From a virus, in IMG/VR virus record IMGVR_UViG_3300042556_001714, positions 1 through 39,731 of that record: a stretch of DNA of 39,731 bases; one strand, written 5' to 3'. The translations under genes and the position numbers were made by a program. Below the pieces are notes generated by a model, which was not told the DNA's origin, did not search any database, and worked only from the letters and a program-made list of their open reading frames with translations. Of this stretch, positions 1 through 39,731 are shown one piece after another; the stretch's first letter is position 1; the number at the start of each line of letters is the position of its first letter.

Positions 1-44
1 CTCGGCCAGCGCCTGATCCCGCACGGGAACAGGCGCTGGCCGAG
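1..44. repeat. Fold-back inverted repeat at the left contig end
   Basis: Bases 1-15 are the exact reverse complement of bases 30-44, around the near-palindrome at 15-30. The homologous copy of this gene near the right end (around 39395) has unrelated bases where 1-15 should be, while homology begins at about base 16. I read 1-15 as an assembly or amplification fold-back at the contig end rather than a biological hairpin, though a true end structure cannot be excluded. Confidence 0.6.
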
Positions 45-218
45 CGGGACCGGGCGCGAGTCGAAGCACAGAAGGCCAAGCGACAGATCGGTCAGGCGCT
101 CAAGCCCGTCACGGGCGCCGCAGCCCCGGCGAACAGCAAGCCGAAGGCCAAGCCGATCACAACGGTTGACGAGGCGATGGAAAGTGCCATTGCCAGCGTC
201 CTTTCCACGATCCGCTAG
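3..218 (+). CDS. 3' fragment of scaffolding-type protein (second allele)
   Basis: This is the C-terminal end, without a start, of the gene that is complete at 38495-39598. It reads in the same frame into a TAG at 216-218 and ends with the same VDEAMESAIASVLSTIR tail. From about base 16 it aligns without gaps to 39396 onward, with roughly 27 substitutions in 224 bases counted by eye, many at third codon positions. It is therefore another allele of the same gene, seen because the circular genome was opened inside it. The first five codons fall in the fold-back and should not be trusted. The next gene, the capsid gene, follows with an AGGAGG site at 227-232. Confidence 0.8.
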   Translation, partial: RPAPDPAREQALAERDRARVEAQKAKRQIGQALKPVTGAAAPANSKPKAKPITTVDEAMESAIASVLSTIR

Positions 219-239
219 CGTCCCATAGGAGGGACTCTC

Positions 240-351
240 ATGCCTGCACCGACAGTCATTACCGATACGGAGCTGACTGGGCTCCTCAAGAACGTCTACA
301 GCCAGTTCCGCGAGAAGGTCCAGAACCAGGTCACCCCGCTCCTCGCCCAGC
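240..351 (+). repeat. Terminal overlap, identical to 39620-39731
   Basis: These 112 bases, the first 37 codons of the capsid gene, are identical to the last 112 bases of the window. Together with the homologous flanks they show that the molecule is circular, or circularly permuted, with a repeat unit of 39,380 bases. Confidence 0.9.
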
Positions 352-1556
352 TGGAGAAGGCCAAGGCGGGCGGCATCCGCAACATGCGCTGGGGCGGCAA
401 CAACGTGTTCTTCGACGTGGTCACCGGCCGCGCGTCGGGCGCCACGTTCTCCAGCGCCGGGTACTTCCCGGGTGACACCACCGCGCAGGAAGTCCAGGCG
501 AACGTCGGCGTGGTCCGCGCCTACACCACGCGCCAGGTGGACGGCCTCGCCTTCGTCGGGACGCAGTCGAAGGAGGCCGCGTTCACCACGATCCTCCGCA
601 AGACGATGGAGGAGATCAAGGACGCTTCCAAGCTGCTCATGCAGCAGGCGCTCCACAACAAGCCGGACGGCATCGTCGCGCTGGTGTCCAGTTACTCCGC
701 TGGCCCGCCGGTCACCGTCGTGGTCAACAGCCCCTACGGGCTGGCCAACGCCGGGCAGGGCTCGCTGCTCATCTCGGTGGGCGATACCATCGCCATCCTG
801 AACCCCACCGGCCCCGTGGTGCGCGGGCGGGCGCAGGTCACCGCGATCAGCGTCTCCGGCGACAACTCGACCCTGACCCTGTCGGCCGCGATCTCCGGCA
901 CCACGGGGTCGGACTGGGTGGTCAAGGCAACCGCCAGCGACACGTCGTACAACAGCGCCATGAACGGGCTGGTGAACATCACCAACCGTGGCGGGTCCTA
1001 CGGGACGCTGCACGGCGTGGCGGCCTCGACGTACCCGATCTGGAACACGGTGCGCCTGACTGCCGGCACCGACACTCCGGACGCGAACCAGCCGACCGAG
1101 TCGGACATCTGGGATCTCATCCAGCGGATCAACGGGCTCTCCGGCAAGGACGCCATGACCCGCCCGCAGGAGTTCCTGCTCATGTCCACCCCGGGCGTGA
1201 CCAAGAAGCTCATGGAGTCGATGGTGGCGCAGCGCCGGTTCACGGCGAGCGAGTTCTCGCGCACCATCAAGGGCGGCTACCGCGCCGTCGAGGTCTGCGG
1301 GATCAACATGGTGCAGGACTACTACGTCCCCGCCGGCACCATCTACCTCCTGCACATCCCCTCGCTCTCATGGGTGGATGCAAAGGACTGGGGCTTCGTC
1401 GAGTTCGAGGGCGCCGGGCCGTGGCGGTGGCTGCAGGGCCGCGATGCGTTCGAGACGACCTACGGGTGGTACGGGAACCTGGCCTGCCTTGCGCGCAACG
1501 CGCACGGGATCATCACCGGGTACACCGACACGCAGCGCTACTCGCACGTCATCTAA
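240..1556 (+). CDS. Major capsid protein
   Basis: The 438-residue product is called as the major capsid protein, which would form the icosahedral shell. The call rests on position, directly after portal and scaffold on the circular map, and on size, composition and layout. An N-terminal helical region (residues 1-45) is followed by a mixed alpha/beta body, a Gly/Thr/Val-rich insertion at about 160-230 that could be a surface domain, and a beta-rich C-terminus (MVQDYYVPAGTIYLL, then a Trp-rich stretch). This fits an HK97-type fold, but I cannot confirm the fold by eye. AGGAGG at 227-232 supports the ATG at 240. No protease gene is seen next to it, so cleavage of a delta domain is not indicated. 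A stem-loop follows the stop codon. Confidence 0.85.
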   Translation: MPAPTVITDTELTGLLKNVYSQFREKVQNQVTPLLAQLEKAKAGGIRNMRWGGNNVFFDVVTGRASGATFSSAGYFPGDTTAQEVQANVGVVRAYTTRQVDGLAFVGTQSKEAAFTTILRKTMEEIKDASKLLMQQALHNKPDGIVALVSSYSAGPPVTVVVNSPYGLANAGQGSLLISVGDTIAILNPTGPVVRGRAQVTAISVSGDNSTLTLSAAISGTTGSDWVVKATASDTSYNSAMNGLVNITNRGGSYGTLHGVAASTYPIWNTVRLTAGTDTPDANQPTESDIWDLIQRINGLSGKDAMTRPQEFLLMSTPGVTKKLMESMVAQRRFTASEFSRTIKGGYRAVEVCGINMVQDYYVPAGTIYLLHIPSLSWVDAKDWGFVEFEGAGPWRWLQGRDAFETTYGWYGNLACLARNAHGIITGYTDTQRYSHVI

Positions 1557-1567
1557 GCGTGAACGGT

Positions 1568-1592
1568 GGGGGGTGGCACGGCGCCGCCCCCC
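1568..1592 (+). terminator. GC-rich stem-loop after the capsid gene
   Basis: A 10-bp stem (GGGGGGTGGC pairing GCCGCCCCCC with one G-U) encloses a five-base loop, 12 bases after the capsid stop. A short T run (CCCTTTTTCTT) lies about 17 bases further on, too far for a classical intrinsic terminator. It could be a leaky terminator or an RNA-stabilising hairpin that raises capsid expression relative to the downstream tail genes. Confidence 0.4.
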
Positions 1593-1627
1593 GCTGACGC
1601 GCTGGCCCTTTTTCTTCGGAGCAACCC

Positions 1628-2062
1628 ATGAGCGTTGGAAACGCTTTCATGCCTCGGCCCGGCCGGTTCGGGACGCACCCGGTGCCGCTGACCAGCGGGC
1701 GCATCAACACCGGCACGTTGGCCGCTGGCACGCAGAATCACAACATCGGGGCGATGGCGGCGACGTGCGTTGTTTCGCGCGCCACTATCTGCGCCGAGAC
1801 GTTCCCCACAGCGGCGACGAGTTGCACGCTGCAGCTGTTCAAGATGACGGGGGTGACGGCGCTGGCGCTGACGGCGGCGGTGGACATCAACGCCAAGACG
1901 GCTGACACGCCGATTCAGGTGGCGGTGACCGGCACGCTGACCGATGCCCAGCGCACGCTGCTCCCCGGGGACAGTCTTCGGGTGGCCATCGTGACGGTCG
2001 GCGCGGTGTCGGTGCAACCGGACGATCTGCTCATCGTGGTCGAACTGCTGGTGCAGGACTAA
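1628..2062 (+). CDS. Small virion-associated protein, unknown
   Basis: The 144-residue protein is rich in Thr, Ala and Val with almost no charged runs. The body (about 25-140) alternates hydrophobic and small polar residues, as in a beta-sandwich. Placed between the capsid protein and the tail adaptors, it could be a head decoration or capsid fibre protein; this is inference from position and composition only. The start at 1628 is the ATG after a long leader; the nearest purine-rich site is CTTCGGAGCAACCC at 1614-1627. The next gene starts three bases after its stop, which suggests co-translation. Confidence 0.6.
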   Translation: MSVGNAFMPRPGRFGTHPVPLTSGRINTGTLAAGTQNHNIGAMAATCVVSRATICAETFPTAATSCTLQLFKMTGVTALALTAAVDINAKTADTPIQVAVTGTLTDAQRTLLPGDSLRVAIVTVGAVSVQPDDLLIVVELLVQD

Positions 2063-2065
2063 GTC

Positions 2066-2515
2066 GTGTCCGTGCTGGTGAACGCACTGGGGCGCCCTGA
2101 GCCGTCGCCGGAGGTCCAGCGGCGGCTTCGGGCGGTCCACCCGAACCTGTTCCTGCGCTTCATCGACCATCTCGGGACGCACTGGGCGATCTGCTGGCAG
2201 TGGCCGGAGAACGACCGGCGCTGGGAGACGGTGCAGAGTGGGGAGGTCGATCCCGCGCGCGCGCATGACATCGTCGGCTACCTGCCGATGGACTGCTCGC
2301 TGGACGACGCCCCGGCGCACCTGCACCGCGTGATGCGGACGTTTCCGAAGGAGGAAGTGGCGGCGCTGGCGGATCGCATTCTCCGCTTCAACGAGACGGA
2401 GGCGCTGAACGAGCAGGTCAACGCGGTACTGCAGGAGCTGACGGACAGCCCGGACCCCACGGGGCTGACGAAGGTGCGGCGGGGCCGCAGGGTCAAGGTT
2501 TCCCCCGCCATCTAG
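2066..2515 (+). CDS. Conserved-looking hypothetical protein of the connector region
   Basis: The 149-residue protein starts at a GTG three bases after the preceding stop. Residues 20-75 are Trp/His-rich (WAICWQWPEND), the middle is helical (about 85-130, rich in Glu, Leu and Arg), and the C-terminus is basic (KVRRGRRVKVSPAI). I do not recognise a family. Its place between the capsid gene and the tail adaptor suggests a structural or assembly role. Small soluble proteins with a basic tail in this slot can be head-completion factors, but nothing in the sequence proves that here. Confidence 0.55.
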   Translation: MSVLVNALGRPEPSPEVQRRLRAVHPNLFLRFIDHLGTHWAICWQWPENDRRWETVQSGEVDPARAHDIVGYLPMDCSLDDAPAHLHRVMRTFPKEEVAALADRILRFNETEALNEQVNAVLQELTDSPDPTGLTKVRRGRRVKVSPAI

Positions 2516-2536
2516 CGTTCCCCCTCTGAGGCGCCC

Positions 2537-3223
2537 ATGCCCGCTGTGACCCGTGCCCAACTGATTAGCGACACGCGGGAATACATGGACGCCGTCCAGT
2601 CTACCCGCTGGTCCGACAGTTTCATCCAGACGGTGCTGAACGCCGTCTATGACGCCGAGTGGTCGAACATCCTGAACGCTGCGCCGTACTACCGGTTCGC
2701 GCAGCGGAACGTGACCACGGACGCCAACGGGCAGGTCGCGCTCACCGCGCTGGACAGCGGGGGCGGCGACAGCCAGCAGCTGCTCTACCGCGTGATGTCC
2801 GTCTCGGACGGGAACGTCTTGTACACCGAGACACGGTTCCAGGACGTGCCGCTGGCCACCACCACGAACTACCTGCCCGTCTACGACCGGCTGTATTACC
2901 TCACCGGGACGTACCTGCAGGCGCTGCCAGTGGCGTTTGGCGTGGGGCTGTACATCGGCATCAACTACAAGCCCACCGCGCTCTCCGACCTCGCCTCGGA
3001 CGCCTCGGTGCTGGACTGGCCGCCGAACTCGCACTTGGTCCTCGTCTACCAAGGCGCGTACCAGCTGCTGCTCAAGGGCGGGGCGGAGGCACAGTCGGCC
3101 AGCTACCTCAAGAAGCTGGCGGAGGAGGAGCGGGCGACGATGCTGGACGACCTGCGCCGGCAGACGATCAACCCGACGCGGCTGGCGTACCCTGACCAGA
3201 AGTGGGACTGGAGCGGCGGCTGA
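2537..3223 (+). CDS. Putative head-to-tail adaptor (tail tube A-like)
   Basis: The 228-residue protein has the layout of podovirus adaptor proteins, which form the ring joining portal and tail nozzle. An N-terminal helical part (ISDTREYMDAVQ, then WSDSFIQTVLN) is followed by a beta-rich middle (about 60-145) and a C-terminal helical bundle (about 160-215: a QGAYQLLLKGG helix, then a KKLAEEERATMLDDL helix). Position supports this, since it sits directly before the nozzle-like gene. Its stop (TGA 3221-3223) overlaps the next start as TGATG, so the two are translationally coupled. Family membership is inferred from layout, not from a unique motif. Confidence 0.6.
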   Translation: MPAVTRAQLISDTREYMDAVQSTRWSDSFIQTVLNAVYDAEWSNILNAAPYYRFAQRNVTTDANGQVALTALDSGGGDSQQLLYRVMSVSDGNVLYTETRFQDVPLATTTNYLPVYDRLYYLTGTYLQALPVAFGVGLYIGINYKPTALSDLASDASVLDWPPNSHLVLVYQGAYQLLLKGGAEAQSASYLKKLAEEERATMLDDLRRQTINPTRLAYPDQKWDWSGG

Positions 3224-4764
3224 TGGCGAACGAGCCTGGCGGCACACGGTTGGCCGACATGCAGCCCCGCTTCGACGGCGGGGTCAATCCTATTTCGGAC
3301 GACGCCGTGCTGGCCGAGAACCAGATGCGGCGGGCGATCAACGCGCGCCTGACCGACTACGGCGCGGCCACGAAGCGCGGGGGCACCCGGCGCACGTCCA
3401 CCGCCGTGCTGTCGGCCCACGCCATCGCCAACGGCTACACCTGGCGCCGGGACAGCGGCAGCGTGGACATCTTGGTCGTGGGCAACGGCGTGCTGTACAC
3501 GACGACCTACGGCGCGTTTCCGTGGACGTACACCGCCCGCACCGGCGCGCTGTCCACGACGGTGACGCCGACGTTTGCCAAGTTCATCGACGGCACGGGC
3601 GCGGATGTCATCTACATCGGGGATGGCGGGCTGCTCAACAAGTGGAACGGCACCACGCTGACGGTGGACATCGCGGGGACGATCGGCGCGACGATGTTGG
3701 CGGTCCACAACCAGCGCCTGTACTCCTGCGGCTGCAGCGCGGCCCCGGACTCGATCTTCTACTCGGCGCTGAACAACGGCGACACGCTGGGCAACGGCGC
3801 GCTGGACGGCGGGCAGATCGTCGTGCGGACGTTTGGCGACGAGAACGTGGTCGGGCTGGCGTCGATTAACACCTCGCTCCTCATCTTCCACCGGCGTGGC
3901 ATCTCGCGCCTGACGGGGTTTGGGCAGGATGACATCACCGTGGCACCGCAGGCCGTCTCGGCGGACGTGGGGCTCATCGCGGCCAAGAGCATCGTGGCGA
4001 ACGACAACGTGGCGTACTTCGTCTCGGAGCGCGGCCTCTATCGCTGCAACGAGGCGGAAGTCGCGGCGGTAGGCACGGCCCAGACGCCGGACCCGCTGCT
4101 CCCCATCATCCGCTCCCTCTCGGCCGCGCAGTTCGACTTGGTCCGCGCCGTGTTCAACCGGGGCACGAAGGAGCTGTGGATCACGATGCCCGGCTTCGGC
4201 TGCTACGTCTACCACACGGTGCTGCAGGCGTGGGCGGGTCCGTGGGACACGGGCTTCGTGGACCCGGACACCACGACGCTGTTCGAGACGCTGAACACGG
4301 CGGGGCTGCCGGTCATCTTGAAGGGTGACGCGAGCGGATGGGTGTCGCTGTGCGATGCGCCGGACGTGTTCCGCGACAACGTGGCGGCGGCCGGCACGGG
4401 GGGCGAGCGGTACGCCATGAGCGTGCAGGCCCACCGGTTCTATTTCGGGGACGAGGCGCTGGCCAAGTCGCTGCGGTGGGCGTACCTGACGGCGCAGCTC
4501 AAGGGGTCGGACCAGACCCGCGTGGAGTGGAACACGGGCGATAGCTTCGGTTCGTTCACGCTGCCGCCGTCCACGGACGAGTCGTGGGGCGGCGCGGGGA
4601 CGGTCTGGGGGACGGGCACCTGGGGGGGGGGGGGGAGCCAGAGCTACCGCATCCCGCTGGGTGGCACGGGGTACTACGTCGATTTCAGCATCATCGACTC
4701 GGGCGATGCCCTGCCGGTGTTCAGCCGGTTGCAGTCCGAGGCGTTTTCCTTGGGACGGAGGTAG
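3223..4764 (+). CDS. Tail nozzle-like structural protein
   Basis: The product from this start is 513 residues (MANEPGGTRL). An upstream in-frame start at 3202 is possible, but the TGATG coupling with the preceding gene argues for 3223. The N-terminus carries a signature seen in many podovirus tail hub or nozzle proteins: FDGGVNPISDDAVLAENQM, then INARLTDYGAATKRGGTRR, a 'few-of-the-genes-know-their-number' type of opening in which a short segment plus KRGGT precedes repeated beta blades. The body consists of repeated hydrophobic strands with Gly turns, suggesting a beta-propeller. An odd point is a run of 14 G bases at 4622-4635 coding for TWGGGGSQ near the C-terminus. The role as the distal tail tube is inferred. 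Confidence 0.65.
   Translation: MANEPGGTRLADMQPRFDGGVNPISDDAVLAENQMRRAINARLTDYGAATKRGGTRRTSTAVLSAHAIANGYTWRRDSGSVDILVVGNGVLYTTTYGAFPWTYTARTGALSTTVTPTFAKFIDGTGADVIYIGDGGLLNKWNGTTLTVDIAGTIGATMLAVHNQRLYSCGCSAAPDSIFYSALNNGDTLGNGALDGGQIVVRTFGDENVVGLASINTSLLIFHRRGISRLTGFGQDDITVAPQAVSADVGLIAAKSIVANDNVAYFVSERGLYRCNEAEVAAVGTAQTPDPLLPIIRSLSAAQFDLVRAVFNRGTKELWITMPGFGCYVYHTVLQAWAGPWDTGFVDPDTTTLFETLNTAGLPVILKGDASGWVSLCDAPDVFRDNVAAAGTGGERYAMSVQAHRFYFGDEALAKSLRWAYLTAQLKGSDQTRVEWNTGDSFGSFTLPPSTDESWGGAGTVWGTGTWGGGGSQSYRIPLGGTGYYVDFSIIDSGDALPVFSRLQSEAFSLGRR
4622..4635 (+). repeat. G14 homopolymer inside the nozzle-like gene
   Basis: Fourteen consecutive G bases are read as the end of a Trp codon plus four Gly codons. 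The frame is open through it in this assembly. Such a tract is prone to sequencing and replication slippage; a one-base change would truncate or extend the last 43 or so residues. Confidence 0.95.
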
Positions 4765-4767
4765 GAC

Positions 4768-6894
4768 ATGCCGACGACGATTGGCCAGCACACGGTGGCC
4801 ACGTTCACCAGCCCGGTCAACGGCACCACGCCGATTGACGCCAACACGGTGCGCGGGAACGACAACACCATCCGCACCAGCTACAACAACCACGACAGCG
4901 ACCCGGGCATCCACGTCCAGTCGTCCACGCTGGCCTCGCGCCCGGTGGCGGGGACGGCGGGGCGCAAGTGGATCACGGCGGACGCGGGCAGCTACAAGCT
5001 GTGGTACGACGATGGCACGCGGTGGCATGAGATCGGCAACGATGCCGTGGACATTGCCGTCGTGGCGGACGAGACGCTGGTGAAGGGCGACGTGCTGAGC
5101 ATCACGGGGTTCAACAACGGCCTCAACCTCCCGCGCGTGGCGAAGTACACGGGCGCGTCTCCGGCGTTTGCCGTCGCGGCCGAGGCGATTGCCAACGGGG
5201 CGCAGGGGTACGTCATCAACACGGGGCTCATCAACGACCTCAACACGAACGCCTTCGGGGCCATCGGGACGATCCTGTACCCGGCGGCGACGGGGACGTT
5301 CACGGCGACCAAGCCGGTGTCGGGGACGTACCAGACGGCGGCTTATGTGCTGCGGCAGAACAGCAGCAACGGGGCGTTGTACGTCGAGTTCAGCGCGCCG
5401 CGCATCGTGGAGCGGTCGGACAACACGGCGTCCACGGTGGTGCTGCGGGATGCCAGCGGCAATTTCTCGGCCGGCACGATCACGGCCACGCTGTCGGGCA
5501 GCATCACGGGGAACGCCGCGACCGCCACGGCGCTCCAGACGGCGCGCAACATCAACGGGGTGTCGTTCAACGGGACCGCTGACATCACCGTGACGGCTGC
5601 CGCCGGGACGCTGACGGGCACGACCCTCGCCAGCAACGTGGTGTCGTCGTCGCTCACGTCGGTGGGGACGCTGACCAACCTGACGGTCACGAACACGATC
5701 ACCGGCAGCGTCAGCGGCAGCAGCGGCAGCACGACGGGCAACGCCGCAACGGCGACCGCCTTGCAGACCGCGCGCACCATCAACGGCGTCAGCTTCAACG
5801 GCACGGCGGACATCACGGTCACGGCGGCAGCGGGCACGCTGTCGGGCAACACGCTGGCGTCTGGCGTGACGGCGAGCAGCCTCACCAGCGTCGGCACGCT
5901 GACCAGCCTGACGGTGAGCGGGAACGGCGTGTTCGGTCCGGAAAACGGGCGATCCGTTGATACGAGCTACATCCGTGTGTATGGCGGCACGATTGCTACG
6001 GCTGGCGCCAACCTATTGGTATTTGGCGACAGCCACCCGTCAGCGCCGGGTCGCCTCAGTCTCAGCGCGTCCGGCACTGGGCATGTAGAGATTAACACTG
6101 GCGGGTTTCAGCGCCTTCTGCTCGACGCCTCCGGCAACCTCGGCCTCGGGGTGACGCCGAGTGCGTGGGACGCATCGTTCCGTGCGTTGCAGGTTGGATC
6201 AGGAACGCCGTTCGCTATGGACAGCAGCGGGGCGATTGGCCTGAACTACTTCTACGACGGTGCGTACAAGTACGTCGGGAATTCGACCGCCACGTTGTAT
6301 TCCCTAGCATCAGGGCAGCATCGCTGGTACGTCGCAGCATCCGGCACCGCTGGCAACGCGATCACGTTCACGCAGGCGCTCACTTTGAACGCGAACGGCG
6401 GGCTGCAAACGCTGAACACCATCGGGGTCGGCAACACCACGCCCGCGACCTCTGGTGCAGGCATCTCGTTCCCTGCCACGCAGTCTGCCTCGTCCGACGC
6501 CAATACGCTGGACGACTACGAGGAAGGGACGTGGGTGCCGACGCTGACGAACTTGACGCTGGGCAACGCGGTCACGGCATTTCGGTACGTCAAGGTCGGG
6601 CAGATGGTCACGCTGGACATCGTGATTGAGTGGGGAAGCACCACGTCCTCAAGCGGGCAGTGGCGCATTAGCCTGCCGTTCAACGCGCAGGCGACCGGCG
6701 GCGGGTCTGCCTATCTCTACGATGACACCGGCTCAGAGTATGTCGTGCCAGCCACCGTGTACACCGCGAGCTTCGGGCAGACGCTGGTGATCGGCAGCGG
6801 CTCGGGCGCGGGCTTCGTGACCAACACCGCGCCATTCACCTGGGCGCAGAACGACCGGTTTGGCTGTTCGATCACCTACCGCGCCACCGCCTAA
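4768..6894 (+). CDS. Tail fibre or receptor-binding protein
   Basis: This is a 708-residue tail fibre. The N-terminal part (1-240) probably attaches to the tail; it includes a WITADAGSYKLWYDDGTRW segment, then beta-rich sequence. The middle has two nearly identical 59-residue repeats (residues 249-307 and 325-383), each opening with NAATATALQTAR.INGVSFNG, a type common in trimeric phage fibres. The distal part (about 390-560) has the LGLGVTPSAW and LTLNANGGLQTLN segments often seen in aquatic phage fibres, followed by the widespread DANTLDDYEEGTWVPTL motif that opens the C-terminal domain. Sequence from about 5935 to 6480 is visibly less GC-rich than the flanks, which hints at exchange of the receptor-binding module. 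No intramolecular chaperone is apparent. Confidence 0.85.
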   Translation: MPTTIGQHTVATFTSPVNGTTPIDANTVRGNDNTIRTSYNNHDSDPGIHVQSSTLASRPVAGTAGRKWITADAGSYKLWYDDGTRWHEIGNDAVDIAVVADETLVKGDVLSITGFNNGLNLPRVAKYTGASPAFAVAAEAIANGAQGYVINTGLINDLNTNAFGAIGTILYPAATGTFTATKPVSGTYQTAAYVLRQNSSNGALYVEFSAPRIVERSDNTASTVVLRDASGNFSAGTITATLSGSITGNAATATALQTARNINGVSFNGTADITVTAAAGTLTGTTLASNVVSSSLTSVGTLTNLTVTNTITGSVSGSSGSTTGNAATATALQTARTINGVSFNGTADITVTAAAGTLSGNTLASGVTASSLTSVGTLTSLTVSGNGVFGPENGRSVDTSYIRVYGGTIATAGANLLVFGDSHPSAPGRLSLSASGTGHVEINTGGFQRLLLDASGNLGLGVTPSAWDASFRALQVGSGTPFAMDSSGAIGLNYFYDGAYKYVGNSTATLYSLASGQHRWYVAASGTAGNAITFTQALTLNANGGLQTLNTIGVGNTTPATSGAGISFPATQSASSDANTLDDYEEGTWVPTLTNLTLGNAVTAFRYVKVGQMVTLDIVIEWGSTTSSSGQWRISLPFNAQATGGGSAYLYDDTGSEYVVPATVYTASFGQTLVIGSGSGAGFVTNTAPFTWAQNDRFGCSITYRATA
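5512..5916 (+). repeat. Two 59-residue coding repeats in the tail fibre
   Basis: Unit one is 5512-5688 and unit two is 5740-5916, separated by 51 bases coding for a Ser/Gly/Thr linker. The proteins differ at only a few positions, but the DNA differs at many third codon positions, so the duplication is old or has been recoded against recombination. Confidence 0.9.
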
Positions 6895-6907
6895 CCAAGG
6901 ACACCCC

Positions 6908-7246
6908 ATGAGCCTGATCACGATTAGCACCGCCAGCATCAACTACACGTCCGGCACCACCGACTGCCAGTGCAGCGTGGCGGTGGACGTGCCCACCATC
7001 GGCACGACCTACGTCGGGCGCAGCGTCTCGCTGGCGTCGGACGACCTTGGCCCCGACTGGACCGACGCCGACCTGTGCGCCGCCGTCGCCGCGAAGCTGG
7101 ACGTGGACGTGGCGGATGTGAGCGTGGCGCCCGGACCCGTCGTGTGGGAGGAGGTCAAGGCGGCGAAGCTGGCGGCCAAGCGCGTGACGACCGCCGAGCC
7201 GACCGAGCCGACCGAGCCGACTGACATCATCCCGGAGACCGTGTAA
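6908..7246 (+). CDS. Hypothetical protein after the tail fibre
   Basis: The 112-residue protein starts at the ATG at 6908 (MSLITISTASINY), behind AAGGACACCCC. The ORF extends upstream to 6860 but only into the fibre gene. The N-terminal half is beta-like, the middle is acidic (DDLGPDWTDADLC), and the C-terminus has a short EPTEPTEPT repeat made of three copies of a nine-base unit. I do not recognise it. Small proteins directly after a fibre gene can be fibre-assembly or accessory tail proteins. Confidence 0.6.
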   Translation: MSLITISTASINYTSGTTDCQCSVAVDVPTIGTTYVGRSVSLASDDLGPDWTDADLCAAVAAKLDVDVADVSVAPGPVVWEEVKAAKLAAKRVTTAEPTEPTEPTDIIPETV

Positions 7247-7248
7247 CC

Positions 7249-7467
7249 ATGTCCATCGTGCATCTGAGCCCCGTCGAGCAGGCGTACGTCGCCGAGATCG
7301 CCGCGCAGGCCGCTGCGGCGCAGCAGCAGGCAAACGCCAAGCTGGCGGTCGTCCTCGACGCGCACGGCCTCGCGCAGAGCGGAGCGAAGTTCCACCACGA
7401 TGGCACGGCGTGGACGCTGCGGCTGCCGACCCCGGCGGCCGACGACCCGCCGGTCAACGACCCGTAA
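7249..7467 (+). CDS. Small hypothetical protein
   Basis: The 72-residue protein starts three bases after the preceding stop. Residues 5-40 form an Ala/Gln-rich helix (VEQAYVAEIAAQAAAAQQQ), followed by a short beta-like segment (FHHDGTAWTLRLP) and an acidic Pro-rich tail. It is part of the run of small genes between fibre and ejection proteins. No family is recognised. Confidence 0.55.
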   Translation: MSIVHLSPVEQAYVAEIAAQAAAAQQQANAKLAVVLDAHGLAQSGAKFHHDGTAWTLRLPTPAADDPPVNDP

Positions 7468-7473
7468 CCGGCC

Positions 7474-7647
7474 ATGCCGAAGCGCAAGGTGGCGTTCTGG
7501 AAGAAGCCCGCGCCGAAGGGCGAGGAGCCGACCACGCTGACGCCGAAGCAGAAGGCGTCGGCCAAGGCGCGGGCGAAGGCGGCAGGGCGCCCCTGGCCGA
7601 ACTTGGTCGATAACGCCGCAGTCGCCCGCAAGGCGAAGGAGCGATAG
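7474..7647 (+). CDS. Small basic protein, unknown
   Basis: The 57-residue, very Lys/Arg-rich protein opens with MPKRKVAFWKKPAPKG and carries a helical KQKASAKARAKAAGRPW segment. It lies six bases after one gene and directly abuts the next (TAG then ATG). The composition suggests nucleic-acid binding or packing in the virion interior. Similar short KAKAxAAGRPWPN-type proteins occur in other environmental phages, but I cannot assign a function. Confidence 0.65.
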   Translation: MPKRKVAFWKKPAPKGEEPTTLTPKQKASAKARAKAAGRPWPNLVDNAAVARKAKER

Positions 7648-7836
7648 ATGCCGATGACCAGCAAGGCGCAGAGCCGCCTGATGTATGCGGCGGCAGCAGG
7701 CAAGGTGAAGGACGGGCCGAGCAAGAAGGTGGCCAAGGAGTTCATCGAGGCCACGCCGAAGAAGGCGTACCAGGACATGCCGGAGAAAGCCTCTGGCAAG
7801 AAGAAGGCGGTCCTCAAGAGGAAGGGAGGGTACTGA
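7648..7836 (+). CDS. Small basic phage protein (SKAQSRLM family, DUF3008-like)
   Basis: The 62-residue protein starts immediately after the previous stop. It has the recurring phage motif SKAQSRLMYAAAAGKVKDG followed by KKVAKEFIEATPKKAYQDM and a basic tail. I recognise this pattern from small phage proteins grouped near DUF3008; the exact family number is uncertain. The function is unknown; it travels with structural genes and is probably DNA- or virion-associated. Confidence 0.7.
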   Translation: MPMTSKAQSRLMYAAAAGKVKDGPSKKVAKEFIEATPKKAYQDMPEKASGKKKAVLKRKGGY

Positions 7837-7837
7837 C

Positions 7838-7861
7838 ATGGCACGCAGGCGCGGGGGGCTA
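7838..7861 (+). pseudogene. Vestigial start of the 8341 gene, cut off by the HNH insertion
   Basis: After an AGGGAGG site, the ATG at 7838 begins MARRRGGL, then continues into sequence that is antisense to the HNH gene. The intact gene at 8341 begins MARKRGGL with different codons. I read 7838-7861 as the original 5' end, orphaned by insertion of the HNH element. The last base of the vestige overlaps the stop codon of the HNH gene. Confidence 0.55.
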
Positions 7862-8293
7862 AGTCTTGGGCTTCTGTTTCCACGCATTGTGGCAAGTCCG
7901 GCACCGTCGCGCTTTTGTGCCTCGCTGTGTTTTGCGAACAAAAGTGTTCCGCTCGTCAAACGGATGGCCTTGGGCGCAGTGGGTTTTTATACGGTTATGC
8001 ATGCCGGCATTCCCGCGCCGAATGTTTTCCTGCTGCGTAACGGCTTCCAGGTGGCGCGGGTTGAAGCAAGCTCTATTTCTGCACAGGTGGTCTATGTGCA
8101 GGCCTTTGGGCACAGGCCCGTACATCAACTCGTATGACAACGTGTACGCGTAGAAGCGCTTAGGTTTCTTGTTGACGCTAACGCCAACTACGCCATACCC
8201 ATAGCACTTAGCTCCAGGCCAATTCCAGCACTCATCTGGCTTGTCAACAAAAGTCAACAGCCGCTCGTAGAAGTTCATGCGTTTGATAGGCAT
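7859..8293 (-). CDS. HNH homing-type endonuclease
   Basis: The 144-residue product (from the ATG at 8293; an ATG at 8278 or a TTG at 8302 are alternatives) is a DNA endonuclease of the HNH superfamily. Key parts: an N-terminal DECWNWPGAKCYGYG segment, the catalytic core GLHIDHLCRNRACFNPRHLE with the HNH His/Asn/His pattern, and a C-terminal zinc-knuckle-like region (CAQGHPFDE, then CRTCHNAWK). It lies on the opposite strand to all neighbours, has clearly lower GC content, and sits between an orphaned gene start and a recoded copy of that start. This is the signature of a free-standing homing endonuclease that has invaded a late operon. It probably cleaves phage genomes lacking the element. 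Confidence 0.9.
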   Translation of the reverse strand: MPIKRMNFYERLLTFVDKPDECWNWPGAKCYGYGVVGVSVNKKPKRFYAYTLSYELMYGPVPKGLHIDHLCRNRACFNPRHLEAVTQQENIRRGNAGMHNRIKTHCAQGHPFDERNTFVRKTQRGTKARRCRTCHNAWKQKPKT

Positions 8294-8340
8294 GTACAAC
8301 AATAACCCTTTTATTCACGCTTACAAGCCGGAGGTTTGCC

Positions 8341-9270
8341 ATGGCTAGAAAAAGAGGCGGGTTGGCTGGTTTTTATGACAGGCGGAAGGGGCTGATTCGC
8401 ACGGCTTCGACCATCGGCGCGTCCCTGCTGGGCGGGCCGGCAGCCGGGGCGGCGGTGGGCGCGGCGTTCCGGGGCTTTGACCGTCCCGGCCAGAGCGGCA
8501 TCGGGTTCGACGTGGGGCAGGGTCTGCGCGGGGCGGCGGAAGGCTACACGACGGGCAAGCTGACGCAGGCTGGGCAGGCGGGCCTGAGTAAGCTGTTTGC
8601 GCCGAAGGCCGCGATGCCTGAACTCGGCAGCAGCCTTGGTGGCGCACTCCCCGCAGACCTGCCAATGTCTGGCGCGCCGTCGATTGGCATGACGCCGACC
8701 TCTGCTGGGCCGATGAACATTGGCGTGCCTCGCATGGGGGCGCCTGTAAACTTGCCATTGTCTGGTGCGCCATCGGTTGGCATGACGCCGTCTGCTGCTG
8801 GGCCGATGAACATTGGCGTACCTCGGATGAGGGCGCCTGTGGACTTGCCATTGTCAGGTGCGCCGTCTGTCGGGATGACCCCGTCCGCTGCTGGCCCGAT
8901 GCAGATGAGCATCGGCGCCCCGCGCATGGCGGCGCAGGACATCGGGAGCCTGCTCAAGCCGGCACAGCGGGAAACAGGCAGAGGGTTCGGCAGGGCAGTT
9001 GCGGACTTCACGAAGGGGCTGGAGAGTCGTTCCAAGACCATCGAGGGGATCACGAAGGGCATCCAGATGGCGATGCCGTCCCCTGGGAGCGAGGCGGCGA
9101 TGATGAACGCCGAGACGCAGCGGCAGCAGTTGGAGATGCAGCGGCAGCAGATGCAGGAGGAGCAGCGCCGCCGGGAAACCATCGCGGCGTTGCTGATGCC
9201 GATGTACCAGCAGATGATGCAGAGCCGTGGGGTGATGCCGCCGAATAGCATCACGCAACGCTACGGTTGA
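8341..9270 (+). CDS. Putative internal virion protein with 31-residue repeats
   Basis: The 309-residue protein begins MARKRGGLAGFYDRRKG behind CCGGAGG (8328-8334). Residues 20-45 are an Ala/Gly-rich hydrophobic segment (GASLLGGPAAGAAVGAAF) that could insert in membrane. Residues 107-199 are three tandem 31-residue repeats rich in Met, Pro and Gly. Residues 260-285 are a Gln/Glu coiled coil (QRQQLEMQRQQMQEEQRRR). This architecture and its place before the giant Gln-rich gene suggest an ejection or internal core protein. The first 16 or so codons use AGA, AAA, TTG and GCT, unlike the rest of the gene, and appear to be supplied by the HNH element. Confidence 0.6.
   Translation: MARKRGGLAGFYDRRKGLIRTASTIGASLLGGPAAGAAVGAAFRGFDRPGQSGIGFDVGQGLRGAAEGYTTGKLTQAGQAGLSKLFAPKAAMPELGSSLGGALPADLPMSGAPSIGMTPTSAGPMNIGVPRMGAPVNLPLSGAPSVGMTPSAAGPMNIGVPRMRAPVDLPLSGAPSVGMTPSAAGPMQMSIGAPRMAAQDIGSLLKPAQRETGRGFGRAVADFTKGLESRSKTIEGITKGIQMAMPSPGSEAAMMNAETQRQQLEMQRQQMQEEQRRRETIAALLMPMYQQMMQSRGVMPPNSITQRYG
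8659..8937 (+). repeat. Three tandem 93-base coding repeats
   Basis: Units start at 8659, 8752 and 8845. Each encodes LP.SGAPS.GMTP..AGPM followed by an IG.PRM segment. Units two and three are closest in DNA sequence. Copy number may vary between strains. Confidence 0.9.
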
Positions 9271-9297
9271 TCGTCGTCGATAACCCAAGAGGAACGC

Positions 9298-12200
9298 ATG
9301 GCCACCTACAATACGGCGTTCGGGGCGCTCCCCAGCACCAAGACCCTGACGGGGCGGACCAACACGGTCGGCGCCACGCCGGAGGACGAGCGTCGCCCGC
9401 GCAACTTCACGCAGCAGTTCGGCGCGCAGCGTCAGGGTGGCCAGCAACAGCCCGCCCAGACCTTCGCGCAACTCCAGCAGCAGGGCATGGCCCGCCCAGC
9501 GCCCCCGCAGGCGCCTCAAGCCCCGCAGTTCGGGCAGTTCGGCGGATCGCAGCAAGCGCAGCAGCTTCGGACGCAGCTCCAGCAGCAGCTGGGGCAGGCC
9601 GCGCAGGCACCCTCGCGCTTTGACACGCAGGCGTTCCAGCAGATCCGTGGCGCCCAGCAGGCCAACCTGCAGGCCGAGTACGGCGCGCAGCGGAAGGCGC
9701 TGGACGAGGAGATGGCACGCCGGGGGCTGTTCGCCTCGTCCGTGACGGCTGGGCGCATGGGGGACTTGGCCGGGCAGCAGGCGCGCGCGGCGGCCGACAT
9801 CGACGCGCAGCTGCTGCAGCGGGCGGCGGAGACGCAGGCGCAGGACCGGGCGCAGCTGATGCAGCAGTTTCAGGGGCTGTCCGAGCTGGCGGGCGCGCAG
9901 GACCTGGCGGCGTTCGAGGCGAACCGCGTGGCGCAGGCGGCCCAGGCGGAGCAGGCGCTTCGCACCGCGCAGTTCCAGCAGGGCCAGTTCGAGGCTGGGG
10001 GCGCCCAGGCGCTGTCGGCCGCGCAGGCGCAGGAGGCCGCGATGCGCGCGCAGCAGGAGTTGGGGCTGCGGGCGGGGGAACTGACGGGTCAGGTCGGCGG
10101 GATGGGGACGCTGGCCGCGCAGCAGCAGGCGGAGCAGCGCCGGCAGTTCGACATCCGGCAGGCGCTGGAGCAGCAGCTGGGACTCGGCGGCCTGTCGCTC
10201 CAGCAGCGGCAGCAGCAGGCGCAGGAGCAGCAGTTCGGGGTCAGCACCGCCGAGCAGCAGCGCCAGTTCAATATCCAGCAGGCCCTGCAGCAGCAGCTGG
10301 GGCTTGGCGGGCTGGACGTGCAGCGCGGCGAGTTGGGGCTCAGGCAGCAGCAGCTGCAGCAGCAGATGGCGGACACGGCGGCCGAGCGGACGCTGCGGGA
10401 GCAGATGCAGACGCGCGAGTTGACGGCGCAGGAGGCGCAGCAGGTCCGCGACATCGAAAGCCGGAAGGCGCTCCAGACGCAGCAGATCACTGAGCAGGCT
10501 CGTCAGTTTGGGCTGCAGCTTGGCGAGCAGCAGGCGGCGCGCGTGTATCAAGGCGGCTTCACGGCGCAGGAACTGGGCATCAAGCGCCAGCAGGTAGACG
10601 CGCAGATTGCCGCCGAGAATCGCCAGATGACCGAGACGGAGCGCAACAACCTGGCCATCCGTGGGCTGGAGCGCGACCGATTCGAGTCGGACAAGGATTT
10701 CCGTGCAGACCAGCTGAACCTGAACCGCGACGAACTGGACCAGCGAGCAGCGCAGATTCAGGAGGACCAGCGCCTGCGTGGCGTGGAGATCGACGACCAG
10801 CGGGCGTACCGCGAGGCCGAGATCGAAGCGCGCACCACGCAGATCGCCAACGAGTTCACGCGGTCGGGCCAGCAGATCAACGTGGAGAACGCGCGGATTC
10901 AGGCCCAGCGGGACATCAGCGCGGCGGACAACACGGCGCAGATGAACCGCCTCAACGCCCAGTTGACGGCACAGGCAACGGAAGGAACCGCCGAGCGCGT
11001 GGCGCGACAGGCGCTGCAGACGCAGCAGATTGGCGAGTCGGCGCTGGAGCGGCAGCTGCGCGAGCGGCTGGGGCTCATGGAGGCGACGGGGAACGTCTAC
11101 ACGGCAGGAGTCGGTGGCGCGGCGCAGCTTGCCACTGGTCAAGCCGCAGGCCAGACGCTTGCGGCCCAGCAGCAGCGGCTGCAGGCGCGGCAGGTCGCGT
11201 TCCAGCAGGCAGCAGCCATGTCGGAACAGTCTGGCGTGCAGCACACGGTGGACGCCGACGGGAATGTCGTGCCGCTTCGGGATGCACAGAACAACCCCGT
11301 CAGAACCTCGGCGTTTACCCAAGCCGAAGAAGCCCGCAAGCAACAGTCGGAGCAGTTCAATGTCTCGCAGTTCGGAGAAGCGGGCACACCGAGAACCGGA
11401 ACGCAGACGCTGGCCGCGCAAGAAGCAGGAATCCAGCGGTCGCAGCTGGCGTTCCAGAACGCGGCGCGGCTGTCTGAGCAGTCTGGTGTGCAGTACACGG
11501 TCAACGCAGAAGGGCAGCCGGAGATCGTGCGGGATGCCGCTGGCAACCCGGTGCGGACTTCGGCGTTCACGCAGGCGGAGGAGCAGCGCAAGCAGCAGGA
11601 GACGCTGACCAAGCTGGACCTAAACCTTCGCCGGCAGTTGGGGCTGACCGAGGCGACGGGGCGGATGTACAACATCGACCCGTTGACCGGGCAGGCGACG
11701 CTGGCGGTTGGCGCGCCAGAGACGCTTGGGATGCGTCAGCTGGGGCTGCAAGAGGCAGGGGTCACGGGCACGTTCGAGGGCAATCTGACGCAGCAGGCGC
11801 TGCAGAACGCCTACGACCGGGCCGCACAGCTGTCGCAGGTGACGGGGCAGCAGTACACTGTAAACCCCCAAACCGGGCAGATCACAGCGGGCACCGACAC
11901 GCTGGCCGCGCGCTTGCAGCAGGCTGGCGTGACCGGCAAGTTTGGTGGCGCGTTGACGCAAAGCGCGCTACAGAACGCTTACGACCGGGCGGCCCAGCTT
12001 TCGCAGATCACGGGCACGCAGTACACCGTGGACCCTGCAACTGGCCAGATTACGGCTGGCAGCGCGCGCACGTTCGCCGCCGATCAGGTGCGGCTAGATC
12101 GCGAACTGCGTCGCCAGCTTGGCCTGAGCGAACTGAGCGGCGTGATGTACGACGAGTTCGGCCAGCCGAGTATCACCCAGACCTACGGCAACGGTCAAAT

Positions 12201-12705
12201 GCAGCGCACGGAACGTCAGACGTTGGCGGCCCGGACAGCGGATCTGGACCGGCAGCTGCGGTCGGCGCTGGGCATGTCGGAGGCGACGGGCTTCGTGTAC
12301 GATCCCATCACGGGTGCGCGCACGGGGGCGGAGACGGTGCAGGGGCAGCTGGCGCGGAACCAGATGCTCATGTCGTTGGCGCAGGCGCTTGGCGGCCTGA
12401 GCCCGGAGCGGATCACGGCGCTGTTCGGTCCGGGATCTGGCAACAACCAAGAGAACGCCAACGATCCGGGGACGTGGAGGCCGGGCTCTCGGGTCGGCGC
12501 TGAACGCCCGCACCCGAACGGGACGATGTATGTCTGGAACGGCAGCTCTTGGATGCCAAAGACGATCAGCAGCGGGAATGAGAACGACGCGAGTGCCGGG
12601 TTTGAAGGCGAGCGGCGCAAGATAAACGGCAAGTGGATGGTTTTCCGAGGCGGATGGTGGGTACCCGACGATCCCAACGACAGCGGCAGCAATCCGCGAC
12701 TGTAG
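9298..12705 (+). CDS. Giant Gln-rich internal virion (ejection) protein
   Basis: The 1135-residue protein is behind AAGAGGAACGC at 9288-9298. Residues 30-560 are an extraordinarily Gln- and Ala-rich, mostly coiled-coil region coded largely by CAG. From about 590 to 1010, beta-hairpin-like motifs recur: LGL.EATG..Y at 591, 781, 941 and 991, and a LSQ/EQ.G.QYTV type at 641, 725, 845 and 901. The C-terminus (about 1045-1130) is Gly/Asn/Trp-rich (MYVWNGSSWMPK, then WMVFRGGWWVPDD), resembling a small carbohydrate- or wall-binding repeat. By size and position it is the counterpart of T7-type internal core or ejection proteins, though there is no detectable transglycosylase motif. The repeats may be rungs of a tubular channel; this is inference. 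Confidence 0.7.
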   Translation: MATYNTAFGALPSTKTLTGRTNTVGATPEDERRPRNFTQQFGAQRQGGQQQPAQTFAQLQQQGMARPAPPQAPQAPQFGQFGGSQQAQQLRTQLQQQLGQAAQAPSRFDTQAFQQIRGAQQANLQAEYGAQRKALDEEMARRGLFASSVTAGRMGDLAGQQARAAADIDAQLLQRAAETQAQDRAQLMQQFQGLSELAGAQDLAAFEANRVAQAAQAEQALRTAQFQQGQFEAGGAQALSAAQAQEAAMRAQQELGLRAGELTGQVGGMGTLAAQQQAEQRRQFDIRQALEQQLGLGGLSLQQRQQQAQEQQFGVSTAEQQRQFNIQQALQQQLGLGGLDVQRGELGLRQQQLQQQMADTAAERTLREQMQTRELTAQEAQQVRDIESRKALQTQQITEQARQFGLQLGEQQAARVYQGGFTAQELGIKRQQVDAQIAAENRQMTETERNNLAIRGLERDRFESDKDFRADQLNLNRDELDQRAAQIQEDQRLRGVEIDDQRAYREAEIEARTTQIANEFTRSGQQINVENARIQAQRDISAADNTAQMNRLNAQLTAQATEGTAERVARQALQTQQIGESALERQLRERLGLMEATGNVYTAGVGGAAQLATGQAAGQTLAAQQQRLQARQVAFQQAAAMSEQSGVQHTVDADGNVVPLRDAQNNPVRTSAFTQAEEARKQQSEQFNVSQFGEAGTPRTGTQTLAAQEAGIQRSQLAFQNAARLSEQSGVQYTVNAEGQPEIVRDAAGNPVRTSAFTQAEEQRKQQETLTKLDLNLRRQLGLTEATGRMYNIDPLTGQATLAVGAPETLGMRQLGLQEAGVTGTFEGNLTQQALQNAYDRAAQLSQVTGQQYTVNPQTGQITAGTDTLAARLQQAGVTGKFGGALTQSALQNAYDRAAQLSQITGTQYTVDPATGQITAGSARTFAADQVRLDRELRRQLGLSELSGVMYDEFGQPSITQTYGNGQMQRTERQTLAARTADLDRQLRSALGMSEATGFVYDPITGARTGAETVQGQLARNQMLMSLAQALGGLSPERITALFGPGSGNNQENANDPGTWRPGSRVGAERPHPNGTMYVWNGSSWMPKTISSGNENDASAGFEGERRKINGKWMVFRGGWWVPDDPNDSGSNPRL

Positions 12706-12768
12706 GTCAAATTCAGACTGTAGGGTACGGGCACGGTGCGCTATCTGCGCGCATAACACGGAGGAAGC

Positions 12769-14016
12769 ATGGCACGCGGATTCGGCATGACGGCGCTCCG
12801 GGCGGCGCTGGGCGGGGTGGGCGGGTACTACGAGGGCGTCAGCGCCGAGCGGGAGGCGAAGCGCCTGGAGGAGCAGCAGCGGCAGGCGCTGGAGCGGCAG
12901 CGAGAACTCGACCGCATCGGCATGCTCGACAAGGGCTACATGACGCCGGAGGAGGCGGGGGCGGAGCGGCAGGCGGGGGGCGCGGCGTTGAGCCGGGCCT
13001 TGGCGTCGGCGTCGGGAATGCTGGCCGGTCGCGGTGCCCCGGCGTTCGGCCAGGGGATCGGCGCGGGCGACGGCACGGCCATCGTGCGCGGCATGGGGCA
13101 GGTCGGCCCCCAGCAGCGCGCCACGCTGGGCGGGCAGACGTTCGTGCGGGAGTCGCCCGTGGCAGCAGCGATGCGGACGCAGGAACTGGCGGCTGGCCGT
13201 GAGCGGATGGGCGAAGAGCGCAAGCAGGCGCAGGCGCGGACGGAGAAGCAGCAGCAGTTTGAGGCAGACAAGCGGGCGCTGGTCGCGGCAGGCGAAACGC
13301 CGGAGCGGGCTGAGGCGGCGTTGCGGATGGACGCGAAGTATGGCGATCTGTTTATGTCTCCTGCTCAGAAAGCAGATGCTGCGTTGCGGGCGCGTCAAGT
13401 CGCGCTGGCCGAGCGACAGGCTACCACTACCGGAGACTCTGCGAAAAAGGCAGCGGCGCTCGCCGCGTTCCAAAGTACGTTGCCGTCGTTGAACACCGCC
13501 AACGAACGGTTGCAGCAGATGACCCCGAATTACATCAAGAGCCTGAGCGGGCTTAAGGTCATGGCTGCCGCCAAGGCACCACTGCTGGCCAACAAGGATG
13601 ACATCTTCTCTTTTATCGGAGCGTCCCTCACCAACATGGCATCGGACCCCAAGGCGCGCGAGTATGCGTCGTTCGTGCGGTCAGTCACTGATGCGGTGGC
13701 GCGCGCCTCGGAAGTGGGTGTCTTGACGAACCAAGACATCGCACGCTACCAAGGGCAGATTCTGTTCATGGCCGGCGACTCGCCAGAAGACCGGATGCGG
13801 AAGTTCACCACGCTCAAGCAGTGGTCGTCTTGGTTGGCGAACAAAGGCAATGAGATCGCATCGGGCAAGACCGATGGTGTCTCGGCGCCGCCACCAGATG
13901 ACATCACCACGGATTACCCGCAGGCCATGAAGTTCATTACCGCCGCGCGAGAGGCCGGACTGAGCGAGCAGGAAATCCGCAAGGAACTGGAGAAACAACA
14001 GGGGAGGCGCCGATAA
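12769..14016 (+). CDS. Putative internal virion protein
   Basis: The 415-residue protein sits behind an ACGGAGGAAG site. Residues 1-45 contain a Gly/Ala-rich segment and a coiled coil (ERQRELDRIG region). The middle (about 130-215) is charged and helical, and the C-terminal half (about 230-410) is helical with conserved-looking KFTTLKQWSSWLANKGNE. Its stop overlaps the next start (TAATG), so expression with the next ejection-type protein is coupled. No enzymatic motif is seen. An internal or ejection role is inferred from context and from the helical composition shared with its neighbours. Confidence 0.6.
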   Translation: MARGFGMTALRAALGGVGGYYEGVSAEREAKRLEEQQRQALERQRELDRIGMLDKGYMTPEEAGAERQAGGAALSRALASASGMLAGRGAPAFGQGIGAGDGTAIVRGMGQVGPQQRATLGGQTFVRESPVAAAMRTQELAAGRERMGEERKQAQARTEKQQQFEADKRALVAAGETPERAEAALRMDAKYGDLFMSPAQKADAALRARQVALAERQATTTGDSAKKAAALAAFQSTLPSLNTANERLQQMTPNYIKSLSGLKVMAAAKAPLLANKDDIFSFIGASLTNMASDPKAREYASFVRSVTDAVARASEVGVLTNQDIARYQGQILFMAGDSPEDRMRKFTTLKQWSSWLANKGNEIASGKTDGVSAPPPDDITTDYPQAMKFITAAREAGLSEQEIRKELEKQQGRRR

Positions 14017-15482
14017 TGCGACAGCCACGACGGAAGTCTGCTGCAGAGATTTACCAGGAGACGATGGGCACGCAGGAGCCTCCCATGCCATCTCCGGCAC
14101 AGCCATCTCGGCAGTCGTCGCAGCCTTCACGCCAATCTGCGGCGGACTTGTACGCGCAAACGATGAGCGCCGAAGAGGATCGCGATCTGTCGCTTGGCGA
14201 GCAGGTCGTGGGCGCGGTGCGGCAGGCGGCCAACGCGGCGACCTTCGGCCAGTACCCGCGCATGGTTGGCGCCGTGAACCGGATGCTGGGGCGCGACGAC
14301 GAGGACGCGGCCCAGCTGGGACAGTACATGGCGGAGTACAAGCAGCGGGCGCCAGGGCAGGCGATGGCAGCCGGAATGGCTGGCGAGGCGGCGCAGTACC
14401 TTGCGGGCGGCGGTGTGCTGCAAGGCGCTGGGCGCGTGGCCCGTGGCGTTGGGCGCATGGTCAGCCCACAGGCCACGTCCCAGATCGGGTCGGCGCTGAG
14501 TGCGGCAGCAGAGATGGCGAAGCGCGGGTATGGCATGGCACGGACGGCGCCGGTCGTCGGGGCGGTGGGCCGCCGGGTGCTGCCGGCATCCGCTGCCAAC
14601 GCCGCGCAGATCGCCACGCTGGAAGGCGCGCGCGGCGTGCTGGAGCCGGCGGAGGACGGGCAGGAGCGCACGTTTGGCGAGGCGCTGGCCGAAGGCGGCA
14701 AGCGGGCCGCTGCCGGTCTGGTGGGTGGGCGCGTCGGTGAGGTCGTCGGGACGCGGCTGGGCGCAGCGGTTGGGCCGACGCTGGGCAAGGTGGCGACGGG
14801 CGCAAAGTCCGCGACGGAGAAGGCGGGCGAGGCCATCAGCGCATGGAAGGGCGGCGCGCCGGTTCCGTTGACCACCGGCATGGCCAAGCTGTACCAGAAC
14901 TCCAAGCTGCTCAGAGACGCGGTGGACGAGGAGGCGGCCAACCTAGGGCTGATGTCGAACCACCCGATGGTGCTGGCCCGTGCGTATGGCGCCGTGAGCC
15001 GTATGGTGCGGGGGACGCCGGACGCAGCCGATGTGCAGAAGATGGTGCTGCAGCCGTTCCTCAAGGAGATCGACACCGCCGCACAGGGGCCGCTGTCCCC
15101 GCTGATCCGCCGGTACGCATCGGGGAAGGGGTCGGAGGAGGCTGTGCAAGCAGCGCAGCGCACTGTGAGCTACCTGCGGACTGGGCGTGGGGATGCGGCC
15201 CGCTCCAGCCCAGAGGCGATGGCGCAGTGGGCTAGCCGGTCGTATCGGTCGAACGAGGAGCGGCAAGCAGCGGCGCAGGCGCTGATCGCGGCGCTGAGCC
15301 AGGGCGGGACGGCAGCGGGTCCGCTGTGGCAGCGGGCTGCGCGACCGTTCAAGGGTGCGGGTGAGGTAACCAACCTGGTGGAGCAGCTTGGGGGGACGCC
15401 GTCGTTCGCCCAGCGCATGGCACAACGTGCCGGCCGTGGGGTCGGTGCGGTCACGGGCTCACGCTTCATGGACGAGGAGTAG
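14016..15482 (+). CDS. Putative internal virion protein, Ala/Gly-rich
   Basis: The 488-residue protein starts within the previous stop (TAATG). The N-terminus has two related segments (SAAEIYQETMG and SAADLYAQTMS at about 8-18 and 41-51), a small internal repeat. Residues 60-270 are very Ala/Gly/Val-rich with long weakly hydrophobic helices (GVGRMV, AAGLVGGRVGEVVGTRLGAA), suitable for membrane insertion during DNA ejection. The C-terminal half is helical and more polar. It is followed one base after the stop by the first holin-like gene. No catalytic motif is visible. Confidence 0.6.
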   Translation: MRQPRRKSAAEIYQETMGTQEPPMPSPAQPSRQSSQPSRQSAADLYAQTMSAEEDRDLSLGEQVVGAVRQAANAATFGQYPRMVGAVNRMLGRDDEDAAQLGQYMAEYKQRAPGQAMAAGMAGEAAQYLAGGGVLQGAGRVARGVGRMVSPQATSQIGSALSAAAEMAKRGYGMARTAPVVGAVGRRVLPASAANAAQIATLEGARGVLEPAEDGQERTFGEALAEGGKRAAAGLVGGRVGEVVGTRLGAAVGPTLGKVATGAKSATEKAGEAISAWKGGAPVPLTTGMAKLYQNSKLLRDAVDEEAANLGLMSNHPMVLARAYGAVSRMVRGTPDAADVQKMVLQPFLKEIDTAAQGPLSPLIRRYASGKGSEEAVQAAQRTVSYLRTGRGDAARSSPEAMAQWASRSYRSNEERQAAAQALIAALSQGGTAAGPLWQRAARPFKGAGEVTNLVEQLGGTPSFAQRMAQRAGRGVGAVTGSRFMDEE

Positions 15483-15483
15483 C

Positions 15484-15789
15484 ATGACCACGGAAGTGAT
15501 CGCATCGCTCAAGGTCGGCGCGCTGACGGCGCTGGGCTCGCTGGCGGTTGAGGTGGCTAGCCCCGCGCAGGTGGGCTGGGTGTGGCCGGTGGTGTCCGGG
15601 CTGGTGGGCGCCGGAGCCGCGTATGGCATCCTGCGGGCCACGGTGGACGCGCTGAACAAGCAGGTGCAGGACATCACGCGGGACGTGCGGGAGATCCGCG
15701 AGACGACGCACACCACCGCCGAGCGGGTGGCGCGGATCGAAGGGACGATGGAGCGGCGTGGGCAGGCGCGGGAGCGGGCCAATGGCTAA
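15484..15789 (+). CDS. Holin-like or XhlA-like membrane protein
   Basis: The 101-residue protein (ATG 15484, after AGGAGTAGC) has two hydrophobic segments: residues 8-25 (VGALTALGSLAVEV) and 30-50 (VWPVVSGLVGAGAAYGI). They are followed by a charged amphipathic coiled coil (VREIRETTHTTAERVARIEGT) as in XhlA-type and some holin proteins. It opens the lysis-related block and overlaps the next membrane gene by eight bases. A role in timed membrane permeabilisation is inferred; which of the two adjacent proteins is the holin cannot be told from sequence. Confidence 0.6.
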   Translation: MTTEVIASLKVGALTALGSLAVEVASPAQVGWVWPVVSGLVGAGAAYGILRATVDALNKQVQDITRDVREIRETTHTTAERVARIEGTMERRGQARERANG

Positions 15790-16090
15790 GGGGACGTGGC
15801 TCTACACGCGCGACGGCGACCTGGACCCGCTGTGGCTGTTCCTCGGCGCGCACCTGCTGCTGGGGGTGGTGCTGGTGGCGGTGGCGGCGTTCCACGGCGG
15901 GCAGGCGTTCTTGGCGGCGCTGGCGTACAACGCGGTGAGCGTGCTGGCGCTGGCCATCATCAAGGTGCCCATCGACCGTGCGCGGCTCTTGGCCCCGGCG
16001 CTCCCCAAGGCGATGGGCGCGCTGGGGGCGGCAGTGCAGCCGCCGTTCCCGGGGATGGATGTGAACGAGCGGGATAACGAGGAGGCGTGA
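15782..16090 (+). CDS. Second small membrane protein, candidate holin
   Basis: The 102-residue protein starts at the ATG at 15782 inside the end of the previous gene. It has two strong membrane segments: about 18-38 (LWLFLGAHLLLGVVLVAVAAF) and 43-60 (FLAALAYNAVSVLALAIIK). An amphipathic loop and a short acidic tail (VNERDNEEA) follow. Two membrane helices and a charged tail fit a class II holin. It is coupled with the preceding holin-like gene, so the pair may act as holin and antiholin. Its stop is followed at three bases by the next ATG. Confidence 0.6.
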   Translation: MAKGTWLYTRDGDLDPLWLFLGAHLLLGVVLVAVAAFHGGQAFLAALAYNAVSVLALAIIKVPIDRARLLAPALPKAMGALGAAVQPPFPGMDVNERDNEEA

Positions 16091-16092
16091 CC

Positions 16093-17334
16093 ATGCGGAT
16101 TCCCCCGAAGCGCCCACAGCCCCAGCCCTTGCGCCGGATGTTCGCGCCCGCCGACGTGACCGAGACGGCGCGGCAGGGGCAGGGGATTGGGGATGTCGAG
16201 GCGATGCGGCAGATGGCGGTGACGGCGGTGCCAGAGATCCTGCGGAACCTGCCGGGGACCAGCACGCCCATGAGCGCCTTGGACGCGGCGCTGGCAGTCG
16301 GCCGCAGGGACTACCCTGGCGCGGCGATGGCGGCGCTGGGGGCCGTGCCGTTTGCGGGGGCAATTCGCGCAGTGCCAGCAGGGAAGGCAACGCAGCTTGC
16401 GTCTGTCATCAAGGATTGGAAGTGGCGTCCTGCAAAAGAAGTTCGAGAAGAACTTAACATCACGGAATTGCCAGAACACGTTCAACAATTTGGACAGTTC
16501 ATGCAGGGGCAGGCCAACAAAGCTGTTCGCTCTGGTCTTACTCCGCGCGATGTAGCAAAAGCCAATATTATTACGCAAGCGTCCATACAGCGCAGCGCAA
16601 TCGACCCGAACAAACTGCGCGGCGTTGGGTTTGATTTGCCAGAATCTATACAGGGTAGTATTCGGCCAGAGGGTGCGATGGCAGAAATGCTTATGACGCC
16701 AACCGGCAAGGCCTATCTTGACCAAATAGAGCAGGGTATTGTTGATCCTTCTGTTGTTAAAAGCATTGTTGCGAAAATGAAGCCGTTCGGGAAAGACAAC
16801 GATTTGCGCGATAAACTAATTCGCAACATAGAAGTGTCTCGTCTGAACGAGCCGTTTACCGAGATCGTTGGAAACGCTGCACAGGGGCGTCAAGACGTTG
16901 CACGGAGACAGCTGCAAAACTTAACAGAACAAATGCACGGCACGGGGCCTTCCAAGCGTGGATTTGTTGGATCACTGCTCGGTTATGGGGCTGATCCAAC
17001 GCTTGACGCAAGGCAAATCATTCTTAACACTGGCCAGCCAACGTCCGCAGCACAAGTGTTTTTACGGCGCTCTGGCGGTCGTGGCGCTGTTGCCGCCGTT
17101 GATCGCCTTGCGCGTCGGCAAGAAGCGATGGGAGTAAACGTCCCCGATCAGTTAGTTCCTTTTAAGCAGCACTTGATTCACCATACTGTTTGGGACAAGG
17201 CTGCTAACGAAGCAACGACACATTCTGATCTTATTAAAGCTATGCTAACAGCTGGACTTGTTGGTGGCGTTGGTCTTTCGTCGTATGACAGGCAGCGACA
17301 AGCTAATCGAAGCAGGGGAGAAGATGAGCTATGA
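16093..17334 (+). CDS. Mosaic protein: late-gene N-terminus joined to a low-GC domain
   Basis: The 413-residue product is called from the ATG at 16093 (AGGAGG at 16080-16085); a GTG at 16087 is possible. Residues 1-95 are GC-rich sequence like the neighbouring ejection proteins. From about 16370 the DNA shifts abruptly to lower GC and other codons up to the stop. This second part (about 96-413) has FGQFMQGQANKAVRSGLTPRD, RPEGAMAEMLMTPTGKAY, GTGPSKRGFVGSLLGYG followed by TLDARQIILNTG, and HHTVWDK. I recall similar blocks at the C-termini of other phage internal proteins. The GTGPSK...LDAR part resembles the helix-hairpin-helix plus Asp pattern of DNA glycosylases, so a DNA-acting ejected enzyme is possible but unproven. 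The stop overlaps the amidase start (ATGA). Confidence 0.6.
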   Translation: MRIPPKRPQPQPLRRMFAPADVTETARQGQGIGDVEAMRQMAVTAVPEILRNLPGTSTPMSALDAALAVGRRDYPGAAMAALGAVPFAGAIRAVPAGKATQLASVIKDWKWRPAKEVREELNITELPEHVQQFGQFMQGQANKAVRSGLTPRDVAKANIITQASIQRSAIDPNKLRGVGFDLPESIQGSIRPEGAMAEMLMTPTGKAYLDQIEQGIVDPSVVKSIVAKMKPFGKDNDLRDKLIRNIEVSRLNEPFTEIVGNAAQGRQDVARRQLQNLTEQMHGTGPSKRGFVGSLLGYGADPTLDARQIILNTGQPTSAAQVFLRRSGGRGAVAAVDRLARRQEAMGVNVPDQLVPFKQHLIHHTVWDKAANEATTHSDLIKAMLTAGLVGGVGLSSYDRQRQANRSRGEDEL

Positions 17335-17786
17335 CCCATCAGCGCCCAAGCCCCAACCACAGCAGCCGCCGGGGCGCGAAGATCCGCTGGATTGTCCTGC
17401 ACGCGGACGCCAGCCCCTCGGAGCGGGCGACGCTGGACTGGATCTGTTCGCCTCGGTCGGCAGTGAGCTACCACCTGCTCGTCCACCGGGACGGCACCGT
17501 GACGCGCTGCGTGCCGGATGACCGGGCGGCGTGGGCGTGCGGCAAGAGCGCGTGGGATGGCGTGCAGGAGCTCAACCGGCACTCGCTCTCCATCGCCTTC
17601 GCCAATCGGCATGACGGCAAGGAGCGGCTATCGGACGCGCAGATCGACGCCATGATGCGGCTGGTGCAGGCGTGCAAGGCGCGCCACCCGACCGTGGAAG
17701 GCGTGCTGACCCATGCCATGATTGCGCCGGGGCGAAAGTCGGACCCGGACTACATCCCCAACTTCTACCGGCACGACTACGGGTGA
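17331..17786 (+). CDS. N-acetylmuramoyl-L-alanine amidase (endolysin)
   Basis: The 151-residue protein belongs to the Amidase_2 / T7 lysozyme fold and should cleave the amide bond between muramic acid and L-alanine in peptidoglycan. Zinc ligands are apparent as H24 (IVLHADAS), H128 (VLTHAM) and D138. K136 sits two residues before D138, matching the Lys-x-Cys spacing in T7 lysozyme with Asp in place of Cys. Tyr47 (AVSYHLL) corresponds to the catalytic Tyr. There is no signal peptide or wall-binding domain, so it needs the holin for access. The length is the normal size of a minimal phage amidase. The ATGA overlap couples it to the upstream mosaic gene. Confidence 0.9.
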   Translation: MTHQRPSPNHSSRRGAKIRWIVLHADASPSERATLDWICSPRSAVSYHLLVHRDGTVTRCVPDDRAAWACGKSAWDGVQELNRHSLSIAFANRHDGKERLSDAQIDAMMRLVQACKARHPTVEGVLTHAMIAPGRKSDPDYIPNFYRHDYG

Positions 17787-17793
17787 GGGCACG

Positions 17794-18261
17794 ATGAGCC
17801 AAGCGCGACTGGTGGTGATTGGGCTGGGTCTGGTGGCGGCGGTGGTGGCGGGCGCGTGGGAGATGGGGCGCAAGCAGGGGGAGATCGCGGGGCTCAAGGA
17901 GCGGGTGGTGGTCATCCGCGACTCCATCCGCCTGCTGGACACGGTGTACCGGCGGGACACGGTGCGGCTCTGGCGGCTCAAGACGGAGTGGGACACCTTG
18001 TACGACACCGCCCGTCTGACTGAGCGGATCACCGACACGGTGTGGGTCAAGAGGGCACTGGGGTCAGCCGACAGCACCATCCGCGCCTGCATCGCCACGG
18101 TGTTGACGTGCGAGCAGCGGGTGGCGCTGGAAGCGAAGCGGGCCGACCTGGCGGAGCAGCAGATCACCGTCTGGACGCACCGGGACCGCGACAAAGAACG
18201 GGTGAAGATGGCGCTGTCGGCCGCTGCCGGCCTGACCGCTGGCTTGCTCATCCGGCGCTAA
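17794..18261 (+). CDS. i-spanin-like (Rz-type) protein
   Basis: The 155-residue protein starts at the ATG at 17794. An N-terminal membrane segment (residues 5-22, VVIGLGLVAAVVAGAWEMG) is followed by a long charged helical periplasmic region (KQGEIAGLKERVVVIRDSI and on), two Cys in ACIATVLTCEQRVAL, and a short hydrophobic C-terminus. This topology and its place after the amidase match Rz-type inner-membrane spanins, which link to an outer-membrane partner. No separate or embedded o-spanin lipobox gene is evident. If correct, it implies a host with an outer membrane. It could instead be a structural coiled-coil membrane protein. Confidence 0.6.
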   Translation: MSQARLVVIGLGLVAAVVAGAWEMGRKQGEIAGLKERVVVIRDSIRLLDTVYRRDTVRLWRLKTEWDTLYDTARLTERITDTVWVKRALGSADSTIRACIATVLTCEQRVALEAKRADLAEQQITVWTHRDRDKERVKMALSAAAGLTAGLLIRR

Positions 18262-18325
18262 CACGCTGTAGCGCAAGGACTTAGGCGAGGAGCGCCGGAG
18301 CGGGGAGGAATGTGGCGCGGTACTC

Positions 18326-18354
18326 TTGACAGGTCGGTCAACGGGTCGTAGGAT
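18326..18354 (+). promoter_or_regulatory. Sigma70-type promoter for the DNA-metabolism block
   Basis: TTGACA (18326-18331), a 17-base spacer and TAGGAT (18349-18354) form a strong promoter 57 bases upstream of the SSB-like gene. It lies in one of the few real gaps on this strand (18262-18410), exactly between the lysis genes and the replication genes, so it probably starts early or middle transcription by host RNA polymerase. Confidence 0.75.
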
Positions 18355-18410
18355 CAGGCATCAGTCAACAACACGGTTGGCTGGTGCCTTTTCCATTCCG
18401 AGGGGGTTGT

Positions 18411-18908
18411 ATGGCGATCTGGAAGCTCGCGGAGCATGGCCCGGTGGCGATCACGGTGACGGAGATCTCCGAGCAGGAGGGGAAGTTCGGGCCGCAGTTC
18501 GCGGTGGATGGCGTGACGGAGGACGGGGAGGAGGCGCGGCTGTTCGTCTCCACCAAGGCGCTGACCTCGCAGCTGGGGCGCCTCAAGCTGGACGTGGACA
18601 CGGCGCTGGGCCAGCAGCTGTACTTCGAGCAGGTGTCGAAGGACGGCACGAAGTACACCAACATCTCGCGCGGCACGGGCGGTCCGGCCAAGGCGGCAGG
18701 GGCGCCGAGCGGTGCGAAGCCGGCAGCGGCTCCGGCGGCTCCGGCCCGTGTGGCGCGGATGACTCCGGCCGAGGCGGCCAAGGTGTACGCCGAGTGCGTG
18801 GACCTGGCGATGGCCACGCTGGGCGCCCGACTGGAGCAGGCCGAGGTGCCGTTCGACGGCGCGGTGATCCAGGCGGCGGCGGCCACCCTGTTCATCGCCT
18901 GCAAGTAA
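18411..18908 (+). CDS. Single-stranded DNA-binding-like protein
   Basis: The 165-residue protein has GAGGGGG at 18400-18406 before the ATG. Residues 1-85 look like an OB-fold: beta strands AITVTEISEQEGKFGPQFAVDGV, LFVSTKALTSQLG and QLYFEQVSKDGTKYTNIS. An Ala/Pro/Gly-rich linker (about 85-115) follows, then a helical C-terminal domain (about 118-165). It is the first gene after the promoter and precedes nuclease and primase genes, as expected for a phage ssDNA-binding protein. It lacks the acidic C-terminal tail of bacterial SSB, so partner binding may differ. The OB call is by pattern and moderately confident. Confidence 0.6.
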   Translation: MAIWKLAEHGPVAITVTEISEQEGKFGPQFAVDGVTEDGEEARLFVSTKALTSQLGRLKLDVDTALGQQLYFEQVSKDGTKYTNISRGTGGPAKAAGAPSGAKPAAAPAAPARVARMTPAEAAKVYAECVDLAMATLGARLEQAEVPFDGAVIQAAAATLFIACK

Positions 18909-18915
18909 GCGGCCG

Positions 18916-19332
18916 ATGCGCGCCGAGACGATGGACCCGAGGCTGGACCCGATGCCCGTCCCCGCCAACGATGTGCAGGAGGCGCAGCGGCGCAAGAGCA
19001 AGCAGGAGAACAAGCTGGAGTTCTTCTGGCACGACGGCGCGGACTGGCAGTGCGACTTCAACTACAGCCGGATCGCCAGTCTGGTCGCCAACCTGGGGGT
19101 GCGGGCGGTGAACGAGAACCTGACCCGCACGCACATCGCCGGGTCACTGGACGACCTGCGGTATCGGATCTGCTGGCTGCGGCGCCACGCCGAGAAGGAG
19201 AACCCGGTGCCGTGGGCGCGGGAGACGACGGAGGACATGGCCCGGGACATGATGGAGATCATGGACGACCTGCTGGTGGCGCTGTCCGGCGCCGAGCGGC
19301 TCTACACCGATGGCCACGGAGACGACCGATGA
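18916..19332 (+). CDS. Hypothetical protein of the replication block
   Basis: The 138-residue protein is mostly helical. It has a basic stretch near residue 25 (EAQRRKSKQENK), aromatic EFFWHDGADWQCDFNYS, a helix with RYRICWLRRHAEKE, and a Met/Asp-rich helix near the C-terminus (DMARDMMEIMDDLLVAL). Its stop overlaps the next start (ATGA). I do not recognise a family. Its place between SSB-like and nuclease genes suggests an accessory role in DNA metabolism. Confidence 0.55.
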   Translation: MRAETMDPRLDPMPVPANDVQEAQRRKSKQENKLEFFWHDGADWQCDFNYSRIASLVANLGVRAVNENLTRTHIAGSLDDLRYRICWLRRHAEKENPVPWARETTEDMARDMMEIMDDLLVALSGAERLYTDGHGDDR

Positions 19333-19607
19333 TCGCGTTTGACGAGGGGCAGGAGGACGTGCCCGAGGGCGAGCAGGAGGAGGTGCAGGAGGAGGCGCCG
19401 CAGGACATCACCGTGGCGTTCACCCCCGCGCAGCTGGCGGTGGGGACCAACCTCATGGCGCTGGGGCTGGCCGTGATGACGAACAACGAGCGGGAGGGGA
19501 AGCGCATCATGGAGCAGCTGGGCGACCCCAAGATCGGGATGATCGCGCTGGACGCCACGCGGCGCATGGCCGCCGCCCTCACCGGAGCGCCCGATGACCT
19601 CGACTAA
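19329..19607 (+). CDS. Small acidic hypothetical protein
   Basis: The 92-residue protein starts at the ATGA overlap with the previous gene. The first 30 residues are highly acidic (DEGQEDVPEGEQEEVQEEA), which resembles a DNA-mimic or protein-interaction tail. The rest is a helical, hydrophobic, Met-rich domain (LAVGTNLMALGLAVMTN). It has no recognised family. It overlaps the next gene by 14 bases. Confidence 0.55.
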   Translation: MIAFDEGQEDVPEGEQEEVQEEAPQDITVAFTPAQLAVGTNLMALGLAVMTNNEREGKRIMEQLGDPKIGMIALDATRRMAAALTGAPDDLD

Positions 19608-19893
19608 CAGCTCGACGAAGGCCTACACGCTGGTCATGGACGAGGTACATCTCTCGGCGCTGTCCGTGATGATCGGCGTGATCGGGGCGCTGCTGATGGA
19701 TGATCTGGAGCGGGGCGCCGAAGGGATGGGGCTGCTGGCCGAGATCGACCATGACAACCCCGGCACGATCATGGCGCTGATGGGCAAGATGGAAAAGCTG
19801 ATTAAGGAGAGCGAGGACCGGCTGGACCGCCACGGGGAGGACGTGACGCACCGCGCCGTGATGGTCCTGCGCCCGTCTGGCGAGGTGTGCTGA
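19594..19893 (+). CDS. Small hypothetical protein
   Basis: The 99-residue protein has a hydrophobic helical stretch at about 20-36 (LSALSVMIGVIGALLMDDL) and a charged C-terminal half (MGKMEKLIKESEDRLDRHG). It resembles its upstream neighbour in general build (Met- and Leu-rich helices), so the two may be distant paralogues or partners. Its TGA overlaps the start of the nuclease gene as TGATG. Confidence 0.55.
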   Translation: MTSTNSSTKAYTLVMDEVHLSALSVMIGVIGALLMDDLERGAEGMGLLAEIDHDNPGTIMALMGKMEKLIKESEDRLDRHGEDVTHRAVMVLRPSGEVC

Positions 19894-20759
19894 TGCCGGT
19901 CTACACGAACAAGCACAACCTGCCGGCCGTCATCGTGGACGCCGTGGTGAACGACCCCTACGTCGGGGGCGGGGACGTGTCGGCCACGAAGCTCATCGAC
20001 GCCCCGCAGGTCAAGGTGCTGGGGGCCAAGTACCGCGACCAGGTGACGGTGGACGTGAGCGAGCGGGTGTGGAGCCTGCTGGGCCAATGCGTCCACACGA
20101 TCCTGGAGCGGGCGGGGCTGCGGCAGGAGGGGATGATCGCGGAACACCGGATGTTCGCGGAGGTCGACGGCCCCTACGGCCCGTGGCAGCTGTCGGGGCA
20201 GGCCGACGTGATTGACCTGGAGCGCGGCGTGATCCGCGACTACAAGGTGACCACGGTGTTCAAGGCCAAGGGGTCGGCGGCGTGGGAGCAGCAGCTGAAC
20301 GTGCTGGCGTGGCTGGCGCGGGCGAACGGCTACCAGATCCACGGGCTGGAGATCGTCGGCATCTTCCGCGACTGGCGGAAGGTGGAGGCGGAGCGGAACC
20401 CCAACTACCCGCAGGCCGCGATCCAGGTGATCCCCATTCCGCTGTGGGACCCGGTCACCATCGCGGCGTACATCAACGTGCGGGTGGCGCTGCACCAGTC
20501 GATGCAGGCTGGCGCGCAGGTGGACTGCACCGACGAGGAGCGGTGGAAGGACCCGGACCAGTGGGCCATCGTCAAGCCGGGTCTCAAGCGCGCGCTCAAG
20601 GTGCTGGACCACGACCCGGCGCCGAGCGAGATCCCTGAGGGCTGCAGCGTCGAGGTCCGGCGCGGCGAGTACAAGCGGTGCCAGCACTACTGCGAGGTGG
20701 CGCCCTGGTGCCCGCAGTGGGCGGCCGAGAACATGGTCCCGGACGAGGAGGAGACATGA
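19893..20759 (+). CDS. PD-(D/E)XK nuclease, RecB/Cas4-like
   Basis: The 288-residue exonuclease-type protein contains the PD-(D/E)XK core. H69 lies in a helix (CVHTILERAG), D105 in SGQADVIDLE, D116 and K118 in VIRDYKVTT, and Q134 in a following helix (WEQQLNVLAW). The C-terminus has C263-x3-C267-x5-C273 (CQHYCEVAPWC), the position of the iron-sulfur Cys cluster in Cas4 and AddB-like nucleases; a fourth Cys could be C217 or C240 region. It should degrade or process DNA ends for recombination or host genome breakdown. It partners by context with the SSB-like protein and RusA. The ATG at 19893 is chosen over a GTG at 19887 because of TGATG coupling. Confidence 0.8.
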   Translation: MPVYTNKHNLPAVIVDAVVNDPYVGGGDVSATKLIDAPQVKVLGAKYRDQVTVDVSERVWSLLGQCVHTILERAGLRQEGMIAEHRMFAEVDGPYGPWQLSGQADVIDLERGVIRDYKVTTVFKAKGSAAWEQQLNVLAWLARANGYQIHGLEIVGIFRDWRKVEAERNPNYPQAAIQVIPIPLWDPVTIAAYINVRVALHQSMQAGAQVDCTDEERWKDPDQWAIVKPGLKRALKVLDHDPAPSEIPEGCSVEVRRGEYKRCQHYCEVAPWCPQWAAENMVPDEEET

Positions 20760-21070
20760 GGAAGCTACGGTCGTACAAGGGGGTGTGGTATGTGCCTGCG
20801 CTTGGGTGGTGGCAGTACGCTGGCGCGGAGTATCAGTCTGCCGCAAGCGTGATCGCCAGCGCGCCGTCTCTCACCGACGACGACCACCCCGAACTGATGC
20901 GGCTGAAGGCGGAGCCTTACGAAAAGGCGCCGAGGCTGGAGGACGTAGTGTATGGGTGGCTCAAGGAGGAGATCGAGTGTCGCACCGGCACATTCCCCCC
21001 GATCAATCATTGGCGGTTGATAGATCGCCTCCGTGCCGCCTTCCCCCACATCGACCAGGAGGAGCGATGA
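20756..21070 (+). CDS. Small hypothetical protein
   Basis: The 104-residue protein is coupled to the nuclease gene by ATGA. It is aromatic at the N-terminus (KGVWYVPALGWWQYAGAEY) and helical and acidic later, with a Pro- and Trp-containing segment (FPPINHWRLIDRLRAAFPHI) near the end. The codon use is slightly less GC-rich than its neighbours. The function is unknown; its stop overlaps the next start (ATGA). Confidence 0.55.
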   Translation: MRKLRSYKGVWYVPALGWWQYAGAEYQSAASVIASAPSLTDDDHPELMRLKAEPYEKAPRLEDVVYGWLKEEIECRTGTFPPINHWRLIDRLRAAFPHIDQEER

Positions 21071-21309
21071 GCTACCCGTTGCCGGCCGAGGTGCTGGGGT
21101 TCGACCCGTACCAGCACTACGGCAAGACGCCCTGCCACGCCAAGCGCGACTACTGCGCGCGGCGGTATCGGGAGGGTGCCACGGTGATGCAGATCGCGCT
21201 GGAGGTCGGCATCACCAAGCAGGCCGTCAGCGGGCTCCTCAAGCGCGCTGGCGTCACCACCCGCCCCACCGGGGGCAACACCGGCAGCCACAGCCGGCAC
21301 CGCAAGTAG
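21067..21309 (+). CDS. Small helix-turn-helix DNA-binding protein
   Basis: The 80-residue protein has a clear helix-turn-helix at about 33-62: ARRYREGATVMQIALEVG followed by ITKQAVSGLLKRAGV. This matches the resolvase/homeodomain-like HTH seen in small regulators. The N-terminus has a Cys/His-containing segment (GKTPCHAKRDYC), and the tail is Gly/Ser/His-rich. It may regulate phage transcription or help replication initiation. It is coupled by ATGA to the previous gene. The HTH call is by pattern. Confidence 0.7.
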   Translation: MSYPLPAEVLGFDPYQHYGKTPCHAKRDYCARRYREGATVMQIALEVGITKQAVSGLLKRAGVTTRPTGGNTGSHSRHRK

Positions 21310-21328
21310 ACCCACACCCGAGGAGCAT

Positions 21329-21718
21329 ATGCCGAGAGTCAAGGTGAAGGACGTGAGCCCACTGTCGCCCGCGTCCCTGCTGGAACTGGTGGATGAGATC
21401 TGGACGATCTATCCCAAGCGCGACCTGCCACATGTGTTCATCCCGGCGCGGCTGGCGATTGCTGAGCAGCTGGCGGCGGGCGCCACACCAGACGATCTGG
21501 TGCGGGCGGCACGCCGCTACCGGGACCATGTGGCGCGGGAGGCCACGGCGCCCAAGTACGTCAAGGGGCTGGCGAAGTTCTACAGCGAGGAGATGTGGCG
21601 GGCGTTCGTCGAGGTGACGGTCTACGGCCGCACCCGGCAGGAGTGGGCGCGGGCCGGGCAGGACGTGCTGGAGTGGGACCGGCTGGCGGCGCAGGAGAAG
21701 TCGGAGGAGGGCGCATGA
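21329..21718 (+). CDS. Replication-accessory (helicase-loader C-domain-like) protein
   Basis: The 129-residue protein has the pattern found in the C-terminal domains of many phage replication initiators and loaders: IWTIYPKRDLPHVFIPARLAI, a GATPDDLVRAARRYRDHV helix, APKYVKGLAKFYSEEMWRAF. In those proteins the domain contacts DNA or helicase; here it stands alone. CGAGGAG precedes the ATG. It may help deliver the DnaB-type helicase domain of the 24844 gene or the host helicase. The assignment is by motif similarity and is tentative. Confidence 0.55.
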   Translation: MPRVKVKDVSPLSPASLLELVDEIWTIYPKRDLPHVFIPARLAIAEQLAAGATPDDLVRAARRYRDHVAREATAPKYVKGLAKFYSEEMWRAFVEVTVYGRTRQEWARAGQDVLEWDRLAAQEKSEEGA

Positions 21719-21999
21719 GCGACGACGAGATTCTGGCGCACACCTACATCGTCTACATCACCGACACCACGACGGGCGAGACGCGCGTGGTGCGGATGGA
21801 TCACCCGTTTGCAGATGGCAGCGATTATTCGTGGCGCGAGGGGAACGCCAGCTGCGACTGCAACCGGGGGCTGTGGTTTCAGGGGGACGTGGACGACGAC
21901 CACTTCGTCGAACCGTCCTGCGGCGATGGCCGCTACCGCGTGCGGTGCGTGGACGACGCGGGCAACGTGTTGTACCAGGACGAGGAGGAGGACGCATGA
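21715..21999 (+). CDS. Small acidic hypothetical protein
   Basis: The 94-residue protein is coupled by ATGA. It is strongly acidic (DVDDDHFVEP, then YQDEEEDA at the end), beta-rich and contains several Cys (CDCNRGLWF, SCGDG, VRCV). The acidic surface could mimic DNA, and anti-restriction or anti-defence proteins often look like this, but there is no recognised family. Confidence 0.55.
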   Translation: MSDDEILAHTYIVYITDTTTGETRVVRMDHPFADGSDYSWREGNASCDCNRGLWFQGDVDDDHFVEPSCGDGRYRVRCVDDAGNVLYQDEEEDA

Positions 22000-22301
22000 G
22001 CAACGATCCGGTGTCGCAGATGCGCGAGTACATAGAGGAACTGCGGGAGATCAACCGCACCATGAACCACGGGACGGGGGTGCTGCACGATTACATCAAC
22101 ACGCTCAAGGCCGAACGGGACGCAGCGCGCCAGGACACCGAGCGACTGGACGCCATAGAGCGGCACAAGATCGACGTTTTTGAGGGCTACCTCGGCGACT
22201 GGGCCGTGTTTATGAGCGGCCACGATTGGATCAACGCCCCGACCCTGCGCGAGGCCATCGACACGGCCATGGCGATACTGGAAGCCGAGGAAGGCGCATG
22301 A
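21996..22301 (+). CDS. Small coiled-coil hypothetical protein
   Basis: The 101-residue protein is coupled by ATGA. Residues 5-60 form a coiled coil (MREYIEELREINRTM, NTLKAERDAARQDTERLDAIE), followed by a short aromatic segment (YLGDWAVFMSGHDWI) and a C-terminal helix. The ending EAEEGA followed by ATGA resembles the ends of neighbouring genes. No function can be assigned. Confidence 0.55.
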   Translation: MSNDPVSQMREYIEELREINRTMNHGTGVLHDYINTLKAERDAARQDTERLDAIERHKIDVFEGYLGDWAVFMSGHDWINAPTLREAIDTAMAILEAEEGA

Positions 22302-22711
22302 CCGACCCCACCAAGCCGGGCGACCCGGCAGACCGTGCCACCGACGCCAAGGCGGACGGCGCCTTCCAGGGCTCGCACCGCGCCGGGTACGGCGACCGGC
22401 TCGCCCGCGTGGAGGATTGGCTTCGGAAGCACCCCGACGCCACGCTGCAAAGCGGGGAGGGCGCGGTGCTGATACAGGAGATCGACCAGCTACGGCGCCA
22501 GATCCTAATCTTCGTGGACATGGCTGCCACCTGGGTGAAGGTGGGCCATGAGAACGAACGGCTACAGGATGCCATCGACCGGGTGCGGGCGCTGCACGCT
22601 GCCGACGGGCGCAACGAGTGCCCGCAATGCCTTGAGTGGCATTGGGTTGACTGGGAGAACGCTCAAAGCCCATGCCCCACACTGCGCGCCCTTGACGGGG
22701 AGGACGCATGA
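22298..22711 (+). CDS. Small protein with C-terminal RVRALH zinc-ribbon module
   Basis: The 137-residue protein is coupled by ATGA. The C-terminal 45 residues hold the module AIDRVRALH, CPQC, CPTLRALDGEDA, with Cys residues that could bind zinc. The same module, slightly changed, ends the next gene. I recall RVRALH...C..C...CPT.RAL modules in many actinophage small proteins. The N-terminal part is unrelated and helical (RLARVEDWLRKHP, IQEIDQLRRQI). It is probably a modular accessory protein of unknown function. Confidence 0.65.
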   Translation: MTDPTKPGDPADRATDAKADGAFQGSHRAGYGDRLARVEDWLRKHPDATLQSGEGAVLIQEIDQLRRQILIFVDMAATWVKVGHENERLQDAIDRVRALHAADGRNECPQCLEWHWVDWENAQSPCPTLRALDGEDA

Positions 22712-22959
22712 CACGCGATGACATTAAAGAGGAATTTGGTGTCACCTGTCCGCATTGGGAACCGTGTGACTGTCTGGTGGATGGTGCGGATTTCATGGCC
22801 GACGAGATTCTGAAGCTCCGCGCCGCCATCGACCGGGTACGGGCGCTGCACGATTACCCGTTTCGAGGTGATCGCGTGTGTATTGTATGCCGCGAGGAAG
22901 ATGGCATTCCCATGCCACACCCCTGCCCCACCCTTCGCGCTTTGGACGGTGACGCATGA
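22708..22959 (+). CDS. Small RVRALH-module zinc-ribbon protein (paralogue)
   Basis: The 83-residue protein is coupled by ATGA. It repeats the module of the preceding gene: AAIDRVRALHDYPFRG, CIVC, HPCPTLRALDGDA. The N-terminus has its own Cys motif (CPHWEPCDC). Codon use is lower in GC than the upstream paralogue, which suggests a separate origin rather than a recent tandem copy. The function is unknown. Confidence 0.65.
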   Translation: MTRDDIKEEFGVTCPHWEPCDCLVDGADFMADEILKLRAAIDRVRALHDYPFRGDRVCIVCREEDGIPMPHPCPTLRALDGDA

Positions 22960-23174
22960 AGCGTATCGACTATTTCTGGCCGCGCACACTGGTGCAACTC
23001 ACCGCAGTCGTGTTTTGGTTACAACTGACTATGGAAATGAGCGGGGTGATCACACGAAAGCCCGGATACGGCTGGGTGTTGTATGCGTGCGCGGGAGCGT
23101 TTGTGGCATCCGTGCTGTACTTTCTTGCAGCGATGGTACTCAATGCGTGGCGCGCCTTGGACGGTGACGCATGA
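22956..23174 (+). CDS. Small two-helix membrane protein
   Basis: The 72-residue protein is coupled by ATGA. It has two membrane segments, about 10-29 (LVQLTAVVFWLQLTMEM) and 43-64 (VLYACAGAFVASVLYFLAAMV). It ends in WRALDGDA, the same last residues as the two RVRALH proteins before it, although the rest is unrelated. The shared DNA at the gene end looks like a recombination junction. The role is unknown; it may act in the host membrane. Confidence 0.6.
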   Translation: MKRIDYFWPRTLVQLTAVVFWLQLTMEMSGVITRKPGYGWVLYACAGAFVASVLYFLAAMVLNAWRALDGDA

Positions 23175-23557
23175 CGATCCGCTACACCATCCGCGCCCGG
23201 TTCGACGGCGAGCCGGTCACCGTTACGCTGCGCCCCGAGCATTGGCTGCCCCGGCTGCTTTGTACGGACGGGACCGCCATCGGCACCACGGTCTACCTGC
23301 GGAAGCCCATGACCGAGACGAGCGAGACGCTGATCGGGCACGAGCTGGTGCATGTCTTGGACTTCGTGCGCCGTCGCCGCCGGGTGTGGCGGCAATCCTA
23401 CGGGCTGGCCGTGGCCCTCGACCTTGCCGCCTACCTGTGGTCGTGGGTGGCGTGCGGGTTTGACTACTACGGGATGCCGGAGGAGATCAAGGCGTATGGC
23501 GAGCAGGCGCTGGTCGCCCACGCCACGCACCCGAACATCCGGTGGGGGTGGGCATGA
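23171..23557 (+). CDS. HExxH metallopeptidase-like protein
   Basis: The 128-residue protein is coupled by ATGA. It contains ETLIGHELVHVLDFV with HELVH at residues 57-61, the zinc-binding and catalytic motif of gluzincin or SprT/DUF4157-type peptidases. A downstream Glu within PEEIKAYGEQA (about 103-113) could be the third ligand. Between them is a hydrophobic helix (LAVALDLAAYLWSWVACGF). Length and layout match small standalone HExxH domains of phages and bacteria, whose substrates are mostly unknown. It could cleave a host or virion protein; activity is inferred from motif only. Confidence 0.7.
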   Translation: MTIRYTIRARFDGEPVTVTLRPEHWLPRLLCTDGTAIGTTVYLRKPMTETSETLIGHELVHVLDFVRRRRRVWRQSYGLAVALDLAAYLWSWVACGFDYYGMPEEIKAYGEQALVAHATHPNIRWGWA

Positions 23558-23784
23558 AATACTTATGTCGATGCGGCGAAAAGACTTTCGAGGCGACTAC
23601 GGTGCAGGAAGTGTATGGGCCACTGCTTTGGAGAGAAATGGAGGACGGATCTGCGTGGATGCCCGACACATTTCACCGAGAGCGCAACGCAGAACTTTGC
23701 ATGGTAAACTTTTTTCGTTTACCGTGGACGGCGCAAGGAATAAGGCAAACGCTTTCGGCGAGGCAGCATGATCCGCTCCGGTGA
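23554..23784 (+). CDS. Small Cys-motif protein, likely frameshifted at its 3' end
   Basis: As annotated this is a 76-residue protein coupled by ATGA, starting MKYLCRCGEKTFEATT with a half zinc knuckle. The DNA is clearly less GC-rich than its neighbours. The frame runs 17 bases into the next gene, unlike the ATGA overlaps elsewhere. In the -1 frame, entered at the T6 run 23710-23715, the coding ends FTVDGARNKANAFGEAA with TGA at 23769-23771, giving the usual ATGA junction with the gene at 23768. I suspect an indel, natural or from assembly, or a frameshift site. Confidence 0.5.
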   Translation: MKYLCRCGEKTFEATTVQEVYGPLLWREMEDGSAWMPDTFHRERNAELCMVNFFRLPWTAQGIRQTLSARQHDPLR

Positions 23785-23980
23785 CCGCATCCCCACCGGC
23801 ACGGGCGCTACCCGCCGCCGCCTGACCCGCGAGGAGGCTGAGGCAGGCGGGCTGCCGGAGCCGATGACGGCGGAGGAGTGGGCAGCGATGTACCACGCCT
23901 CGCGTTTCCTGCACAACCGCTATGTCACGCAAGCGCACTTTGGCTTTATCGGACCCCACCCTAGCGAACGGAGCGCGTGA
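23768..23980 (+). CDS. Small hypothetical protein
   Basis: The 70-residue protein is basic at the N-terminus (TGTGATRRRLTREEAEAGG), then helical (MTAEEWAAMYHASRFLHNRY), with a short Gly/Pro-rich end. Its TGA overlaps the next start as TGATG. No family is recognised. Confidence 0.5.
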   Translation: MIRSGDRIPTGTGATRRRLTREEAEAGGLPEPMTAEEWAAMYHASRFLHNRYVTQAHFGFIGPHPSERSA

Positions 23981-24237
23981 TGGCAGCCCCCCGCACCTTC
24001 GAGGTGGTGGCCCGGGTGGTCGAGCCGGTGACGGTGCCGGACGGGCTCCGGGCCATCGCCACGCACCTGTTCAAGCACGCCGTCCTCAAGCAGGCGCTCA
24101 CAAAGCCCGGACTGTTCCAGGCGCGCATCGACCCGCTAGTCCTCTCCGTCCGGCGTGCCGAGACGGATACGTTTCGCCTCCGGGTCACGGTGCGCCCGGT
24201 GGACCCGCCGCTAGAAGATCCCGCTCCGACCCCCTAA
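23980..24237 (+). CDS. Small hypothetical protein
   Basis: The 85-residue protein starts at the ATG within TGATG; a GTG three bases upstream is possible. It is beta-rich with a central helix (LRAIATHLFKHAVLKQALTK) and ends in an acidic Pro-rich tail (DPPLEDPAPTP). No family is recognised. It is followed by a 21-base gap with a strong ribosome-binding site for the next gene. Confidence 0.5.
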   Translation: MAAPRTFEVVARVVEPVTVPDGLRAIATHLFKHAVLKQALTKPGLFQARIDPLVLSVRRAETDTFRLRVTVRPVDPPLEDPAPTP

Positions 24238-24258
24238 CCCCTACCCCCGAGGAGAATC

Positions 24259-24840
24259 ATGCCGAGCCATAGCACCGGTCACAACCTGTCCCTCCCCCGC
24301 CACCGCTACATCGGTGTCCACGCCAGCTTCGTCTTGAAGGACCCCACTCACCACCACCTGCTGCCGGCGGTGTGGTGGGGCGTCAGCGTCACGCCGGGGC
24401 GGATGCTGGGGTGCCACGTCCTGCTGGAGTCTGGCGCGATGGTGGTGGACCTGCCGCTCCACGCGCTCAACGCCGACCCGTCGCAGCTGGTGGCGCCGCG
24501 TCCGCTGCTCCCCTCGCAGACGGCGGTGTGGGACATGTACGGATGGGAGGCGGAACTGTTCGCGCCGACGATGCTGGAGGACGCGCACGTCACGCTGCAT
24601 AACTTCGACGCGCTGAGTGGCGCCGAGGGGAAGCTGTGGTTTGCCGTGGACCATGTGCGGGATGGGTACAGCATGGCGCCGGGGCAGCACAAGCACCTGT
24701 GGGTGGTGGCGCTGATGGGGACGGGCTACCTGGTGCAGGTGCCGCAGGATCACCTGCTGGTGGACGACCCGTCCTTCACCGTGCAAGGCCCCGTGCCGCG
24801 CATCCAGCGGCAGGAGCGGATCTACCGCGCCGAGGGCTAG
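24259..24840 (+). CDS. Hypothetical protein before the primase-helicase
   Basis: The 193-residue protein sits behind CGAGGAG at 24249-24255. It is His/Trp-rich and beta-like throughout (HHHLLPAVWWGVSVTPG, GCHVLLESGAMVVDLPLH, KHLWVVALMGTGYLVQVP). Length and even hydrophobicity suggest a globular soluble domain. I recognise no family. It lies three bases before the primase-helicase gene, and co-transcription suggests a role in replication or a moron-type function. Confidence 0.55.
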   Translation: MPSHSTGHNLSLPRHRYIGVHASFVLKDPTHHHLLPAVWWGVSVTPGRMLGCHVLLESGAMVVDLPLHALNADPSQLVAPRPLLPSQTAVWDMYGWEAELFAPTMLEDAHVTLHNFDALSGAEGKLWFAVDHVRDGYSMAPGQHKHLWVVALMGTGYLVQVPQDHLLVDDPSFTVQGPVPRIQRQERIYRAEG

Positions 24841-24843
24841 CGC

Positions 24844-26604
24844 GTGAACCAGCTGGACGCACGGGGGGTGCTGGTGCAGGCGGTGCGGCAGGCCGGGTGG
24901 CGGGCGCAAAAGACCGGCAAGACGCTGGCCTTCCGCTGCCCCCGGCACGACGACAGCCATGCGTCGGCGTGGCTGGGCGACCACCAATGGGGCTGCGCGG
25001 CGTGCGGCTTCACGGAACACTTCGACACGCTGGCCGAGATCCTGCGGGTGGAGCTCCCCCGAGAGGACGGGCGCCGGGGGCTGTCCGTGGTGGAGTACGC
25101 CGAGCGGAAGGGGCTGGCGCTGGCCACGCTGGAGAAGGCCGGCGTGTACGACACGGAGGGAACGTACGGCGACCGCATGGTGGCGATCCCCTACCGGAAC
25201 GCCGAGGGGGCGCTGATCCGCACCAAGTTCCGCACCCGCAAGGGGACGTTCTGGGGGCGGGACGGGGAGGGGACGCCGCTCTACGGGCAGGACGTGCTGG
25301 GCATGGCGCCCAAGGACGCGCCGGTGCTGCTGGTCGAGGGCGAGTCGGACTGCCATGCGGCGTGGCAGCGGGGCGTGGTAGCCGTGGGGCTGCCTGGCGC
25401 CTCGCAGTGGCGGAGCGAGTACAAGGCGCTCTTGACCGGGCGGAAGGTGGTGGTGTGGCAAGAACCGGACCAAGGGGGCTCGACGCTGGTGGCGTCCGTC
25501 GCGGCGGATCTCCCCAAGGCGTTCGTGCTGCGGGACGTGAAGGTGGGGGCTGGGGAGGAGGCGGTGCCGGTCAAGGATTTCTGTGACCTGCACCAAGCCG
25601 TGCAGCAGCGGGGCGAGGACTGGCGCACCACCTGGGCCGCCATCCTCCGCACCGCCACGCCCATCGGCGCCGAGCCCCCGGCGGTGGCCTTCGACGCGGT
25701 GGTGGGCGACACGCTAGACCAGCTGCTAGGCGAGAAGCTGGCCCCGGTGGACGCCGTGCCCACCCCGCTGGCGCAGCTCAACGCGCTGTGCCGGGGCGAC
25801 GGGGGCGGCATCGGGCTGGCCCGCACCTGGGTGGTGACGGTCGGTGCGAAGTCCGGCACAGGGAAAACGCTGGTTGGTCTCAACTTCGCGGGCGAGGCCA
25901 TCCGTTACGGCGAGACGGTGACTTTCCTGTCGCTGGAAATGAGTCGTAGTGAACTGGCGACCCGCTTCCTGGCTATCGCCAGCGGCGAGACGGTGGGGAT
26001 GCTGGAGAAGGGACCGCAGTTCGACCTGACCACCTACCACCGCGCCACGGCCGCCGTGAACCGCCAGCACGCCGAGAGCGGGGGGCGCCTGCTGGTGAAC
26101 CGGACCCCCATTTCCCGCTTGACAGATGTGGTACAGGCCATAACGTACCATGTGGAGTATCACAACAGTCGCTACTTCATCGTGGACTACCTGCAGCTGG
26201 TGACGGTGGACAAGGTGAGGGAGATCACCGAGCGTGTGGAGATCGTGTCGCATGAGCTGCGGGAGGTCGCCAGAAAGCACCAAGCCATCTTGGTCAACCT
26301 GTCGCAATTCAACCGGGATACCACCCGTGCGGTGGATGTGCGACCCAGCAAGGAAGGCTTGATGGGTGGGTCGTCGCTGGAAAACGATTCGCACATGGTG
26401 CTGTGCATGGACCACAGCCGATTCGTCCGGGCCGGCAACATTGCCGACACTTGGCTGATCGTGGACAAGAACCGCAACGGGGGGGTGATGGACATTCCGG
26501 TGAGGTGGGACTACCGCACGCTGCAACTGCACCCCCGCGTCCTGACGATGGGGGAGAGCGACGGGACGGCCACGAAGGAGCCACGCGGGAGGCGGCGTGG
26601 CTGA
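24844..26604 (+). CDS. Bifunctional primase-helicase
   Basis: The 586-residue protein (GTG start) makes RNA primers and unwinds DNA at the fork. Domains: an N-terminal zinc ribbon (C32, H35, C51, C54), a linker, TOPRIM with VLLVEGESD (E165) and VVWQEPDQGG (about 203-212), then a DnaB/T7 gp4-like RecA core with Walker A GAKSGTGKT (334-342), the SLEMS segment typical of DnaB-type helicases (about 363-367), Walker B YFIVDYLQL (444-452), and a C-terminal NLSQFNRDTTR segment. The length is normal for this family. As no phage DNA polymerase is present, it probably works with the host polymerase. It overlaps the next gene by eight bases. Confidence 0.95.
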   Translation: MNQLDARGVLVQAVRQAGWRAQKTGKTLAFRCPRHDDSHASAWLGDHQWGCAACGFTEHFDTLAEILRVELPREDGRRGLSVVEYAERKGLALATLEKAGVYDTEGTYGDRMVAIPYRNAEGALIRTKFRTRKGTFWGRDGEGTPLYGQDVLGMAPKDAPVLLVEGESDCHAAWQRGVVAVGLPGASQWRSEYKALLTGRKVVVWQEPDQGGSTLVASVAADLPKAFVLRDVKVGAGEEAVPVKDFCDLHQAVQQRGEDWRTTWAAILRTATPIGAEPPAVAFDAVVGDTLDQLLGEKLAPVDAVPTPLAQLNALCRGDGGGIGLARTWVVTVGAKSGTGKTLVGLNFAGEAIRYGETVTFLSLEMSRSELATRFLAIASGETVGMLEKGPQFDLTTYHRATAAVNRQHAESGGRLLVNRTPISRLTDVVQAITYHVEYHNSRYFIVDYLQLVTVDKVREITERVEIVSHELREVARKHQAILVNLSQFNRDTTRAVDVRPSKEGLMGGSSLENDSHMVLCMDHSRFVRAGNIADTWLIVDKNRNGGVMDIPVRWDYRTLQLHPRVLTMGESDGTATKEPRGRRRG

Positions 26605-26989
26605 CCACCCCACCCTGACCTTCGACGTGGGCTGGGACGCGCTGTGCAGCGACAACGACAAGTACGTCTCGCACAGCGGCTACATCCTGACCCCCAAGTA
26701 CCGGGGCGCCAAGACCCGCCTTGCCAACCACGCCTGGGTGGCGGCCAAGCAGGCCAAGTGGGCGCGCGCCACGGGGCCGGTGCTGCTGATGGTCGCCGTC
26801 CGGGAGCCCGACCGCCGCCGCCGGGACCTCAACTGGTCCAAGCAGGTCAAGGACGCGATCAACGGCTCTGACGCCGTCTGGTGGGACGATTCGCAGGTGC
26901 GGCAAGAGTTCTGGTACATGGCTGGTGTTGACAAGGAGAACCCCGGCGCTACCGTTACTGTTGTCCTGCTGCCAGACGTTACACCCTAA
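26597..26989 (+). CDS. RusA-like Holliday junction resolvase
   Basis: The 130-residue protein (GTG start inside the primase-helicase end) has the RusA pattern: a strand, REPDRRRRDLNWSKQVKDAI, then WWDDSQV. Acidic residues D72, D77 and D97/D98 match the metal-binding set of RusA. It resolves branched DNA before packaging. The usual DLDN is DLNW here, a small departure. The first 55 residues have a Lys/Tyr-rich start (KYVSHSGYILTPKYRG), somewhat longer than in minimal RusA. Confidence 0.85.
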   Translation: MADHPTLTFDVGWDALCSDNDKYVSHSGYILTPKYRGAKTRLANHAWVAAKQAKWARATGPVLLMVAVREPDRRRRDLNWSKQVKDAINGSDAVWWDDSQVRQEFWYMAGVDKENPGATVTVVLLPDVTP

Positions 26990-27004
26990 CCCCGAGGATT
27001 CGCC

Positions 27005-27166
27005 ATGAGTGCCATTGTCGTGTTCGGCCTGTTCGGCATGGTGGTTGCCATCGTCGCCTGGTTTGCCCGCCGCGTTCGGGAGGCTCGGGCGGCGCAGATC
27101 GAGTACGACCGCCGCCGTGCCGAGGTGGTGATGCGGGCAGCGGCCGCGAAGGTGGGGGTACGCTGA
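27005..27166 (+). CDS. Small single-pass membrane protein
   Basis: The 53-residue protein has an N-terminal membrane helix (IVVFGLFGMVVAIVAWF, about 4-20), followed by a basic, Ala/Arg-rich helical tail (RRVREARAAQIEYDRRRAE). CCCGAGGATT precedes the ATG. Its TGA overlaps the next start (TGATG). It could be a membrane-active accessory protein or superinfection factor; no family is recognised. Confidence 0.55.
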   Translation: MSAIVVFGLFGMVVAIVAWFARRVREARAAQIEYDRRRAEVVMRAAAAKVGVR

Positions 27167-27711
27167 TGGGCCGGTCGTTGCGGCAGCTGTCGAAGCTGGC
27201 CCGGAACCTGGACAAGGCGCCGTCCACCCCGACGCGGTGCCAGAAGGGGCACGACCTGACCCTCCCCGGCGCCCGGAAGTTGGCCTCCAAGGGGGACGGC
27301 CGGTACTACTGGCGGTGCATGACCTGCCGGATGGAGCGGCGGGTGGTGGAGCGGCAGCAGCGCCGCGAGCGCATCGCGCAGGAGCGCGCCGCCCGACGGG
27401 CGATGGGGCAGGCGATGGGGCAGGCGATGACGGCGGGAGAGGCAGCAGAGGACGCAATGCCGGCGCAGATGGAGGCGCAGATGGAGGCGCAGATGATGCC
27501 CCTAGAGGCGCCCGCCAAGCTCGATACCAGCCCGTTCGGCATCACGCAGCGGGCGCTGGCGGCCTACTGGAAGCTGGAGCCGGACCAATGGACCCTGCGG
27601 CACCACCTCGTCCACAACCGTGCCATGTACCACCTCTTGGGCTGGCCGAAAGACGGGCCGGTTCGGTCCCAGCCCCTCCACAACATCCGCGTCCAAGGAG
27701 CCCGCCGATGA
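27166..27711 (+). CDS. Zinc-knuckle protein with Met/Gln repeats
   Basis: The 181-residue protein has a zinc-binding-like segment at about 25-56: CQKGHDLTLPGARK, then YYWRCMTCRMERR, the C-x-x-GH ... C-x-x-C pattern that forms the C-terminal part of many phage HNH nucleases. The HNH catalytic core itself is absent. Residues 80-112 hold short tandem repeats (MGQAMGQAM, AQMEAQMEAQM). The C-terminus has a helical region with WTLRHHLVHNRAMYHLLGW. It may bind DNA; it could be a remnant of a homing nuclease. Confidence 0.55.
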   Translation: MGRSLRQLSKLARNLDKAPSTPTRCQKGHDLTLPGARKLASKGDGRYYWRCMTCRMERRVVERQQRRERIAQERAARRAMGQAMGQAMTAGEAAEDAMPAQMEAQMEAQMMPLEAPAKLDTSPFGITQRALAAYWKLEPDQWTLRHHLVHNRAMYHLLGWPKDGPVRSQPLHNIRVQGARR

Positions 27712-27884
27712 GTGCCGCCATGAGTACCACCATGAGTACGACTGCCACTGCCTCCGCCTGGGCCATCTTCGCCCTGATCGCCCTGCTCTGGGGTATCGTC
27801 ATCGTCCTGTCGCTGGATGTCCACATGGGGCCGGACCCGGACGAGCAGGCGGGTAAGCGGTCGGACGAGGAGGGGCCGCGATGA
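27708..27884 (+). CDS. Small single-pass membrane protein with triple start
   Basis: The protein has 58 residues from the ATG at 27708 (ATGA overlap with the previous gene). In-frame ATG-AGT codons also lie at 27720 and 27732, so three starts are possible and the true one is uncertain. A membrane helix covers about 17-36 (AWAIFALIALLWGIVIVL), followed by an acidic tail (DPDEQAGKRSDEE). It is coupled by ATGA to the next gene. Confidence 0.5.
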   Translation: MSAAMSTTMSTTATASAWAIFALIALLWGIVIVLSLDVHMGPDPDEQAGKRSDEEGPR

Positions 27885-28165
27885 GCCCCCGGACCCGGCC
27901 GTACAGCCGCCAGCGGCGCGACCAGATCGTGTCACTACTGGGCGAGCATGGCGCCATGACGGTGGACGACCTGCTGCGGCACGTCCCCATCACGCACCCC
28001 ACCCTGTGCCACCACCTACGCGGGCTGGAACATGCCGGGGTGATCGTGTCGCGGCTGGAGGCGTGGGACGAGGTGCGCTACCGGCGGGAGTGCGGGGGGT
28101 CGACCAATGCACGCCGGAAGCCGGTATACTGCCTGCCGGCCGATGGCCTCCCGGGTGCCCCATGA
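27881..28165 (+). CDS. Winged-helix DNA-binding protein
   Basis: The 94-residue protein has an ArsR/MarR-like winged HTH: RDQIVSLLGEHGAMTVDDLLRHV, then ITHPTLCHHLRGLEHAGVIV as the recognition helix, and a wing (SRLEAWDEVRYRREC). It is a plausible phage regulator that could act on the promoter at 18326, the leftward promoter at 31962, or host genes. It is coupled on both sides by ATGA. Confidence 0.75.
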   Translation: MSPRTRPYSRQRRDQIVSLLGEHGAMTVDDLLRHVPITHPTLCHHLRGLEHAGVIVSRLEAWDEVRYRRECGGSTNARRKPVYCLPADGLPGAP

Positions 28166-28455
28166 CCCGCTATTGGGTGACGTTCCATACCGGCGGGGAG
28201 GTGGTCCGGCGCGGCCCGGTATCGGGGTGGGAGGAGGCGTGGCGCAAGTGGCCTTTCCTGCCCGCCCAGGCGCGGCTGGTGGCCGAGGACGGGGTGGAAG
28301 CAGAGGTGGAGGCAGCCCCACCCACCCCGGAGCCTCCAGCGCCCATTCCAGCGCCTCCCCCAGCGCCTCCAGCGGCCCCGGAGGCGCCCCCGGAGGGGCT
28401 CACGCGCGGGCAGCGGCTGTGGCGGGAGCGGATGGCGAGGAAGGGGAAGGCCTAG
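28162..28455 (+). CDS. Small hypothetical protein with Pro-rich linker
   Basis: The 97-residue protein starts at the ATGA overlap. An N-terminal beta-like domain (RYWVTFHTGGEVVRRGPVSG) and a helix with WEEAWRKWPFLPAQARLV are joined by an Ala/Pro-rich linker (about 52-78, APIPAPPPAPP) to a basic tail (GQRLWRERMARKGKA). It is the last clear rightward gene before the non-coding stretch. The basic tail may bind nucleic acid. Confidence 0.5.
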   Translation: MTRYWVTFHTGGEVVRRGPVSGWEEAWRKWPFLPAQARLVAEDGVEAEVEAAPPTPEPPAPIPAPPPAPPAAPEAPPEGLTRGQRLWRERMARKGKA

Positions 28456-28987
28456 CGCGCTGTCGCGATAGTGTCGCGGATCAAAACCCGATCAAGACTG
28501 CCGGTTTGCGATTAAATAAGAGCCCTAGCGGAGCGGAGCGGATCGAACAGCTGGGCCAGGCGGCGCCTCTCGGGGAGATCCGGGGGGCGTTTGCTGTTGG
28601 GGGACGCTTCGCCTCTCCCTACGACCGCGTTTTCCCGGGCACCACGGCGCACACGGGCCCGCAGAGGGGCCTCTGGTGCAGCAACATGACGCAGGCGGGT
28701 ACTCGGGTGCAGCGCGGGCATGGAGGCCGGCGGTTCCTGGAGTCTTGCCCTGCGGGTGGTCAGGCCGCAGCCGCTCAGACGGCAGCCCGGGCGCCGTGCC
28801 CGGTACATCCCTGCGCCCCTATCGTGCCCGGCCCCGTTGGTCGCCACCAGCGCGGGGAGTTTGTGGTCGGGGGCAGTTCATCCCGTTGTTCGGACGCCCG
28901 CCATGTCAGGCGCCCCGGGAAACGGTGTCAGAATCCGGCCCCCAGAGGAGGCGCCCCAACATGCGCGCGGGCCAGCGTTCGCGCAAG

Positions 28988-29032
28988 AGGCGCGCGGGCA
29001 CGAGGCGCGCGGGCACGAGGCGCGCGGAAACG
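28988..29032. repeat. Three tandem 15-base repeats
   Basis: The unit AGGCGCGCGGGCACG occurs at 28988-29002 and 29003-29017, with a third copy changed at two bases at 29018-29032. It lies directly beside the leftward terminator hairpin. It could bind a phage protein or be a slippage product. Confidence 0.9.
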
Positions 29033-29035
29033 ACA

Positions 29036-29068
29036 AACCCCTCCGCCAGCCGGAGCCGGGGAGGGGTT
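29036..29068 (-). terminator. Intrinsic terminator of the leftward operon
   Basis: AACCCCTCC at 29036-29044 pairs perfectly with GGAGGGGTT at 29060-29068. Inner bases can extend the stem. Read leftward, the hairpin is followed by TTTGTCGTTT, a weak U tract. It lies about 360 bases after the last leftward gene, in the gap where rightward and leftward transcription meet. Confidence 0.6.
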
Positions 29069-29428
29069 GCACCCGAGGAGGTGCCGGATCACGTCCGGTC
29101 GCGCCAACCCGCCAAGGTGACGCTGCCCCATCCTACGCGCGCGGGCCAGGTCGCGCAAGGGGGCGCGGGCAGGAGAGCTTCCGCGCGGGGAGCTTGCGCG
29201 GGCCAGCGGGTAGGATGTGCGGAGAAATGTGCTGGGGGATGTGCGAAGGAGGCTGGCGCGGGAGGGCCCGTGCGGGAAGCCCCCGTGCGGGCGCTGGAAG
29301 GGGGCGCCACGGCACGAACGGGGGCGGGGGAAGGGGTAGGGTGCGGTGCGGGGAGGGGGCGGGCCGGAAATGAGGCGCCCCCCGGTAGCTGGTGGCCGCC
29401 GGGGGGCTGGTGGGGGATGTGGGGGGGG

Positions 29429-29863
29429 TTAGTCGGCGGTGCAGGACTCGTGCCCGTTGCCTTGCATGCACCAGCACTCGGGGAAGCCAAAATCCCACCC
29501 GGCGGCCGTGACGGTAATGACAGACCCGTCGGGGAACACGGCTTTCCAGTCGGGAGAATAGCGCCAGTCGCGATTTTCGACCATCCCGTCATGCTCTTGC
29601 ACCAGGTCGTCCAGGGTGCGGCCGTCGTCTGTGCGCCAGCGCGTGCCGTCGTGCCCCAGCTGGCGCGCGACAGCATCGGCCGCTGTGCCGCATGCGGGGG
29701 CGGCCGTGTCCACATAGACGGCGGGGATATCCGCGCGCGGGAGGAGGGTAGCGGCATCGTCCAGGTAGTCGGCAATGATGCGCGCGGCGGCGGTAGGATC
29801 GGCGGCACCGTCCACCACAAACGACACGGTGACGATATGCGAAACGGCGGGAGCTTGCGGCAT
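29429..29863 (-). CDS. Last leftward accessory gene, unknown
   Basis: The 144-residue protein starts at the ATG at 29863 directly after the shared leader motif TGAGGAATCCCGCC. The ORF extends further upstream but not plausibly. An N-terminal alpha/beta part (HIVTVSFVVDGAADPTAAAR, AARIIADYLDDAATLL) is followed by an acidic middle (TRWRTDDGRTLDDLVQEHDG) and a Cys- and Trp-containing C-terminus (CWCMQGNGHESC). No family is recognised. The first part resembles a small RRM-like or ferredoxin-like fold. It is probably an accessory, host-interaction gene, since it belongs to the leftward operon. Confidence 0.65.
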   Translation of the reverse strand: MPQAPAVSHIVTVSFVVDGAADPTAAARIIADYLDDAATLLPRADIPAVYVDTAAPACGTAADAVARQLGHDGTRWRTDDGRTLDDLVQEHDGMVENRDWRYSPDWKAVFPDGSVITVTAAGWDFGFPECWCMQGNGHESCTAD

Positions 29864-29889
29864 GGCGGGATTCCTCAGGGGAGGTGGCG

Positions 29890-29920
29890 CCCCCCGGCGG
29901 GATGCCGAGGGGCTGGGGGG
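29890..29920 (-). promoter_or_regulatory. Leader hairpin of the 29863 gene
   Basis: CCCCCCGGC (29890-29898) pairs with GCTGGGGGG (29912-29920), nine pairs with one G-U, in the short gap before the leader ribosome-binding site. Comparable hairpins precede the 30518 and 31646 genes, so this appears to be a repeated regulatory or RNA-processing element. Confidence 0.5.
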
Positions 29921-29924
29921 ATGC

Positions 29925-30518
29925 TTAAGCGTTGCCGCTTTGCTCGGTGTCCCATTGTAGCAGTTCGGCCCAATAGCGGTGGGTACGGTTCCAGCACTGG
30001 AGATCCTGCTCCCGGGTAGGGTCGACATACGCGCCGCTATCGTGCCATTCCGCGATGGCGGGCGCGTCCATGCGCCAGGCATGCGCCAAACGGGCGATTT
30101 GTTCGGCAAGGCGGGCGACACTGGCCCGGCGGCGCGTCCAGACGTAGACGCGGGGGAGCGTCCACAGTTCGGCGTCGTCGTGCGGGGGGATGACCCCATA
30201 GGCGGGCACGCTCCCCCGGGAATCGGCGGTGCCGGTTGTATGATGGCCGATAACTTCCCCATTCAATACCCACGCGTCCACGGAATACGCTAGATCAATG
30301 GACCCGTCAAACCCTGCCCCTTGATACTGGCCAGCGATGGCGTCCACCTCGCGCCCGGTCGGCCCATCGGTCCATACAACGTTCAAGGATCCGCCCCCGG
30401 ATCCTTGGTATACCCGGAACTTCACGGCGGGAAACGCGCGCCGAAGACCCGCGCGGATCATGCGCGCGACCTCGGTAACAGTCAAACGGCGGGAAACTTC
30501 CTTAGCGGTGGTGGTCAT
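29925..30518 (-). CDS. LPD29-domain protein
   Basis: The 197-residue protein follows the shared leader (TTTCTCGGGAT-type variant on the + strand). Residues 13-90 match the LPD29 pattern (large polyvalent protein-associated domain 29): TVTEVARMIRAGLRRAFPAV, KFRVYQGSGGGSLNVVWTDG, then a second half with VDAIAGQYQGAGFDG and YSVDAWVLNGEVI. LPD domains occur in large phage and plasmid polyproteins that enter the new host cell and are thought to help against host defences. Here the domain stands in a small protein. The C-terminal half (about 115-190) has a basic Trp segment (YVWTRRRASVARLAEQI) and helices. The biochemical role is unknown. Confidence 0.8.
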   Translation of the reverse strand: MTTTAKEVSRRLTVTEVARMIRAGLRRAFPAVKFRVYQGSGGGSLNVVWTDGPTGREVDAIAGQYQGAGFDGSIDLAYSVDAWVLNGEVIGHHTTGTADSRGSVPAYGVIPPHDDAELWTLPRVYVWTRRRASVARLAEQIARLAHAWRMDAPAIAEWHDSGAYVDPTREQDLQCWNRTHRYWAELLQWDTEQSGNA

Positions 30519-30550
30519 GGCGGGGTTTCTCGGGATGCGGTTTGGACCTA

Positions 30551-30583
30551 CGGGGGCGCGCCGCGGGAGTGCGTGCGCCCCCG
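30551..30583 (-). promoter_or_regulatory. Leader hairpin of the 30518 gene
   Basis: CGGGGGCGC (30551-30559) pairs perfectly with GCGCCCCCG (30575-30583) around a 15-base loop, upstream of the shared leader and start codon at 30518. It is of the same type as the hairpins before 29863 and 31646. Confidence 0.5.
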
Positions 30584-30613
30584 GGGACAGTATGCGACTA
30601 GGCTAACGTCACG

Positions 30614-30787
30614 TCAAGAGTGATGCGCGGGAGCATGCGCGGGGGGATAGTCGCGCGCGGGGTCTGCCGCTAGGTCGCGCGCGAGGACGCGGAGGGGGAT
30701 ATCCCCGTAGGCAGCCAGCAAGGCGCGCAGGTCCACCAGGCGGCCGGAAAGGTGCAAGCGGGGGGAAGAGGAGGGGGAGGGGCGCAT
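30614..30787 (-). CDS. Possible small leftward gene
   Basis: The 57-residue ORF reads MRPSPSSSPRLHL, then a normal-looking segment (VDLRALLAAYGDIPLRVLARD) and a His/Ala/Pro-rich end. The bases before its ATG are C/T-rich with no ribosome-binding site, and it lacks the leader shared by its neighbours. It fills most of the 348-base gap between the 30518 and 30867 genes. It may start at an internal GTG or be a chance frame; the rest of the gap holds G/C homopolymer-like runs and the 30551-30583 hairpin. Confidence 0.3.
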   Translation of the reverse strand: MRPSPSSSPRLHLSGRLVDLRALLAAYGDIPLRVLARDLAADPARDYPPAHAPAHHS

Positions 30788-30866
30788 AAGGGGAGGGGAG
30801 TAGGGGAGGGGAGGGGGGAAGGGGCGCCCCCGGGATAGGTGAGGCGCCCCCCTGCAGCTGCAGGGA

Positions 30867-31646
30867 CTAGACCGGGATGACGAATCCGGACGTATCCTTT
30901 CGGGCGGAGCCTTTCGCCCGGAGCCCGACGACAACCCCGGCCGGATCGGTGAACCGGAAGTCGGTCACGTCGCCGTCGATCACCCGATGCCCGTTCCATG
31001 ATTCCGGTAGGGGCTGGCCTTTCTTCGTGCTGAAAACGGCCGCCACATTCCGGCCGGCCTGCAGGACGCGCACGCTGGCCAGTCGGTTGGCTAGCGTCTC
31101 GGCCCGACTAAAGGTTAGGGAATAGTTGGGGATGTCCCATTCCATGCGTTCCGGGTGCTTTGTGTAATCCCAAAACCGGATCTTGGGGAATGCCTCAAAA
31201 ATGTTCGCCAACCGGCCGTTTTTCCGCATGCATGCAACCGCCGTCCAATCTAGATCGCTGGTGCCATTCGGCCGTGCGGCCGGGATCCCGTCCACCGCGC
31301 GCGCTTGACGCTCGAGGAGCTCAAGATCCGCAACGGCCGCGCGCATAAAGGCAGCCGACTGCTCAAAGAGCAACCGAGTGCGACGAATCCGGGCGACCTG
31401 AATCGTATTCCCCTGCAGCAACTCCCCCCGGGGGGAAAATTGCGCCCCGATTCCCCCCCGCCCCGCACTATTTAGGCAGGACGCCGTGCAACCTTTCGTC
31501 CGGGCCCCGCATGTTTCGCGGCCGGATATGCGCCCCGGGGACAGGTGCAGCACGGCCGCTACAATGGGGCGCCAACTATCGGGCCCCGGCTTAGCCAGTT
31601 TGGGGGACGATTGTGCGGGTGTGAGTAAACGAAACGAACTGGACAT
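30867..31646 (-). CDS. GP88-family protein
   Basis: The 259-residue protein follows the shared leader TGAGGAATCCCGCC. It matches the 'gene product 88' family known from mycobacteriophages and many other phages: KLAKPG.., then LHLSPGRISGRETCGARTKG, CTASCLNSAGRG, followed by IQVARIRRTRLLFE and a region of Trp/Tyr-containing beta strands (KIRFWDYTKHPERM). The C46, C53, C57 cluster is the hallmark. The function of GP88 is not established; the Cys cluster suggests metal binding or a radical or nucleotide-modifying reaction. It is the largest gene of the leftward operon. Confidence 0.85.
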   Translation of the reverse strand: MSSSFRLLTPAQSSPKLAKPGPDSWRPIVAAVLHLSPGRISGRETCGARTKGCTASCLNSAGRGGIGAQFSPRGELLQGNTIQVARIRRTRLLFEQSAAFMRAAVADLELLERQARAVDGIPAARPNGTSDLDWTAVACMRKNGRLANIFEAFPKIRFWDYTKHPERMEWDIPNYSLTFSRAETLANRLASVRVLQAGRNVAAVFSTKKGQPLPESWNGHRVIDGDVTDFRFTDPAGVVVGLRAKGSARKDTSGFVIPV

Positions 31647-31673
31647 TGGCGGGATTCCTCAGGGTAGGGTTGT

Positions 31674-31700
31674 GGGGGGCGCCCGGAGTGGACGCCCCCC
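31674..31700 (-). promoter_or_regulatory. Leader hairpin of the 31646 gene
   Basis: GGGGGGCG (31674-31681) pairs perfectly with CGCCCCCC (31693-31700), in the 62-base gap between the 31709 stop and the 31646 start. It is of the same type as the hairpins at 29890 and 30551. Confidence 0.5.
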
Positions 31701-31708
31701 GGTGGCGA

Positions 31709-31903
31709 TTAGGCAGGGACCATGCAGCCGTTTACGTAGCGCACCGGAAGACGCAACCCGTCGGCGATGTCGGCATAGTGCTTCGCGTCCCGGGCGGTGG
31801 CGGCGCACCGGTGCATAGCGGCCAGCGTAGCAGCGCACCATGCGGGCTCAGTGCTGGCCAGAGCGGTAACTCGGTCCAGTCTCGCGCGATCAGCTTTGGT
31901 CAT
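31709..31903 (-). CDS. First leftward accessory gene, small unknown
   Basis: The 64-residue protein starts at the ATG at 31903, after GAGGAGCCCCGCC, the shared leader variant. A further upstream ATG at 31957 lies at or before the expected RNA start and is unlikely. It is a helical Ala-rich protein (KADRARLDRVTALASTE, AWCAATLAAMHRCAATARDA) with two Cys, ending LPVRYVNGCMVPA. Being first behind a perfect promoter, it should be made early and in quantity. No family is recognised. Confidence 0.65.
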   Translation of the reverse strand: MTKADRARLDRVTALASTEPAWCAATLAAMHRCAATARDAKHYADIADGLRLPVRYVNGCMVPA

Positions 31904-31961
31904 GGCGGGGCTCCTCGTGTATCGGGTGGCGCGCCGTCCGGGGATTCCGGGGCGCACCTAC

Positions 31962-31990
31962 ATTATACCTGTACCGGGCCAGTCTGTCAA
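31962..31990 (-). promoter_or_regulatory. Perfect consensus sigma70 promoter of the leftward operon
   Basis: On the minus strand, TTGACA (31990-31985), a 17-base spacer and TATAAT (31967-31962) match the consensus exactly. RNA would start near 31955, giving a leader of about 50 bases before the 31903 gene. It is the strongest promoter in the window and implies expression immediately on entry by unmodified host RNA polymerase. Confidence 0.9.
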
Positions 31991-31997
31991 TAGTAGA

Positions 31998-32016
31998 GTG
32001 CAACCCCGTGCAACCC
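31998..32016. repeat. Direct repeats GTGCAACCC with 10-base period
   Basis: GTGCAACCC occurs at 31998-32006 and 32008-32016, one helical turn apart, just upstream of the -35 element of the leftward promoter. This is the place for an activator or repressor to bind. Confidence 0.65.
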
Positions 32017-32372
32017 GTGGGCGCCGCTAGCGTCGGGGCGCGCTGCTGGCCTAGGGGGCAACGGGCGGCGCGCGGAGCTAGGCTGACGGGGGGGGGCGCC
32101 GCCTCCCGCCCCCGCCCCGCCCGCGCGCACGTACAGTTGAGAACCGTTCTCAACCGCCTGGCGAACGCCACCGGCCGCACCGGGCGCGCGGGGCCCCGGC
32201 AGCGCGGCGCGCGCGGCGCCGATAGCGCGGGGCTGGCCCGGTGCGCGCGCGGCGGCGGCAGCGGCGGCGGGGGGGGGAGGGGGGGTGTCCCCCGGCGGAG
32301 GGCAAGCGAGTACGATTCGGCAGCACCCCGGCCAGTGTGCGCCGGTACACGTCAACGCGGAGGAGGTGGGGT
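32017..32372. other. Regulatory gap between the leftward promoter and the small terminase gene
   Basis: Counting the leftward leader (31904-31961), this divergent gap spans 469 bases. It holds a perfect 9-1-9 palindrome (32136-32154) and, further right, GC-rich and G-homopolymer-like sequence (32260-32290). No tRNA, clear rightward promoter or supported gene is visible. The small terminase gene begins at 32373 with AGGAGGTGGGG before it. Confidence 0.6.
32136..32154. promoter_or_regulatory. Perfect 19-base palindrome, candidate operator
   Basis: GTTGAGAAC, one C, GTTCTCAAC: nine-base arms around a single central base. It stands alone in a GC-rich gap between divergent transcription units. 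The 9-1-9 geometry resembles operators of dimeric regulators such as Fur/Zur-type or phage HTH proteins. Candidate partners in this genome are the HTH proteins at 21067 and 27881, or a host regulator. Confidence 0.65.
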
Positions 32373-32906
32373 ATGCGGCAGTGGACGCGGGAGGAGCGGG
32401 AGGAGGTGTTTGGGCTGGTGTTGGAGGGGATGGCGGAGGGGGTGACGTTGCAGGAGACGGTGGAGCGGGAGCAGCGGCGGCTGAGTGCGCGGGAGCCGGA
32501 GCGGTATCCGGGGAAGCTGACACCTGGGCTGGTGCGGGGGTGGCTGTGGCTGGACGAGGAGTGGTTCCGGCGGTATCAGCGGGCGAAGGCGTTGCTGGGG
32601 CAGGCGTATGCGGACGAGGCGGTGGTGACGGCGCGAGAGAGTACGTCGCAGACGACGGCGATGGACCGAGTGCGGATCGAGACGTTGAAGTGGGCAGCGG
32701 CAAAGGCGAACCCGGTGGAGTTCGGAGAGAAGCAGACCGTGGAGCATCAGGGGGCGCAGACGCTCCAGGTGAAGATCGTGGAGGAGGAGGGGACGGTGCG
32801 GAACGTCCAGGCGCTGAAAGCGGCGGAGAGTGCGGCGCTGGAGCGGGCGGTAGTGGGCAGCATCGCGCCAAGCAGCAAGCCTGTGGTGCAGGTCAAGGGG
32901 CCCTGA
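32373..32906 (+). CDS. terS: Terminase small subunit
   Basis: The 177-residue protein (ATG 32373 behind AGGAGG) recognises phage DNA for packaging. The N-terminal half is a DNA-binding helical region (WTREEREEVFGLVLEGMAEG, then LTPGLVRGWLWLDEEWFRRY). A helical core with YADEAVVTARESTSQTTAMDRVRIETLKWAAAKA matches the conserved block of Sf6-like small terminases. The C-terminus is acidic then Ala-rich. The length is typical. It lies directly before the large subunit, separated by a 402-base spacer full of repeats that may be its target. Confidence 0.8.
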   Translation: MRQWTREEREEVFGLVLEGMAEGVTLQETVEREQRRLSAREPERYPGKLTPGLVRGWLWLDEEWFRRYQRAKALLGQAYADEAVVTARESTSQTTAMDRVRIETLKWAAAKANPVEFGEKQTVEHQGAQTLQVKIVEEEGTVRNVQALKAAESAALERAVVGSIAPSSKPVVQVKGP

Positions 32907-33135
32907 CCGACACGGGAGAGGGACTGGAGAGTTTGCGCCCAGAGGCATGGGAACCCGGCGCGGAACAGCCCGGAACATGAGAGAAAGATTAAGGGCGCAT
33001 TAAGAGTTGATTAATTTTTCATGACGAGGGGGGTTTAGGGGGGTTTCCCCCCTTGACAGACTTGCCCCAGCGCAGAGAGGTTGGGGGGAGTAAGAGGGGG
33101 GCGCTGGTGCAGTTAGTTACTCGTTAACGAACACC

Positions 33136-33174
33136 CTTGCGGTTGGCTTCGCTGCTCGCTCAGCAAACCGCAAG
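33136..33174. repeat. Inverted repeat in the terminase spacer
   Basis: Nine-base arms CTTGCGGTT (33136-33144) and AACCGCAAG (33166-33174), with a partly self-complementary 21-base middle. No T tract follows in either direction, so it is not a typical terminator. Confidence 0.75.
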
Positions 33175-33210
33175 CGTTAGAGGGGGAAACGGGGAAGGAG
33201 TAAGCGTCCC

Positions 33211-33243
33211 GAGTAACGCGACGAGTAACGCGGTGAGCGTTAC
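33211..33243. repeat. GAGTAACGCG repeats and inverted CGTTAC
   Basis: There are two direct copies with a 12-base period. The second also forms a 7-bp inverted repeat (GTAACGC, five-base loop, GCGTTAC) with the following sequence. They are about 65 bases before the large terminase start. Confidence 0.75.
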
Positions 33244-33308
33244 GAGGAGTAAACGAGCCGTAAGCGTGTCAGCGCGTTAACGAGACATCGAGAGGGGTAC
33301 AGGAGACT

Positions 33309-34676
33309 GTGGCGCATCGGCCTGGGAAGCGAGGGGGGCGGTCGGGCGGGGACCAAGCGGTCGAGGTCCGGCTGGCCAAGCTGCATCCCGGGCAGCGGGA
33401 GGTGGTGGAGAACCCGGCGCGCTTCAAGATTGTGATGTGTGGGCGCCGGTGGGGAAAGACGGCGGGCGGGGTGCGTTGGCTGTGCGATGGGGGGATAGCG
33501 GGCCAGCCGGTGGCGTGGTTCGCCCCGTCGTACAAGGTGGCGCTGGAGGCGTGGCGCGAGTTGGTGGACCGGCTGGGGCCGCTGACGGCGCGCATGAACG
33601 AGCAGGACAAGCGCCTGGAGTTGGTCACCGGCGGGGTGGTCGAGGTCTGGACGCTGGACGGACCCGACCCCGCGCGCGGCCGGAAGTACGCCCGAGTGGT
33701 GATCGACGAGGCCGGCATTGTGCGCGACCTCTTGACCGTCTGGCAGGCCGCGATCCGCCCCACGCTGGTCGATCTGGCAGGGAAGGCGCTGATCCTGGGG
33801 ACGCCAAAAGGGCGCCGGCACGGGTTCGTGACCCTGTTCAACCGGGGCCTGAGTGGCGAGGACCCCGACTGGCAGAGCTTCCGCGCTCGCACGCTGGACA
33901 ACCCTTACATCCCCGCCGAAGAAGTCGAGATCGCCCGGCGCGAACTCCCCCCCGAGGTCTTTGCCCAGGAGTTCGAGGGCATCCCGACCGACGATGGCGC
34001 TAACCCTTTCGGCCTGGACGCCGTCCGCTACGCCTTTACCGAGGGCGCCAAGGGGGCCGAGCAGGGCCCCGTGGTCGTCTGGGGGCTGGACCTCGCCCGC
34101 AGCCAGGACTGGACGTGGCTGGTCGGCATGGACGCCTGGCGCCGCGTGGTGACCCTTGACCGCTGGCAGATGCCCTGGGCCGCGACCAAGGCCCGGATCA
34201 TGGAGATCGTGGGCCAGACCCCCGTGGTGGCCGACGCGACCGGCGTCGGCGACGCCATCGTCAGCGACCTGCAGCAGATGGGCGCCGTCATCACCCCCCA
34301 TGTGTTCACCCAGCCGTCCAAGCTGCGCCTCATGCAACGCCTCATTGCCGCGTTCCAAAACAAGGAACTGCTGGTCCGGGCAGTGGACCATGACGCGGCG
34401 CTGCAGGCCGAGCTGGAAGCGTTCGAGTTCACCTATGCAGCGTCAGGTGTGCGCTACGAGGCCCCGCCGGGGCTCCACGACGACGGCGTGATGGCGCTGG
34501 CGCTGGCCCTCCACGGGTGGGATCGGGTGCAGGGGGTGCCCCCGGAAGGGGTTGCCCCTTGGCAACCGACCGGGGACGACCCTAATCTTCGGCAGGAGGG
34601 GGAAGATTGGGTGGCCGCACCCACCACCCACGTCGCCCCCGGTGACTTTGCCGCCCAACTTCCTGCCGGATGGTAG
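33309..34676 (+). CDS. terL: Terminase large subunit
   Basis: The 455-residue DNA-packaging motor starts at a GTG (33309) behind AGGAG. ATPase: Walker A CGRRWGKT (44-51), Walker B VVIDEA (130-135), coupling motif LGTPKG (about 163-168). RNase H-like nuclease: D261 (GLDLARSQD), D309 (VVADATGVGD), D391/D392 (LHDDGVMAL). It cuts concatemers and drives DNA into the head through the portal. The length is typical for podovirus-like terminases. The last 50 or so residues are acidic and Pro-rich. The headful-versus-cos mode cannot be decided by eye. Confidence 0.95.
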   Translation: MAHRPGKRGGRSGGDQAVEVRLAKLHPGQREVVENPARFKIVMCGRRWGKTAGGVRWLCDGGIAGQPVAWFAPSYKVALEAWRELVDRLGPLTARMNEQDKRLELVTGGVVEVWTLDGPDPARGRKYARVVIDEAGIVRDLLTVWQAAIRPTLVDLAGKALILGTPKGRRHGFVTLFNRGLSGEDPDWQSFRARTLDNPYIPAEEVEIARRELPPEVFAQEFEGIPTDDGANPFGLDAVRYAFTEGAKGAEQGPVVVWGLDLARSQDWTWLVGMDAWRRVVTLDRWQMPWAATKARIMEIVGQTPVVADATGVGDAIVSDLQQMGAVITPHVFTQPSKLRLMQRLIAAFQNKELLVRAVDHDAALQAELEAFEFTYAASGVRYEAPPGLHDDGVMALALALHGWDRVQGVPPEGVAPWQPTGDDPNLRQEGEDWVAAPTTHVAPGDFAAQLPAGW

Positions 34677-34681
34677 CCCGT

Positions 34682-35059
34682 ATGGCCAAAACCGTGGAGC
34701 CTAGGACGAAAAAGGAGCGCGGCATGGAGGCCGTGCTGGAGCGGACCAAGGAATTCAACAAACCGCCGAAAAAGCGCCCGATTTTGCGGAAAAAGGGCGC
34801 GAATACCGAAAAGATGCCCGAAAAAGGTGCGGCCAAAGGCCCCGGCATGACCGTCATGATCGCGGTCGGGATGCCCAAGAAAGGCGCCAAAGGAGGCCCC
34901 ATGCCCATGCCCGGTGAGCGCCCGAAGTCCAAGGACGAGATTATCGCCCGCCTCGAAGCTCGCATCGCCCAGCTGGAGGCGAAGCTGGCCGAGGACGAGG
35001 ACGAGATGCAGGAGGAAGGCGAGGAGATGGACGCCGAGTACGAGGACGCGGAGGACTAG
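34682..35059 (+). CDS. Small charged protein after the large terminase
   Basis: The protein has 125 residues from the ATG at 34682; an ATG at 34670, overlapping the terminase stop, is equally possible, as neither has a strong ribosome-binding site. The N-terminal two-thirds are basic (KKERGMEAVLERTKEFNK, PPKKRPILRKKG), then Met/Gly/Pro-rich (GGPMPMPGERP), ending in an acidic coiled coil (IIARLEARIAQLEAKLAED, then a run of Glu/Asp). The split charge suggests an assembly or scaffold-like role. The stop overlaps the next start (TAGTG). Confidence 0.55.
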   Translation: MAKTVEPRTKKERGMEAVLERTKEFNKPPKKRPILRKKGANTEKMPEKGAAKGPGMTVMIAVGMPKKGAKGGPMPMPGERPKSKDEIIARLEARIAQLEAKLAEDEDEMQEEGEEMDAEYEDAED

Positions 35060-35328
35060 TGCCGAAAACCCCGGCGTGGCAGCGGGCAGAGGGACAAAAC
35101 CCGGCCGGTGGCCTCAACGCCAAGGGCCGTGCCTCGCTCCGCGCCGAGGGGCGGGACATCAAGCCGCCGGTCTCCGCGAAGGAAGCGGCTGCCAGCCCCG
35201 CCAAGGCCAAGCGCCGGGTGGCGTTCTGCAAGCGGATGAAAGGCATGAAGGCCAAGCTGACCAGCGCCAAAACGGCGCGTGACCCGAACAGCCGGATCAA
35301 CAAGAGTTTGCGGGCGTGGGACTGTTAG
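35059..35328 (+). CDS. DUF6321-type small phage protein
   Basis: The 89-residue protein (GTG start inside TAGTG) has the recognisable pattern PAWQRAEGQNPAGGLNAKGR, then KRRVAFCKRMKGMKAKL, TSAKTARDPNSRINKSLR and a final WDC. This family, DUF6321 as I recall it, is widespread in tailed phages near structural genes; its function is unknown. It is strongly basic and has Cys residues, so nucleic-acid or metal binding is possible. Confidence 0.75.
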   Translation: MPKTPAWQRAEGQNPAGGLNAKGRASLRAEGRDIKPPVSAKEAAASPAKAKRRVAFCKRMKGMKAKLTSAKTARDPNSRINKSLRAWDC

Positions 35329-35338
35329 GATGCGCCAC

Positions 35339-35411
35339 GGGTCTGTAGCTCAACTGGCAGAGCGCCGGCCTCTGGAGCCGGAGGTTGAAGGTTCGATCCC
35401 TTCTGGACCTG
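35339..35411 (+). tRNA. tRNA-Gln(CUG)
   Basis: Seventy-three bases fold as a full cloverleaf: acceptor GGGTCTG/TGGACCT, D stem GCTC/GAGC with GG in the loop, anticodon stem CCGGC/GCCGG with loop CTCTGGA (anticodon CTG), T stem GAAGG/CCTTC with loop TTCGATC, discriminator G, no encoded CCA. U8 and A9 are present. G follows the anticodon, where A is usual for Gln. T-rich sequence (GTTTTTCCTTTTTTTG) follows and may end or process the transcript. Confidence 0.85.
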
Positions 35412-35445
35412 TTTTTCCTTTTTTTGTTAACACGCAACACTGCAT

Positions 35446-35519
35446 GGGTTCGAGGCTCAAACTGGCCGAGCGCCGGTCTCCAAAACCGGAGGTTGAAGGT
35501 TCGATTCCTTCCGGGCCCG
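35446..35519 (+). tRNA. tRNA-Trp(CCA)
   Basis: Seventy-four bases: acceptor GGGTTCG/CGGGCCC, D stem GCTC/GAGC, anticodon stem CCGGT/ACCGG with loop CTCCAAA (anticodon CCA), T stem GAAGG/CCTTC with loop TTCGATT. Positions 8-9 read AG rather than the near-universal UA, so folding or function may be impaired. The right two-thirds is nearly identical to the preceding tRNA-Gln, so the pair looks like a tandem duplication. Confidence 0.75.
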
Positions 35520-35547
35520 TTTCCCCCCTTTCGACGGAGTGTGACTG

Positions 35548-35886
35548 ATGGCTGCCACCGTACTCAAGTCCGACAAGATCACCGTCTCGGCGCAGGACCA
35601 GGCTGCCACGGTCCTCGGCTTCCCCTCGCCCGGCGCCGTTTCGGTGCAGATCACCGGCACGCTGAGCCTGACGATGACGTTCGAGGCCACCGTGGACGGC
35701 ACGAACTGGGTCGCGGCCAGCATGGTGCCGGTCGGCCAGCAGCCGGCCTACGCCACGCCGGTATCGACCGCCACGGCCGTGGGCATCTGGAGCGTCCCGA
35801 CCTTCGGCCTTGCCGGTTTCCGCGCGCGCTGCAGCGCCTACACCAGCGGCGACCCCGTGGTCACCGTCCGCTACGCCGCGCAATAA
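35548..35886 (+). CDS. Small virion-type beta protein
   Basis: The 112-residue protein sits behind GACGGAGTG. It is Thr/Ala/Val-rich and beta-like (VSVQITGTLSLTMTFEATVD, GTNWVAASMVPVG, VPTFGLAGFRARCSAYTSGD). I have seen this pattern (VDGTNW, FRARCSAYTSG) in small structural proteins of other phages, often near portal genes. It is likely a minor head or tail decoration protein. Confidence 0.65.
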   Translation: MAATVLKSDKITVSAQDQAATVLGFPSPGAVSVQITGTLSLTMTFEATVDGTNWVAASMVPVGQQPAYATPVSTATAVGIWSVPTFGLAGFRARCSAYTSGDPVVTVRYAAQ

Positions 35887-35899
35887 GCAGGCCACACCC

Positions 35900-36178
35900 A
35901 TGTCTGACACCGCGCATGTCCTCTGGGCCATTGTGGCGGCCTACGCCGTCTGGCGGCTGGCGGCGGTCGTGGAGTTATTCGCGCCAATCCGCGCACCGGA
36001 AGCGCCGGACGCCGTGGACAATGCGGACATCCCGGAGGATCTGGTGGCGCTCGCCATGACGCAGAGCGAAGGGTGGGCGCAGGAGGACACGCTCAAGGCG
36101 ATCCGTGAGCGGTACGAGCAACTGCGCGACTGGAACCGCGTTCGGGCCGCGTTCGGCATCGGCCGCATCGACGACTAA
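35900..36178 (+). CDS. Small single-pass membrane protein
   Basis: The 92-residue protein starts at the ATG at 35900. An N-terminal membrane helix (HVLWAIVAAYAVWRLAAVVELF, about 5-25) is followed by an acidic cytoplasmic-type helical domain (DIPEDLVALAMTQSEGWAQE, then IRERYEQLRDWNRVRAAFG). Placement between structural genes suggests a virion-related or host-membrane role. No family is recognised. Confidence 0.55.
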   Translation: MSDTAHVLWAIVAAYAVWRLAAVVELFAPIRAPEAPDAVDNADIPEDLVALAMTQSEGWAQEDTLKAIRERYEQLRDWNRVRAAFGIGRIDD

Positions 36179-36190
36179 GAGGACACCCGG

Positions 36191-38473
36191 ATGACCATGC
36201 CCCCGCTGGACGCCAATATCGACCCCTTCATGGACCCGCTGGGTGGCGTGCAGGGGGAGGAGATGCTGGGCGTGGACATGGATGCCATCATCCGTGAGGC
36301 GCTGGGCGAGTCCACCAACCCGCTCTCGCCCAACGAGCAGGTCGCGCCCAACGCCCCGGACAAGGACGGCCGCACCAAGGCCGAGCGGCTGGCCGCGCTC
36401 CGCAAGGCGCTCTACGGCGCCGACTTCCCGATGGCCACCCCCGGCAGCGCCGAGGACATGGACGCCTGGGCGTCGTGGACGCGCGGGCTGTGGGAGTCGC
36501 GGCGCGAGTCCGTGCAGATGCACTTGCACCTGGTCGAGCGCAACCGCCTGTTTCGCGCCGGGCAGCAGTGGATCTCGTCCAAGGGCGTGGGGCCGTGGAG
36601 CGAACCGGCCCGCCCCCGCGACGCCGCCCGCGTGGTGTACAACATGGTGGACAAGGCGCTGGACCAGCGGATGCAGATCATCATGGATCAGCGCCCAGGG
36701 TTCAGCGTCACGCCGACCACGCAGGACCCCGAGGACCGGCGCAAGGCGCAGGCGCAGCAGGTCGCGCTGGAGTACCAGCACGAACAGCAGCAGATGACGC
36801 GGATCGGGCGGGAGGCCGTGTTCTGGGCGCAGACGGACGGCGTGTCTTTCTGGCACCAGTCGTGGGACCCCGACCGGGGGCCGTGGGACGAGCGGATGGG
36901 GGACCAGCCGGGCGAGCGTAAGCCGCTGGGCGACCTCGTTACGCAGACGCTGCGGGTCGAACAGGTGCGCGTGGCGCCCAACGCCACCGCCAGCATCCCA
37001 CCGTACTGGGTCATCATCCGGGAGGTGATCTCGCGTTCCGAGGCGGCGTTCCGCTACGGCGTGACCGGGCTGGACGCGGCCGACACCACGCTGGCCACCG
37101 GCAACGCCCCGACCTACAACGGGTCGGAAGGGCTGGGCGCGTGGGTATTGACCCAGACCACCATCGGGGAAGGGCAGCGGCTGCGCGACGAGGACGTGAC
37201 CGAGCGGTTTACGGTCTATGTGGCGCCCCACGCCGACGCACTCCCCGAAGGACTGCACCTGGTCGTGGTAGGCGACAAGGTCGTGTTCGGGCCGGATCGG
37301 CTGATGTGGGGCGTCATCCCCGTAATCCCCGTGCGTGACGGCTCCAGCGACCCGTCGTATTTCCCGCGCCCCGTGATGGAGCAGTGGCTGGACCACCAGA
37401 TGCGGGTCAACGCGCTGCTCTCCAAGTGGGTCGAGAACATCCGCGTCAACGCAGGCGGGCGGTTCCTGACGCGCCCCAACGCCATCGCGACCGAGACGTT
37501 CATGGGCGGCGTCACGTCCATGATCGAGATCCGGGGCGCTGGCCCCATGAGCGACACGATCCAGCCGGTGCAGGGCTTTAGCGTCGGCGGGGACGTAAAA
37601 GAGGCGCTGGCGTTGGAAAAGACCGCGTTTGAGGACGCCTCGGGCTGGAACGCCGTCTCGCGCGGGCAGGTCACGGGCGAGTCCGGCCGCGCCATCATCG
37701 CTTCGCGCGAGCAGCTGGAGCGCGTGTTCAGTCCCGCCGTCAACGCGCTGGCGATGGCGTTCACGGACTGGGCCAAGGTGACGCTGGCCGGCATGGCGTG
37801 GGGCTACGACGTGCCCCGGGCGCTGGGCGCCGTAGGCAAGGGTCGCCCCGACCTCGCGCGCGCGGTGTCAGCCACGGACTTCGACGGCATTTCCGACGTG
37901 AAGGTGGACGCCGCCACGATGATGCCGATGCCGATGGCGTTCCGCATGTACCTGCTGGACAACTGGTTGCAGACGGGCGTAATCGACCTCAAGGAGTACC
38001 GGCGCCGGCAGATGTTCGCCGTGGCGCGGGACATGGGGACGCCGGACGAGGACCAGGAAGCGCGCGCCATGCGGGTAGCCGAGGCCATCCGGATGGGCTA
38101 CGCGCCCCCCGAACTCCGGTGGCAGGACAACGAGGCGATCCACCAGGACGTGCTGGAGCGCCAGATCCTGCTGCAAGACGACTTGTCGCCTGAGATCATC
38201 GCCGCCGCGCAGGAACGGTGGTCGGCGCTGGCCAATCAGGCGGCCCAGAAGCAGGCACGGAGGCCCCCCGGTGCCCCCGCTGGCCCGCCGCAAGGTGGCC
38301 CCGGCGAGGGCCCGCAGGCGGCCTCCGTGCCTGCGCTCCCGCCGGGCCAGTTGCCCTTGGCGAGCGGCAATCCCCCCATCGGTGTGGCCAATCTCATGCA
38401 GCAGACGATGGCTGGCACCGACGAGGCCGAGCAAGCCGCGCTCCAAGCGGACGCCTTATCCCGGCAGACCTAG
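36191..38473 (+). CDS. Portal protein
   Basis: The 760-residue protein forms the DNA gateway at one head vertex. After an acidic 75-residue N-terminus, the core has portal-like features: a helix rich in Trp/Arg (WTRGLWESRRESVQMHLHLV), RNRLFRAGQQWIS, VYNMVDKALDQRMQIIMDQRPGFSVTPT, and later GRAIIASREQLERVFSPAVNAL. The C-terminus is Pro/Gln-rich (about 680-740) and probably forms the barrel or crown. The size and neighbours, terminase on one side and scaffold on the other, fit a P22-like portal. The start is ATG at 36191; an ATG two codons later is also possible. Confidence 0.85.
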   Translation: MTMPPLDANIDPFMDPLGGVQGEEMLGVDMDAIIREALGESTNPLSPNEQVAPNAPDKDGRTKAERLAALRKALYGADFPMATPGSAEDMDAWASWTRGLWESRRESVQMHLHLVERNRLFRAGQQWISSKGVGPWSEPARPRDAARVVYNMVDKALDQRMQIIMDQRPGFSVTPTTQDPEDRRKAQAQQVALEYQHEQQQMTRIGREAVFWAQTDGVSFWHQSWDPDRGPWDERMGDQPGERKPLGDLVTQTLRVEQVRVAPNATASIPPYWVIIREVISRSEAAFRYGVTGLDAADTTLATGNAPTYNGSEGLGAWVLTQTTIGEGQRLRDEDVTERFTVYVAPHADALPEGLHLVVVGDKVVFGPDRLMWGVIPVIPVRDGSSDPSYFPRPVMEQWLDHQMRVNALLSKWVENIRVNAGGRFLTRPNAIATETFMGGVTSMIEIRGAGPMSDTIQPVQGFSVGGDVKEALALEKTAFEDASGWNAVSRGQVTGESGRAIIASREQLERVFSPAVNALAMAFTDWAKVTLAGMAWGYDVPRALGAVGKGRPDLARAVSATDFDGISDVKVDAATMMPMPMAFRMYLLDNWLQTGVIDLKEYRRRQMFAVARDMGTPDEDQEARAMRVAEAIRMGYAPPELRWQDNEAIHQDVLERQILLQDDLSPEIIAAAQERWSALANQAAQKQARRPPGAPAGPPQGGPGEGPQAASVPALPPGQLPLASGNPPIGVANLMQQTMAGTDEAEQAALQADALSRQT

Positions 38474-38494
38474 CACACCCCAGTCCTTCCCTTT

Positions 38495-39598
38495 ATGGAA
38501 TCCGCTGTCGCAACACCCACCGCTTCCGCCGAAGCGCCGTCCGACATTAGCGCCGCGATGGACAACGCCGTCGAGTCGGCCATCGCGGAGTTTACGCAGG
38601 AGCAGGCGGCCGAACAGGCAGAGGCGCAGCCTACCGAGGCCGCCGAGGATTCGGACCAGCCGGTCCTAGAGGCGGGGGAGGGCGAGGAGGCGGCCACCGA
38701 GGAGGTGGCGCTCCCCGAGGGCTTCGTCATGGTCGAGCCGGTGGCCGATACGCTGGCGACCGACTTTGTCCTCAAGGACGCCGAGGGCGAGGAGTTGGAG
38801 GTGCCGGCCCTCATGGTCGAGTACAAAGCCAACGGCAAGGTGCGGAAGGACCGATTGGACCAAGTGGTCAAGCTGGCCCAGTTCGGGGTGTACAACCAGG
38901 AGCGGGAGGAGCGGGTCCAGTCGGTCGAGCAAGAGGCGCAGGCCGTAGCCAAGCAGCGCGAGGAGCTGGCCGAGATGCTGGCCGAGCGCGAGGCGCAGCT
39001 GGAGCGCCTGCTGACGGACGACGAGTTCTTCCTGGCCGTGCAGGAGCAGTTTTCCCGCGAGAACAGCCCGGAGCGTCGGGCGGAGCGGGCGGAGCAGGAT
39101 CTTCGCAACTTGCAACTGCAGCAGGAGTTGCAGCATATTTCGGCCGTAGGACAGCAGTTTCACATGCAGGAGGTGGCACCGGCCCTGAGTCTGATCACTC
39201 AGACCCTGCCAACCATCCAGCTGGCGGAACTGGAAACACGATTGGCTGACGCCATGCAGGCGCACGCGGTGATCGCCCCCACGGGGGACCGATACATTCC
39301 CGCGTCACGCTACGATGCGGTGCGAAAGTACATCGTGGAGGACTTGGCCCTCTGGGCGCAGATGGCGCATCGGCACCGCAGCGAATCAGCCACCGATCCC
39401 GTTCGGGAACAGGCGCTGGTCGAGCGAGATCGGGCGCGCGTCGAGGCGCAGAAAGCCAAGCGACAGATCGGTCAGGCGCTCAAGCCCGTCACCGGGTCCG
39501 CTGCTCCAGCGGCGAGCAAGCCGAAAGCCAAACCGATCACCACGGTTGACGAGGCGATGGAAAGTGCCATCGCCAGCGTTCTTTCCACGATTCGCTAG
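38495..39598 (+). CDS. Scaffolding-type protein
   Basis: The 367-residue protein lies between portal and capsid genes, the usual slot for a scaffolding protein that guides capsid assembly and then leaves. The N-terminal third is highly acidic, Ala/Glu-rich. The middle (about 135-235) is a long coiled coil (EREERVQSVEQEAQAVAKQR, then AEREAQLERLLTDD). The C-terminus is basic (RDRARVEAQKAKRQIGQ) and ends VDEAMESAIASVLSTIR, which resembles an N-terminal segment (MDNAVESAIA). A diverged allele of the last quarter is at 3-218. Confidence 0.8.
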   Translation: MESAVATPTASAEAPSDISAAMDNAVESAIAEFTQEQAAEQAEAQPTEAAEDSDQPVLEAGEGEEAATEEVALPEGFVMVEPVADTLATDFVLKDAEGEELEVPALMVEYKANGKVRKDRLDQVVKLAQFGVYNQEREERVQSVEQEAQAVAKQREELAEMLAEREAQLERLLTDDEFFLAVQEQFSRENSPERRAERAEQDLRNLQLQQELQHISAVGQQFHMQEVAPALSLITQTLPTIQLAELETRLADAMQAHAVIAPTGDRYIPASRYDAVRKYIVEDLALWAQMAHRHRSESATDPVREQALVERDRARVEAQKAKRQIGQALKPVTGSAAPAASKPKAKPITTVDEAMESAIASVLSTIR

Positions 39599-39619
39599 CG
39601 TCCCATAGGAGGGACCACC

Positions 39620-39731
39620 ATGCCTGCACCGACAGTCATTACCGATACGGAGCTGACTGGGCTCCTCAAGAACGTCTACAGCCAGTTCCGCGAGAAGGTC
39701 CAGAACCAGGTCACCCCGCTCCTCGCCCAGC
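39620..39731 (+). CDS. 5' fragment of the major capsid gene (terminal overlap)
   Basis: The first 37 codons of the capsid gene, identical to 240-351 and cut by the window end. AGGAGG at 39607-39612 precedes the ATG. It shows circular closure rather than a second capsid gene. Confidence 0.9.
   Translation, partial: MPAPTVITDTELTGLLKNVYSQFREKVQNQVTPLLAQ

What the first reader, a model, noticed from the sequence alone, without database searches (positions are those of the whole stretch)
29429..32016. Leftward accessory operon with perfect promoter and repeated leader module
All four supported leftward genes (31903, 31646, 30518, 29863) start after close variants of TGAGGAATCCCGCCATG, and three have a GC-rich hairpin just before it. 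They are driven by an exact TTGACA-N17-TATAAT promoter and end at a hairpin. A GP88-like and an LPD29-like protein are included. A repeated leader-gene cassette array against the main transcription direction looks like an early host-takeover or anti-defence island that grows by cassette gain.
Basis: partly seen in the sequence, partly recalled or inferred. Interest (0 to 1): 0.75.

Follow-up and report, generated by a model that had tools for sequence, protein, structure and literature searches.

The report
Swappable-gene operon with hairpin start modules
A phage known only from metagenomes carries a small backward-facing operon in which nearly every gene is introduced by the same hairpin-plus-start-signal module, and closely related phages carry quite different genes clipped in exactly between these modules, so the operon works like a fixed rack for interchangeable accessory genes.

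Summary
All four leftward genes have the GAGGAATCCCGCC-ATG leader (4 matches, 0.09 expected). All four, not three, have a GC-rich hairpin just upstream. The TTGACA-N17-TATAAT promoter is the only 12/12 sigma-70 site in the 39.7 kb. Close relatives (TerL 92-98% identical) settle the cassette question. Promoter, hairpins and leaders are conserved, but the ORFs between them are replaced: a 64 aa gene by an unrelated 83 aa gene, GP88 by a clamp-like gene plus a 71 aa gene or by a phrog_2554/DUF7227-type gene, LPD29 by 68 and 142 aa genes. DNA homology stops at the start codon (0 to 9 nt) and resumes at the stop codon (within 14 nt). More distant phages (TerL about 65-71%) keep a leftward operon in the same place; 18 of 22 distinct intergenic gaps hold such a hairpin (0.4 expected). 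So: a modular accessory operon whose frame is conserved and whose ORFs are swapped. It works like T4 PeSL cassettes and resembles the SAS/ESAS of cluster K mycobacteriophages, but is a member of neither by the features tested. Early expression is plausible; the host-takeover or anti-defence role has no evidence. New variant of a known kind.

The parts
31962..31990 (-). Promoter P1, TTGACA-N17-TATAAT, predicted to drive the leftward operon
   Evidence: 12/12 match, the only one in the window; 12/12 in L006, TATACT in L140, TACTAT (N18) in L099
31928..31958 (-). Hairpin of module J1; begins at about the predicted +1 of P1
   Evidence: fold -23 to -25 kcal/mol; conserved in L006 and L099
31901..31917 (-). 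Leader J1, CGAGGAGCCCCGCC-ATG
31709..31903 (-). Cassette ORF 1, 64 aa, no known family
   Evidence: same gene in L099 and L023 (dN/dS 0.13), unrelated 83 aa gene in L006/L007, unrelated 63 aa gene in L140
31674..31700 (-). Hairpin of module J2, 11 bp stem, loop ACUCC
   Evidence: conserved in L006, L099 and L140 although flanking ORFs can differ
31645..31661 (-). Leader J2, TGAGGAATCCCGCCA-ATG
30867..31646 (-). Cassette ORF 2, GP88 family (PF17338), 259 aa
   Evidence: replaced by clamp-like plus 71 aa genes in L006 and by 50 aa plus phrog_2554 genes in L099
30821..30850 (-). Hairpin 3' of GP88
   Evidence: fold; region conserved in L099
30614..30787 (-).
   Evidence: conserved protein in L006 and L099
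30589..30617 (-). Promoter-like site P2, TTGACG-N17-CATACT
   Evidence: conserved in L006, L007 and L099
30551..30583 (-). Hairpin of module J3
30516..30532 (-). Leader J3, CGAGAAACCCCGCC-ATG
29925..30518 (-). Cassette ORF 3, LPD29 domain (PF18847), 197 aa
   Evidence: dN/dS 0.12 against L006; replaced by 68 aa and 142 aa genes in L099
29889..29913 (-). Hairpin of module J4, loop AUCCC
29861..29877 (-). Leader J4, TGAGGAATCCCGCC-ATG
29429..29863 (-). Cassette ORF 4, 144 aa, no known family
   Evidence: homologous 152 aa gene in L006 with divergent C-terminus; unrelated 75 aa gene in L099
29377..29407 (-). Hairpin at the operon end, no U-tract
   Evidence: fold -30.3 kcal/mol, z -3.4

Best explanation
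This is a leftward accessory-gene operon built as a fixed frame with exchangeable ORFs. A strong host-type promoter (P1, perhaps helped by P2) makes a leftward transcript. Between most ORFs lies a module made of a GC-rich RNA hairpin (8-12 bp, 5-6 nt loop), about 10-20 unpaired bases, and a strong Shine-Dalgarno/start signal (GAGGAATCCCGCC-AUG). Shown: the frame is conserved while the ORFs between modules are replaced by unrelated ones, with homology ending at start and stop codons. Inferred: the modules give each incoming ORF a ready ribosome site and a punctuated, stabilised transcript, and their similarity lets homologous recombination between co-infecting phages swap ORFs. Inferred: the operon is expressed early by the host polymerase and carries non-essential, host-specific helper genes.
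For: Leader and promoter far above chance. Relatives with 88-92% identical flanks share promoter and modules but not ORFs. Start-side homology ends relative to ATG: 0, -1, 0, +9, 0, 0, -1, +3, 0 nt; stop-side restarts 0, -10, +5, 0, +5, -14 nt (read; alignments). 64 aa and LPD29 genes evolve under purifying selection, dN/dS 0.12-0.13. Distant relatives keep the operon location with other contents, and 18 of 22 distinct leftward gaps carry a hairpin of 8 bp or more against 0.4 expected. Stems differ but stay paired: orthologous L168/L174 hairpins differ by A-U to G-C, L146 has U-A where others have C-G. GP88 genes in other phages mostly lack the hairpin (11 of 80 loci have any 8 bp stem, one of them this phage), so the module belongs to the operon, not to the gene. 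In mycobacteriophage Phighter1804 GP88 sits near the right genome end among leftward genes; Pleft there is the early lytic promoter of cluster A phages (PMC5712189).
Against: No expression data: 'early', 'one transcript' and 'stabilising' are untested. Recombination at the modules is inferred from products only. Leaders within one genome are not more alike than orthologous leaders (edit distance 2.4 against 2.0), so there is no sign of gene conversion between modules. The small ORF (30787-30614) and the last gene of L006 lack the module. Few close relatives (about six independent contigs).
Confidence: 0.7

Rival explanations
1. The modules are static regulatory sites, as proposed for SAS/ESAS: a host or phage protein binds the DNA inverted repeat or the RBS region and co-regulates the genes. 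ORF exchange is ordinary phage mosaicism that merely has to respect them.
For: Same anatomy as SAS (RBS-overlapping conserved motif) plus ESAS (upstream inverted repeat) (PMC3203893, PMC7302621). Motif conservation extends past the Shine-Dalgarno (CCCGCC).
Against: Cluster K inverted repeats do not keep RNA pairing and carry SigA promoters (PMC3203893, PMC11373665); here arms stay paired across changes and J2 and J4 have no promoter match. Stem sequences differ widely between phages, unlike a conserved DNA-protein site.
Confidence: 0.3
2. The hairpins are transcription terminators or attenuators, so each ORF is a partly separate transcription unit.
For: Stable GC-rich stems directly after stop codons, and one closes the operon.
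Against: None has a U-tract or scores as an intrinsic terminator. In relative L146, inspection shows a hairpin with a T-run at the operon end (about 2380-2345) but none at its internal hairpins. J2 and J4 have no promoter downstream to restart.
Confidence: 0.15
3. Integron-like cassette array: hairpins are attC-type sites used by an integrase.
For: One promoter, same-strand ORFs, hairpin between ORFs.
Against: No tyrosine recombinase in the window (control positive in 14 of 14 genomes). Hairpins are short, nearly perfect stems. The hairpin stays in place while either neighbour is replaced, rather than moving with one ORF.
Confidence: 0.02
4. Early host-takeover or anti-defence island.
For: Strong host-type promoter, small variable ORFs, opposite orientation to all other genes.
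Against: No PADLOC hit for ten cargo proteins (that library holds defence genes rather than their inhibitors). Cargo families known by name are not anti-defence; clamp-like and AAA/VWA-like genes occur in the operon.
Confidence: 0.25
5. The leader is just the preferred start context of the host and the hairpins are GC-rich noise.
For: GC 67%, some stems expected; two rightward genes have leader-like starts.
Against: Leftward gaps 18/22 with hairpin against 0.4 in dinucleotide shuffles; the leader is at 4 of 4 leftward genes but about 2 of 43 rightward genes.
Confidence: 0.03

Closest known systems
PeSLs (promoter early stem-loops) of T4-like phages: Arbiol et al. 2010 and Comeau et al. 2014, Genome Biol Evol, cited through PMC4503421 (originals not held)
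   Same: Repeated intergenic modules with a stem-loop, in a region of intense ORF shuffling, thought to mediate gene exchange between related phages.
   Different: PeSLs join a terminator to an early promoter, so each gene restarts transcription. Here J2 and J4 have no promoter; the stem-loop is joined to a conserved ribosome-binding/start signal. GC-rich 40 kb phage with no close isolate, not T4-like.
SAS/ESAS of cluster K mycobacteriophages (PMC3203893, PMC11373665) and cluster EF Microbacterium phages (PMC7302621)
   Same: Short conserved motif over the RBS of several non-structural genes, with an upstream inverted repeat or conserved element, on genes of different families.
   Different: Motif sequence differs. 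Cluster K ESAS arms do not keep RNA pairing and contain SigA promoters; here arms stay paired and two of four modules have no promoter. Here ORF replacement at module borders is documented.
Leftward early arm of cluster A mycobacteriophages (Pleft; PMC5712189)
   Same: GP88 gene near the promoter-proximal end of a leftward operon of small genes.
   Different: No hairpin-leader modules known to me there; cluster A has stoperator repeats with another role.
Integron gene cassettes (own knowledge)
   Same: Promoter followed by same-strand ORFs separated by hairpins.
   Different: No integrase found, and the hairpin stays with the position rather than with one ORF.

Membership tests
SAS/ESAS | conserved asymmetric motif overlapping the RBS, a few bp from the start codon, at several non-structural genes | tested here: met
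   GAGGAATCCCGCC directly before ATG at 4 of 4 genes
SAS/ESAS | consensus GGGATAGGAGCCC (cluster K) or GGGAAAGGACCCC (cluster EF) | tested here: not met
   leader sequences; consensus from PMC3203893, PMC7302621
SAS/ESAS | 17 bp imperfect inverted repeat whose arms do not keep RNA pairing (cluster K) | tested here: not met
   arms pair despite stem changes (hairpins were partly chosen by pairing, the orthologous L168/L174 difference is free of that bias)
SAS/ESAS | SigA-like promoter inside each ESAS (PMC11373665) | tested here: not met
   promoter match only at J1 and, weakly, J3
PeSL | stem-loop in the intergenic module at the site of ORF shuffling | tested here: met
PeSL | early promoter within each module | tested here: not met
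   none at J2 and J4
PeSL | terminator function of the stem-loop | not testable with these tools
   no U-tract; needs RNA data
Integron cassette array | tyrosine integrase (IntI) nearby | tested here: not met
   PF00589 absent from the window
GP88 (PF17338) | profile match above curated cut-off | tested here: met
   119.7 bits against 24.4; fold matches GP88 proteins
LPD29 (PF18847) | profile match above curated cut-off | tested here: met
   61 bits against 27
Anti-defence island | a gene shown or predicted to block a defence system | tested here: inconclusive
   no PADLOC hits, but that library lists defence genes, not inhibitors

The most novel reading that the evidence does not exclude
The hairpins form an RNA regulon: stems vary across the phage family while the 5-6 nt loop stays AC-rich (ACUCC, ACACC, ACCAC, AUCCC), so a phage or host RNA-binding protein or ribonuclease would recognise the loop and process or protect every cassette, making any ORF dropped into the frame automatically regulated.
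Probability: 0.2. Interest if true: 0.65.

Novelty: new variant of a known kind. Interest (0 to 1): 0.5.

Why it matters
Phage accessory regions turn over fast, but how a newly arrived gene is expressed at once is mostly unclear. Here frame and cargo separate cleanly: the same promoter, hairpins and start signals hold different genes in near-identical phages, with borders at the start and stop codons. That makes the question testable with a handful of constructs, and gives a sequence handle for finding cargo genes of unknown function in uncultured phages.

Tried and rejected
Module carried by GP88: rejected. Integron: rejected. Concerted evolution of leaders: suggested by the shared one-base-shorter leader (GAATCCGCC) in L006 but not supported overall. 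Loop pairing with the downstream Shine-Dalgarno: works for ACUCC with GGAG but not for ACACC loops (inspection), rejected. GP88 and the DUF7227-type protein as one superfamily swapped in one slot: profile comparison weak, model of the latter poor (pLDDT 34); the viral fold search with the GP88 model gives one DUF7227 match at E 0.012; left open. GP88 function: no significant PDB match. Host: one MAG contig labelled Verrucomicrobia (L179) is too weak; host unknown. No close isolate by terminase or primase-helicase.
Full report
WHAT IS THERE. The window is a 39,731-base virus record whose other predicted genes run rightward: head protein, tail fibre, exonuclease, primase-helicase, small and large terminase, portal, with tRNA-Gln and tRNA-Trp. 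Between the replication genes (ending near 27.9 kb) and the small terminase gene (32373) lies a leftward operon. Its leader TGAGGAATCCCGCCATG has 4 matches with up to 3 mismatches, all on the minus strand before the four genes; 0.09 are expected. The promoter at 31990-31962 is a perfect TTGACA-N17-TATAAT and the best in the window; the next scores 10/12. All four leaders follow a GC-rich hairpin. The first hairpin begins about where transcription from P1 should start (inference from the spacing).

A fifth small gene (30787-30614) is conserved in two relatives. A second promoter-like site, P2 (30617-30589), is conserved before the LPD29 slot. Two rightward genes just left of the operon (27005, 27708) have leader-like start signals without an evident hairpin.

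CASSETTE EXCHANGE. Contig 3300034166_000594 (L006), 88-92% identical in the flanks, keeps P1, P2 and modules J1 to J4, but has an 83 aa gene for the 64 aa gene and a clamp-like gene plus a 71 aa gene for GP88, each with hairpin and leader. Contig 3300044730_001263 (L099) keeps the 64 aa gene but has a 50 aa plus a phrog_2554 gene in place of GP88, and 68 aa and 142 aa genes in place of LPD29. Contig 3300037520_000718 (L140) has yet another first gene. Comparing window, L006 and L099, DNA homology ends 0, -1, 0, +9, 0, 0, -1, +3 and 0 nt from the ATG, and resumes 0, -10, +5, 0, +5 and -14 nt from the stop codon (positions read; alignments). The frame is therefore positional: it stays while either neighbour is replaced. 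The 64 aa and LPD29 genes, where shared, evolve under purifying selection (dN/dS 0.12-0.13); the last ORF is less constrained (0.60).

WIDER FAMILY. A terminase search gave 45 related contigs down to about 63% identity. Many have a leftward operon at the same place with other genes: GP88 as an early gene of the operon (L147, L165), an AAA-like plus VWA-like pair (weak domain hits; L148, L154, L156, L162), DUF7192 (L153), DUF7227 (L168). Taking intergenic gaps of 40-160 nt from gene calls alone, 18 of 22 distinct leftward gaps contain a perfect GC-rich stem of 8 bp or more; dinucleotide shuffles give 0.40 on average and at most 3; rightward gaps give 2 of 8 (first version). Stems differ between phages but stay paired, for instance GGGGGCGGC/GUCGCCCCC, GGGGGUGGC/GCCACCCC and CCCCUAGC/GCUAGGGG. 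The full-pairing count is biased because the scanner selected paired hairpins; the A-U to G-C difference between orthologous L168 and L174 hairpins is not, though it is a single event. Most loops begin with AC.

HOW IT MOST LIKELY WORKS. Shown: conserved frame, exchanged ORFs, borders at codons. Inferred: the hairpin punctuates or protects the mRNA and the strong start site gives each ORF its own translation; homologous modules serve as recombination sites. Internal hairpins lack U-tracts, while inspection of relative L146 shows a hairpin with a T-run at the operon end, which speaks against simple terminators. The early timing is an inference from the host-type promoter and from the position of GP88 in mycobacteriophage Phighter1804, near the right genome end among leftward genes, since Pleft is the early lytic promoter in cluster A phages (PMC5712189).

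COMPARISON. Two known things come near. PeSLs of T4-like phages are stem-loop plus early promoter modules that mediate shuffling (cited in PMC4503421; the original papers were not readable here). SAS/ESAS of cluster K and EF phages are RBS motifs with an upstream repeated element (PMC3203893; PMC7302621); in cluster K the arms do not keep RNA pairing and carry promoters (PMC11373665). The present module combines the stem-loop of the first with the start signal of the second, without an internal promoter at J2 and J4. It works like a PeSL frame but fails defining features of both, so it is filed as a new variant of a known kind.

CARGO. GP88 is common in phages: 264 annotated phage records and at least 475 IMG/VR stretches. 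The model is confident (pLDDT 92), matches other GP88 and Gp37/Gp68-like phage proteins, and has no solved relative. Three invariant cysteines (C46, C53, C57) would fit a metal or Fe-S site (inference). No cassette protein tested has a convincing PADLOC match. The anti-defence reading therefore remains a guess.

VERDICT. Observation confirmed; the cassette part of the interpretation supported; the function part not. Interest 0.5.

Noticed in passing
window 27005 and 27708 (+): Two rightward genes beside the operon have leader-like start signals (CCGAGGATTCGCC-ATG, CCAAGGAGCCCGCCG-ATG) without an evident hairpin.
   Followed up: partly
window 30867-31646 (-): GP88 has three invariant cysteines (C46, C53, C57) and its model resembles Gp37/Gp68-like phage proteins; weak, non-significant matches to radical-SAM-like viral proteins recur in the list.
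   Followed up: partly
L006 4827-5447 (+): A clamp-like (DNA polymerase processivity factor) 206 aa protein sits in the slot where the window has GP88; PHROG 3007, which it matches best, is labelled RusA-like resolvase, so one label may be wrong.
   Followed up: partly
window 29429-31903 (-): Operon genes fit the phage's codon usage far worse (about 0.05-0.1 log-odds per codon) than rightward genes (about 0.3-0.4), which suggests foreign origin.
   Followed up: no
L154 2400-5482, also L156, L162, L148 (-): AAA-like plus VWA-like gene pair of about 500 and 530 aa in the same operon position of several distant relatives.
   Followed up: partly
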